Part shown: positions 1 to 47,980 of the stretch, piece after piece | How the letters are laid out: every line of letters begins with the position of its first letter | Numbering within the stretch: position 1 is the first letter of the stretch | Assembly (NCBI GenBank): GCA_018830085.1 | Contig: JAHJSR010000017.1 | Location: 1-47,980 of the forward strand | Direction: 5' to 3' | Length of the DNA: 47,980 bases | From: Patescibacteria group bacterium | GTDB taxonomy: Bacteria > Patescibacteriota > Patescibacteriia > 2-12-FULL-60-25 | The notes under the pieces: model-generated | Seen by the model: the letters and a program-made list of their open reading frames with translations, nothing else | The model's database searches: none | Told to the model about the DNA's origin: nothing | Program-made: the position numbers and the translations under genes

Positions 1-1
1 A

Positions 2-1027
2 ATTTATGCACCAATAGCAAATCGCCTTGGCATGGGTGATGTCAAAGGTAAATTGGAGGACGCGGCATTTAAATGGGTCATGCCCAAAGAATACGAATGG
101 GCTTCCAATCTGGCTACTCAGTCAATGCAAAATAAGCAATTGCAAATTCAAAAAGTCATCGAACAAACAATAGAAGAACTGGATATAAGCAAAATTCCTT
201 TTGACGATGTCCATGGACGACAAAAACACATTTATTCTTTGTATCGCAAACTTTTAAAAAACAATCGCGACATAAGTAAAATCTACGACCTTCTTGCCAT
301 ACGTTGCGTAATGCCAACCATAGCCGATTGCTATGCTGGCCTTGGTGTTATTCATAGCAAATGGACACCGCTTAAAGGCAGAATCAAAGATTACATATCC
401 CAACCCAAACCTAATGGATATCAATCATTGCATACCACAGTTTTTTACGAGCGCGGTGCCATTGTGGAATTTCAATTTAGAACTGTAGAAATGCACGAAG
501 CAGCTGAATTCGGTATTGCCGCTCATTGGACTTATGACGAACAAAAAGCCAAAAGGGCAGCCGCTGCTCGCATGAAGCAAATCCTTAATGATAAAGAACT
601 GGAGTGGATGGACTCTTTACACAATGTCCAAGAAAATATTAAGAAGAAAGAATTCTTTGATTCTTTAGAGGAAATGAAACTCGATGTTTTTAATGACCGA
701 ATTTTTGTTTACACTCCCAAAGGTGATGTTATAGATTTGCCTGAAGATTCAACACCAATAGATTTTGCGTATAGTATTCACACAGAAATTGGCAACACTT
801 GCACTAGAGCCAAAGTCAATGACGCGATTCATCCATTAGACCAACCTCTTAAAAGCGGCGACATTGTTGAAGTAATTACTGATAAAAATCGCAAAGGGCC
901 TAGCCCGGATTGGTTAAAATTCGCTAAAACCAGACACGCTCGTGCTAAAATTCGCCAATACGCCAGAGCCAGTATTTCTTCATGGCTCAAAGATGTACTT
1001 CCCAATCCAATAAAGAAAAAGAAATAA
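2..1027 (+). CDS. RelA/SpoT-family (p)ppGpp synthetase/hydrolase, 5'-truncated by window edge (synthetase + TGS domains)
   Basis: Frame is open upstream of the ORF-track ATG (IYAPIANRLGMGD...); GRQKHIYSLYRKL, NGYQSLHTTV, VEFQFRT motifs and a TGS domain (DRIFVYTPKGDVIDLP). Confidence 0.95.
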   Translation: MYAPIANRLGMGDVKGKLEDAAFKWVMPKEYEWASNLATQSMQNKQLQIQKVIEQTIEELDISKIPFDDVHGRQKHIYSLYRKLLKNNRDISKIYDLLAIRCVMPTIADCYAGLGVIHSKWTPLKGRIKDYISQPKPNGYQSLHTTVFYERGAIVEFQFRTVEMHEAAEFGIAAHWTYDEQKAKRAAAARMKQILNDKELEWMDSLHNVQENIKKKEFFDSLEEMKLDVFNDRIFVYTPKGDVIDLPEDSTPIDFAYSIHTEIGNTCTRAKVNDAIHPLDQPLKSGDIVEVITDKNRKGPSPDWLKFAKTRHARAKIRQYARASISSWLKDVLPNPIKKKK

Positions 1028-1063
1028 AAAAAATCTAGGCTTCAATCCTAGATTTTTATTTAC
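1028..1063 (+). terminator. Rho-independent terminator after rel gene
   Basis: AAAATCTAGG CTTCAAT CCTAGATTTTTATTT hairpin + T tract. Confidence 0.75.
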
Positions 1064-1070
1064 AAAATTT

Positions 1071-1994
1071 TTAATTGTTTTGTAATTTTTCTAAAACTCT
1101 ATTTAAATCTTCATCCGAGCCAAACTCAATTCTAATTTCACCATTTCCTTGCGGTTTTCGTTTTACTTGTACTTTTGAACCAAAATATGTTCGTAATCTA
1201 GCTTCTAAATCCAAAATATTTGGATCTATCGTTTTCGCTCTCTTACTTGATGCCGGAATACGAGCCTCTGCTTGTCTAACGGTAAAATTACCCTTTAACA
1301 TTTGCGCAAACAAATCTCTTCTTTGTTCCTCATCGGGTATTGATAGCAAAGTACGCGCATTTGATTGAGAAATTTTTCCTTCTATAACCGCTTGTTGAAT
1401 ATCTTCATCTAAATCCAATAACCTCATGATATTACCAACTTGTGGACGACTTTTACCAACTCTCTCGCCTATTTCATCCTGAGTTAATCCAAATTCTTCC
1501 TTAAGTTGAACATAGGCCTTTGCCTCCTCAATTGGATTCAAATCCTTACGTTGAACATTTTCTATTATGGCCAATTCCAATTTTTCTTGATGATTTGCCA
1601 ATCGTACAATAGCGGGCACTGTTTTAAGTCCAGCAATTTTTGACGCTCTTAGCCTTCTTTCACCAGCAATTAACTCATATCTACCATCAGGCAAGGCAAT
1701 AACAACCAATGGTTGTAAAATCCCATGTTGTTTTATTGACGCTACTAAGTCCTCCAAACCAGCGTGATCAAAATATAAACGTGGTTGATTTTCATTTGGA
1801 ATAATATTTTCTACAGGAACACTAATAACGCTTTGAATCACATCATTAACCGGTTGCGACTCTTCTACGCTTTGTGTATGTAAAACATCGGAATCTACCT
1901 GTTCTTCCTCTTGATTATTTTTTGGCTCACCACTCTTTGGTGGTATCAAGGCACCTAAACCGCGCCCCAAGCCTGACGATCTTTTTAACATCAT
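1071..1994 (-). CDS. parB: ParB/Spo0J chromosome partitioning protein
   Basis: ENQPR..., LIAGERRLRASK, VQRKDLNPIEEA, HTH region (LTQDEIGERVGKSRPQVGN). Confidence 0.95.
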   Translation of the reverse strand: MMLKRSSGLGRGLGALIPPKSGEPKNNQEEEQVDSDVLHTQSVEESQPVNDVIQSVISVPVENIIPNENQPRLYFDHAGLEDLVASIKQHGILQPLVVIALPDGRYELIAGERRLRASKIAGLKTVPAIVRLANHQEKLELAIIENVQRKDLNPIEEAKAYVQLKEEFGLTQDEIGERVGKSRPQVGNIMRLLDLDEDIQQAVIEGKISQSNARTLLSIPDEEQRRDLFAQMLKGNFTVRQAEARIPASSKRAKTIDPNILDLEARLRTYFGSKVQVKRKPQGNGEIRIEFGSDEDLNRVLEKLQNN

Positions 1995-2773
1995 AGTGCA
2001 TTCTTGGCGTATAATTCTGTTGCTAAAATTTCTCTAGCTAAACGTTCATATGCTTTTGCACCTTGATTATAAGGATCAAAGGCAGCAATAGAACGACCAA
2101 AGGATGGAGCCTCCGCTAATCTAACACTTCTGGGAATTACTGACCTAAAAATATTATTAGGAAAATATTTATATAACTCTTGCAAAACATCATTAGAAAG
2201 TTTAGTTCTTTTATCGTACATGGTTAATACAGCCCCCAAAATCTCAATATCCGGCCTGATTCTCTCTTTAACCAATTGCAATGTATTCAATAAATCCGCT
2301 AAACCTTCTAAAGCATAATACTCAGCCTGAACCGGAATCAAAATCTCGTCCGAAGCAACAATTCCATTTAAAGTTATATAGCCAAGAGTAGGCGGACAAT
2401 CTATCAAGATATAATCATAATCATTTCTCACCTCACGCAACGCATCATGCAACTTAAACTCTTTACGCTCCATGTTTGGTAACTCTGCATTTAAACCAGC
2501 CAAGCCACTAGTTGCCGGAGCTACCCTAAGAGTCTCATGCATTGTTGGCTGTATAATCTCACTAACTTTTACTTTACCAAGCATGGCCTCATAAACACTC
2601 CGTTCTATATTTTGTTGATCAATACCAATACCAGAAGTCGCATTGGTTTGTGGATCCAAATCCACAATAAGCACAAACTTACCCAAATCAGCCAAATAAG
2701 CACCTAAATTAACGGCCGTAGTCGTCTTTCCTACGCCGCCTTTTTGATTAACAATGCCTATTATTCGAGCCAT
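1991..2773 (-). CDS. parA: ParA/Soj ATPase
   Basis: Walker A KGGVGKTTTAVNL; overlaps the parB start. Confidence 0.96.
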   Translation of the reverse strand: MARIIGIVNQKGGVGKTTTAVNLGAYLADLGKFVLIVDLDPQTNATSGIGIDQQNIERSVYEAMLGKVKVSEIIQPTMHETLRVAPATSGLAGLNAELPNMERKEFKLHDALREVRNDYDYILIDCPPTLGYITLNGIVASDEILIPVQAEYYALEGLADLLNTLQLVKERIRPDIEILGAVLTMYDKRTKLSNDVLQELYKYFPNNIFRSVIPRSVRLAEAPSFGRSIAAFDPYNQGAKAYERLAREILATELYAKNAL

Positions 2774-2785
2774 AATGCTGAGCCT

Positions 2786-2814
2786 ATTTTACGCAACAAA
2801 CTCATAAAAAACAA
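2786..2814 (-). promoter_or_regulatory. Putative sigma70-type promoter of parA-parB
   Basis: Minus strand TTGTTT-N17-TAAAAT; -10 ends 12 nt before the parA ATG. Confidence 0.5.
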
Positions 2815-2858
2815 GGGGTCTAAACCAAGGCTTTTTTGCCCTATTTTAAAGTAAATCC

Positions 2859-2887
2859 TTGACAGTTTTCCTTATCTTAAGTATTAT
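2859..2887 (+). promoter_or_regulatory. Promoter of initiator tRNA gene
   Basis: TTGACA-N17-TATTAT. Confidence 0.75.
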
Positions 2888-2926
2888 AAAGCCATTCAAA
2901 TTATACAAATTTGCAATTGCATATAC

Positions 2927-3002
2927 CGCGGGGTAGAGCAGTTGGCAGCTCGCCAGGCCCATAACCTGGAGGTCGTGGGTTCAAGTCCCACCCCCGCAAC
3001 CA
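2927..3002 (+). tRNA. tRNA-fMet (initiator, CAT), CCA encoded
   Basis: 76-nt cloverleaf; C1-A72 mismatch, A11:U24, anticodon CAT, encoded CCA. Confidence 0.95.
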
Positions 3003-3004
3003 AT

Positions 3005-3040
3005 TAAAAAACCGCTTAGTTATAAGACGGTTTTTTAATT
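3005..3040 (+). terminator. Terminator after tRNA-fMet
   Basis: AAAAAACCG CTTA GTTA TAAG A CGGTTTTTT. Confidence 0.85.
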
Positions 3041-3080
3041 ATTGTCTACAAAGCAAAATATTATTTATTCAATGTTTGAC

Positions 3081-3109
3081 TTGCCAAAAATTTAAAATTT
3101 CGCTACTAT
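3081..3109 (+). promoter_or_regulatory. Promoter of second tRNA gene
   Basis: TTGCCA-N17-TACTAT. Confidence 0.55.
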
Positions 3110-3147
3110 TGTGCCCACAAACCAATTCATTATTTTCCAATGTTCAT

Positions 3148-3224
3148 GGCGGGGTAGCTCAGTTGGTTAGAGCGCGGGACTCATAAGCCCGAGGTCGTGG
3201 GTTCGATCCCCACCTCCGCTACCA
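3148..3224 (+). tRNA. tRNA-Met (elongator-like, CAT), CCA encoded
   Basis: 77-nt cloverleaf, anticodon loop CTCATAA, encoded CCA. Confidence 0.93.
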
Positions 3225-3254
3225 TGAAAAACAGCTATTAGCTGTTTTTTTATT
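3225..3254 (+). terminator. Terminator after tRNA-Met
   Basis: AAAAACAGCT ATT AGCTGTTTTTTTATT. Confidence 0.85.
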
Positions 3255-3351
3255 TGGGAGTTGAACAGGAAGGGCGTCGGGAAACTTAGGTTTCCCGATA
3301 GTGAAAACAGGCTAAGAAGAACAATTGAACATTAAACAATTTTTAAACATA

Positions 3352-4476
3352 CTAAATCAATTTTAAAATATTTTGATAAACAATCTCAGATGATCTTTCC
3401 CAATTCCACTTCTCTGCCTGAACCAAACCTTTCTTTGCCATCAAATCACAAGCACGTTCATCCTTAGCACATGTCATTATAGCGCCCATCCATCCATCTT
3501 GATCCAATGGATCAATAATCATTTCTGCTTCACCCACAACCTCTGGCAACGCTCCAACATCACTAACCGCTACAGGCGTACCAGCTTGCATTGCCTCTAG
3601 AGCCACTAATCCAAATCCTTCATCCAAAGATGGTACGGCTACCATATCAGCACCCAATAGCAATGTCCGTTTTTGCTCATCAGTCACACTACGAAATCTA
3701 TAAAAAAACTTTTCTTCACTACCTTTTAATTTTTTTATCTCTTCCTCAACATTATCAAACTTCCATCCATTAGCACCCGCAATAACCAAATCCGGAACTT
3801 GTGCAAATTCTTGTTTCGCCTTTTTCCAAGCTCTTATTAACATTACAACATTCTTTCTAGGTTCAACCGTCCCCAAACACAAAAAAAATTTCTTACCCAA
3901 CTCCAATTCTTTCTCACAAAAATCTTTGGCAATTTCTTTATTCTTTGTTAATTGTTGGCTATTAATTAAACCATCTCCTCCTTCACCAGTTACAATTATT
4001 TTTTCTGCTGGAATATTTAAAATTCTTGTAATTGATTTTTTTGTATACTCTGATACCGCAAATATCACCGGCGCTTTGCGCAATCCCTTTGCAAAAAGAT
4101 GAGTGGTGATTTTACTTTGTAACCAAGTTTGATTAAACCATTCCGGATGATCAAAAATAATCAAATCATGAACCCAAGGTACCACGGGTATTTTAATTGC
4201 TGGAGGTATGGAACCGCTAGGTACAAATAATATATCGCAAGGATTTTCTTTTAAGCCACCACGTAATGACTTACCAGTCGCATCATCCAACCAAATAATT
4301 TTACCCTCACTCCACTTACCACCTTTAGGAACATAAAACTTAATCTCAACATCGAGCACTTTGTCATGTGCAATGCGTTGCATGTGCAAACACAACTCTC
4401 TAGCCGCATGCGCCACTCCAGCTCCATCAGACCCATCTTGTGGTAAACACCGTAAATCCACTCCAACGATCTTCAT
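3352..4476 (-). CDS. Glycosyltransferase family 4 (GT-B)
   Basis: GTVEPRKNV, PSLDEGFGLVALEAMQAGTPVAVSDVGALPEVVG; start taken at MKIVGVDLR. Confidence 0.9.
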   Translation of the reverse strand: MKIVGVDLRCLPQDGSDGAGVAHAARELCLHMQRIAHDKVLDVEIKFYVPKGGKWSEGKIIWLDDATGKSLRGGLKENPCDILFVPSGSIPPAIKIPVVPWVHDLIIFDHPEWFNQTWLQSKITTHLFAKGLRKAPVIFAVSEYTKKSITRILNIPAEKIIVTGEGGDGLINSQQLTKNKEIAKDFCEKELELGKKFFLCLGTVEPRKNVVMLIRAWKKAKQEFAQVPDLVIAGANGWKFDNVEEEIKKLKGSEEKFFYRFRSVTDEQKRTLLLGADMVAVPSLDEGFGLVALEAMQAGTPVAVSDVGALPEVVGEAEMIIDPLDQDGWMGAIMTCAKDERACDLMAKKGLVQAEKWNWERSSEIVYQNILKLI

Positions 4477-4481
4477 AGAAA

Positions 4482-5417
4482 CTACCAAATATAAGAATCA
4501 AATACCCAAGAGGTTAATGCTTTTACATCTTTAAACCTCGTAAAATGATTATCACCACCCAACATAACAACAACGACCTCATGTCCCGCAGAATTACGCG
4601 TTACTTGAGCTAAACAATATCCAGCCTCTGGTAGTGATCCAGTTTTTGCAGCCATAATCTTATATGGATCTTCATTTAAAAATGATTGCAAAAGCAAATT
4701 AGTGGATTCAACATTATATTCCTTACCTTCTTTTGTAGTTAAATTAATTTCTGATAAATTTAAAGCCTCTCTAATCTCCGGATAATTCATCGCAATAGTA
4801 ATCAAAGCCGCAACATCAGCCGCACTACCTTTATTCTCAACATTCAAACCCGTAGGATCAGCAAAAGATAATGATACTAGATGTAACTCTTTAGCTTTTT
4901 GATTCATACGCAAAATAAATTCATCTTCACTCATTCCACTAGACCTAGCAAATGCAACAGCTACCTCGTTTACAGAACCGACCAACATTGCTTTTAAAGC
5001 ATCTCGCTTATCAATTGTTTCATTAATTCTAAATTCAGTACTGCTACGATAATCAAAATCAGATCTCACAAAAGACAAATTCCCCTCCAAGCCTTGATCA
5101 CTTTCTAACACTACTATTGATGTCATTAATTTAGACAAACTAGCTATTGATCTAACATCGTGTGGCGCTTTTGCAAAAAGAACACCGCCGCTGGCGACAT
5201 CTGCAACAAAAACACTCTGTCCGCTCACAACAAGGCCAAGATTATTGGGATCAATCTTGCGTGGAGTGGCAACCGCTTGACTTACTATACCCTCCTTTTG
5301 TATCAAAAGAGGCTCAACAGCCACACTCTGCCCATATACTTGCATGGGAGTTACCCCTGAAAAAGATGCTGGCGCAATAGCCAATACTGTCAATAATGAT
5401 AATAAATAATCAAACAT
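4482..5417 (-). CDS. D-alanyl-D-alanine carboxypeptidase-like serine hydrolase (peptidase S11)
   Basis: SLSK, SVN and KTG motifs in order; N-terminal hydrophobic segment. Confidence 0.88.
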   Translation of the reverse strand: MFDYLLSLLTVLAIAPASFSGVTPMQVYGQSVAVEPLLIQKEGIVSQAVATPRKIDPNNLGLVVSGQSVFVADVASGGVLFAKAPHDVRSIASLSKLMTSIVVLESDQGLEGNLSFVRSDFDYRSSTEFRINETIDKRDALKAMLVGSVNEVAVAFARSSGMSEDEFILRMNQKAKELHLVSLSFADPTGLNVENKGSAADVAALITIAMNYPEIREALNLSEINLTTKEGKEYNVESTNLLLQSFLNEDPYKIMAAKTGSLPEAGYCLAQVTRNSAGHEVVVVMLGGDNHFTRFKDVKALTSWVFDSYIW

Positions 5418-5418
5418 A

Positions 5419-5997
5419 TTATACAGACAAATCTTCTTTTACCTCCTCATCTTTTTCATCTTCCTTGGGGTTTAATTGATCTAAAATATCGGCAACTGCC
5501 GTATGACCTCTTAACTCCGAATAATCAGGCAAATCATCAATCGATTTTAAACCCAAGTGTTTTACAAATTCAAATGTCACAGCATATGTAGGTTGCCCTA
5601 ATCTTTGATCATCTTTTTGCTCTACCAACCCACGAATCATAAGATTACGCAAAATCATCGCCGACTGAACTCCCCGAATTTGTTCTAACTCAGGTCTGGT
5701 CATGGGTCCACGATAAGCAAGAATGGTCAACGCTTCCAAAGAAGCTCGGGTTAACTCACCCTGTTCTTCATCCTTAATTACTTTTTTAACAAATTCCGCA
5801 ACCTCTGGCACTGTTACCAATTCATACTCTTGTTCATGCTGTTGTAACATTACACCTCTATCATTTAAAATCTCCTCCAACTCAACCAAGGCCTGTTCAA
5901 CATCTTTAACCTTAGCCTCACAAATATCAGCCAACTTTTTTACTGTTAATGGCTTTGCCGCTGAAAATAAAACTGCTTCGATGTATTTTATTAACAT
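5419..5997 (-). CDS. scpB: Segregation and condensation protein ScpB
   Basis: Winged-helix ScpB pattern (ALTILAYRGPMTRPELEQIRGVQSAMILRNLMIRGLVEQ); adjacent to scpA. Confidence 0.92.
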   Translation of the reverse strand: MLIKYIEAVLFSAAKPLTVKKLADICEAKVKDVEQALVELEEILNDRGVMLQQHEQEYELVTVPEVAEFVKKVIKDEEQGELTRASLEALTILAYRGPMTRPELEQIRGVQSAMILRNLMIRGLVEQKDDQRLGQPTYAVTFEFVKHLGLKSIDDLPDYSELRGHTAVADILDQLNPKEDEKDEEVKEDLSV

Positions 5998-6004
5998 ATT
6001 TTTT

Positions 6005-6745
6005 TTAAATAAATGACTCTGCTAACGGATCTCTATCGCCCGCATCCGGATGACCGGATATATGAATATCATCAAACATAGCCTGTTGCTCAACACTAAT
6101 AAATCTTTGCTTAATAAGTTCCAATAATGCTAAAAAACTGACGATTGCATCAACTTTATGCGTAGCTCCCTTTACAAAACTCTTAAAAGTAAATTTTGCA
6201 TGGCTTCTGACGCGTCCCACCAAATCAGATATTCTTTCCTGAATATGTACAGCTTTGTGGATAGCCGCCTTTGGCAATTTAATAATAGGTTCAATCCTAG
6301 AGATAACTCTTTGCATGGCTTCCATTAAAACTTCACTATTTATACTTGGGGATGGTGAAAACTTAACCTCTCTCTTACGCACTACTACTTGCTTACGAGA
6401 AAAAGACTTCACTCCCATTTTCCATCTCTCATCTATCTTTCTGGCTGCAGTCACAAACATCTGATACTGACGTAATTGCGATTCCAAATCCGGACCATCT
6501 TCCATTTCATCATCTTCAAATCCTGGAAGCATTAATTTAGATTTAAGATAAATAAGTTTAGATGCTACTACCAAAAAATCTGCCATCTCTTCTGGCAGTA
6601 CTGGCTTTGACTTCATATACTCCACAAACTGATCTGTAACAGCCGCTAATGAAATTTCCGAAATCTCAAGCTCTTGTTTCTCAACTAACTGCAATAAAAG
6701 GTCCAATGGGCCTTCAAAATGCGCAATCTGTACCGAATACGCCAT
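6005..6745 (-). CDS. scpA: Segregation and condensation protein ScpA
   Basis: FEGPLDLLLQLVEKQELEISEISLAAVTDQF...FLVVASKLIYLKSKLMLP; C-terminal FLALLELIKQ. Confidence 0.94.
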   Translation of the reverse strand: MAYSVQIAHFEGPLDLLLQLVEKQELEISEISLAAVTDQFVEYMKSKPVLPEEMADFLVVASKLIYLKSKLMLPGFEDDEMEDGPDLESQLRQYQMFVTAARKIDERWKMGVKSFSRKQVVVRKREVKFSPSPSINSEVLMEAMQRVISRIEPIIKLPKAAIHKAVHIQERISDLVGRVRSHAKFTFKSFVKGATHKVDAIVSFLALLELIKQRFISVEQQAMFDDIHISGHPDAGDRDPLAESFI

Positions 6746-6778
6746 GCATCAAATAATACTAGATTAACGCTTTTTTGG

Positions 6779-7606
6779 CTAGATGTCTGCGTTTTTGAGA
6801 GTTAAAACATTGATCTGCGCTGGCGCAAACCATCTAAAAGGAATTTTAAACGTTCCAACGCCATTTGATACCAATAATTTCATACTATTAATTTTATACA
6901 AACCTGATATATAATCAGTCCCATAAACCGAAGGCACATATGGCACCCATTTACCAAACAGTGTAATTTGACCTCCGTGAGTATGCCCGGATAAAACCAA
7001 ATCCGGCATCGAATCCGGAAGCGTAATTATTTGATCAGGAGTGTGTGATAATAAAATAAAAAAATCTTCAGCCTTGACGTCCACCTCCGCTTTTTTATAA
7101 TCCGGCTCACCATACGTTGGATCAGCGATTCCGCCTAACCAAAAACCACCCTCGCCCAAATCAATCCATGTATTTTTATTATCAATTAATTTAATACCGT
7201 ACTTCTCCATCGCGACCGGCATTAATTCAGCAGCTCTAAAATAATCATGATTACCCATTACAGCATAAATACCTAAAGGTGCATCAATTTTACTCAATTC
7301 CCTAATAACCGGCTCAACATAATCCGCATGATAATCGACATAATCACCACCCAATAATACAAGATCCGGATCTTGAGCATTAACAGCCGTGATAATCATT
7401 TTCAACCAATTCTCACTTCTCCTTGGCCCATAATGAACATCGCTCAAAAAAACAATTTTAACATCTTCGAGTTTGCTGGGCATGGAATCAAATAATATCT
7501 CATTTTGCACTATTTCAGGATAATACGCTTGCAAATAACTATCCGAAATAACCAAAACAAACAAAACTACTAGTATAGCCAATATTTTTAATATTTTTTT
7601 ACTCAT
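6779..7606 (-). CDS. Calcineurin-like metallophosphoesterase (YkuE/YaeI-like, N-terminal TM)
   Basis: LSDVHYG, GGDYVD, GNHDY, LSGHTHGGQ motifs. Confidence 0.9.
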   Translation of the reverse strand: MSKKILKILAILVVLFVLVISDSYLQAYYPEIVQNEILFDSMPSKLEDVKIVFLSDVHYGPRRSENWLKMIITAVNAQDPDLVLLGGDYVDYHADYVEPVIRELSKIDAPLGIYAVMGNHDYFRAAELMPVAMEKYGIKLIDNKNTWIDLGEGGFWLGGIADPTYGEPDYKKAEVDVKAEDFFILLSHTPDQIITLPDSMPDLVLSGHTHGGQITLFGKWVPYVPSVYGTDYISGLYKINSMKLLVSNGVGTFKIPFRWFAPAQINVLTLKNADI

Positions 7607-7635
7607 GTAATTCTAACGAATCATCAACAAAAAAC

Positions 7636-8739
7636 TTACACTTTTTTTAAATCAACGCCTATTGCCTCTTTAACACTTTTAAAACCATCCTCATTTAATT
7701 TTTCTGAAAGCTCTATCATTAATTGGGATGGCCATAATGGACCATGATAAATCAAACCAGTCACAATCTGTACAGCCGAAGCCCCTAATCTTATTTTACG
7801 ATACAAATCCTCTACCGAATCAATACCTCCTATACCAATAAATTCAAACCTCGGTCTACCATTCTTTGCCATAAATGCCAAAACCTTATCGGCCTTAAGT
7901 TTTAAACCCAAACCAGAAGCTCCACCCTTCATTGTATCTGTTAAACGTCTTGATTTTAATCCTTCGCGACTATGAGTTAAGTTGGTCAAAACAAAACCCC
8001 GTGCCCAACCGTATTTTGCAGTATCCTCCAAAATCTCCAACATTCTTGTTTCAGATAACTCTGGTGACAATTTAAAGAACACTGGTTTATCTGGATGCAA
8101 GGCATCAATCCTACGTAACAATTCTCTATAAAGATCAGCATTATCACAATACTGACAGCTATCACCCACATTAGGACACGAAACATTAACTGTTACATAA
8201 TCACCAAACTCTTGTAACTTTTCAAAGGCTGTCAACAAATCATTTAATCCAGCCTCACCTGATAAATTAGGTACGTTTGATTTTGCTACTGAAACACCCA
8301 CAGGTATAGACCAACCACTTTTTTCTTTTGCGAATCTACGCTTACAAACATCTGCCCCAGAACTTAGTAAACCATAATTCACAATCAAAGCAGTATCTGT
8401 CGGCAATCTCCATAATCTAGGTCGCGGATTACCAGGGCTCATTTGTCCAGTGATTGTCCCTGCTTCCACAAAAGAAAATCCCACTTCTTTTAAGATATTA
8501 ATTATTCTTCCCTCTTTATCAAATCCCGCACCAACTCCAAGTGGATGAATTAATTTAATTCCAGCTATTTCAGTTTCAAGTGACGCATCAATAACCGGCC
8601 AACAAAAACCCCTTACAATCCATCTAGTCAACCTATTACTACCCAAAACCCTGCCCACAAAATTAAAAAAGTGATGCATAGCTTCAGGATCAAATGCAAA
8701 AAATATGGGTTTTAAAATCTGCTCGTATAAAAACGACAT
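7636..8739 (-). CDS. pyrD: Dihydroorotate dehydrogenase, class 2
   Basis: LGVGAGFDKEG, VNVSCPN, FFKLSPEL, IGIGGI, GASAVQIVTGLIY; start taken at MSFLYEQ. Confidence 0.93.
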   Translation of the reverse strand: MSFLYEQILKPIFFAFDPEAMHHFFNFVGRVLGSNRLTRWIVRGFCWPVIDASLETEIAGIKLIHPLGVGAGFDKEGRIINILKEVGFSFVEAGTITGQMSPGNPRPRLWRLPTDTALIVNYGLLSSGADVCKRRFAKEKSGWSIPVGVSVAKSNVPNLSGEAGLNDLLTAFEKLQEFGDYVTVNVSCPNVGDSCQYCDNADLYRELLRRIDALHPDKPVFFKLSPELSETRMLEILEDTAKYGWARGFVLTNLTHSREGLKSRRLTDTMKGGASGLGLKLKADKVLAFMAKNGRPRFEFIGIGGIDSVEDLYRKIRLGASAVQIVTGLIYHGPLWPSQLMIELSEKLNEDGFKSVKEAIGVDLKKV

Positions 8740-8755
8740 AGCGATTAGCAAAAAA

Positions 8756-10153
8756 CTATGAACGTTTGCTGACATTGATATTCATCTCTGCAATCTGCTC
8801 AGTAGAAAGTTCCGAAGGTGCTCCCATCAACAAATCACTAGCATCACCTGTCTTTGGAAAGGCTATCACTTCTCGAATGGATGGTTCATTGCAAAGCAAC
8901 ATGGCAAGACGATCCAAACCTGGCGCAGAACCTCCATGTGGTGGCGCGCCAAACTTAAACGCTTCAAGCATATGCCCAAACTTTACCCGCACTTCCTCGT
9001 CCGACAATCCCAAAGTCTTAAATATTTTAGCTTGAATGTCCGCTTTATGAATCCTAATAGATCCCGATGAAAGCTCATAACCATTTAAAACCAAATCCCA
9101 GGTATCTGCTCTAACTTTTAATGGTTCTGTCTCTAGCAACTTTTCGTCCTCCGAGTTAATCATACAAAATGGATGATGCGCAGTTGTCATTTGTCCTTGG
9201 CTATTAAGCTCAAACATTGGAAAATCTATAATCCACGCAAAAGCCAATTCATTTGGATCATTTTTATCCTCTCGTAAATCCGGTTTATCTGTTCCATATT
9301 TTTCCATCGACTCAGCATAAGTCAAAATCTTAAACGGCTTAAAGGTTAATCTCTTATCCGGAACAACTTCTTTCACCATTTCCACCATCATACCTTCTAA
9401 TACTTCTAAAATATCTCCCCTATCCACAAAAGACATCTCTAAATCAAGTTGCGTAAACTCAGGCTGTCTGTCACCGCGTGCGTCTTCATCCCGATAGCAT
9501 CTCGCAATCTGATAATATTTTTCAACTCCTGCTACCATTAATAATTGTTTAAACTGCTGAGGTGACTGTGGTAAAACATAAAATTTTCCTGGATGCTGTC
9601 GTGATGGCACCAAATACTCACGCGCACCTTCGGGTGTTCCTTTAACCAAAGTTGGAGTTTCTATTTCTAAAAATCCTTTATCATCCAGATACTTACGAAA
9701 ACTGGTTATCATTTTTGATCTAACCTCAAGATTTTTCTGCATGCGTTCAGTTCTTAAATCCAAATAACGATACTTGAGTCTTAATTCTTCATTAACTTTG
9801 CTTGTATCTTGATCAACCTCAAACGGCGGGGTCTCTGCATGATTATAAACTTCAATATCTTTAGCTAAAACCTCCACCTCACCAGTATCCATATTTGGAT
9901 TAATTTGTTTTTCACCACGTTTATTAACAACACCTGTAACTGCCAAACAATCCTCTGCTCGTAAATTCTCCATAACTTCTTTAGCTCTATCAGATAACTC
10001 ACTCGGCACTAAAACCACCTGAACAATTCCAGACCTATCGCGCATATCCAAAAAGATAATCTTTCCCATGTTCCTACGGACATTTACCCAACCTTTTATA
10101 ACCACTTCATCACCTATTTTTTGCGAAGTTTCGGTATTCATGATTCGTTGCAT
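8756..10153 (-). CDS. aspS: Aspartate--tRNA ligase, bacterial type without GAD insertion domain
   Basis: OB fold GWVNVRRNMGKIIFLDMRD; motif 2 YRDEDARGDRQPEFTQLDLEMSF; motif 3 GGSAPGLDRL; 465 aa. Confidence 0.93.
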   Translation of the reverse strand: MQRIMNTETSQKIGDEVVIKGWVNVRRNMGKIIFLDMRDRSGIVQVVLVPSELSDRAKEVMENLRAEDCLAVTGVVNKRGEKQINPNMDTGEVEVLAKDIEVYNHAETPPFEVDQDTSKVNEELRLKYRYLDLRTERMQKNLEVRSKMITSFRKYLDDKGFLEIETPTLVKGTPEGAREYLVPSRQHPGKFYVLPQSPQQFKQLLMVAGVEKYYQIARCYRDEDARGDRQPEFTQLDLEMSFVDRGDILEVLEGMMVEMVKEVVPDKRLTFKPFKILTYAESMEKYGTDKPDLREDKNDPNELAFAWIIDFPMFELNSQGQMTTAHHPFCMINSEDEKLLETEPLKVRADTWDLVLNGYELSSGSIRIHKADIQAKIFKTLGLSDEEVRVKFGHMLEAFKFGAPPHGGSAPGLDRLAMLLCNEPSIREVIAFPKTGDASDLLMGAPSELSTEQIAEMNINVSKRS

Positions 10154-10184
10154 ATAAACAAAAGAGTACCTAAATATCCCTAAA

Positions 10185-10212
10185 AATACAAGGCAAGCCT
10201 TGTTTTTAAAAT
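10185..10212 (-). terminator. Probable terminator downstream of the 10228 gene
   Basis: ACAAGGCTTGCCTTGTATTTTT on the minus strand. Confidence 0.5.
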
Positions 10213-10227
10213 AATTCTAATTCAGGG

Positions 10228-10533
10228 CTATTCACCGATTGGTACTGTTTTCCCAGGATCTTTATCTGTTAATTTTATGCAAACACCACTAGAACGCGCT
10301 TCATCCACCATAAGACAACCCAATCCCGGCATACAAGGTAATTTATATTCACCGCCACATTCAGCACCCTCTTGGCCCAAAGAAGCCTTAGGATTTACCT
10401 CTGGAATAGGCATATTCATCAATTTAAGCTCAAATGTAATCAAGTATGCTAATACTGCAATTAATATCAATGCCAATATCGACGATAATACTGTAAAAAT
10501 TTTCCACCTATTAACCTTATTTTTATCAATCAT
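10228..10533 (-). CDS. Small membrane-anchored Cys-containing hypothetical protein
   Basis: One TM helix, then ECGGEYKLPCMPGLGCLMVD...GVC motif. Confidence 0.65.
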   Translation of the reverse strand: MIDKNKVNRWKIFTVLSSILALILIAVLAYLITFELKLMNMPIPEVNPKASLGQEGAECGGEYKLPCMPGLGCLMVDEARSSGVCIKLTDKDPGKTVPIGE

Positions 10534-10564
10534 ATTCTGCTACATTTTAAACCAGAATAAACAA

Positions 10565-11641
10565 TTAGTCCAAAACCGCATCCGATAAATAAAATACTGC
10601 CGAATTATACTCTAAATCATCAATCACAATGGCCTGTTTTGTCTTAATATCCAATAAATTAATCTGACCATTAATCCTAAATATAAGCTTATCATCTACC
10701 ACCTGTAACGGAATACCTTTTTCTAAATAAACACTTTTACCATTCTGAAATAAAAACATTTTTTGATCAGCCAATGCATAAACCAAGCCATCCTCAAAAC
10801 CCACCATAGATTGAATTGCAACTTCATTATCATTTACAATTTTTGTTGATGTTCCATTTTTTGCATACCAAATATTATATTTATATTGTTTCTCATTCAA
10901 ATGTTCATCAGGCTTAATCTCTTCCACATAAAAAATACCGTCATTACCAATAGTAAATAAACTTGAATTATTAATATTGCCAAATAATTCATCTACCGTC
11001 CCATCAAGATTTAAAACATACAAAGCCTTACCATCTGGGTCATTAGCAAAAAAAACTAATTCATATTGATTTAACCAATCAATCGGATTTACATTCGATA
11101 AAAACTCACTCTCATTATTTCTTAAAATATAATTAGACTCTTCTTTTCCATATGTTATTTTTACAACAGTTGAGCCATCTTCTCTTTTTATTATGCCTAT
11201 CACATCCCTTCTTCCATCAGGAGATCGAAATTTATTATTTTTAGAAACAATAAACTCTGGATCAATTAAAGCCTTTTCTCCGGTATCCAAAAAAACTCCT
11301 TGTATTTGTGAAACCGGCTTACCTAATTTGCTTGCATCATCCGGCCATACCAAATCTCTACTGAAATTTGATTCTAAAAACCTTATAATTGCTTTGTCGT
11401 TTTTTAAGACAATCATTGCCGAACTAGTTGCCACACTCTTCACCTCAGCCTCAACATTTGAACTAAATGATTTTTTTAACTCAGAATCCATTGCCGCCAA
11501 ACCAACTAACAAAATACCCAAAACCACAAAAAAAGTAGTAAACAAAGCCAACAATGTTCTAATGTTTATCCTAAAAACTCGTTTACCGCTACTCATAACC
11601 ATTAAAAGCTTACACCAATCACATAAAAAAAAGAAACTCAC
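10565..11641 (-). CDS. Membrane-anchored hypothetical protein, possibly beta-propeller-like ectodomain
   Basis: Long ORF, N-terminal TM, repeated beta-strand-like segments (ALYVLNLDGTVDELFG..., TIGNDGIFYVEE). Confidence 0.7.
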   Translation of the reverse strand: MSFFFLCDWCKLLMVMSSGKRVFRINIRTLLALFTTFFVVLGILLVGLAAMDSELKKSFSSNVEAEVKSVATSSAMIVLKNDKAIIRFLESNFSRDLVWPDDASKLGKPVSQIQGVFLDTGEKALIDPEFIVSKNNKFRSPDGRRDVIGIIKREDGSTVVKITYGKEESNYILRNNESEFLSNVNPIDWLNQYELVFFANDPDGKALYVLNLDGTVDELFGNINNSSLFTIGNDGIFYVEEIKPDEHLNEKQYKYNIWYAKNGTSTKIVNDNEVAIQSMVGFEDGLVYALADQKMFLFQNGKSVYLEKGIPLQVVDDKLIFRINGQINLLDIKTKQAIVIDDLEYNSAVFYLSDAVLD

Positions 11642-11680
11642 ATCATCTCCTTAAAAAATGCGAGTTAATAATATCAAGCG

Positions 11681-12700
11681 CTAAGAAACGCGGCGTTTTG
11701 CCGACCTGCTAGCTCTATTGCAGTAACCATTATCTTTGGGTTTGATTCTTTTATGAGCCCTGCGATTACAAGTTCCAAAATCAGATACGGCCCATACCTT
11801 GTCCACGGTTCCCCATGACTCAACATTGGCGACAACTACCATCTTACGACGATGCACCAAGCTAGTCGTACCCCTAACCTCACGCCGGTGCTCTCGAAGT
11901 TGCCTATCAGACCACTTACCATATCTAGCGATACGTAAAATATCTTCCTCGATCTCGTAAAAAACTTGCTCAACTTGACCAACCAACCAAGACTGCCACT
12001 TTTCCATATACAATCGATTAAACAAACGTTTGTTTCTGCGTAAACGATCATGCAAATTTTCCAAATTTTTTACAAAACCACTTCGGCCCTTGCTATAATC
12101 ACGTCCCTTGCGCCAAGCTTCGCGAATCTCATTTTCAATCAATCGACGTTCATCCAAAATAAAACGCAAATCTCGTAGCAGTTCTCGCAACTCCCCAATA
12201 CACAATGACCTGTTGACTGATTTCAAATTTTTAAACAAATTTCTGCGTCTCCGCTCGAACAAATCACTACTCCAATCACGACTATCCGCCTTTTGCTGCA
12301 ACTGATTAAATGAACCTTTTGGATCTTCAATCATGCTACGAGCTTGCTTAACTCTTTCCATCAATCTCTCATACACAAATTTCTCAACCGGATCAATACG
12401 TTCCTTGCTCTTACCCATAACTATTGAACAATACTGAAAAGAAACTCTACGGAAATAGTGAATCAAGTGTTGCTGACATGGTCTTGGCCGCAACTCAACA
12501 GCATCCTCAGCAGCTTGCTTAACCCAACTGGCCATTGGCCCAAAATATTCCAAAATATTTACAGGCTTTACTTCCAATCCATAAGCGACCTTGCTTTGTG
12601 GTTTCAAGCCCCACGAACCCTTGATCTCACCACCCATATGGACAAAAATTCGAGACCTGTGTTCATTTTGCGAAAACTTTTGATAGGCTCGTCTAGGCAT
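11681..12700 (-). CDS. Highly basic hypothetical protein (339 aa)
   Basis: Long ORF, AAGGAGT Shine-Dalgarno 5-6 nt before ATG; Arg/Lys-rich; no family recognised. Confidence 0.75.
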   Translation of the reverse strand: MPRRAYQKFSQNEHRSRIFVHMGGEIKGSWGLKPQSKVAYGLEVKPVNILEYFGPMASWVKQAAEDAVELRPRPCQQHLIHYFRRVSFQYCSIVMGKSKERIDPVEKFVYERLMERVKQARSMIEDPKGSFNQLQQKADSRDWSSDLFERRRRNLFKNLKSVNRSLCIGELRELLRDLRFILDERRLIENEIREAWRKGRDYSKGRSGFVKNLENLHDRLRRNKRLFNRLYMEKWQSWLVGQVEQVFYEIEEDILRIARYGKWSDRQLREHRREVRGTTSLVHRRKMVVVANVESWGTVDKVWAVSDFGTCNRRAHKRIKPKDNGYCNRASRSAKRRVS

Positions 12701-12785
12701 TGAGACTCCTTAGCGCGGGTTAACCAACCCAAAAATTAAAGTAAAAAGAACAACACCATTTGACCACAATAAATATCCTCAGTCA

Positions 12786-12825
12786 ATAAAAAAAGACCAG
12801 GAAATAATTTCCCTGATCAAAATTA
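12786..12825 (-). terminator. Terminator of asnS
   Basis: GATCAGGGAAATTATTTCCTGGTCTTTTTTT on the minus strand. Confidence 0.75.
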
Positions 12826-12837
12826 ATAATTTAACTA

Positions 12838-14130
12838 TTATGGCTCCAAACGATTTATCAACCTAGGGAATGGTATGGTTTCCCTTACATGATGCAAACC
12901 GCAAATCCAAGCCACCAAACGCTCCAAACCATATCCAAATCCACTATGCGGAACCGATCCATACTTACGTAAATCCAAATACCAACTAAACGCATCTTCC
13001 GGCAAATTATGCTCACGAATCCTTTTTAGCAACTCTTCATAATCATCCTCGCGCTGAGATCCGCCAATAACTTCTCCGTAACCCTCCGGTGCTAAAAGAT
13101 CCGCATTCAAAACCCTCGTTGGGTCAGATGGATCGCGCTTCATATAAAAAGCTTTGACCGCCGATGGATACCTCTCGATAAAAATCGGCTTCTCATACAT
13201 CTTGGTAAGCGTAGTCTCATCATCAGCTCCCAAATCATCCATGTCCCCAATATCACTTCCTTGCTTACGCAAGATAGCTATGGCCTCCGCGTGCGTCATT
13301 CTCTCAAACGGAGCTTGTACTTTTTTAAGTGGCTCAACATCTCTCTCCAAAATCTTCAATTCCGCTGCGCGATTCTCGAGCACTCTTTTTACGATGTAAG
13401 ACACCAACTCTTCCTGAATTTTTAAATTTTCTTCATGCTCCACAAAAGCCATTTCCGCATCCATCATCCAAAACTCTGTAAGATGTCTACGCGTCTTGGA
13501 CTTCTCCGCACGAAATACCGGCCCAAAATCAAAACAGCGCCCAACAGATGCAATCGCGGCTTCCAAATATAATTGACCTGATTGCGAAAGATAAGCTTTT
13601 CTTTCTTCAAAATAATCAATCTCAAAAAGCTCTGTAGTCCCTTCGCAAGCACTAGGTGTCAAAATCGGCGAGTCAATCTTTGTAAATCCATGCTCATGAA
13701 AATAATCATAAGTCGCCGAAATAATTTCATCACGCACTCGCTGAATCGCCCACTGCGATGGAGCTCTGAGCCAAAGATGTCTGTTATCAAGTAAAAAATC
13801 CGGCCCATGCTCTTTTTTGCCAATCGGATATTCCTCGGCCTTCTGCACCAACTCCAAGTTGGCAACCTGCAACTCATAAACACCCTCTTGCTTTGGATGT
13901 TTTGTGACTTCACCCGTAACAACAAAAGATGACTCTAACGTCGCCTCACTCGCAACTTTCCAGCTTTCCTCATCAACCGCGGCTTGCACAACAACAGCCT
14001 GCACAAAACCCGATCCATCACGAATCTGTAAAAAAGCGATCTTGCCGCTCGAACGCACATTGTACGCCCAACCTTTGATAGTCACTTGTTGTCCAACAAG
14101 AGTTGAAAACTCAGAAATAAAATTTGCCAT
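12838..14130 (-). CDS. asnS: Asparagine--tRNA ligase
   Basis: OB fold, class II motifs [24 protein letters not shown] and [16 protein letters not shown]. Confidence 0.94.
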
Positions 14131-14185
14131 AATAAATCGAATTTTGTCTTAAAAGCTCACAAACGTCAACCATGACATATTTTGA

Positions 14186-14947
14186 CTAAGCTAAATCAGG
14201 AACCGTACTAAACCCATGCGGCTCACGATCCAATGGCGCATGTTTACACGACTCCCGAATCAAAGAAATACAATTTTGAATCACCTCAACCGATGCGGTC
14301 ACGCTGGCTACCGATTCAAGATTTGACGACCGAATATAATTAATAAAATTTATTGCATATGCATTCGCATGCATAACCTGCTCTGGCCATCTACCTCTGC
14401 ATTCAGAACAAACCAGTCCATTAGAATCCGGAGCATAATATGCATGAGTAGGACCTATTGGTAATTTACATGATAAACAATTACCAAAATGCGGACCATA
14501 ACCCAAAATATCTAACAATCTAATTCCGGTTGCCGCAAACAACAAAGAAGATCTTACTGCGGTGGGCTCTGTTGGAATAATTTTAAAATAATTTATAACT
14601 TCTTCCCAAAGTAAAAAAATTCTCTTATCCGCAACCCCTGTTCTAAGTAATCTCAAAGTTAAATCTGATAATGCACCTGCCACAGCATATGATGCTAAAA
14701 AATTATATGATCCTGACTTTACCTGTTTGGCTACAGCTAAATGATCATAGGCTCTACCCTTAGCGATCATCACTTCGGCAATTGATAACGGTTCCAACTG
14801 AGAGGCTTGTTTAGCTTGAGATTTTAATGCTCCTCTTCCCACGGCAATCATTAACCCATTTTCCATGCCATACATAATATAACGCCGATCATTCTCTCTG
14901 TACGGCGTCTTTTTTAAAATAACCACCTGATCACGAATGTAACTCAT
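14186..14947 (-). CDS. recO: DNA repair protein RecO
   Basis: N-terminal OB fold, zinc-type cysteines CLSCKLP...CSECRG. Confidence 0.85.
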   Translation of the reverse strand: MSYIRDQVVILKKTPYRENDRRYIMYGMENGLMIAVGRGALKSQAKQASQLEPLSIAEVMIAKGRAYDHLAVAKQVKSGSYNFLASYAVAGALSDLTLRLLRTGVADKRIFLLWEEVINYFKIIPTEPTAVRSSLLFAATGIRLLDILGYGPHFGNCLSCKLPIGPTHAYYAPDSNGLVCSECRGRWPEQVMHANAYAINFINYIRSSNLESVASVTASVEVIQNCISLIRESCKHAPLDREPHGFSTVPDLA

Positions 14948-14964
14948 AAACCACGAATTACAAA

Positions 14965-15369
14965 TTACGTACTTCCTATGTTTGTGTCCAAATAACCTTG
15001 CAGCATAATAGATGCAGCTACCGCATCATCTTGTTTACGCGAACCACCACTCAAGTAGTGTTGTGCCTCAGCGCTGGTCAATGTTTCATCTGCCTCATCC
15101 ACAGGAATATTTATGCTACGCAAATCAGCCTCAAACAAACGTATGGCCCTAATCTGATCATTTTCTTGGCTTGAGTCTTTTAACATGCGAGGAACACCTA
15201 AAACAACCCTTTCTACGCCCTCACGTTCGCATATAAGCTTAATTTGCTTAATAGACTCTCCATGCCCCTCATTTTCCAAAATCATCCAAGGTGAAGCAAT
15301 CTTGGACTCCGTATCACCCATAGCAATCCCTATCTTTTTAGAACCATAATCAATTCCCAATATTCTCAT
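14965..15369 (-). CDS. ruvX: RuvX/YqgF Holliday-junction resolvase-like
   Basis: ILGIDYGSKKIGIA, VVLGVPRMLKDSS, DEADETLTSAEA. Confidence 0.92.
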   Translation of the reverse strand: MRILGIDYGSKKIGIAMGDTESKIASPWMILENEGHGESIKQIKLICEREGVERVVLGVPRMLKDSSQENDQIRAIRLFEADLRSINIPVDEADETLTSAEAQHYLSGGSRKQDDAVAASIMLQGYLDTNIGST

Positions 15370-15380
15370 AAGCAATACTA

Positions 15381-16394
15381 TTACAATACCCTAATAACAA
15401 CATCCTTTAAATACTGATTTTTAAAATCCGTTTTCTCGCCTATCCGCGCTTTTCCATCCGATACAAAACGTACAGCCAATGGCTTTTTATATTTATTAGC
15501 CAAGCCTTGCACCAATTTTAAAACATCTTTAACCCTATCCCTATCCTCATCCAACCCTATTGGATAAGTATCTACACCCAGACCCGAATTTAAAGATAAA
15601 AATAAATTTCTTTCCAAAGAAAAATTACCCTCTTCATATTCTTTAGCCAATTCAAAATCTTCTAAACAAGGTAACATCAAACCACATAATCCAATCTGTT
15701 TGGGATTACTGTATTTAATAAATTTTGTAATCTTTAGATATGTATCCGTTAAAATTGATGCATTAAAAGTACCATGTAAATGATTAACAAAATCAACCAA
15801 ACTACTCTCACCCTCAAACAATGGTGCGACCGATGAATCTATACCCAAATAATCAAAATCATCCTCAAATAATTGATTAATTTCTTTCCAAGCAGAATTC
15901 ATGTTATCAAACCACTCCTCAAGCGAAGAACATCCTGCTGCTAAATTGGTTGATTGTAATCCAATCGCAAAACCATCTTTTCCATAAGTAGCTGATGGAA
16001 AAAACGGACTAGACAAAGCATTATTAAACGTATAAGCAAAATTAAATGTTTTAGAAGGTTGATCATTTATCAGATCAAACAAATAAGACGCATGTTCATC
16101 GGTTATTTCTTTGCCTGTCAGGTCTAAATTCAATGAGCAACGTTCGACATCTAAAAAATCTTGATATTTCACCTTGTAACTTTCTTCAGAAACAGATCCT
16201 ATACTTAACAAAACATCCGAATCTAAAATTTTCGCATCCATCTCTTTTATATCCGCCTCAGGAGAACAAACTCGCGTAGTCTGAATTAAAAAATCATGAT
16301 TTTTTAATTTTTCTGAAAGTTCAATAATCCTATCTAAAACTTTTTGGTCAAGATTTTTTGAAAAATAACAAATACTTCTTACAATCTTCGGCAT
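15381..16394 (-). CDS. DUF711-family protein
   Basis: LGIDSSVAPL and SGLGVDTYPIGLDEDRD patterns typical of DUF711. Confidence 0.75.
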   Translation of the reverse strand: MPKIVRSICYFSKNLDQKVLDRIIELSEKLKNHDFLIQTTRVCSPEADIKEMDAKILDSDVLLSIGSVSEESYKVKYQDFLDVERCSLNLDLTGKEITDEHASYLFDLINDQPSKTFNFAYTFNNALSSPFFPSATYGKDGFAIGLQSTNLAAGCSSLEEWFDNMNSAWKEINQLFEDDFDYLGIDSSVAPLFEGESSLVDFVNHLHGTFNASILTDTYLKITKFIKYSNPKQIGLCGLMLPCLEDFELAKEYEEGNFSLERNLFLSLNSGLGVDTYPIGLDEDRDRVKDVLKLVQGLANKYKKPLAVRFVSDGKARIGEKTDFKNQYLKDVVIRVL

Positions 16395-16395
16395 A

Positions 16396-17175
16396 TTAAG
16401 CATCCGGCCATGGCGTAATCAACTCATAGCCATCTTTTGTAACACATATCGTCACTTCCCAATGCGCCGCCAAAGAACCATCAGCAGTAATTATTGTCCA
16501 ACCATCATTTTTTTGTTTTATCTGCCAATCACCTAATGCAACCATAGGTTCAATGGCCAAGCACATTCCTTCTTTTAGCTTTAAAGGTTTTGCCATTCTT
16601 TCGTGATAATGAGGAATTTGAGGCTCTTCATGAACACCATGCCCAACACCATGCCCAACTAAATCCCTCACAATTCCATATCCCTTTGGTTCCAAATAAC
16701 CCTGTATTGTTTTACCAATTTCATGCAACCAAGCACCGGGCTTAACCGTATCTAAAGATAACTCTAAAGATCTACGCGTAGCATTCGAAAGTTCTACGGC
16801 AACTTTTGGCACATCCCCAACACAAACCGTGGCTGCCATATCGGTCGCCATGCCCTCATACCACAAACCAATATCCAACTTCACTAAATCACCGTCCTTA
16901 ATAACCCTATCCGGTGTAGCCGGCCCATGAACCACTTCATCATTAATTGATATGCAGACGGCAGATGGATATGGCGGATCAGAACTATGGATTTGATAAT
17001 TTAAAAACGAAGGTTTACCACCAACTTTTTCAAATTCATCGCGCGCGATTTTATCCAAATTTTCCGTATGCGCACCCGCAACACAGGCTGTCATTATCTT
17101 AAAAAGAGTCTGAGATAAAATCTTACCTCCTCGCTTCATTTTTTCGATTTCTTCTGGAGTTTTTAATCTAATCAT
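16396..17175 (-). CDS. map: Methionine aminopeptidase type I
   Basis: VHGPATPDRVIKDGDLVKLDIGLWYEGMATDMAAT, GHGVGHGVHEEPQIPHY, EPMVALG. Confidence 0.96.
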   Translation of the reverse strand: MIRLKTPEEIEKMKRGGKILSQTLFKIMTACVAGAHTENLDKIARDEFEKVGGKPSFLNYQIHSSDPPYPSAVCISINDEVVHGPATPDRVIKDGDLVKLDIGLWYEGMATDMAATVCVGDVPKVAVELSNATRRSLELSLDTVKPGAWLHEIGKTIQGYLEPKGYGIVRDLVGHGVGHGVHEEPQIPHYHERMAKPLKLKEGMCLAIEPMVALGDWQIKQKNDGWTIITADGSLAAHWEVTICVTKDGYELITPWPDA

Positions 17176-17184
17176 ATATATGTT

Positions 17185-17844
17185 TTACGGCAGAAAACCT
17201 AATTTGGCAATTTTCTTTACAATATCCTCAAAAACATAAGGTATCGCTTGATCTCCATTCACTGCCAATAAAACGCCTTTTTGACGATAATATCCAGCCA
17301 AAGGAGCTGTTATGTAGTGATAAGCTTTTAGCCTTTGTTTAATGATTTCTTCAGTATCATCAGCCCTACGTTCAAGTTTATTTCCACACAATGTACATAC
17401 CCCCTTCCTACTCGGAGGTGCATCAATCTCATGGTAAACATTCTTGCACTTCATGCATTGCAATCTACCGCCTAATCTTCTTAACACCTCTTTGTCCTCT
17501 ATCTTTAGCTGAATAACTAAATTAACTTTTAAAATTCTATCTAAATGCATCGCCTGTTCCACATTTCTTGGATATCCATCTAAAACAAATCCTTTGGTAA
17601 CATTTACTTTTTTTAATTGCCTTGCCATTACAGCATTCACTAATTCATCAGGAGCTAATAATCCCTGAGTTACATATTGATTTACTAAATTCCCCAATGT
17701 TGATTTTTGTACAATTTCAGCTCTAAATAAATCACCCGCTCCAATCAAAGGCACATCAAAACGCTCTGCTAACAAAGCGCCTTGAGTACCCTTCCCAGAT
17801 CCTTGTGGTCCAAAAATAACCGTTTGTAAATGTTTTCTTTTCAT
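17185..17844 (-). CDS. adk: Adenylate kinase with Cys4 LID
   Basis: FGPQGSGKGTQG, DGYPRN, CMKCKNVYH...CTLCGNKLERRADD. Confidence 0.95.
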   Translation of the reverse strand: MKRKHLQTVIFGPQGSGKGTQGALLAERFDVPLIGAGDLFRAEIVQKSTLGNLVNQYVTQGLLAPDELVNAVMARQLKKVNVTKGFVLDGYPRNVEQAMHLDRILKVNLVIQLKIEDKEVLRRLGGRLQCMKCKNVYHEIDAPPSRKGVCTLCGNKLERRADDTEEIIKQRLKAYHYITAPLAGYYRQKGVLLAVNGDQAIPYVFEDIVKKIAKLGFLP

Positions 17845-18701
17845 AGCATTTTTAAATATATACCGATTATTGCAAACAATATTGCATTTGTCATGGAAAA
17901 AACCCAAGACCTTAAATAGCCTTTATCATCTTGACCCACAAACACAGCTATTATGGCTAATATCAGCCAAACTGCAATAAAATATATATAACCCCATGCC
18001 AAAAAAAAGATAGACATGGCTGCCATAAAAATAAATGGTAACAATCCCACAATCTGTCCAGTGCCAGCCTCCCAAGTTTTATTGATTGGTTTAAACCAGT
18101 CAAGTGCACTAGCGGGTATTAATACACCTGGTGCCAAACCAATCTGCCATGCCTCAGCAAAAAGTCCAGCCATTTTAAAATCTTTTTTTCTTAAAAAATC
18201 ATAAATTGCAACAGCAAAAGAACAAACCAAGACTACAATATATGGAAATTGAAATGAAACTAATAAACCTATACCCGCGCAACCTACCAATAAAGTAATT
18301 GCATTAAGAAATGTTCTTTGCCATATATATGGCAGCAATGTTAATGCCACGGCAATAATAATGCCTGCCCAAATCGGAAAAACACTTAAACAAAAAATCC
18401 AAACCCCCACCAAAGCCATAATAAGTAAAACCACTTCCCACCATAAAATTGAAAAATTTTTTCTTACCATGGCGATAATCATCAACAAAACAACCAAACC
18501 CAATATACCAATCTCCAACCAAACAACAAAATTCGGTAAATTTACCCTTAAACCATCCAACAGCTTAAATGCCACTAACCCCATCAAAAACAAAAAACTA
18601 ATACTAATAAAGTAAGATATTGCCCACTTAGGCATTGATTTATCATTTTTTTGTCTAAAACTAAGCATATAACTGGAGTATAATAACAAATTTTCCCCCA
18701 C
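17841..18701 (-). CDS. Polytopic membrane protein, unknown
   Basis: Repeated hydrophobic segments; overlaps adk start. Confidence 0.7.
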   Translation of the reverse strand: MGENLLLYSSYMLSFRQKNDKSMPKWAISYFISISFLFLMGLVAFKLLDGLRVNLPNFVVWLEIGILGLVVLLMIIAMVRKNFSILWWEVVLLIMALVGVWIFCLSVFPIWAGIIIAVALTLLPYIWQRTFLNAITLLVGCAGIGLLVSFQFPYIVVLVCSFAVAIYDFLRKKDFKMAGLFAEAWQIGLAPGVLIPASALDWFKPINKTWEAGTGQIVGLLPFIFMAAMSIFFLAWGYIYFIAVWLILAIIAVFVGQDDKGYLRSWVFSMTNAILFAIIGIYLKML

Positions 18702-18727
18702 ATAAGAAGCCCATCAAAAACGTATAA

Positions 18728-18756
18728 AAAGAATCAAGCTCTATGCTTGATTCTTT
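18728..18756 (-). terminator. Terminator downstream of secY
   Basis: AAAGAATCAAGC TCTAT GCTTGATTCTTT inverted repeat followed by T-rich sequence. Confidence 0.7.
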
Positions 18757-18776
18757 ATTTTTATTGTTTTCAACTT

Positions 18777-20054
18777 TTAGTATGAATCGTATTGTCTCAT
18801 GGTAACCTGAGCCTCTATTTGTTTAATTGATTCAATAACCACAGAAACCACAATCAGTAATGATGTTCCACCAATAGCCATTACAGATGATCCTCCGGAA
18901 CCTTGAACAACTAAAGGCATAACTGCAATCGCTCCTAAAAAACTAGCGCCAAAAAAGTTCAAACGATTTATCACTAACTGTAAATAATCACTAGTAGGCC
19001 TTCCTGGTCTAATACCTGGAATAAATCCGCCTTGTTTTTGCAAATTCTCAGCAATTTTATCTGGATGAAAAATAACTGAAGTGTAAAAATAAGTGAATCC
19101 AAATACCAAGCCAAAATACAAAGCACCATAAACAACCTGATTTTGCATAATTGTTAAGACCCAACGCGCTGCATCTGCCAACCACTCTGTTCTCGCTTGA
19201 ACAAAAAACTGAGCAACTATAGAAGGGAACAACAACATGGCTATTGCAAAAATAATCGGAATTACACCCGCCATAATCAACTTTAAAGGCAAACTCGAAG
19301 CCACACCACCCGACAATGTTCCCATACCCCTAACCTGCCTGGCATACTGAACCGGTATATTTCTTTGCGCTTCATTAACATACACAACACCAACAACGGT
19401 TAATATAGCTACTGCTAAATACAATGCGATATATATCCATTGTGACGAATCATACGTAGCTAAAAACCTCGAAATTGTAGAAGGAAAACTAGCCAAAATA
19501 CCAGCAAAAATCATGAGCGAAATACCATTTCCTACATTTTTTTCTGTAATAAGCTCACCTATCCACATCAAAAATATTGTGCCAGCTGTCACCGTGGATA
19601 TCAAAGCAACCATATGCAAAGTATCAGTCTTTGTTAAAATCTGAAATTGTGATTGTCTTAATAAAGAGATCAAAGCAAATGACTGTAAAATAGCCAAAGG
19701 CACGGTAATCAATCTAGTCCATTGCTGAATTTTTTTGGTTCCCTGCTCACCTTCTTTTTGAATTTCTTCTAATCTAGGAACAATCATGGTCAACAACTGA
19801 AAAATAATACTTGCCGTAATATATGGCGCTACACCCAATGCAATTACAGAAAAATTACTAATCGTGCCGCCAGAAAACAAACTCAACATTCCCAATACCT
19901 GATTGGCATCAAAAAATCTGCGCAATGCAACTAAGTCTACACCAGGTAAAGGAATATGCGCCGCTACTCTAAAAATAACCATCATTGCCAAAACAAATAG
20001 CAATCCATTCCTCACCTCTTTAACTTTCCAAGCTTTAAGAAGTTTATCCCACAT
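18777..20054 (-). CDS. secY: Protein translocase subunit SecY
   Basis: IPLPGVD, multi-TM, GGFIPGIRPGRPT, VTMRQYDSY; start taken at MWDKLLKAWK. Confidence 0.97.
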   Translation of the reverse strand: MWDKLLKAWKVKEVRNGLLFVLAMMVIFRVAAHIPLPGVDLVALRRFFDANQVLGMLSLFSGGTISNFSVIALGVAPYITASIIFQLLTMIVPRLEEIQKEGEQGTKKIQQWTRLITVPLAILQSFALISLLRQSQFQILTKTDTLHMVALISTVTAGTIFLMWIGELITEKNVGNGISLMIFAGILASFPSTISRFLATYDSSQWIYIALYLAVAILTVVGVVYVNEAQRNIPVQYARQVRGMGTLSGGVASSLPLKLIMAGVIPIIFAIAMLLFPSIVAQFFVQARTEWLADAARWVLTIMQNQVVYGALYFGLVFGFTYFYTSVIFHPDKIAENLQKQGGFIPGIRPGRPTSDYLQLVINRLNFFGASFLGAIAVMPLVVQGSGGSSVMAIGGTSLLIVVSVVIESIKQIEAQVTMRQYDSY

Positions 20055-20110
20055 AATTGATTGATAGTATAGCACGGCAAAACCTGCCCTGCGATTTAAT
20101 TTACACCGAT

Positions 20111-20566
20111 TTATTTTTTGATTTCTGTAACCTGTATCTTACCACCAGCTTTTTCAATAATAACCTTAGCACCAGCTGTTACGCCAATATCCATAATCTG
20201 TAATGCAACTTTTAATTCTTCACCAGCAACAATTTTAGCTTTTGGTGAACTCTTCTTGATTAAAGCCGCCTTTTTTAAAGCTTTGATATCAACAATTGCA
20301 GCAACCTTAAATGTCTTACCCAAATCTGTCGTAGTTACTGTTTCAGTATGTGCATGCATACTTGTAAAACCACGTTTTTTAGGAAAACCTAAAAGCATTT
20401 GCTTAATACCCTTTAGTTTAAGCTTGTTTCGCCCACCAGAACGTGCACGCTGACCTTTTGTGCCTTTGCCAGCTGTTGTTCCATGGCCAGAGGCATTACC
20501 CCTACCTATGCGATCGCTCTTTTGACGAGACCCTTTAGCGGGCTTAAGCGTATGTAATTCAATCAT
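20111..20566 (-). CDS. rplO: Ribosomal protein L15
   Basis: KGSRQKSDRIGRGNASGHGTTAGKGTKGQRARSG. Confidence 0.97.
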   Translation of the reverse strand: MIELHTLKPAKGSRQKSDRIGRGNASGHGTTAGKGTKGQRARSGGRNKLKLKGIKQMLLGFPKKRGFTSMHAHTETVTTTDLGKTFKVAAIVDIKALKKAALIKKSSPKAKIVAGEELKVALQIMDIGVTAGAKVIIEKAGGKIQVTEIKK

Positions 20567-20593
20567 ATAATTAATTTAATATTACTGCAGCAT

Positions 20594-21313
20594 TTAGCTT
20601 TCTTGATTTTCTTTCTTAACGTCATCAACTTTGTTTTCTGCTTCTTCTGGAGGTACTAACTTTTGTAATGCTTCAAAGACTGCCTTCACATTATTAACTT
20701 TATTGTTTGTACCTAAAATTTTTGCAGTTACATTTGGTATTCCCGCGAGTTCCAAAACCGTACGTACTGCTCCACCCGCTTTGACACCAGTACCTTTTGG
20801 AGCTGGTTTCATAACAATCCTAGCAGCACGGTATTTGATTGTAATTGGATGAGGTATAGAATCCTTAACAATAGGAATATTAATCAAAGATTTTCTAGCC
20901 TTACTTGTAGCCTTTGCCATTGCAGATGCAACATCAAGACCTTTCGCCAAACCATATCCAGCTCTACCTTTATGATTTCCAATAACCGCTAAAACCCTAA
21001 ATCTCATTCTTTTACCACCCTTGGTAACACGAGTAACGCGAGAGACCTCAATATTCTTTTCCTCATAATCCGATTCTGCCGGTACATCAGTTTTAGGCAA
21101 ACGTCTCTTACCCTTAAAACCACCCCTACCGCGTTGACCACCACCTGCACCGCGTTGCGCAAAACGGCCACCTCCACGAGGAGATGTTTTTGGAGCTTCT
21201 GCTTTATCAGCGGGTTTATCAGCCACTTTCGCTTCTGCTGATGCCGGTGTAGCTGGAGTTGCTACTGGAGTCTCTTCAGCTTGATTTGTTGCTGTGTTCT
21301 TCTCTTCAGTCAT
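20594..21313 (-). CDS. rpsE: Ribosomal protein S5 with long N-terminal extension
   Basis: S5 core VTKGGKRMRFRVLAVIGNHKGRAGYGLAKG; ~90 aa Ala/Pro/acidic then RGG-rich extension. Confidence 0.96.
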   Translation of the reverse strand: MTEEKNTATNQAEETPVATPATPASAEAKVADKPADKAEAPKTSPRGGGRFAQRGAGGGQRGRGGFKGKRRLPKTDVPAESDYEEKNIEVSRVTRVTKGGKRMRFRVLAVIGNHKGRAGYGLAKGLDVASAMAKATSKARKSLINIPIVKDSIPHPITIKYRAARIVMKPAPKGTGVKAGGAVRTVLELAGIPNVTAKILGTNNKVNNVKAVFEALQKLVPPEEAENKVDDVKKENQES

Positions 21314-21322
21314 AATTTTTTA

Positions 21323-21682
21323 TTAAAATTGTAAACCGCCTTCACGGGCGCCATCTGCTAATGCTTTTACACGACCATGGTAGCGTTTGTCTTTACGGTC
21401 AAATACCACAGCGGAAATATTTTTTGCTTTTGCACGTTCAGCCACAATCTTACCAACCTCGGTAGCGACTTCTACCTTGGTCTTACCTTTTGAATCCTTA
21501 ACATCTTTATCACTTGCAGCAGCTAATGTTAAACCCTTCACATCATCAATAACCTGGGCATAAATATGACTCAGGGCTCTTTTCACAGTTAAACGAGGGC
21601 GCTCTCCTGTGCCGCTTACTTTTGCCCTTACGCGATATGCTCTACGTAATTGTGAGAGCTTTTTTGCTTTCAATTCATTCAT
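21323..21682 (-). CDS. rplR: Ribosomal protein L18
   Basis: [20 protein letters not shown]; conserved order. Confidence 0.95.
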
Positions 21683-21691
21683 ATGCCTATT

Positions 21692-22237
21692 TTATTTAGA
21701 TGCTGCTTTACCAGCCTTACGTCTTACAACTTCATCAGAATATTTAATTCCTTTACCCTTATAAGGTTCTGGTGGTTTAATTTTACGAATTCTTGCAGCC
21801 GTTTCTCCAACTAATTGCTTATCAATACCCACTATTTTAACTATATTTTTTTCAACTGTTGCCTCTATGCCTTCTGGTACCTGAAATATAACCGGATGCG
21901 AAAAACCTACTTCCATTTTTAAAGCTTTGCCTTCTGTGGCCACACGAAATCCAACACCAATAAACTCTAAAGATTTTTCAAACGGCTTTTCTACTCCTGC
22001 TACTGCGTTCGCCAACAGCTGTCTGATCAAACCCCATAAAGCTCGGATATCTCCATTATCAGGTTGATCTACATTAACAGACATCTCTCGTTTAGCTTCA
22101 TCAAAATTTACCAATACATGTTTTGGTATAACAACAGTTAGTGACCCTTTAGGCCCTTTTACTACTACCTGTTCTTGACTAAGTGTAGGCTCTACACCTT
22201 GTGGTACAGGGATGATGGTTTTTCCTATACGTGACAT
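21692..22237 (-). CDS. rplF: Ribosomal protein L6
   Basis: MSRIGKTIIPVPQGV..., KPPEPYKGKGIKY. Confidence 0.97.
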   Translation of the reverse strand: MSRIGKTIIPVPQGVEPTLSQEQVVVKGPKGSLTVVIPKHVLVNFDEAKREMSVNVDQPDNGDIRALWGLIRQLLANAVAGVEKPFEKSLEFIGVGFRVATEGKALKMEVGFSHPVIFQVPEGIEATVEKNIVKIVGIDKQLVGETAARIRKIKPPEPYKGKGIKYSDEVVRRKAGKAASK

Positions 22238-22238
22238 A

Positions 22239-22631
22239 TTAGAATATTTCGCAAATTACTTCACCACCAAGCTTACGCTTTCGTGCCTGCTTATTTGTCA
22301 TGAGACCGGCTGATGTAGAAATAATAGCCAAGCCCATATCACTTAACACTCTCGGTAACTCGTATGACTTGCGATACACACGTCTTCCTGGAGTTGAAAT
22401 TCGTTTAATGGATCGAATTTTAGGTCCATTTGCAGTGTACTTAAGTTTAACATGAAGATCTTTTTTAACACCTTGCTCTTCTGTTTTAACTCCTTCAATA
22501 TAACCCTCTTGTTCTAAGATTTTTGCTATCGCAAATTTGACCTTGGAGGAAGGTGAGGTTAACTCTTCATGATGCGCGTGCTGCGCATTGCGCAAACGCG
22601 TTAGAAAATCGGAAATTGGATCTGTAATCAT
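22239..22631 (-). CDS. rpsH: Ribosomal protein S8
   Basis: DPISDFLTRLRNAQ..., GLAIISTSAGLMTNKQARK. Confidence 0.97.
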   Translation of the reverse strand: MITDPISDFLTRLRNAQHAHHEELTSPSSKVKFAIAKILEQEGYIEGVKTEEQGVKKDLHVKLKYTANGPKIRSIKRISTPGRRVYRKSYELPRVLSDMGLAIISTSAGLMTNKQARKRKLGGEVICEIF

Positions 22632-22642
22632 AACTTTATATA

Positions 22643-22831
22643 TTACCAGCTGGATTTTTTGATACCCGGCAATTCACCACGCAACGCTAATTCACGAAAG
22701 CAAATACGGCATAAACCCGTATTTCGGATATAGCCATGTTTGCGACCGCAACGCCAGCATCTGTTGACGCGTCGAGTGCTAAATTTGATTTTACGCCTAT
22801 TTGATTTGGCGATTTGATTCTCTGTTGCCAT
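22643..22831 (-). CDS. rpsN: Ribosomal protein S14, zinc-binding type
   Basis: [25 protein letters not shown]...PGIKKSSW. Confidence 0.97.
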
Positions 22832-22836
22832 AGTAT

Positions 22837-23376
22837 TTAATCTTTAAATGGAAACCCTAATGCTTTATATAATGCTAGACCTCTTTCCTTGGATCCTGCA
22901 TTTTTAGCAGTCACGGTAACCTGCAATCCGTGCACATGCTCTACTTCATCCGGACTAATTTCCGGGAAAGGTAGATATTCCTTAAAACCAATCGAAATAT
23001 TACCACTCTTATCAATTATCTTGGTCGTTATACCTCTAAAGTCAGTTATACGTGGAAAGGTAAAAGTAAGTAATTTTTCCAAAAAAGACCACATCATATC
23101 ACCACGTAAAGTAACTCTTTTACCTACCACCATACCCTCACGAACCTTAAAGCCAGATATTGATTTTTTCGCCTTTGTTTCAACAGCTTTCTGACCGGAA
23201 ATTCTTCTTAAAGTTTTATCAATAGTTTCCAAATATTTTGAATCCTTTTGAGTAGAAGAAATTCCAACCGAAAGACTAATCTGTTTTATACCAGGTATTG
23301 CCATACGGTTTGTATCACCCAACTCTTTCATAAGCTGAGGTACAATTTCTTTTTGATAGCGTTCTTTTAACATCAT
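22837..23376 (-). CDS. rplE: Ribosomal protein L5
   Basis: [22 protein letters not shown]...FPRITDFRG. Confidence 0.96.
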
Positions 23377-23381
23377 AAGCT

Positions 23382-23651
23382 TTATAATTTAACGCGTTTA
23401 TTATGCCTTATCTGCTTACCAGCTTCATCTAATAGCATTACATTTGATGCATTAATAGGCATAAAAAATTCTACTGTTTGACCCTTTTCATCGCTACGAC
23501 GAGGCTTCAAATGACGCTTTGATTTATTAACGCCATCTACAACCAAACGATTCATTTCAGCAAAAACCTGCATAACTTTGCCTGTCTTTCCTTTGTCTTT
23601 ACCGGCGATTACCTTTACTGTATCGCCTTTTTTGATCTTATTTTTAATCAT
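23382..23651 (-). CDS. rplX: Ribosomal protein L24
   Basis: [20 protein letters not shown]; start taken at MIKNKI. Confidence 0.95.
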
Positions 23652-23655
23652 ACAT

Positions 23656-24027
23656 TTATAAGACCTCTGGGGCCAAAGATACAATTTTCATAAATCCATT
23701 ACCACGCAACTCTCTGGCGACTGGACCAAATATGCGAGTTCCTTTAGGTTCTTTTGTTTTTTTATCAATAACTACTGCAGCATTATCGTCAAAACGAATA
23801 TAAGTTCCATCTGGTCTCCTTGTCTCTTTATGCGTTCTTACAATAACAGCATGGACAACATCAGACTTTTTAACAGTACCATGTGGAATAGCTTCTTTTA
23901 CTACGCAAGTAATAACGTCACCAACACCTGATGTTCGCTTTTTGTATCCACCAAGCACTCTAATACACTGAAGTTTTTTAGCTCCAGAATTATCGGCGAC
24001 CTTAAGCATTGTTCTATGTTGAATCAT
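23656..24027 (-). CDS. rplN: Ribosomal protein L14
   Basis: [27 protein letters not shown]. Confidence 0.97.
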
Positions 24028-24040
24028 ATATTATTTATGC

Positions 24041-24316
24041 TTACACAGCAGGGGTTATGGTTTTAACATATCTCCAGCGCTTTTTTGTTGAAATTGGTCT
24101 TACTTCTGATATTTCTACCAAATCACCAACATGCGCCATACCCTTCTCATCATGTGCCATAAACTTGGTAGATACGGTATAGGTTTTTCCGTACTTTGGA
24201 TGTTGAACCCTGCGTTCTACGCGTACCGTAATCGTCTTCAGAGCTTTGGCTGAAGTCACAATTCCTTGTAACCTGCGACGATTATCTTCGCGATTTGTAT
24301 TTGCTGCATTAGTCAT
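24041..24316 (-). CDS. rpsQ: Ribosomal protein S17
   Basis: LQGIVTSAKALKTITVRVERRVQHPKYGK. Confidence 0.96.
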   Translation of the reverse strand: MTNAANTNREDNRRRLQGIVTSAKALKTITVRVERRVQHPKYGKTYTVSTKFMAHDEKGMAHVGDLVEISEVRPISTKKRWRYVKTITPAV

Positions 24317-24318
24317 AG

Positions 24319-24513
24319 TTATTTCTTAGTTTCTTGCTCAGCAATAATTGTTACAATTCTTGCCAAGTCTTTTCGAGCTTTACGCAAATCACGTACTTTA
24401 GAATTCTGACGAGTTGTTATATTAAATCTCAAATCGCGAATTTCGCCGCGCAATTCTGCTGCGCGTTGCTTTAGCTCTACCGGTGTTAGTTGTCTTATAT
24501 CTTTTGCTTTCAT
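24319..24513 (-). CDS. rpmC: Ribosomal protein L29
   Basis: L29 fold pattern and conserved order. Confidence 0.93.
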   Translation of the reverse strand: MKAKDIRQLTPVELKQRAAELRGEIRDLRFNITTRQNSKVRDLRKARKDLARIVTIIAEQETKK

Positions 24514-24521
24514 ATCACGAT

Positions 24522-24938
24522 CTAAAAGTTACGTGTAATATAAACTGCTTTACAAGGCAACTTATATGCTGCTTTTTCTAAAGCTTCTTTTGCCTTATCA
24601 GCTGGGATACCATCCATTTCAAACAAAATTGTTCCTGGTCTTATAGGTGCTACATAATGATCAACACTACCTTTTCCTCCACCCATACGAATCTCATTTC
24701 CACGCTTTGTAATTGGTTTATCCGGAAAAACTCTAATCCATATTTTTCCACCACGTCTTGTATACCTTGTAAGTACACGACGACAAGCTTCAATCTGACG
24801 TGAAGTCAACCAAACTGGCGTAGTTGCTTTTAATCCAAATTCGCCAAACGCTAAAAAGATTTTCGTTGAAGCGATGCGGATATTTCTTGCGCGGCCTTTT
24901 TGCCACTTTCTATGTTTTACTTTTTTAGGAATCAACAT
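24522..24938 (-). CDS. rplP: Ribosomal protein L16
   Basis: MLIPKKVKHRKWQKG..., GGKGSVDHYVAPI. Confidence 0.97.
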   Translation of the reverse strand: MLIPKKVKHRKWQKGRARNIRIASTKIFLAFGEFGLKATTPVWLTSRQIEACRRVLTRYTRRGGKIWIRVFPDKPITKRGNEIRMGGGKGSVDHYVAPIRPGTILFEMDGIPADKAKEALEKAAYKLPCKAVYITRNF

Positions 24939-24949
24939 ATGAGTTTCTA

Positions 24950-25684
24950 TTATGATGCAAATCTATTCGATGGACGCTTCTCTCTACGACTATCTCTGCC
25001 TGGAGTTCTAGGAGTAGTTGGTTGATATTGTTGCAAACGATCTTTTGCAAAAACATCACCACGATAAATCCAAACCTTTACCCCAATAGCACCCATCATG
25101 GTATGAGCAAAATCTTGTGAATAATCGATATCTGCACGCAAATTAGATAATGGAATTTTTCCCCAACCCAACCATTCACGTCTTGCGATTTCGGCACCGT
25201 TTAAGCGACCTGAAACCGAAATCTTAACACCCAAAGCACCAGCTTTTTTTACTCTTTCAATAGCCTGTTTCATTATACGTCTAAATGGCATACGTCTTTC
25301 GAGTTCAGCAATCACTTGCTGCCCTACTATTGTCGCCTCTAATGCTGCCTTAGGTACTTCAGAAACATTTAATTGCAACTGCACCTTCTTACCTCTAAAA
25401 AAGGTTTTCAAAAACTTTGTCTTTAAATCTTCTATACCCGTACCCGAATGGCCGATAACCATACCAGGTCTTGCTGTTTTAAGCGTAATAGTCAAAGTGC
25501 CTCTAGATCTCTCTATCAACACAGCGCTAATCGCAGCCTCTTTAAGCTCTTTCTTGAAAAAATCACGAATAGCTAAATCTTGTTGAATTTGCACACAATA
25601 CAAATTTTTGCGAGCAAACCAACGTGACGGCCATGTTGTGGTCGTTCCGAGCCTAAATGCTTTTGGATGAACTTTGTGTCCCAT
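24950..25684 (-). CDS. rpsC: Ribosomal protein S3
   Basis: MGHKVHPKAFRLG..., KH domain, GWGKIPLSNLRADIDY. Confidence 0.96.
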   Translation of the reverse strand: MGHKVHPKAFRLGTTTTWPSRWFARKNLYCVQIQQDLAIRDFFKKELKEAAISAVLIERSRGTLTITLKTARPGMVIGHSGTGIEDLKTKFLKTFFRGKKVQLQLNVSEVPKAALEATIVGQQVIAELERRMPFRRIMKQAIERVKKAGALGVKISVSGRLNGAEIARREWLGWGKIPLSNLRADIDYSQDFAHTMMGAIGVKVWIYRGDVFAKDRLQQYQPTTPRTPGRDSRREKRPSNRFAS

Positions 25685-25688
25685 AGTT

Positions 25689-26138
25689 TTATGATTCAAT
25701 ATTTTCAGTCTTTTCTGACTTTACCTCTTTTTTAACAGCTGGTTTACTAACTACTTTTTTACTGGAGCGAGGTGTATAAGATTTCTTAGTTTTTACTGGC
25801 TCTCGTTTGTCATCAGAAAGTATCAAAGTGATATGAGATGTACGTTTACGAATCATACCCGCTCTACCGTGAGCTCTTGGTCTAAAACGTTTAATCGTCA
25901 TTCCACCATCAACCATCAAATGATTAATCCACAAATCATCTACATTTAATTTAAAATTATTTTCAGCATTAGCTATCGCTGATTGTAATAATTTTAACAT
26001 TGGTCTAGCAGCTGCTTTATTTAAAAACTTTAACTGCGTCTCTGCTTGACGAACCGGCATACGTCTAATCAACCCGGCTACTAACCGTATTTTTCGAGGC
26101 GCCATGCGGAGTCGGCGTAATTTTGCTGTGACTTCCAT
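25689..26138 (-). CDS. rplV: Ribosomal protein L22
   Basis: RMAPRKIRLVAGLIR, RPRAHGRAGMIRKRTSHI; basic C-terminal extension. Confidence 0.96.
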   Translation of the reverse strand: MEVTAKLRRLRMAPRKIRLVAGLIRRMPVRQAETQLKFLNKAAARPMLKLLQSAIANAENNFKLNVDDLWINHLMVDGGMTIKRFRPRAHGRAGMIRKRTSHITLILSDDKREPVKTKKSYTPRSSKKVVSKPAVKKEVKSEKTENIES

Positions 26139-26149
26139 ATATTTATATA

Positions 26150-26437
26150 TTATTTCTTGCCTTGAGCAAGTGATTTTTGCATTTTACCGCCATGCTGTAC
26201 AAATTTACGTGTTGGAGAGAACTCACCCAGTTTATGACCAACCATGCTCTCTAAAACTAGCACGTTAATGTGCATTCTTCCGTTATGTACTCCAAAAGTA
26301 TAGCCCACCATCTCTGGTGTAATAGTCGAAGAACGAGCCCATGTTTTAATCACGGTCTTTGTTCCAGACTGTTGTGCTGCAACTTTTTTGAGTAGTTTAG
26401 GATCGGTAAAAGGTCCTTTTTTAAGACTTCTAGACAT
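26150..26437 (-). CDS. rpsS: Ribosomal protein S19
   Basis: [19 protein letters not shown]. Confidence 0.97.
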
Positions 26438-26442
26438 ATAGA

Positions 26443-27288
26443 TTATTTGCGTTTCTTGTTACGTCTGCGCTGCAAAATCAAAGCATCAGAGGCTCTGTTC
26501 TTACGACGAGTTTTAACACCAAGAGCAGGTTTGCCCCACTTAGTCTTGGCATGCTTCATACCAATCGGGTGCTTACCTTCACCACCACCATGCGGGTGAT
26601 CAATTGGATTCATAGCCTTACCACGCACAGTAGGCTTAATACCCCTATGCCTCATACGCCCAGCTTTTCCATATCTAACCAAACGGTAATCAGGATTTGA
26701 AACAGAACCAATGGTAGCCATGCAACTTTTTGAAACATTTCTAATTTCACCAGAAGGTAATTTTAAAGTTGCGTACTTACCTTCCACAGCCATCAAGCGA
26801 ATCATAACACCAGCACCACGCGCTAATTTAGCACCCGTGCCAGGTTGCAACTCAACGGCATGAATCAATGTACCCAACGGTACACGTTCAAGAGGCATAC
26901 GATTTCCTACATTAATTTCCACTTCTCCTGTTTTTGTAGAAAGAATTTTATCACCAATCGCTAACTTATCAGGTGCAATAATATAACTCTTAACACCATC
27001 AGCATAAGCAATCATGGCAATACGAGCACCGCGCACTGGATCATATTCAATAGTTTTAACAGTTGCTGGAATATCGTATTTATTTCTCAATAAATCAACA
27101 AGTCTGTAGCGCTGTTTATGACCTCCACCCTGATGTCTAACTGTAATTTTCCCATTTGTTCTACCAGCAAAAGCTTTCCTTGGGATTGTCAAAGATTTCT
27201 CTGGACTCTTTTTTGTTACATCGGAAAAATCCTGCACCGATGAGAGACGGCGTCCTTTTGTAACTGGTCGATATCGTTTAATAGGCAT
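26443..27288 (-). CDS. rplB: Ribosomal protein L2
   Basis: [35 protein letters not shown]. Confidence 0.98.
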
Positions 27289-27293
27289 ATTTC

Positions 27294-27755
27294 TTATACT
27301 CCTTCGTAGAGATCAATAGTTTGTCCCTTTTTAACTACAACAAAAGCCTTCTTCCATTGTTTTCTGTGACCGACACGCGAACCTCTAAAAATTCTTTTAC
27401 CATTACCTCTAGCAGTTCGAATATCAATTACTGTAACACCATATAAGTCTTGAACAGCTTTTGCTATAGAAACTTTTTCAGCGCTAACCGGTACTTGAAA
27501 AACATAAACATTATTAGATGCCAATACAGCAGCTTTCTCACTAACGACTGGTGCTAAAAGCAGTTTATAAGACATACCAGCCTGACCTTTTTTTGCTTTT
27601 ACAGCTTGGACTTCCTTTTTAGCACCTTTAACAGGCTCTTGCTGAGATTCAGGTGTAAAAACTTCAGTAGTCTCATTTTCTACCTTTTTCACTTTCTTGT
27701 TTTCATCCGTGCTATCTTTTTTTGTTACGGATGTTTTGCGTTTAAATATACCCAT
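27294..27755 (-). CDS. rplW: Ribosomal protein L23 with N-terminal extension
   Basis: L23 core LLAPVVSEKAAVLA... preceded by a charged ~60 aa extension. Confidence 0.93.
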   Translation of the reverse strand: MGIFKRKTSVTKKDSTDENKKVKKVENETTEVFTPESQQEPVKGAKKEVQAVKAKKGQAGMSYKLLLAPVVSEKAAVLASNNVYVFQVPVSAEKVSIAKAVQDLYGVTVIDIRTARGNGKRIFRGSRVGHRKQWKKAFVVVKKGQTIDLYEGV

Positions 27756-27757
27756 AC

Positions 27758-28384
27758 TTATTTATAAATAATTTCAAATTCCGGTATAGCTGCTTGTTCA
27801 AATACAATAGTCGGATACTTCACCAAATCAGCAACATTCAAAGAATTTACAGTCACCAACTGAATATTTGATAAGTTTCTTACCATGCGCATCAAGATTG
27901 GATTCGACTCTTTGATAACTACCAAGGCTTTGCGACCAATTGGAAGCTTCTTCATCCAAGATGCCATTAATTTTGTCTTTGGTTCTTCTATAGGAAAGTT
28001 ATCTACCACTAAAAGCTTTTCATGCTTTACTCTATCCGACAAAACCATAAACAAAGCTAACCTTTTTAACTTTCTATTAATTTTTACCGTAAAATTTCTG
28101 TTAGCACGTGGACCAAAAGTCACACCACCACCTACCCAAATCGGTGAACGAGTAGATCCATGACGTGCTCTTCCTGTACCTTTTTGACGCCAAGGTTTTT
28201 TTCCACCGCCAGATACTTCACCTCTAGTTTTGGTATTTGCTGTAGCAGCGCGTTTATTTGCCAACAAAGCAACCACAACCGTATGAATAACAGATGGCTT
28301 TGTTTTAACTTCAAAATGCGTAGCTGATAAATCAGTTGTCCCTACTACTTCACCATTGATATTGTATATCTTTACATTTGCCAT
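27758..28384 (-). CDS. rplD: Ribosomal protein L4
   Basis: TRGEVSGGGKKPWRQKGTGRARHGSTRSPIWVGGGVTFGP. Confidence 0.97.
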   Translation of the reverse strand: MANVKIYNINGEVVGTTDLSATHFEVKTKPSVIHTVVVALLANKRAATANTKTRGEVSGGGKKPWRQKGTGRARHGSTRSPIWVGGGVTFGPRANRNFTVKINRKLKRLALFMVLSDRVKHEKLLVVDNFPIEEPKTKLMASWMKKLPIGRKALVVIKESNPILMRMVRNLSNIQLVTVNSLNVADLVKYPTIVFEQAAIPEFEIIYK

Positions 28385-28394
28385 ATTCTTGTAG

Positions 28395-28997
28395 TTAGAC
28401 AGTTTGTATCTTAAGAATCGAATTTCTAGCGCCTGGTACAGCTCCTTTAATTGCTAAAATACCACCATCGCGTACTTCTATAACATTCAAATTCTTTACC
28501 GTGACAGTATCATTACCCATACGACCAGCCATGCGCAATCCTTTAAAAACACGTTGCACACCACCAGCACCTATAGATCCAGGCATACGTAACTGATCTT
28601 TATGACCATGAGAAGCAGGCCCACCTTTAAAACCATGGCGTTTTACAACGCCCTGAAAACCTTTACCTTTAGATGTACCGATAACATCAATTTTATCTCC
28701 CACCTCAAAAGTCGACGCTTCAATAACGTCTCCGCGTTTGATTTCTGCGGTGTCGTTTAACCTAAACTCACGAATAATTTTTGCCTTAGGCAAATCGCGC
28801 AAATGCCCCTCAAGTGGCTTCGATAATCGCTTGGCATTTAAAAAGCTGAGTTGCACGGCCGTATAGCCATCGCTCTCATCTTCCTTAACTTGTGTAACTA
28901 CACAAGGCCCAGCCTGAACTAGGGTAACCGGAATAACCGCCCCTTCAGGCGAATATATTTGCGACATCTCGAGTTTTTTTGCAAGAATGATTTTCAT
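28395..28997 (-). CDS. rplC: Ribosomal protein L3 (start likely at MKIILAKKLEMSQ)
   Basis: GKGFQGVVKRHGFKGGPASHGHKDQLRMPGSIG; the 18 upstream residues of the ORF call look untranslated. Confidence 0.93.
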   Translation of the reverse strand: MKIILAKKLEMSQIYSPEGAVIPVTLVQAGPCVVTQVKEDESDGYTAVQLSFLNAKRLSKPLEGHLRDLPKAKIIREFRLNDTAEIKRGDVIEASTFEVGDKIDVIGTSKGKGFQGVVKRHGFKGGPASHGHKDQLRMPGSIGAGGVQRVFKGLRMAGRMGNDTVTVKNLNVIEVRDGGILAIKGAVPGARNSILKIQTV

Positions 28998-29426
28998 AGT
29001 GGCATCCGAGATATGGACGTCTCTGACCCTGACAGTGGTCTTTGTAGACATGACGAGGGCGCTCTGGGAAGCCCCAGATAACGCAAAAGCCAGAAACTCA
29101 TAACCAAGTTATAACATGCGACATGTGAAGCGCAACGTAAAACGTAGTTATATGTTCCTGACCTCTGTGCGATTAATAATTTTTCAGAGGAATTTTTTAA
29201 ATGCTTTTTATGGCTACTCTTTACCAACCTCTTTTTATAAAATATTCAGGTTGGCTTATTACCGTCATTGACTCGCTTCAGGGAGGTTATGTTCATGGAA
29301 ATCACATTCGCAATGTGACTCTGCTTTTAGCAAGTATTTTATTACATGCTATCAGCGAACAACTTTCTCCCTGGGACGTTTAACGGGGGTACAAATTAAC
29401 TTTTTGTTTTTATATCTGACGAATTC
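28998..29426 (-). promoter_or_regulatory. Candidate structured RNA leader between rpsJ and rplC
   Basis: Seven or more perfect inverted repeats in a ~430-nt gap inside an otherwise tightly packed operon (details in findings). Confidence 0.55.
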
Positions 29427-29783
29427 TTATGACATTTTTATCTCTACATCCACACCAGACGGTAAATTCAAACTCGTAAGTGCATCAATAGTCTTGGCAC
29501 TTGCCTCAACTATATCTACAATGCGCTTGTGAATTCTCATTTCAAACTGCTCACGAGCATTTTTATAAACGAAAGTCGAACGATTTACTGTCCACTTACG
29601 TTTTTCCGTTGGCAAAGGGACGGGACCAATCACGCTAGCACCGGTTCTTTCTGCAGTCTCGATAATCGTACGCGTAGCTTGATCAATAATTTTATGATCG
29701 TACGCTCTTATCTTGATGCGAATTCTTGCAACAGCATCCTTAGTTGCTTTTGCTGTTTTCTTTGTAGTCGCTGCTTCTGTCAT
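29427..29783 (-). CDS. rpsJ: Ribosomal protein S10 (start at MTEAATTKK)
   Basis: [38 protein letters not shown]. Confidence 0.95.
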
Positions 29784-29801
29784 GATCGTTCCCGTCCCTC
29801 T

Positions 29802-29840
29802 CAGTGCTTGCCGATCCTGTGGGATACGGACCAAGCACTG
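29802..29840 (-). promoter_or_regulatory. Stable hairpin in tuf-rpsJ intergenic RNA
   Basis: CAGTGCTTG (29802-29810) / CAAGCACTG (29832-29840), inner CCG-ATCC / GGAT-A-CGG; no T tract. Confidence 0.6.
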
Positions 29841-29866
29841 ATGAAACGGAGTGCAAAGTTCAATAT

Positions 29867-31057
29867 TTACTTAATAATTTGTGTTACAACACCTGCACCG
29901 ACAGTTCTACCACCTTCACGGATAGCAAAACGCATCTTTTCTTCCATGGCCACAGGAGTAATTAATTTAACTATAATCTTAACTTCATCACCAGGTTGAA
30001 CCATCGCTACACCTTCAGCGAGTTGGACTTCACCTGTAACATCAGTTGTACGAATATAAAACTGTGGTTTATAACCTGACACAAATGGCTTATGACGTCC
30101 ACCCTCATCTTTTGTCAAAGCATAAATCTGTGCTTCAAACTCACTATGTGGAGTAATTGTACCCGTCTTAGCCAAAACTTGACCACGTTGTATATCTTCT
30201 TTACGAATACCGCGCAAAAGTAAACCAGCATTATCACCAGCTCTGCCTTCTTGTAATGATTTGTTAAACATTTCGATACCAGTAACAACTGTTTTACGGG
30301 TTTCGCCTAAACCAACTATTTCAACCTCATCATTAACTTTGATTATGCCACGATCAATACGACCAGTAACAACTGTTCCACGACCTTCGATTGAAAATAC
30401 ATCTTCAATTGGCATCATAAAATCCTTATCAGTATCACGCACAGGTTCTGGAATATACTCATCCAATTTAGCCATCAAATCTAATACTGGTTTAGAAGCT
30501 TCAGGATCGGTTGGATTTTCCAAAGCTTTTAAAGCTGAACCACGAATAACAGGTGTGTTATCACCGTCAAATTCGTATTTCTTTAAAAGTTCACGAACCT
30601 CATCCTCAACCAAATCAATCAATTCAGGATCGTCAACCATGTCAATTTTGTTTAAAAATACTACGATTGCAGGTACACCAACCTGACGAGCTAACAAAAT
30701 GTGCTCGCGAGTCTGAGGCATAACGCCATCAGTTGCAGCGACAACCAAAATAGCACCGTCCATCTGGGCAGCACCAGTAATCATGTTCTTAATATAATCA
30801 GCGTGTCCTGGACAATCTACGTGAGCATAGTGACGATTCGCTGTCTCATACTCTACGTGAGCTGTTGCAATTGTAATACCACGTGATCTTGACTCTGGAG
30901 CTTTGTCCAAAGCATCAACACGTTTTTCATCTGCCACAAAACCCTGTCCCGCTAAAACTTTTAAAATCGCAGCGGTCAGTGTTGTCTTGCCATGATCTAC
31001 GTGTCCGATAGTACCTACGTTCACGTGAGGCTTATTACGTTCAAATGTTACGGCCAT
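29867..31057 (-). CDS. tuf: Elongation factor Tu
   Basis: [37 protein letters not shown]; start at [13 protein letters not shown]. Confidence 0.98.
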
Positions 31058-31183
31058 ATTGACTTCATTTAGTGCGTTTTCCGCAGCCTTCATTAGTTAC
31101 AGGCTAGCGGTCATCCGTGTACGCAATAGGCATACAGGATAATGACGCGTTTTTAAGTAATTAAAAGTTAAAAAGCAGAAACG

Positions 31184-31212
31184 ACTATAACACCCCTTTT
31201 AAAAATATGCAA
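31184..31212 (-). promoter_or_regulatory. Putative promoter of tuf-rpsJ-S10 operon
   Basis: Minus strand TTGCAT-N17-TATAGT. Confidence 0.5.
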
Positions 31213-31219
31213 GAGCTAA

Positions 31220-31624
31220 CTACTTTTTAGATTGATCCTCCAAAGGCTCAAAATAGAAACGATCTTCAAGTGGAACGCCCTTATCTACCACCTGCTCCCG
31301 CGAGTCTTGATAGCTCTCTACAATTTCTGTTTTAATTTTTTCGCCATTTTGAGCCAAATTTTGCGTTTCAGGCTCCATCTCATCTATAAATTCAAAAGCC
31401 CCAGCCGCACGCTCATCCGGTTCACCTTGGCGCATTTCGACGTCCTCAGGCACAAACGATATAGAATCAAATTCCTCATCTTCAATTCCCTCAAATTCCT
31501 CATTAATGAGCATTTCATAATGATCTAATGGCATCAACACAAAAGGATCATCACCTTCCTGATCCGCTATTATAATCGGCATTTCTAGCCTTTTTGCAGA
31601 ACGCAATAATTTTTTCCATGACAT
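31220..31624 (-). CDS. Hypothetical acidic protein with Phd/YefM-like N-terminal pattern
   Basis: PIIIADQEGDDPFVLMPLDHYEMLI resembles the PVxIxxxGxPxxVLxxxxxYxxL antitoxin fold pattern; acidic C-terminus. Confidence 0.6.
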   Translation of the reverse strand: MSWKKLLRSAKRLEMPIIIADQEGDDPFVLMPLDHYEMLINEEFEGIEDEEFDSISFVPEDVEMRQGEPDERAAGAFEFIDEMEPETQNLAQNGEKIKTEIVESYQDSREQVVDKGVPLEDRFYFEPLEDQSKK

Positions 31625-31707
31625 ATTATGCTAAGTTCACCATGCCTGCATAAAATAATCAAATACCAATAATTCAATCAACCAAACACTCACAAATAGC
31701 TAATTTT

Positions 31708-33237
31708 CTAATAACACCCTACAGGTAATCTATCTGGCTCTGGCCTAATGTAATACAGTCTCGCAGAACCCTTTTCCAACTGATCCTTCTCAATCATGTC
31801 ATATCCATTACCCGCCACGTCAAAAATTGCATATTGACCAGGCTCATAAACACCAACTAACAGCATGTAATGCGCTGAATATTTTCTACACTGAGGTCTA
31901 CCATCGGCAGTACAATAAGTATCTGGAGAAGAAACCTGAGACCGTCGTGACTTTTTAAAAACAACACAATTTTCACAACTAAAAATAATAGGCTTCCCTT
32001 TTCTTAAAACATCTTCTACTTTTTCCAAATCCAAAGAACTTATACTATTATCCAAGGTAAAATCAGACCAACGTTCAAAAACCACAGGATCAGTTGGATC
32101 AAAACCACCATAATTACAATTACGTTTACCTTGAGCCGAAAAATACTCCACAACATCCAAAGGAGTTATTCTTTCCCCATAACTAGCCAACACTGATGCT
32201 AAAGCCGCTGCTCCATTACCCGCAGTGCAGATAGGTAAACAACAAGGCGCATCAGCTTGCTCACGAATAACCCTTTCTGCAGCCTGTTCCGGAACGCAGG
32301 TTGGCTTATTCCCACTTGGCTTGGTTTTCCAATTATCATCGCACTGAGAATAAAAACTCATTCTATCAATAGTACAACCATTAGAACTTTGTAAACTTGA
32401 TGAATCTATGGATGACGATTGATTTCCACCAACCAAATTGCCACGACTATCCAAATTAACCGAACCCAAGTTGCGTTTAAACTCTGCCCGTTCAATCTCT
32501 GGAAATTTTATTGCATCTAATTTTAAAGTTTGCGGATTAACATTAGCCAATATCGCGTAAGCGCCTACCAATATAATCAAACCCAAAAGTGCATCTATCA
32601 TTTTTTTCTTAGCATCAGATACCTGCAATCCCGTCGCTCCCAACATGTATAAAAATCCACCATAAATAAACATTATCGCAGATGCTATCAATCCAATGCC
32701 CAAAATATATTTGTAAAAACCTTGTATGTACTGTGCTAAAAATGGAATCACTAAGCATTTTTTCCCCTCACAATCCTCATATTGTGGTTGAGTTGAAAAA
32801 TTTACACCAGGAATGTCAACCATTAAATCCGGCACAACAAAACTTTTATCATCAATGCCTGTAGCAGCTTCTCTAAAAACACTACCCGCTGTTCTAACAG
32901 CATCTAGTAAAGTTCCTGCCTCTGGATCAATCCCCTTCTCCTTTAAATCCAAAATTATTTGGTCATACTTGCCACTTTGAATGCAGCACATCTTTCCAAC
33001 ACCGCAAGTGATTCTGGTTAATGCTTTAAAATTTGGCGGACAACCATCCGGAGTCAGCGCCAAACCCGCAGCGCTAACCAAACGAAGATCAGGTAAACAA
33101 ACAGTACCCTTATCACTATAATCGGAACACTGAACAATTTCTTCTGCGTTAACAACAAAAATCGATGACAAAAAAAACAACACTGCAGTAAAAATTATTG
33201 CACTCAACTTCCACATCTTGCTTATCTTTTTTATCAC
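31708..33237 (-). CDS. Secreted/membrane protein: VirB2/TrbC-like two-TM unit fused to putative C39-like peptidase domain
   Basis: Signal-like N-terminus, Cys-rich segment, GGFLYMLGATGLQVSDAKKKMIDALLGLIILVGAYAILANVNP, then CLPICTAGNGAAALASVLASYG...HYMLLVGVYEPGQYAIFDVAGNGYDMIEKDQL. Confidence 0.7.
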   Translation of the reverse strand: MIKKISKMWKLSAIIFTAVLFFLSSIFVVNAEEIVQCSDYSDKGTVCLPDLRLVSAAGLALTPDGCPPNFKALTRITCGVGKMCCIQSGKYDQIILDLKEKGIDPEAGTLLDAVRTAGSVFREAATGIDDKSFVVPDLMVDIPGVNFSTQPQYEDCEGKKCLVIPFLAQYIQGFYKYILGIGLIASAIMFIYGGFLYMLGATGLQVSDAKKKMIDALLGLIILVGAYAILANVNPQTLKLDAIKFPEIERAEFKRNLGSVNLDSRGNLVGGNQSSSIDSSSLQSSNGCTIDRMSFYSQCDDNWKTKPSGNKPTCVPEQAAERVIREQADAPCCLPICTAGNGAAALASVLASYGERITPLDVVEYFSAQGKRNCNYGGFDPTDPVVFERWSDFTLDNSISSLDLEKVEDVLRKGKPIIFSCENCVVFKKSRRSQVSSPDTYCTADGRPQCRKYSAHYMLLVGVYEPGQYAIFDVAGNGYDMIEKDQLEKGSARLYYIRPEPDRLPVGCY

Positions 33238-33280
33238 TTAAACATTTTACCAAATAAACCCAGTCTGGTCATTAGCAAAA

Positions 33281-33306
33281 TTAAAACCCTGTATTTCTAC
33301 AGGGCT
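33281..33306 (-). terminator. Terminator of fusA
   Basis: CCCTGTAGAAATACAGGGTTTTAATTTT on the minus strand. Confidence 0.75.
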
Positions 33307-33323
33307 TTAATCTAAATTTAAAT

Positions 33324-35405
33324 TTATTTCTTTGCCTTACCTTCGATCAATTCTTGCTGAACACTGGCCGGAACCGGAGCGTAGTGATCAAACTCCATAG
33401 AGTTTGAACCACGGCCCTGTGTCATAGAACGTAAAGCTGTTGCATATCCAAACATCTCAGCCAAAGGAACCTCTGCATCAATGACCTTTGATTCATTACG
33501 CTCTTCCATGGATTGGATTTGACCACGCTTAGAGTTAAGATCCCCCATAACATCACCCATATATTCTTCAGGGACAATAACCTCTACTTTTTCAATCGGT
33601 TCTAAAATTGACATGCCAGCTTTTTCACAAGCAGCTTTAAATGCCATTGATGCTGCAATTTTAAATGCCGCTTCCGATGAATCAACATCATGATAAGAAC
33701 CATCATAAACCGTAGCTTTGATATCCAAAATCGGATAACCAGCAACAACGCCACGTTGCATTGCTTCCTGAATTCCTTTGTTGATCGGCTGAATAAACTC
33801 ACGAGGGATTACACCGCCTTTGATATCATTAACAAATTCATAACCCGTACCACGTTCAGTAGGTTCAACTTTTAACCAACAATGACCATATTGACCACGA
33901 CCACCCGACTGACGCACAAACTTTCCTTCACCTTCAGCAGCGCCTTTAATGGCTTCTTTATAAGCAACCTGAGGTTTACCAACATTAGCTTCAACACCAA
34001 ATTCACGCTTCATGCGATCAACAATAATTTCCAAATGCAACTCACCCATACCGGAAATAATTGTCTGAAGAGTTTCTTCATCTGTGCGAATATGAAACGA
34101 TGGATCTTCTTCCGCAAGCTTTTGGAAAGCGATACCCATTTTTTCTTGATCAACTTTTGTTTTTGGTTCAACCGCAATGTCAATAACAGGTTCTGGAATT
34201 GTAATTGTTTCTAAGAGTAATTGATGTTCCTCATCACACAATGTATGACCAGTAAAAGTTTCTTTCAATCCCACAGCTGCAGCAATATCTCCGGAATAAA
34301 CCTGATCCACTTCCTCGCGATCATTAGCATGCATACGAACAATACGACCAATGCGTTCTCTTTTTCCGGTTGTCGCATTATAAACATAAGAACCTGATGC
34401 CAATGTTCCAGAATAAACCCTAAAGAAAACTAATTTACCGACATAAGGATCAGACATGACCTTAAAAGCCAAAGCTGCAAATGGTTCGTTATCATCGGCT
34501 TTACGCTCTAATATTTTTTCCGGATTATCAATATCAGTACCAGTAATTGGAGGAACATCTAATGGAGATGGTAAGTAATGCACAACAGCATCAAGCAAAA
34601 ACTGTACTCCTTTATTCTTTAAAGCCGATCCACACATGATTGGAAACAAATCCATATTCAAAACAGCTTTACGTAAAGCCGCACGAATCTCATCAACAGT
34701 AAGTTCTTCACCGGCCAAGTATTTATTCATCAAAACCTCATCAGTTTCTGACAAAGCCTCTAAAAATTCATTTCGCCATTTTTTGGCCTCATCTAACATT
34801 TCTGCAGGTATTTCTGATTCTTCAATCTGTGTTCCCATTTCATCTAAGTACATCTCGGCCTTCATGGTTATAAGATCAATAATACCTTTAAAATTAGCCT
34901 CAGTTCCTATAGGCAATTGAATTGGATATGCACGCTTAGCTAATCTATTGCGTATAGATTCAATATCTTTATAAAAATCAGCTCCCATGCGATCCAATTT
35001 ATTTACAAAACACATGCGTGGAACTTTATATTTATCAGCCTGACGCCATACAGTTTCCGATTGAGGCTCAACACCAGCAACACCATCAAAAACGGTCACA
35101 GCTCCATCAAGAACACGCAATGAGCGTTGCACCTCAATAGTAAAATCAATGTGTCCTGGAGTATCAATTAAATTCATTCGGCAACCCTTCCAAAAACAAG
35201 TTGTTGCAGCAGAGGTAATTGTAATACCGCGTTCCTGTTCTTGTGCCATCCAATCCATGGTAGCTTCACCTTCATGAACCTCACCAATTTTATGTTTACG
35301 GCCTGTATAAAAAAGCACGCGCTCAGAAACGGTCGTTTTGCCCGCATCAATGTGGGCTATAATCCCGAAGTTTCGGGTGTCTTTGAGAGAATATTCTCTA
35401 GGCAT
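33324..35405 (-). CDS. fusA: Elongation factor G
   Basis: [39 protein letters not shown]. Confidence 0.98.
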
Positions 35406-35426
35406 ATGATAAATTTATTTTCAGAT

Positions 35427-35459
35427 AAAAAAGAGGACAGAAAATCAGACCTCTTTTTT
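35427..35459 (-). terminator. Terminator/attenuator between rpsG and fusA
   Basis: AAAAAAGAGG ... CCTCTTTTTT inverted repeat with T tract. Confidence 0.65.
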
Positions 35460-35499
35460 GGCTTTAAAATTTAAATGAATCTCCTACATCATCCATAAT

Positions 35500-35967
35500 T
35501 TAACGGGCAAAGTGAGCAAAAGCACGATTAGCTTCTGCCATACGTTGTACATCTTGCTTCTTTTTTACTGCATCGCCTTGATTTTCCGCAGCTGCTAATA
35601 ATTCAGAAGCTAGCTTTTCTGCCATTGGTTTACCTTTTTTAGCTCTTGCTGCAGTGATAATCCAACGAAAAGCTAATTGCTGACGTCTATCGGCTCTTAC
35701 CTGTAAAGGAATTTGATAGTTTGCACCACCAACCCTACGGGACTTAACCTCAAGTAATGGCGACACATTCTTCAAAGCCTCTTCAAAAACTTCCATTGCT
35801 GGCTTTTTCATTTTTTCCTCTAGTTGATCTAAAGCTGTATAAACTATTTTTTGTGCCGTATTCTTTTTACCGCGCTCCATCACATAGTTTATAAATTTTG
35901 CAATTGATACCGAACTATATTTCGGATCTGGCAAAATACTTCTACTTGGTGCTTGCTTTCCACGCAT
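35500..35967 (-). CDS. rpsG: Ribosomal protein S7
   Basis: [19 protein letters not shown]..., [17 protein letters not shown]. Confidence 0.97.
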
Positions 35968-35983
35968 AAATATTCAAATTAAT

Positions 35984-36415
35984 TTAGGAGCTTTTGGCTT
36001 CCTTAGGTTTCTTAGCTCCATACAATGACCTACTACGCTTTCTATTCTGTACACCCTGAGTATCATAAACACCACGTACGATATGATATCTAACACCCGG
36101 AAGATCTTTAACTCTTCCACCACGAATCATAACGATTGAGTGCTCCTGTAAATTATGACCTTCACCAGGAATATAAGCTGATACTTCTGTTCCATTAGAA
36201 AGACGAATACGAGCAATTTTGCGCATTGCCGAGTTAGGCTTTTTTGGAGTCATTGTGGTCACCTTAACACACACACCACGTTTAAACGGGCTACCCTTAG
36301 GGAGTTCTGTGCGCTTACGATGCAATGAATCACGCGTATATTGCATGGCCGGGCTCTTTGATTTGACCTTGGCCGATCGACGAGGACGTCGTACAAGTTG
36401 GTTATATGTAGGCAT
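35984..36415 (-). CDS. rpsL: Ribosomal protein S12
   Basis: [12 protein letters not shown]..., [36 protein letters not shown]. Confidence 0.98.
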
Positions 36416-36428
36416 GTTTGTGCCGCGA

Positions 36429-36457
36429 AATATACCAAGACCCCGTTTTTACGTCAA
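36429..36457 (-). promoter_or_regulatory. Promoter of rpsL-rpsG(-fusA)
   Basis: Minus strand TTGACG-N17-TATATT, -10 ends 13 nt before the ATG. Confidence 0.65.
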
Positions 36458-36543
36458 GTTTGCCAATTATCCCACAATGCCCGATATAAAAACTCCATTT
36501 TTAATAAATAAAATTACAACCTATTTTTATGCCTCTATATAAA

Positions 36544-36572
36544 CAAAAAATCGCAATCTCCTGCTTGCGATA
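36544..36572 (-). terminator. Terminator of the 36597 gene
   Basis: ATCGCAA GCAGGAGA TTGCGATTTTTTG on the minus strand. Confidence 0.75.
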
Positions 36573-36596
36573 ATGTATTTTTAACTATGTAATCTT

Positions 36597-38099
36597 TTAC
36601 ACAGGCAATAACCTTGGATCTGCCAATCTGGGTAAAATGACTGTTAGTAACAATATCAACACACCTGTAAGCAATATCATATACGCAACATATTCTGACC
36701 ATTTTCGTTTTAAACGCAAAATCACAAAAAACAAAACACAACCCAACAATATTATTGCCAATGGTACAAAAACCTTAAATATAATCGCGAGAATTCCACC
36801 CAATATTAGCCACAAACCCATTACTTGCCACAATACAAATACTGACTCATTTTTTAGTTTATATCTAGCGTAAAAATACAAAGCCTGAAAAAAAGAAAAC
36901 ACACCAACCAAGCTAGTAAGTGAAACATCGGAGTCCGCGCCACGCCTAACAAATTGAAACGATAAAAATGATAAACCCAAAGCCAATAAATACTCTTTTA
37001 ACCAAAAAAATTTTTCATCAATATTCATCAATGCATCACCTGCCACCAAATATGCAAAACTCAAAAAAACCAAAGCGGCACCAAAAACAGGCCAACCCAA
37101 TATAAATGAACCAAAAAGGTAAAAAAACAATAACCAATTACTATTTTCATTTTGCTTATTAGCCCAAACCCTCCATAAAAATAAACCACTAATAACTACT
37201 ATCATAAAAACAACCACTGACGAAAAATCCATTAATACCCAATCCGACCTACCCAAACCTATTCCAACACCTAATAACATAGCAAAACTAACCCAACTAA
37301 AAACCTTCAGCAATCCATCCGTAATCATTATTCGCACAAAACCGACAAACTCATCTTTTGATAACAACCCCCAAACAATAAAATCTATCAAAAAAACCCA
37401 AGAAATATTAAATAAATGAACCGAATTAACAGCTTGTCCGCCAAAACCAGTGAACCATCTTATGAGTTGCGCATTGTTCCAATAAGAATTTAAAGTCAAA
37501 GATCCCAACTCCGAAATGATCTGTCCACTAAACCCTAAACCATTAACCAAAAGAACCAAAAGCAAAATCATGCTTGGTATTAAAAAAAAGATATTAATCG
37601 CCAAACACAAAGCCATACCCACAATCACGCCCGAGAAAATATCCTCATTTTCTTTATATTCTTTATATGCAAACACAACCGAAACTCCCCATGCAAAACC
37701 TCTAAGCATTGCATCAGGACCAATAGAAAAAGGAAAAAAACCAAAAGAAACTAGATACTGAGCAATACCCGATACAGATAATTGCGAACTCACAAGATCC
37801 CTCCCCCAAAAACCAAGCAAATATACTATTAATGCAATCCCTAAACCAACAATTACTGGATTTTGATACAAATTCCAATCCAACGCGTCTACCTTTTTAA
37901 AAACATATTTTCTTATTACTACTACCGAAAAGATACCACCTAAATATAGCAATGGATACCATAAAAAAATCTCCAAAGGGTTGGGTGATGACACACCTCT
38001 AAGAAATGATCCCAAAAAATATATCACCACCGATCCAATAACAAGAACCGGTAATAACGATATATTTACTCCGTTTTTCCAAATACCACTTTTTATCAT
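36597..38099 (-). CDS. Large polytopic membrane protein, unknown
   Basis: 500 aa with many hydrophobic helices; overlaps the 38096 gene. Confidence 0.75.
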   Translation of the reverse strand: MIKSGIWKNGVNISLLPVLVIGSVVIYFLGSFLRGVSSPNPLEIFLWYPLLYLGGIFSVVVIRKYVFKKVDALDWNLYQNPVIVGLGIALIVYLLGFWGRDLVSSQLSVSGIAQYLVSFGFFPFSIGPDAMLRGFAWGVSVVFAYKEYKENEDIFSGVIVGMALCLAINIFFLIPSMILLLVLLVNGLGFSGQIISELGSLTLNSYWNNAQLIRWFTGFGGQAVNSVHLFNISWVFLIDFIVWGLLSKDEFVGFVRIMITDGLLKVFSWVSFAMLLGVGIGLGRSDWVLMDFSSVVVFMIVVISGLFLWRVWANKQNENSNWLLFFYLFGSFILGWPVFGAALVFLSFAYLVAGDALMNIDEKFFWLKEYLLALGLSFLSFQFVRRGADSDVSLTSLVGVFSFFQALYFYARYKLKNESVFVLWQVMGLWLILGGILAIIFKVFVPLAIILLGCVLFFVILRLKRKWSEYVAYMILLTGVLILLLTVILPRLADPRLLPV

Positions 38100-38761
38100 A
38101 AAGCAAAAACTGACTGTAAATCAAAAATCTTTAATATCCAATACAAAGGTTTATTTAATACTAAACTAATAATACCAACTCCCAAGGTAATATCAACTAA
38201 AATCAAACCCATTAATACCCAAGGCCCATATTGTTCTATTTGCCTCCTTAATGTAAACCATTTATTCTCGTGCAAAATTGCAAAAAGCAATTTTGAACCG
38301 TCTAGCGGTGGCAGTGGTATTAAATTAAATAACATTAAAGCCGCATTAATAAAAAAACTAAATCCTAAAAAAACTATCAAATAATTATTCCATCCCAAGG
38401 CTGGGGCAAAACCCTTTAACAACAAAGCCGAAATAACCAATAAAATTAAATTACTAACTGGGCCAGCTAACGCTATTAAAACTTCACCCCAATGTCGATA
38501 TTTTACATAATTAGGATTATATGGAACCGGTTTACCCCAACCAAAATGTACAAACACCAAAGCCAACAAACCAAATAAATCCACATGCGCAAAAGGATTT
38601 AAAGTCAATCTACCCATCCTCTTTGCTGTCTGATCACCTAAAAAATTAGCTGCCAAAGCATGAGAAAACTCATGTACAGACAAGGCGACAAGTACACTCA
38701 CTATCCAAAGTATAAAAACCAAAGGATTGCTAAACAATGTAAATAAAGACATATAAAGCAC
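38096..38761 (-). CDS. Site-2 protease family (M50) membrane metalloprotease
   Basis: [13 protein letters not shown] (HExxH) and [14 protein letters not shown] (NPxPxxDG-like). Confidence 0.92.
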
Positions 38762-38800
38762 ATTATAACAGACCCGCGAGATGATTACAGAGATTTGCTC

Positions 38801-38829
38801 TTGTCAATTCTTGCGGATTCAGTTATTAT
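38801..38829 (+). promoter_or_regulatory. Promoter of rpmB
   Basis: TTGTCA-N17-TATTAT; -10 ends 13 nt before the ATG. Confidence 0.65.
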
Positions 38830-38842
38830 ACGCGCAATCAAT

Positions 38843-39106
38843 ATGTCACGAACATGCGAACTTACCGGAAAAAGGGCTAATGTAGCCAATAACCGCAGTC
38901 ACTCCAACCGCGCAACCAAGCGCGTACAAGGCGTTAATCTACAAACACGCCGTATTGGTGGTGTAAAAATCAAGCTATCTTCAAAAGCATTAAAAACAAT
39001 CAAAAAAATTCAAGCAATTGATAGAGGTGAGATTTTAACCAAACGAGCTAAGAAAAAGGCTAAAACCGCAGCCCGCCAAGAACAAGCAGCCAAAGCAAAA
39101 AAATAA
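38843..39106 (+). CDS. rpmB: Ribosomal protein L28
   Basis: [27 protein letters not shown]. Confidence 0.95.
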
Positions 39107-39128
39107 AAAAGCCGTAAGGCTTTTTTTA
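39105..39128 (+). terminator. Terminator of rpmB
   Basis: AAAAAAGCC GTAA GGCTTTTTTT. Confidence 0.85.
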
Positions 39129-39146
39129 GTACTAATTTTATTATTC

Positions 39147-39950
39147 TTACATTTTACGCTCCACTGTTTTATTAATAATCTCAAAAGCTTGCTCAGGCGT
39201 ATCAACAAGTTTAATTAATTCCAAATCTTTTTTTGCGATAAATTTATTTTTTTCCAACAATGTATCCTCGATCCAATCCAACAAAGGCTGCCAATAATCC
39301 TTTCCAATAAATATACATGGAACATCTTTAGGCACCTTGCCGGTCTGAACCAAAGTCAACATCTCAAAAGCCTCATCCATTGTTCCAAATCCACCAGGAA
39401 AAAAAACATAGGCTTGAGCCGACGCTGATAGCATTACCTTGCGTGTAAAAAAATAATGAAACCCTATTGCTCTTGTAACATATTCATTTCTACGCTGCGT
39501 TGTTGGTAATTCAATATCCAATCCAACCGATTCACCACCGCCTTGTATCGCACCCTTATTACCTGCCTCCATGATACCCGGTCCTCCCCCGGTTATAACC
39601 GTATAACCAGCTTTTGCACACATCTTACCCAATGACACCGCATGCTTATAATATTTACTATTTTTTGATATTCGCGCGCTTCCAAAAAAAGTAACTTCAT
39701 TTTTTAAATCAGACAGAAACTCAAAACCCTCAATAAATTCTGCAATAATTCTAAAAATTCTCCAATAGACATTCTCCGTAAAAGGCTTCTCCTCCATTTG
39801 TACACACTTATTATCAGGTGAGCATATCCAACGCACAAATCTATCATTATTCTCTGCTAATTTTTTAGCACGATTCTCATATCCATTACTCTTATAAAAC
39901 GGCCTTTGTGGCTTTACAATTTTTTTTGCTTTCTTCTTTGATATTGGCAT
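39147..39950 (-). CDS. LOG-family protein (lysine decarboxylase-like fold)
   Basis: GGGPGIMEAGNKGA and PGGFGTMDEAFE motifs. Confidence 0.92.
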   Translation of the reverse strand: MPISKKKAKKIVKPQRPFYKSNGYENRAKKLAENNDRFVRWICSPDNKCVQMEEKPFTENVYWRIFRIIAEFIEGFEFLSDLKNEVTFFGSARISKNSKYYKHAVSLGKMCAKAGYTVITGGGPGIMEAGNKGAIQGGGESVGLDIELPTTQRRNEYVTRAIGFHYFFTRKVMLSASAQAYVFFPGGFGTMDEAFEMLTLVQTGKVPKDVPCIFIGKDYWQPLLDWIEDTLLEKNKFIAKKDLELIKLVDTPEQAFEIINKTVERKM

Positions 39951-39951
39951 A

Positions 39952-40455
39952 TTAATCATTATTCAATTCATCTAATAATATTTGCATTGTTTTTATAAAA
40001 TTCATCAAATGCCTCCTATCCCAACATGGACCCAACGAAATCTGCACAGGTTTTGAATCTTGTGTTGTTAAAACCTCAAAAAGATATTGATCACCATTAA
40101 GTCGAATTCCTAAATCAGTTAACTTTATCCCGTTCACATCTTGTAAATCTATATGCTTAGTACGCGACATCCAAGCTCTAAATTCCAACCTTCCATTTTC
40201 CACCCTTAATGTTTCGGTAAAACTATTTAACAAATAACCCCAACAACCTATTGTCAAAACTGCCACTATCACAAATTGCATACCCTGTATCGAAGGTATA
40301 TACAGAGAAAAAAACAAAATTAATGTTAATATTATTGCCACAGCTAAAATAACTGCACCGCCCGGTGAAACAACCTGTGCTCTTACGTCAGTTAACAAAT
40401 CATCAGGCAACAAATCCTTCTTTTCAACTTTTACTGATGCTAATATTTTTGCCAT
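39952..40455 (-). CDS. Small membrane protein with PH-like C-terminal domain, unknown
   Basis: Two TM helices, then a beta-rich region; start taken at MAKILASV. Confidence 0.6.
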   Translation of the reverse strand: MAKILASVKVEKKDLLPDDLLTDVRAQVVSPGGAVILAVAIILTLILFFSLYIPSIQGMQFVIVAVLTIGCWGYLLNSFTETLRVENGRLEFRAWMSRTKHIDLQDVNGIKLTDLGIRLNGDQYLFEVLTTQDSKPVQISLGPCWDRRHLMNFIKTMQILLDELNND

Positions 40456-40732
40456 AAACTCATTATAGCTAAAATGCCACGATACGTCATTATCAATACT
40501 AAATAAAAAAGGGCCGCGAGGCTTTCGGCTAAGCTCAAACGAGCACATCGTTACAATAATCGCTAATTGCAGATATGATTCCGCAACTGCGAAAATAGCT
40601 CCTGAACGCTGCATAGGTCTAATTTTATCTACCACGGTAGATAACACGCCGACCTAAAAATACCGATTATCCCGAAACCTCAACGACCCTCACCACCATT
40701 CTCGCTGTATCACATCGCCTAGTCAAGTAAAT

Positions 40733-40766
40733 AAAAAAGCCGGTAGCTAAACTACACGGCTTTACG
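40733..40766 (-). terminator. Terminator overlapping the 3' end of the 40752 gene
   Basis: AAAGCCG TGTAGTTTAGCTAC CGGCTTTTTT on the minus strand. Confidence 0.75.
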
Positions 40767-42242
40767 AAGTTCATTCTGTCTTTGGCACTGATACTGCCAA
40801 AATTCATCACGTAGAGTAGGATCTTCCCAGTTAATTCCATAAATCGTCCTAGGCCAAATCCAAGGGAAAAATGTATCCAGATAAGTCAACAGCTTATAAA
40901 AAGCATGTCCATCCAACTCGTGTGACACCAATGAATTTAGGTAATACTCCAAAAGCAAGTACTGCAACTCATGAGAAATGCCTCCGTGTCTAAAGTTATA
41001 CTTATCAAAACGCCTATCAATCGAAGAATGCCGATTGTTAACATCAACCGCGCCAGCACGCTTAGCATTGGACTGCTGAGCCCAAACCTGCCCCGGGTTG
41101 GTAACAAGTTTACGGCGTAAACGATAAGCCACAATATCCATATCCGGAGCTTCGTTAAAAAACACCTGAGTGAATCCAGAAAAATCCGGAACTCGCTCTA
41201 CCAACGGAGTTTCATACTTCAAAAGTTTGGCAAAAACCGTGTCTTTGCACCTTCCCTCCGTGTAAACCGGCACCAAACCACCACCTCTGCGCTCGACCAA
41301 ATAAAAATCCTTATGCCGCACAAAATCCATCTCACGAATTGCATTCAGTCGATTGATGTCATTGTCTCGAGCCCAAAGAATACTACATCTACCGTCCTGA
41401 TTTTTACGAACTCTATAAAATCTATTAGGATCAAGGTTCGCGCCAATCAAGATACCAACACGCGCGTTAGGAACAAAAACATCATTTTCCAATATACCCC
41501 AAACCTTTGCATGCTTTTCCGCGACGCTTGTTGGAGAATATCGAGTTGCCCTGAGCCTGATCTCAACCTCAACCCAAGTAGCGCTAATACGAGCCTCCAT
41601 TTTTTCTTGAGGATTACCACTGGCCATCAAATCAAGCAAATCTATTGGACATTTAGCTAGATCAACTCGCTCCGAATGTTTAAGTAGACTCTTGTAACGC
41701 TTTGGAACATAAGCATCTATCACCTGAGCCATCTGTCTCTTTTTTGCAGCCATTGCCTCCTCAACCCAGCCAGAAAAATCACTCAAATCAATCTGAGCAA
41801 GCCCGTATTGATCAGCATAACGCTGAAAAAAAGCATACCCCATAGCTTCATCAACTCTAGCCTGAGAGATATTCGCTATCCGCTGTTGCCTGACCATCTC
41901 TTTACGTACTGCTCGCAGATGACCATACAAACTACCAAATCTTACGACATCACCAGTTAGAACCGAGCCATATTTGATGATGCGAGTCTTCTCTTGTTGG
42001 CTCAAATTAGGATCAATACAAATCAAACCAGGAAAAGCCTGCTGTACATTCTCCTGATGCAATGACTTTTTCCTATAAATCGCCTCCTCCAAAGCATTCT
42101 GCAATCTCCTAATTTGTTTTTCTCTGGCTTTTGATTTGCGATCATTTTTTGTATCACGCAACAAAGAAACAATACGTTTTACTTCATCAGACTTATAGTA
42201 AAAAGGCGGTGGACAATGTTCTGAACCATTCTGATGCTTCAT
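40752..42242 (-). CDS. Hypothetical 496-aa protein; C-terminal half possibly a divergent RelA/SpoT-like domain
   Basis: Long ORF with promoter, GGAG ribosome site and terminator; GRCKDTVFAKLLK...DFSGFTQVF...NRHSSID...HELQ...H pattern. Confidence 0.8.
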   Translation of the reverse strand: MKHQNGSEHCPPPFYYKSDEVKRIVSLLRDTKNDRKSKAREKQIRRLQNALEEAIYRKKSLHQENVQQAFPGLICIDPNLSQQEKTRIIKYGSVLTGDVVRFGSLYGHLRAVRKEMVRQQRIANISQARVDEAMGYAFFQRYADQYGLAQIDLSDFSGWVEEAMAAKKRQMAQVIDAYVPKRYKSLLKHSERVDLAKCPIDLLDLMASGNPQEKMEARISATWVEVEIRLRATRYSPTSVAEKHAKVWGILENDVFVPNARVGILIGANLDPNRFYRVRKNQDGRCSILWARDNDINRLNAIREMDFVRHKDFYLVERRGGGLVPVYTEGRCKDTVFAKLLKYETPLVERVPDFSGFTQVFFNEAPDMDIVAYRLRRKLVTNPGQVWAQQSNAKRAGAVDVNNRHSSIDRRFDKYNFRHGGISHELQYLLLEYYLNSLVSHELDGHAFYKLLTYLDTFFPWIWPRTIYGINWEDPTLRDEFWQYQCQRQNELRKAV

Positions 42243-42320
42243 TTTTTACTACTCCACTCTGCTACGACTTATTTAAGACAAGTCGAGCATTCTCGACAAT
42301 TTCCAAAGGACGGAATAACA

Positions 42321-42349
42321 AAAGTAGTTTATAACAACCTTCCAGTCAA
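42321..42349 (-). promoter_or_regulatory. Promoter of the 40752..42242 gene
   Basis: Minus strand TTGACT-N17-TACTTT. Confidence 0.55.
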
Positions 42350-42363
42350 GAGCGGCGTCACAA

Positions 42364-42392
42364 TTGACTAAAACAAAAAAAATCTTTATTAT
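42364..42392 (+). promoter_or_regulatory. Promoter of ndk
   Basis: TTGACT-N17-TATTAT; -10 ends 9 nt before the ATG. Confidence 0.7.
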
Positions 42393-42401
42393 ATTGCGCA
42401 T

Positions 42402-42914
42402 ATGCAACATCCAAGTGAAACAATTCAACGCACTTTAGTGCTCTTAAAGCCCGACGCCATTGAGCGCGGATTAATTGGCGAAATAACTCAACGCTTTGAA
42501 CGTGTAGGTTTAAAAATCGCCGGTCTAAAAATGATTTGGCCAACAGAAGAAACTGCTCTTAAGCATTACACCGAAGATTTAGCCGAACGTCGTGGTGAAC
42601 ACGTCCGCAAAATGATGGTTGACATGTTAGTATCCGGACCGGTCGTCGCCATTGCTTTAGAAGGTGTCGAAGCCGTTGAACTAGTACGTAAAATGGTTGG
42701 TGAAACAGAACCCAAAAAAGCAGCTCCCGGAACCATAAGAGGAGACTATGCTCATGTCTCTTTTAAACATGCTGACGCAAAAAATATCGGAATTTTTAAC
42801 TTAATCCATGCCTCGGGCAGTGCAGAAGAGGCCATGCAAGAAGTTGATGTCTGGTTTGAACCTAATGAAATCCATGAATTTAAACCTTCTTATACTGGTA
42901 TAACCATGGCATAA
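42402..42914 (+). CDS. ndk: Nucleoside diphosphate kinase
   Basis: RTLVLLKPDAIERGLIGEI, GTIRGDYA, NLIHASGSAEEA. Confidence 0.96.
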   Translation: MQHPSETIQRTLVLLKPDAIERGLIGEITQRFERVGLKIAGLKMIWPTEETALKHYTEDLAERRGEHVRKMMVDMLVSGPVVAIALEGVEAVELVRKMVGETEPKKAAPGTIRGDYAHVSFKHADAKNIGIFNLIHASGSAEEAMQEVDVWFEPNEIHEFKPSYTGITMA

Positions 42915-42918
42915 GAAT

Positions 42919-42950
42919 CAAAAAACAGAGCTTGGCTCTGTTTTTTTAAA
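42919..42950 (+). terminator. Terminator of ndk
   Basis: AAACAGAGC TTG GCTCTGTTTTTTT. Confidence 0.85.
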
Positions 42951-42981
42951 AAAATAGCTTATTTTAGCCAAATATAATATC

Positions 42982-43010
42982 TTGCAAAAAAACCACATAT
43001 TTGCTAGACT
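42982..43010 (+). promoter_or_regulatory. Putative promoter of rpmF-nusB-rnc
   Basis: TTGCAA-N17-TAGACT. Confidence 0.45.
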
Positions 43011-43081
43011 TAGCCTATTATTACCAGTCCACTCCGGTGGCTTACTAATTTCTACTCGTTAATATCTAACCTACTCATGTT

Positions 43082-43321
43082 ATGGGATTACCTGGACATC
43101 GTCGTACAAGCTCAGACAAACGCCGCCGCGCGTCACACTTTGCTTTAAAACAAACAACAATAACTACAGATAAAGATAACAATCAGGAGCACTTGCCTCA
43201 CCGCGCCGCACCCGGAGCAACATCCTATCGCGGACACACAATCCACGTAAAAGGCCAAGAGAAAAAGCTGGAAAAAATGCTCAAAACTTCAAAAAAATCT
43301 ACAACTAAAACCGATGAATAA
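43082..43321 (+). CDS. rpmF: Ribosomal protein L32, cysteine-free form
   Basis: MGLPGHRRTSSDKRRRASHFAL...LPHRAAPGATSYRGHTIHV; position upstream of nusB/rnc. Confidence 0.85.
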   Translation: MGLPGHRRTSSDKRRRASHFALKQTTITTDKDNNQEHLPHRAAPGATSYRGHTIHVKGQEKKLEKMLKTSKKSTTKTDE

Positions 43322-43361
43322 CCAAATTTAATTAATTCATCGCACCTTAGCACCTTGTTCT

Positions 43362-43910
43362 ATGTCAAATCGTCACCTTGCCAGAGCCCTCGCTCTCCAA
43401 TCCCTTTACGAATGGGATTTTCACCATTTGGATACACAAAAAGCACTTAATATCATTGATCGCAATCTTGAAGAATTTGCCCCAGAACTCGACGAAAAAC
43501 CTTTTGCGCGTGCTTTACTAAAAGGAATAATGGACCACCATTCCGACATAGACCAAGCCATAACCAAATTTGCGCCAGATTGGCCAATAGAAAGAATCAC
43601 GACAGTAGACCGCAATGTACTGCGTATTGGCATATTCGAGCTGCTCTTTGACGATCAAATTCCATCAAAAGTAGCAATAAACGAAGCCATTGAACTTGCT
43701 AAAACTTTTGGCGGTGAATCTTCTGGTAAATTTGTCAATGGAGTTTTAGGCGCAGTCTTCCGTGATCAAACAGCTCAAGGCGTTACAAAAACAGTTGATG
43801 CTCCCAAACCAGATAAAATCGAAGAACCTCAAGAAAAAGAAAAACCCGCAGAACCAAAAACCGAAGCTGATTCAACTCCAACTCCCCAAACTCCGGAACC
43901 TACTGCTTAA
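43362..43910 (+). CDS. nusB: Transcription antitermination factor NusB with C-terminal extension
   Basis: [57 protein letters not shown]. Confidence 0.95.
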
Positions 43911-43953
43911 ATTTAAGCTATTGAAAACTTAAATAACAAATATTTTTAATTTT

Positions 43954-44007
43954 GAACGAAATTGACGAAGCGCACGGATACATCCGTCATCTTCGTTAGA
44001 ATCGTTC
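43954..44007 (+). promoter_or_regulatory. Long nested hairpin upstream of rnc (candidate RNase III autoregulatory element)
   Basis: GAACGA/TCGTTC, ACGAAG/CTTCGT, ACGGA/TCCGT nested with equal-length internal loops. Confidence 0.65.
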
Positions 44008-44023
44008 TCCAAAGTGAAACGAT

Positions 44024-44737
44024 ATGATAACATTCGAACAACTCGATTTTAAACCGTTAGAACAACGGCTTGGTTATGAATTTAAAGATAAAAAATTTAT
44101 TATCGAAGCCTTAACTCACAGATCATATTTAAACGAACACACCGACCATCCTTATGATCACAATGAGAGACTCGAGTTTTTAGGTGATGCAGTTTTAGAG
44201 CTAGTTGTTACAGAAAACTTATATTTAAACTATCCAAATCCCGAAGGCGAACTAACTAACTGGCGAGCCGCTTTAGTAAATGCAAAAACCTTAGCAGGAA
44301 TAGCAACACAATTGGATTTTGAGGAATACCTATTATTATCCAAAGGTGAAGCCAAAGATAAAAATTCCAAAGCCCGAATGTACATCTTAGCCAATGCCAT
44401 AGAAGCTATTATTGGTGCAATATATTTGGATGGTCATTGGGAAGGAGCAAAACAATTTATAGATTCTTTCATTTTGAGTACGCTTCCTTACATATTAAAA
44501 AATAAATTATACATTGATCCTAAAAGTCGTTTTCAAGAAACTGCTCAAGAGATGCTTAGCGTTACACCAAATTACAAAGTACTCAAAGAAACCGGACCGG
44601 ATCATAACAAAGAATTTACAGTTGGTGTTTTCTTGGACAAGGATCTCGTTGCTGTTGGTAGCGGAACCAGCAAACAAGAAGCGCAAATCGCTGCTGCCGA
44701 AGCCGGATTGGAAGTTAAAAACTGGAACGTAAAATAG
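44024..44737 (+). CDS. rnc: Ribonuclease III
   Basis: ERLEFLGDAVLELVV signature; C-terminal dsRBD. Confidence 0.97.
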   Translation: MITFEQLDFKPLEQRLGYEFKDKKFIIEALTHRSYLNEHTDHPYDHNERLEFLGDAVLELVVTENLYLNYPNPEGELTNWRAALVNAKTLAGIATQLDFEEYLLLSKGEAKDKNSKARMYILANAIEAIIGAIYLDGHWEGAKQFIDSFILSTLPYILKNKLYIDPKSRFQETAQEMLSVTPNYKVLKETGPDHNKEFTVGVFLDKDLVAVGSGTSKQEAQIAAAEAGLEVKNWNVK

Positions 44738-44754
44738 CCCCAATAATTTTAAAA

Positions 44755-44783
44755 ACAAAAAAAATCCCATTCGGGATTTTTTC
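44755..44783 (+). terminator. Terminator of rnc
   Basis: AAAATCCC ATTC GGGATTTTTT. Confidence 0.8.
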
Positions 44784-44826
44784 GTTATCTTACCTCGGCT
44801 GAGCCACTCGGAGATTTGGTAAAGTA

Positions 44827-44901
44827 TGGTGCACCCTGAGGGAATCGAACCCCCATTGCCGGTTTCGAAGACCGGAGCTTTATCCGTTAAGCTAAGGGTG
44901 C
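44827..44901 (-). tRNA. tRNA-Arg (TCG), CCA encoded
   Basis: 75-nt cloverleaf on minus strand, anticodon loop CTTCGAA, encoded CCA. Confidence 0.94.
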
Positions 44902-44913
44902 TTAATAGCAACG

Positions 44914-44942
44914 ATAATAACTTAAAACCCAATTTTTAGCAA
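44914..44942 (-). promoter_or_regulatory. Promoter of tRNA-Arg
   Basis: Minus strand TTGCTA-N17-TATTAT. Confidence 0.6.
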
Positions 44943-45009
44943 TAATTTGACTGTATTGCAGTATTTTACTAATGTTGTCAAAGCTCATTACCAACCCCGG
45001 AGGTGAAAC

Positions 45010-45666
45010 TTGAAAAGCTTTCATTCGGTAAACAACAAAATCACTGTTGATTTTCGTAAGTTTGATTTGCCAATCAGCCAAAGCCAGGCACTAAAAATCC
45101 TACATCAACATGGCTTTGAATTTTTGACAGTCGACCTTGTGAGCCAAGCCAGACAACTAATTGGTGTCAGCAAATACAAACTTGATGCACCCAGATCCGC
45201 AGCTCCGAGTATGGTCAACTGTTCATCATTGATGGAGTATCTATTTGGTCTCCGTGGCGTGGAACTTCCACCCCTATCGGTTTACCAAGCCGCTTGCGGA
45301 GAATCCATGCATCTCGAACATGTTGGAGCCGAAGATTTGGTGTTCACGCCGCATGGTAGAAATAAAAATCTATATTTGGAAAACCCTGATACAACCATAG
45401 GTCACGTCGGCATGGTGACTGGTGATGATACGATTATCCATGCGATCCCCCGCCAAGGAGTTGTCGAAGAATCAACCGAGACATTCCTCGGTGGAAAACG
45501 CAAAAAATACTGGGCTAGACGTATCATCCCCAAAGACGATGCCATCATCTCTTTGTCCTGCCCAGAAAACCTACAAATACGATCGCAAATCGACATCTGG
45601 TGGTTACTCATGCGTACCCTACCCACCTCAAACACACCTCTCTACGCACCTCGCAACCTGCTATAA
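45010..45666 (+). CDS. NlpC/P60-like cysteine hydrolase (TTG start)
   Basis: VNCSSLMEYLFGLRGVELPPLSVYQAACGE ... EDLVF ... GHVGMVTGDDTIIHA; GGAGGTG upstream of TTG. Confidence 0.75.
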   Translation: MKSFHSVNNKITVDFRKFDLPISQSQALKILHQHGFEFLTVDLVSQARQLIGVSKYKLDAPRSAAPSMVNCSSLMEYLFGLRGVELPPLSVYQAACGESMHLEHVGAEDLVFTPHGRNKNLYLENPDTTIGHVGMVTGDDTIIHAIPRQGVVEESTETFLGGKRKKYWARRIIPKDDAIISLSCPENLQIRSQIDIWWLLMRTLPTSNTPLYAPRNLL

Positions 45667-45674
45667 TGCAGGTT

Positions 45675-46307
45675 TTATTTTTCACAACCCTTACTCATCT
45701 CATCCGAAAAACCATAAGGCTCCAAAAACTCACATTTAAAATTTCCGTTACCATCAATTATCACATCCCAAGATCCTTGATCTTTTGCCGCCAAAAACAT
45801 ACCGCCAGCATCTTCCCCAGCAAACTGCACAGTCCCCCTAGCATGTTCTGCATCATATTGATCAACACTGATTAAAATATCTTCAATATTTTTATGATAC
45901 ATGTCAGCGAAAACAGATTGAATCTCTCTGGCATCAGCAACCGTAAATTCATCATCCGGCTTTTTACACCCACTTATCATACTCTGAGGAAAATCCCTTC
46001 CTTCAATTATTGGACAAATAAATTCATCACTCCATTCTTTAGCCAACTTCCACTCGGCTCCATCTTTATAAACTAAAAAATTATTTGGTAAATCAGCATC
46101 CAAACCCATTTCAATTTTACCCTTTGCGTAATCCCCTTCCCTGCTAGTCACATCAACCTCAATCATACTTTTATCAAATCCATATCTTTCAAAAAGTGAT
46201 TGCTTCATGAATCCAACTATTTCGTCATTCTGATTATCAACTGTCGGCTGACTGCAACCTGCCGCCAAAAACATAGCAATAACTAAAAACGGTAATATTT
46301 TTTTCAT
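45675..46307 (-). CDS. Putative lipoprotein, unknown
   Basis: MKKILPFLVIAMFLAAGC lipobox. Confidence 0.75.
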   Translation of the reverse strand: MKKILPFLVIAMFLAAGCSQPTVDNQNDEIVGFMKQSLFERYGFDKSMIEVDVTSREGDYAKGKIEMGLDADLPNNFLVYKDGAEWKLAKEWSDEFICPIIEGRDFPQSMISGCKKPDDEFTVADAREIQSVFADMYHKNIEDILISVDQYDAEHARGTVQFAGEDAGGMFLAAKDQGSWDVIIDGNGNFKCEFLEPYGFSDEMSKGCEK

Positions 46308-46400
46308 ATGCACCCATTGTACTGTGCTGACCAATTTTGTCAAAAATATGTTATCCGACAATTATATGCCATAATAGACTTAATACTCACAAGGAGGCTG

Positions 46401-46658
46401 ATGATGAATAATCGATTCATAAAACCCAAAAAACCAATGCGTTTAGGCTCAGATGCCAACAGTCGATTTGCCACTAAAGACAAATCCCGACCAACCATGC
46501 ACAACAATCATCGAGCTAAGCAAAGATCACCCGATCCGGACGACACTCAGATCGAAGCCGTACAGCTAGATCTGCCCTATATCGATGAAGAAGGAAACGT
46601 CCTATTCTGGACAGCTCTCTGCTCATGCCTCAAGCCTCCAACCCCGGAAGACAAATGA
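46401..46658 (+). CDS. Small hypothetical protein (85 aa)
   Basis: AAGGAGG ribosome site before ATGATG; composition distinct from AT-rich neighbours; followed by AACCGCCG/CGGCGGTT hairpin. Confidence 0.6.
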   Translation: MMNNRFIKPKKPMRLGSDANSRFATKDKSRPTMHNNHRAKQRSPDPDDTQIEAVQLDLPYIDEEGNVLFWTALCSCLKPPTPEDK

Positions 46659-46679
46659 ATAGCACGACTCTCTACCTCG

Positions 46680-46705
46680 AACCGCCGCTACTACCCGGCG
46701 GTTGA
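46680..46705 (+). terminator. Hairpin/possible terminator after the 46401 gene
   Basis: AACCGCCG CTACTACC CGGCGGTT, weak T tract. Confidence 0.4.
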
Positions 46706-46860
46706 GCTTATTTACGTCTAACAATAATTAACAAAACTACTCTCAATCTAGCCAAAATATAATCTTTGGTAATTGAATAATCTTAATATTTTAGCTAATA
46801 TTAGCGAAATTATTAATTTACAGATTTTATAAAATTATTATAAATACTGTCACGCAAGGC

Positions 46861-46889
46861 TTGACAAAATCCCAAAAATATGATATATT
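46861..46889 (+). promoter_or_regulatory. Strong sigma70-type promoter
   Basis: TTGACA-N17-TATATT, near consensus. Confidence 0.8.
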
Positions 46890-46895
46890 AATACG

Positions 46896-47290
46896 TCAAA
46901 CTGAAATAACCGTGCCAGATACACATTACACAGTTTGAACACTTCAGAGGAGAGAGGATTTGAGCCAAGCTCGAATCAACAAAACTGAAGTAAGATAAGC
47001 GTAAATAACGGATGAGGAGCCGTAAACGCCTGATTTGAATACGCAAAAATAGACCACGGAGACCATCTCCGAGGAGGATTTTTAACATAAACAAACATGT
47101 TGTGATCTTAGACCCGGCCTTGCAATCCATGCTTTTGCAAAGCCGACCCAAGTTTCATAACTCAAAATTAATCAACCGCTCATCGACAAAATACTACCAA
47201 TGACCATGAACCAATCATGAACATTGGCAGCGCCACGATCTTGGACATTGTGTCCTCGCTTCGTGGTGTCAAAAAGTTCAGGAGAAAAAA
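46896..47290 (+). ncRNA. Candidate long structured leader/ncRNA
   Basis: At least six perfect or near-perfect hairpins between a strong promoter and the first downstream CDS; no credible long ORF. Confidence 0.55.
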
Positions 47291-47572
47291 ATGCTGGAAG
47301 TAACGATTTTCGTAATCATCGCGCTGTTTGTATCAGGAACCTGGATCGCCCTGCGGTCCCGAGTCCTGACCGCGATGCAGAACATCGTGGCCAACAGCAA
47401 AACCTCAACCCCCTACCTCCCGGCTCCGATCGAGGACATCAACGTTCTCGATCCCGCTGACTTCCCCGAGGAAATCAGAGAACTGCTCAAGGAAGCTGCC
47501 TTCCGAGACCTATACTCGGCTGACGAGCTCAAAGCTCTGAAAGCTGAGATGGACAGCCGCAAAGCGGCATAA
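47291..47572 (+). CDS. Small single-TM protein with acidic tail, unknown (93 aa)
   Basis: AGGAG ribosome site; MLEVTIFVIIALFVSGTWIAL TM; GC-rich. Confidence 0.75.
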   Translation: MLEVTIFVIIALFVSGTWIALRSRVLTAMQNIVANSKTSTPYLPAPIEDINVLDPADFPEEIRELLKEAAFRDLYSADELKALKAEMDSRKAA

Positions 47573-47586
47573 CGAGGAGAAAACAC

Positions 47587-47856
47587 GTGCTAACAGCTAT
47601 TTTTTTGTCCTTTTTCGTCTCCACATTCTTCTCGGCTATGGTCGGCTTGCCGATCGTAGCCGACATCATGAACAAGGCCGTCGAGAACGACGTCGAGCGA
47701 GCGATCGCCAACCTCACCGGTGAGGAGCATCCCTTGCTCCAGCTCGATGAACCTTTCGAGGGTATGGCTCACCGCCCGCTCTCGCTTTCGCAACTCGAAC
47801 TGGAGCTGTACAGCGACGAGGCAGCTGTCGCACAACGCGACAGCCTGGCCGCCTGA
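47587..47856 (+). CDS. Small single-TM protein with acidic tail, unknown (89 aa, GTG start)
   Basis: GAGGAG ribosome site before GTG; MLTAIFLSFFVSTFFSAMVGLPIV TM; C-terminal motif shared with previous gene. Confidence 0.7.
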   Translation: MLTAIFLSFFVSTFFSAMVGLPIVADIMNKAVENDVERAIANLTGEEHPLLQLDEPFEGMAHRPLSLSQLELELYSDEAAVAQRDSLAA

Positions 47857-47878
47857 CCCCGCCCCTTTCCCTTCTACT

Positions 47879-47903
47879 TCCCTGCAGTGCAATGCTGTAG
47901 GGA
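47879..47903 (+). repeat. Inverted repeat/hairpin after small-protein pair
   Basis: TCCCTGCAG TGCAATG CTGTAGGGA (one G-U). Confidence 0.55.
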
Positions 47904-47912
47904 CCCTGGATT

Positions 47913-47953
47913 GAAGTTTTAATGAATGTCGAATGACAAAACATTAAAACTTC
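47913..47953. repeat. 12-bp perfect inverted repeat with inner hairpin
   Basis: GAAGTTTTAATG (47913-47924) / CATTAAAACTTC (47942-47953), inner TGTC-GAAT-GACA. Confidence 0.65.
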
Positions 47954-47980
47954 TGACAAGGTTAAAAAATAAATTAATGA

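Follow-up and report, generated by a model that had tools for sequence, protein, structure and literature searches.

A possible attenuator-like leader RNA with an exposed purine strand in Patescibacteria

In the glycine riboswitch aptamer, a GGAGAG stretch lies beside the first helix. The CcsR or CCUCCUCCC-motif small RNAs of Alphaproteobacteria (Rfam RF02791) expose an anti-Shine-Dalgarno-like pyrimidine loop. Attenuators with alternative antiterminator and terminator structures include the trp, his, and r-protein leaders, such as that of Bacillus subtilis rplJL (PMC4538822). Here, we analyzed a DNA stretch of 47,980 nt (hereafter, the window), which is contig C2 of a 1.23-Mb Patescibacteria genome in 132 contigs and ends with that contig at 47980. 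The closest named relative of this genome is Candidatus Uhrbacteria Bin_582. Our preferred reading, which we favor while holding it somewhat short of probable, is that 46896–47083 may be the window copy of an undescribed Patescibacteria RNA working as an attenuator-like 5' leader (table 1).

Table 1. Features of the putative leader and its downstream genes.
Feature	Position	Strand	Evidence and comparison
Extended −10 sigma70 promoter TTGACA-N17-TATATT	46861–46889	+	Sequence; same promoter in G007, G008
Hairpin 1, TCAAACTG/CAGTTTGA	46896–46938 (arms 46896–46903/46931–46938)	+	Pair probability 0.87–1.0
ACCGTGCC, start-proximal YCGTRCC motif	46909–46916	+	Common to leaders of other strong promoters
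Core: P1 ACTTCAG/CTGAAGT (46941–46947/46985–46991) around purine strand and P2	46941–46991	+	Fold; conserved in G007, G008
GAGGAGAGAG, single-stranded purine strand of core	46947–46956	+	Identical at corresponding loci in G007, G008, G006, G001, G102, G176, G131
P2 hairpin GATTTGAGC-CAA-GCTCGAATC	46957–46977	+	Fold; two pairs changed on both sides versus G008
Hairpin 3, outer stem GCGTA/TACGC displaying GAUGAGGAG region	46999–47044	+	Fold; not seen in G007/G008
Terminator-like hairpin AAAAAT..CC.CGGAGA-CCA-TCTCCG.GG..ATTTTT	47045–47083	+	Fold; spacing agrees with class
Hairpin CGGC.TTGCAA/TTGCAA.GCCG	47115–47145	+	Fold; homologue not found
Hairpin CCAATG..CATGA/TCATG..CATTGG	47197–47227	+	Fold; homologue not found
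Hairpin CCACGA..GGACA/TGTCC..TCGTGG, just 5' of RBS	47233–47266	+	Fold; homologue not found
First downstream gene, 93-aa small protein, hydrophobic N-terminus	47291–47572	+	SD AGGAG 47280–47284; G007 same-operon homologue, 34% identity
Second downstream gene, 89-aa small protein	47587–47856	+	Homologue not found

A preliminary description of this region had reported a near-consensus promoter with no plausible long open reading frame before 47291, and our analysis bears out both points. The promoter consists of TTGACA (46861–46866), a 17-nt spacer, and TATATT (46884–46889) with an extended −10 TG; it matches 11 of 12 positions and is the top promoter of the region in a promoter scan. Upstream of it are a Rho-independent-like hairpin (46680–46703) and then an AT-rich stretch. 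The strict pattern TTGACA-N14-TGnTATAnT has 46 copies in four genomes of the genus, compared with none for a reversed-pattern control. The longest sense frames in 46896–47290 are one of 33 aa, which begins at GTG and lacks a normally spaced SD, and one of 28 aa; neither is convincing, and a coding region was rejected. An AARCCGTRCC motif was also observed in transcripts from strong promoters, at a fixed place about 15–20 nt from the start (the window and six other leaders; 7 places in 41 genomes, reversed control 0), and a boxA-like GTTCTTTAA opens several transcripts behind strong promoters (e.g., L222, L223, L218, and L204).

The dense structure proposed for 46896–47290 (395 nt) was recovered by folding (MFE −106.3, z = −5.4, 0 of 100 shuffles as good), and the corresponding leaders of genomes G007 and G008 also fold with z about −5.4. 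For 47 further stretches of 395 nt taken from the window, the mean z is −0.77 (lowest, −5.16). Strong folding occurs elsewhere too, in the downstream ORF 47291–47572 (z = −5.0) and the upstream region (z = −4.6); folding energy alone is weak evidence and cannot single out the leader, given that this ORF is just as strongly folded. All hairpin arms listed in the preliminary description read as given, including those of a GCGT/ACGC plus ACGG/CCGT helix at 46999–47029, but the preferred fold gives this helix a probability of 0, and GCGTA (46999–47003) prefers TACGC (47040–47044) as its partner. Hairpin 1 was absent from that list. Pair probabilities are 0.90–1.0 for P1, about 1.0 for P2, and 0.76–1.0 for CGGAGA/TCTCCG, the core of a longer A-run/T-run hairpin whose extension had gone unnoticed. 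TCTCC (47066–47070) could be a long-range partner of GGAGA (46949–46953), by 5 bp only. The last ~200 nt of the leader are rich in hairpins for which homologues were not found. Thus, what had been described as one regulatory leader or noncoding RNA of ~395 nt and of an undescribed class is indeed noncoding, structured, strongly promoted, and not in Rfam, but it is not uniform over its 395 nt: the conserved module is ~190 nt (46896–47083) with a terminator-like hairpin at its end.

Searching 57 related genomes at the DNA level gave matches of two sorts, one to the promoter and the other to a short stretch (46942–46966) found in G007 and G008, both from the genus of the window. The 24-mer, with up to 3 mismatches, is present in only 3 of 41 family genomes. 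The three positional orthologues (the window, G007:C77, and G008:C33) have the promoter, a nearly identical core, and flanking genes in common, and all keep CTTCAG-AGGAGAGAGG-P2-(optional P3)-CTGAAG; a 17-nt run and both helices survive, and the remaining leader has mostly diverged and is largely unalignable. Of the recurring GGAG motifs noted earlier, that at 46948–46956 proved to be the best conserved part, but the copies at 47012 and 47071 are unconserved in the G007 and G008 leaders. P2 has arms GACTTGAAC/GTTCGAGTC in G008, with no pairs broken and two compensatory changes (T-A versus C-G and G-C versus A-T). P1 is invariant across the three sequences and therefore gets neither support nor contradiction from covariation. 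A core model built from these sequences gave strong scores in 381 genomes for the window, G007, and G008 only (the E-values of this short-calibrated model are rough), its other hits being mostly coding or partial. Among other class members, the window-type model gave one weak hit and left the rest unscored. Viral contigs yielded neither a core match nor a relative of the zinc-ribbon protein, and near NlpC/P60 homologues in other genera synteny is lost and the leader was not found.

In this genus, several leaders that follow this type of promoter show (A)AGGAGAG in a hairpin and a downstream CUCUCC in the terminator (G006:C4, G006:C10, G007:C39, G008:C5, and G000:C53). We searched 381 class genomes with the pattern AGGAGAG-N84..114-CTCTCC-N8..30-T6 and detected 16 places versus 7 for a reversed control; of the 16, 8 have a local hairpin and are preceded by a promoter-like sequence. 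In these relatives, GGAGAG in the 5' hairpin can pair with CUCUCC in the terminator loop or 5' arm, 80–120 nt downstream, as in GGAGAGAGCCG/CGGCTCTCTCC (G006:C10), GGAGAGCGA/TCGCTCTCC (G008:C5), and GAGAGAGCT/AGCTCTCTC (G000:C53). Two covariation tests were run. The first, with a fixed register that is wrong for members with partner CUCUCUCC, was nonsignificant (P = 0.19). Without a register, own partners of 12 members, partly picked by the search pattern itself, formed 7.8 Watson–Crick pairs versus 6.8 when swapped (P = 0.00034), and duplex energies differed likewise (P = 0.00004). Covariation in homologues, which the preliminary description had named as a check, is real but thin, with three close sequences of the window type and twelve of the wider class.

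In the window, GAGGAGAGAG is unpaired beside a helix according to the fold, as in the class, and lies 87 nt from the promoter (class range 65–180 nt). AGGAGAG precedes the T-run by 131 nt (106–143 nt in the 11 class members in which a T-run was identified), and where the class has CUCUCC 75–120 nt downstream in a T5–T7 terminator, the window has ATCTCC at 116 nt and a T5. We read the window RNA as a putative divergent member because promoter, spacing, purine strand, exposure, and, on the rnc side, neighborhood are shared but the partner is only TCTCC. With these 5 pairs and the T5, and with no CUCUCC partner found in the G007 and G008 leaders, toggling is only conjectural in the window type.

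Gene neighborhoods were then compared. The window, G007, and G008 share the order NlpC/P60 gene, lipoprotein-like gene (opposite strand), small gene, promoter, leader, and small hydrophobic proteins, followed in G007 and G008 by zinc-ribbon proteins. The first downstream protein of the window has no Pfam hit. In G001:C4 and G006:C4, also from this genus, GAGGAGAGAG again stands behind a promoter, between an RNase III gene on its upstream side and a convergent DUF4012 gene on its downstream side; the convergent 640–650-aa gene of G006 recurs in G007 and G008. The window carries rnc (RNase III) at 44024–44737, and its DUF4012 side falls beyond the contig end. A second shared site is divergent from a TrmB-like regulator (G000:C53, G006:C10, and G315). 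In three genomes of another family (G102, G176, and G131), the GAGGAGAGAG RNA comes after glycosyltransferase and DUF4012 genes. In these three, as in G001 and G006, it follows a promoter at a comparable distance, and most of these five loci carry a CUCUCC further down within a terminator. Altogether, GAGGAGAGAG sites correspond among five species from the genus and three from the other family. Sixteen copies were counted in 200 kb of strand around DUF4012 loci, and 8 of these were neither known nor preselected (one is coding), compared with 2 unexplained copies in ~596 kb of background.

In addition, GAGGAGAGAG bulges from the interior of long, rod-like inverted repeats (L084/L264 in G001:C4, minus strand; L273 +6079 in G006:C4; L268 −2378 in G110:C15), near the same DUF4012 loci in G001 and G006 and beside the unit in G110. 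Another conserved RNA-like unit of ~430 nt lies behind a strong promoter in all four genus genomes searched (L194, L202, L222, and L233 in G007:C3, G000:C43, G006:C13, and G008:C44), with the layout AGAGGAGG ... CCGGTTTCGACTGG ... GTGGAGGAGAG or a close variant and a CCCCTCC end in copies read through. Rfam and ARAGORN gave no hits in the copies tested, and its GGTTTCGAC might recall tmRNA. A recurring leader before exported-protein genes has a GAGCCGTTTCATGG-like stem around UCUUCCUCCUCA or UCCUCC (L217 in G007:C94, L227 in G008:C10, and L009 in G026:C3), and at L216, L206, and related loci a variable RNA middle often has short tandem repeats such as TAACATGTAGCATG.

A possible mechanism is that the strong promoter drives a leader comprising hairpin 1, P1 around unpaired GAGGAGAGAG and P2, and the A-run/T-run hairpin, leading into the small-protein operon. 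The purine strand would toggle between its own hairpin and pairing with the terminator strand, and its occupant (30S subunit, initiating ribosome, or RNA-binding protein) might set read-through into the operon. What we observe is the promoter sequence, the noncoding character, the fold, the conservation, and covariation in P2 and, at other loci, in the long-range pairing; transcription, toggling, termination, the ligand, and the direction and effect of control on the operon are inferred.

The homologues suggest either a leader of this attenuator-like kind or else a small RNA whose terminator is leaky. In the latter case, a stand-alone RNA of ~190 nt would be made from a promoter of its own and end at a weak terminator, with the operon reached by read-through or from another promoter, and its CUCUCC or GAGGAG loops would target Shine-Dalgarno regions or ribosomes in trans. 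The other family, which has no conserved downstream gene, fits this better than a leader: units in G102, G176, and G131 close with a T6 terminator and are followed by differing genes, and at the TrmB locus the divergent regulator is conserved and the downstream genes differ. However, within the genus the unit runs into same-direction small-protein or zinc-ribbon genes, the window terminator is weak (T5, with the T-run within the stem), and the scan found no second plus-strand promoter before 47291. We consider the stand-alone RNA rather unlikely in itself, yet nearly as likely as the leader because downstream genes are unconserved outside the genus. An ordinary structured 5' UTR, whose hairpins stabilize the mRNA or insulate genes and whose core serves one locus-specific protein without any switch, seems less likely still. 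It would agree with the strong folding of neighboring regions and with the hairpin-rich intergenic regions of the G007 and G008 operons, but not with retention of the 17-nt run and both helices amid a mostly diverged leader, nor with recurrence of the 10-mer at corresponding sites in two families.

Two further possibilities concern the core itself. AGGAG-7 nt-TTG might start a short ORF whose translation controls downstream structure; SD, spacing, and TTG are found in all three orthologues (12, 17, and 9 codons in the window, G007, and G008), but the peptides have no common sequence, the UUG sits within P2, and most other class members lack a start codon at this place, which makes a leader peptide quite improbable. 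The core could also be antisense to a tRNA 3' end, pairing with tRNA-Leu(GAG) or deriving from a tRNA gene, and this appears the most far-fetched reading. The 19-mer GAGGAGAGAGGAYTTGARC matches mostly tRNA antisense strands (85,000 genomes), and tRNA-Leu(GAG) is the longest class II tRNA match in all three genomes (15–17 pairs including G-U), with 0–1 of 40 shuffles matching as long. On the other hand, the predominance of tRNAs among such hits reflects their abundance, duplex energies are not clearly beyond shuffles, changes in the window are compensated within P2 and not toward the tRNA (G-U only kept), and the TTGAAC part is missing from other class members.

Returning to the attenuator-like leader, a broader proposal is doubtful: a widespread undescribed Patescibacteria family might occupy several conserved sites (DUF4012, TrmB-type divergent, and others), expose GAGGAGAGAG beside or in a hairpin, in many cases together with a terminator whose CUCUCC covaries with it, and sense free ribosomes or an RNA-binding protein via the SD-like strand. 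If true, a recurring promoter-driven RNA with covarying long-range pairing at conserved sites in several families would offer a concrete and testable way into the gene control of these reduced, little-studied, and mostly uncultured bacteria, and a new family would enter Rfam. We found no regulatory RNA described for Patescibacteria in the open-access literature, which, covering only that literature, lends weak support to novelty.

Comparison with Rfam 15 detected only tRNAs at or above gathering threshold in the window and class loci; in a relaxed search of the leader, all matches had E ≥ 0.45 and were far below gathering. T-box leaders and the glycine riboswitch were rejected, neither matching even in the relaxed search. 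T-box leaders resemble this RNA in tRNA-related complementarity of the leader, but here there is no T-box sequence, specifier loop, or synthetase gene. The likeness to the glycine riboswitch is GGAGAG, without a CACCGAAG-type conserved core or glycine genes. The CcsR family of Rfam likewise gave no match, and the present RNAs differ from CcsR in that the strand conserved as single-stranded is the purine one, whereas their pyrimidine strand, CUCUCC, belongs to a terminator. Unlike trp, his, and r-protein attenuators, the window leader has no leader peptide with regulatory codons and no known ligand or protein, its purine strand is Shine-Dalgarno-like, and its pairing partner is incomplete. What it shares with attenuators is the arrangement of a promoter, a noncoding leader of ~100–200 nt, an upstream strand complementary to part of the terminator, and an operon downstream.

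Follow-up and report, generated by a model that had tools for sequence, protein, structure and literature searches.

We analysed a window of 47,980 nucleotides, which is an entire contig (C2) of its genome (G000), from a small-genomed bacterium that we take to be a member of Candidatus Uhrbacteria. The window ends within an operon that is headed by a promoter and a structured leader RNA, followed by two small open reading frames, ORF1 and ORF2, placed 14 nt apart (Table 1). The two neighbouring frames of 93 and 89 aa, their coordinates and their spacing are exactly as given in the preliminary description, and the strong Shine-Dalgarno (SD) sequences listed there are both present.

Table 1. Features of the operon and its surroundings in the window
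Feature	Position	Strand	Remarks
Upstream small gene	46401..46658	+	85 aa, no family; C/G-rich inverted repeat after it
Promoter, TTGACA-17 nt-TATATT	46861..46889	+	sigma70-type
Structured 5' leader RNA	46895..47290	+	fold z = -5.43; positional counterparts in G001-G008
Leader core, CUUCAG-AGGAGAGAGG-hairpin GAUUUGAGC/GCUCGAAUC-CUGAAG	46942..46990	+	
Second GAGGAG of leader	47014..47019	+	no start codon behind
Third SD-like stretch of leader, GAGGAGG	47071..47077	+	no start codon behind
SD of ORF1, AGGAG	47280..47284	+	six bases before ATG
ORF1	47291..47572	+	93 aa, ATG start
ORF1, parts		+	N-terminal hydrophobic helix, then basic residues, then acidic C-terminal helix
SD of ORF2, GAGGAG	47574..47579	+	seven bases before GTG
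ORF2	47587..47856	+	89 aa, GTG start
ORF2, parts		+	N-terminal hydrophobic helix; acidic tail with DSLAA end
Overlap with start of contig C87	47862..47980	+	119 bases, identical to C87 (L012) 1-119
Perfect inverted repeat GAAGTTTTAATG..CATTAAAACTTC	47913..47953	+	3' of ORF2

Both ORFs would encode single-pass membrane proteins with acidic tails, a topology also proposed in the preliminary description and read here from the hydrophobic segment in each sequence. Because the basic residues of ORF1 come after its hydrophobic stretch, the positive-inside rule predicts an N-out/C-in orientation with a cytoplasmic tail. The AF2 model of ORF1, which was based on a two-row alignment and is of low confidence (mean pLDDT 59), contains helices at residues 2-35 and 60-92; it was dropped as a query for structure searches, as the two helices were too uncertain. 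ORF2 is a putative coding sequence on account of its composition and its SD. The two ORFs had been suggested to be paralogues with a common C-terminal motif, which did not hold: their local alignment score of 22 is below the mean of 27.9 for shuffled sequences, the C-terminal motifs compared alone are equalled by 15% of the shuffles (p about 0.15), and BLASTP aligns three residues with an E-value of 15. None of these tests makes ORF1 and ORF2 paralogues. Both proteins end in Ala-Ala (47564-47569 and 47848-47853), as do some ORFs in the sister operons; in total, 10 of 35 operon proteins, which are partly related and hence not independent counts, have this ending versus 2 of 115 host ORFs. The tmRNA tag of the genome ends in LA, and the Ala-Ala end is a possible degron.

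Profile searches with ORF1 and ORF2 against Pfam, PHROG, NCBIfam and PADLOC gave no family match (a PHROG match and a Pfam match, with E-values of 0.026 and 0.13, are both at chance level), which agrees with the earlier remark that no family was recognised. Searches of phages, IMG/VR viruses and plasmids identified no relative of the ORFs, and the search of solved structures returned weak chance matches only. A homolog of ORF1 was found in the sister species G007 (34%, z = 9.4, no shuffle scoring as high) and, via this protein, another in G008, both located at the same locus. A profile of these three members recovered no further convincing member from 381 genomes of the class. ORF2 is an orphan, as its search in 57 relatives retrieved no homolog. 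The proposed co-occurrence of the pair with the leader is therefore not borne out, since homologs of ORF1 are placed behind the leader in two sister species and those of ORF2 in none; in six sister species the locus is present with other genes.

The layout is the same throughout the genus; in each of its nine genomes (G000-G008), the same chromosomal place contains a small gene, a promoter of the TTGACA-17-TATA type in the same position, a folded leader of 345-480 nt and a DUF11-like gene. SD-preceded ORFs follow the leader in eight of the nine genomes, and the genes between the leader and the DUF11-like gene are restricted to the genus; G006 is nearly devoid of them. The gene beyond the operon probably encodes a DUF11-like membrane protein, as judged by reading its repeats, and has no profile match. 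In 15 genomes from other genera for which the flanks of the DUF11-like gene were read, the operon is missing, and the neighbours are ndk, rpmF, nusB, rnc or unrelated genes. Since the layout recurs in nine genomes of the genus and is missing in the other genera read, the locus is a genus-level feature and not a random pair of ORFs. The place, promoter and folded leader shared by all nine genomes in this respect support the idea that the small membrane proteins are encoded in a cassette led by an RNA. In G000, the continuation on contig C87 contains SD-preceded ORFs of 98 and 28 aa, followed by the DUF11-like gene, which is encoded on the other strand. The 119-base overlap between C2 and C87 suggests an assembly branch, possibly due to strain variation, within the operon.

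The genes behind the leader differ between the species, although their order is partly conserved. In G000, they are ORF1, ORF2 and two further orphans. In G007 and G008, an unrelated TM protein comes first and the ORF1 homolog second, and the further genes encode a Zn-ribbon protein whose tail is rich in Lys and Gly, a second Cys-rich protein and a DUF1232 protein. A relation of ORF2 to the TM protein that precedes the ORF1 homolog in these species was considered and rejected; ORF2 is a protein of the same kind, with a similarity not above that of shuffled sequences. In G001-G004, the first gene encodes a Zn-ribbon protein and the last one a small hydrophobic protein; the small proteins between them are variable and in G003 appear to be tandem paralogues. 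G005 contains a Zn-ribbon protein and two microproteins followed by a DUF1232-like protein, and almost no genes remain in the operon of G006. For the G008 Zn-ribbon protein, a relative is recognisable in G007 alone (E-value below 0.001), which indicates a fast change of the operon genes, and no counterpart of its gene was found in G000.

The codon composition of the operon also sets it apart. The GC-rich nature of the two ORFs is more pronounced than first put, with GC3 values of 68 and 72% versus 20-45% for the other long ORFs in the window, those for ribosomal proteins and EF-Tu included. The mean GC3 of the operon is 68-90% in every species tested, whereas that of the long flanking ORFs ranges from 30% in G000 (operon 68%) to 75% in G003; the GC12 of the operon genes is much nearer to the host value than their GC3. 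At two-fold NNY codons in the window, C is used in 76% of cases in the operon; the corresponding values are 16% for the genes of ribosomal proteins and elongation factors and 11% for the remaining genes. The codon choice of the operon is thus neither that of the average host gene nor that of the highly expressed genes, and a reading of the bias as a sign of high expression, judged against the host's own genes, was rejected. The high GC3 could result either from a steady foreign supply or from selection on RNA or translation.

The preliminary description had placed a structured leader upstream of the pair, and the predicted folding energy of the window leader, -107 kcal/mol versus -79 kcal/mol for dinucleotide shuffles, bears this out (z-score in Table 1). 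GAGGAG occurs three times in the leader, in no case with a start codon behind it. The first-domain junction, CUUCAG-AGGAGAGAGG-hairpin-CUGAAG, is also present in G007 and G008 with different letters in the hairpin, and the leader motif GAGGAGAGA is found in eight of the nine genomes. In common with the leaders of the sister species, the window has a sigma70-type promoter directly 5' of the RNA and a GAGGAGAGAG core (46948-46957) with folded domains after it. The covariance model R3, described below, does not detect the leader in the window, where it has one chance match (7.1 bits, 37562-37656), and it also misses the leaders of G005, G007 and G008. Our claim for the window is therefore limited to place, promoter, core motif and folding, and its leader may be assigned to the sister RNA family by its place and a short motif. 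A scan of the window and nine sister loci against Rfam 15 recovered only tRNAs above the gathering threshold, and scans by E-value gave chance matches only.

The leaders of G001, G002, G003, G004 and G006 consist of a hairpin, H1, that has GAGGAG in its loop, a second, long hairpin, H2, whose upper part contains CUCUC, and H3, a long stem in which GCAGAGGAGGA is located. The models R2 and R3, built from these five leaders, identified one more copy in G006 as well as copies in three genomes of one other family (G253, G130 and G056) and in G177, G275 and G021. The RNA family thus consists of the five sister-species leaders, the second G006 copy and the copies in six genomes elsewhere in the class, all six of which have a TTGAC-type promoter match just 5' of the RNA. 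Matches in G263, G232 and G324, which lack the promoter and the H1-H2-H3 arrangement, and an AT-rich match inside an ORF (G000:C1:1241) were dismissed as chance. Among the 12 sequences, 36 of the 42 pairs show changes on both sides, in an alignment fitted to the model, which favours this count; there are 104 such cells versus 32 in shuffles, and slid versions drop to 14-18 pairs. Complementarity between H1 and the top of H2 is present in all 12 sequences (mean score 21.5 versus 12.6 for shuffled H2). Crossed H1/H2 pairs score 20.0, and the pairing is therefore a conserved complementarity rather than strong covariation; single members have extended pairs. No Rfam match was obtained for the sister leader family, and a search of a literature collection for the leader RNA returned nothing relevant. 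The second copy in G006 (L121, contig C10, reverse strand, about 3300-8700) heads a GC-rich region that, as read by eye, encodes a VWA-like protein and includes an AAA/MoxR-like gene with an apparently broken frame. Behind the leader RNAs in G130 (L135) and G253 (L122) are proteins of 141-142 aa with Lys-rich tails ending in QAA and IAA, which are possibly related to each other and are flanked by small hydrophobic proteins.

Other RNA elements are found in the sister operons. An intergenic element, CCYC...UGAGCUUCUGUC...GACGGAGGCUC...GRGG, occurs in nine copies in G001-G004 and G006, where it is located before operon genes or, in the decayed operon of G006, has no clear gene behind it. The SD region is predicted to pair with the upstream CCYC, and 6 of the 15 pairs show double changes, which amount to 12 cells versus 3.4 in shuffles; none of 500 shuffles reaches 12. 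This element, modelled in G001-G004 and G006 only, was not found in the window. The 3' ends of the operons in G001, G002, G003, G004 and G006 (L082, L078, L097, L080 and L081) have a structured element with UCUCUCC(UC), complementary to the GAGGAGAGA of the leader, so that a contact between the 5' and 3' ends is possible. Short palindromic or repeated elements, such as GTAGGGATAACC...GGTTATCCCTAC and runs of ACATGTAGCATGTAAC, are located between operon genes or within a leader in some species (L011, L041, L121).

The leader resembles several known RNAs in part. Similar to SD-sequestering mRNA leaders, such as riboswitches, RNA thermometers and ribosomal protein leaders, it combines a promoter with a folded 5' UTR, and the sister species also have hairpins that pair with the SDs of individual genes; it differs in that it has no Rfam match, a long multi-domain fold with exposed SD-like loops, and orphan genes with a high turnover behind it. 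OLE, raiA, GOLLD and ROOL are large bacterial RNAs with an unknown or partly known role, and OLE is linked to small membrane proteins. The long conserved fold is shared with these RNAs and the small membrane proteins with OLE, but the architecture is different, there is no cmscan match, and the RNA is tied to Patescibacteria and to GC-rich orphan genes. Decoy RNAs of the CsrB/RsmZ type contain repeated GGA motifs in their loops, as seen here, whereas the present RNA has GAGGAG(AG) as its motif, for which the hairpin that follows provides a pyrimidine-rich partner, and the RNA leads an operon. For the proteins, one gene in the sister operons matches DUF1232 (PF06803), outside the part of the operon contained in the window.

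We infer, with a probability of about 0.5, that the locus is a genus-wide chromosomal operon for membrane-anchored proteins and Zn-ribbon proteins that is under translational control. What the analysis shows is the locus and its synteny, a promoter match, the folding of the leader, the turnover of the genes, the GC3 plateau and the covariation in the sister RNAs; to these, the reading would add transcription, translational control, membrane topology and a common assembly. The strong housekeeping-type promoter would drive one long transcript, the 5' leader of which would fold into a compact RNA with several SD-like GAGGAG stretches that lack start codons. In one sub-clade, a covarying hairpin would in addition pair with the SD region of downstream operon genes, and the folding of the RNA may thereby set the amount made of each small protein. 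ORF1 and ORF2 would anchor an assembly with other operon products, for which the Zn-ribbon proteins with Lys/Gly-rich tails and the DUF1232 proteins of the sister species are candidate partners.

The locus could also be read with the leader itself as the functional product, a trans-acting non-coding RNA that, for example, holds ribosomes or an RNA-binding protein via its GAGGAG loops, and the ORFs as freely changing passengers. We regard this as improbable, yet as the most serious of the alternatives. The fold of the RNA is conserved to a greater degree than the downstream genes, several of the SD-like stretches lack a start codon, G006 has kept its leader although little is left of the operon, and the second G006 copy and those in other families precede different genes. 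A free RNA however fits less well with the SD-preceded ORFs behind it in eight of the nine genomes, with the lack of a conserved terminator between the leader and the first ORF in the sequences read, and with the further RNA elements placed directly on the SDs of downstream genes in one sub-clade.

It is less probable still that the genes are recent arrivals from a phage, a plasmid or a cassette element behind a resident promoter and that their GC3 is that of the donor. Such an origin would account for a GC3 of 68% in a host at 30%, the high gene turnover, the tRNA-Arg located about 2 kb upstream and the contig break within the operon. Against it, all nine genomes have the operon in the same place with a partly conserved order, no integrase, transposase or phage gene was recognised among the operon ORFs, phages, IMG/VR and plasmids gave no match, and GC3 is high in every species with GC12 much nearer to the host value. 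The preliminary interpretation as an RNA-controlled pair with a pore-forming, holin-like or type I toxin-like role is very unlikely: the small size, the one hydrophobic helix and the structured leader fit it and nothing further does, while searches for toxin, defence or holin families (PADLOC, NCBIfam, Pfam, PHROG) and of phages, viruses and plasmids were empty or at chance level. The ORFs are also longer than typical type I toxins and have long acidic tails, no antisense gene was noticed, the two are unrelated to each other, and Zn-ribbon and DUF1232 proteins are present at the same place in the sister operons.

Beyond the translationally controlled operon favoured here, the leaders may tentatively represent a Patescibacteria class of structured RNAs at the head of hypervariable operons. 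Their SD-like loops would be exposed, and their GGAGAGAG/CUCUC hairpins would resemble kissing loops. The operons would encode Zn-ribbon proteins and membrane microproteins specific to their lineage, in a codon composition that is decoupled from that of the host genome, and the whole might be an RNA-plus-microprotein system without a described counterpart, of which the window locus would be a diverged member. With its covariance model and the loci listed for it, the RNA family provides a sequence handle for others to use. The genomes of Patescibacteria are very small, yet all nine genomes of the genus retain a promoter and an elaborate leader at one site, and eight of them also retain several genes without known relatives there. 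A conserved RNA over fast-changing membrane proteins would fit an interface in an arms race or a host-specific attachment.
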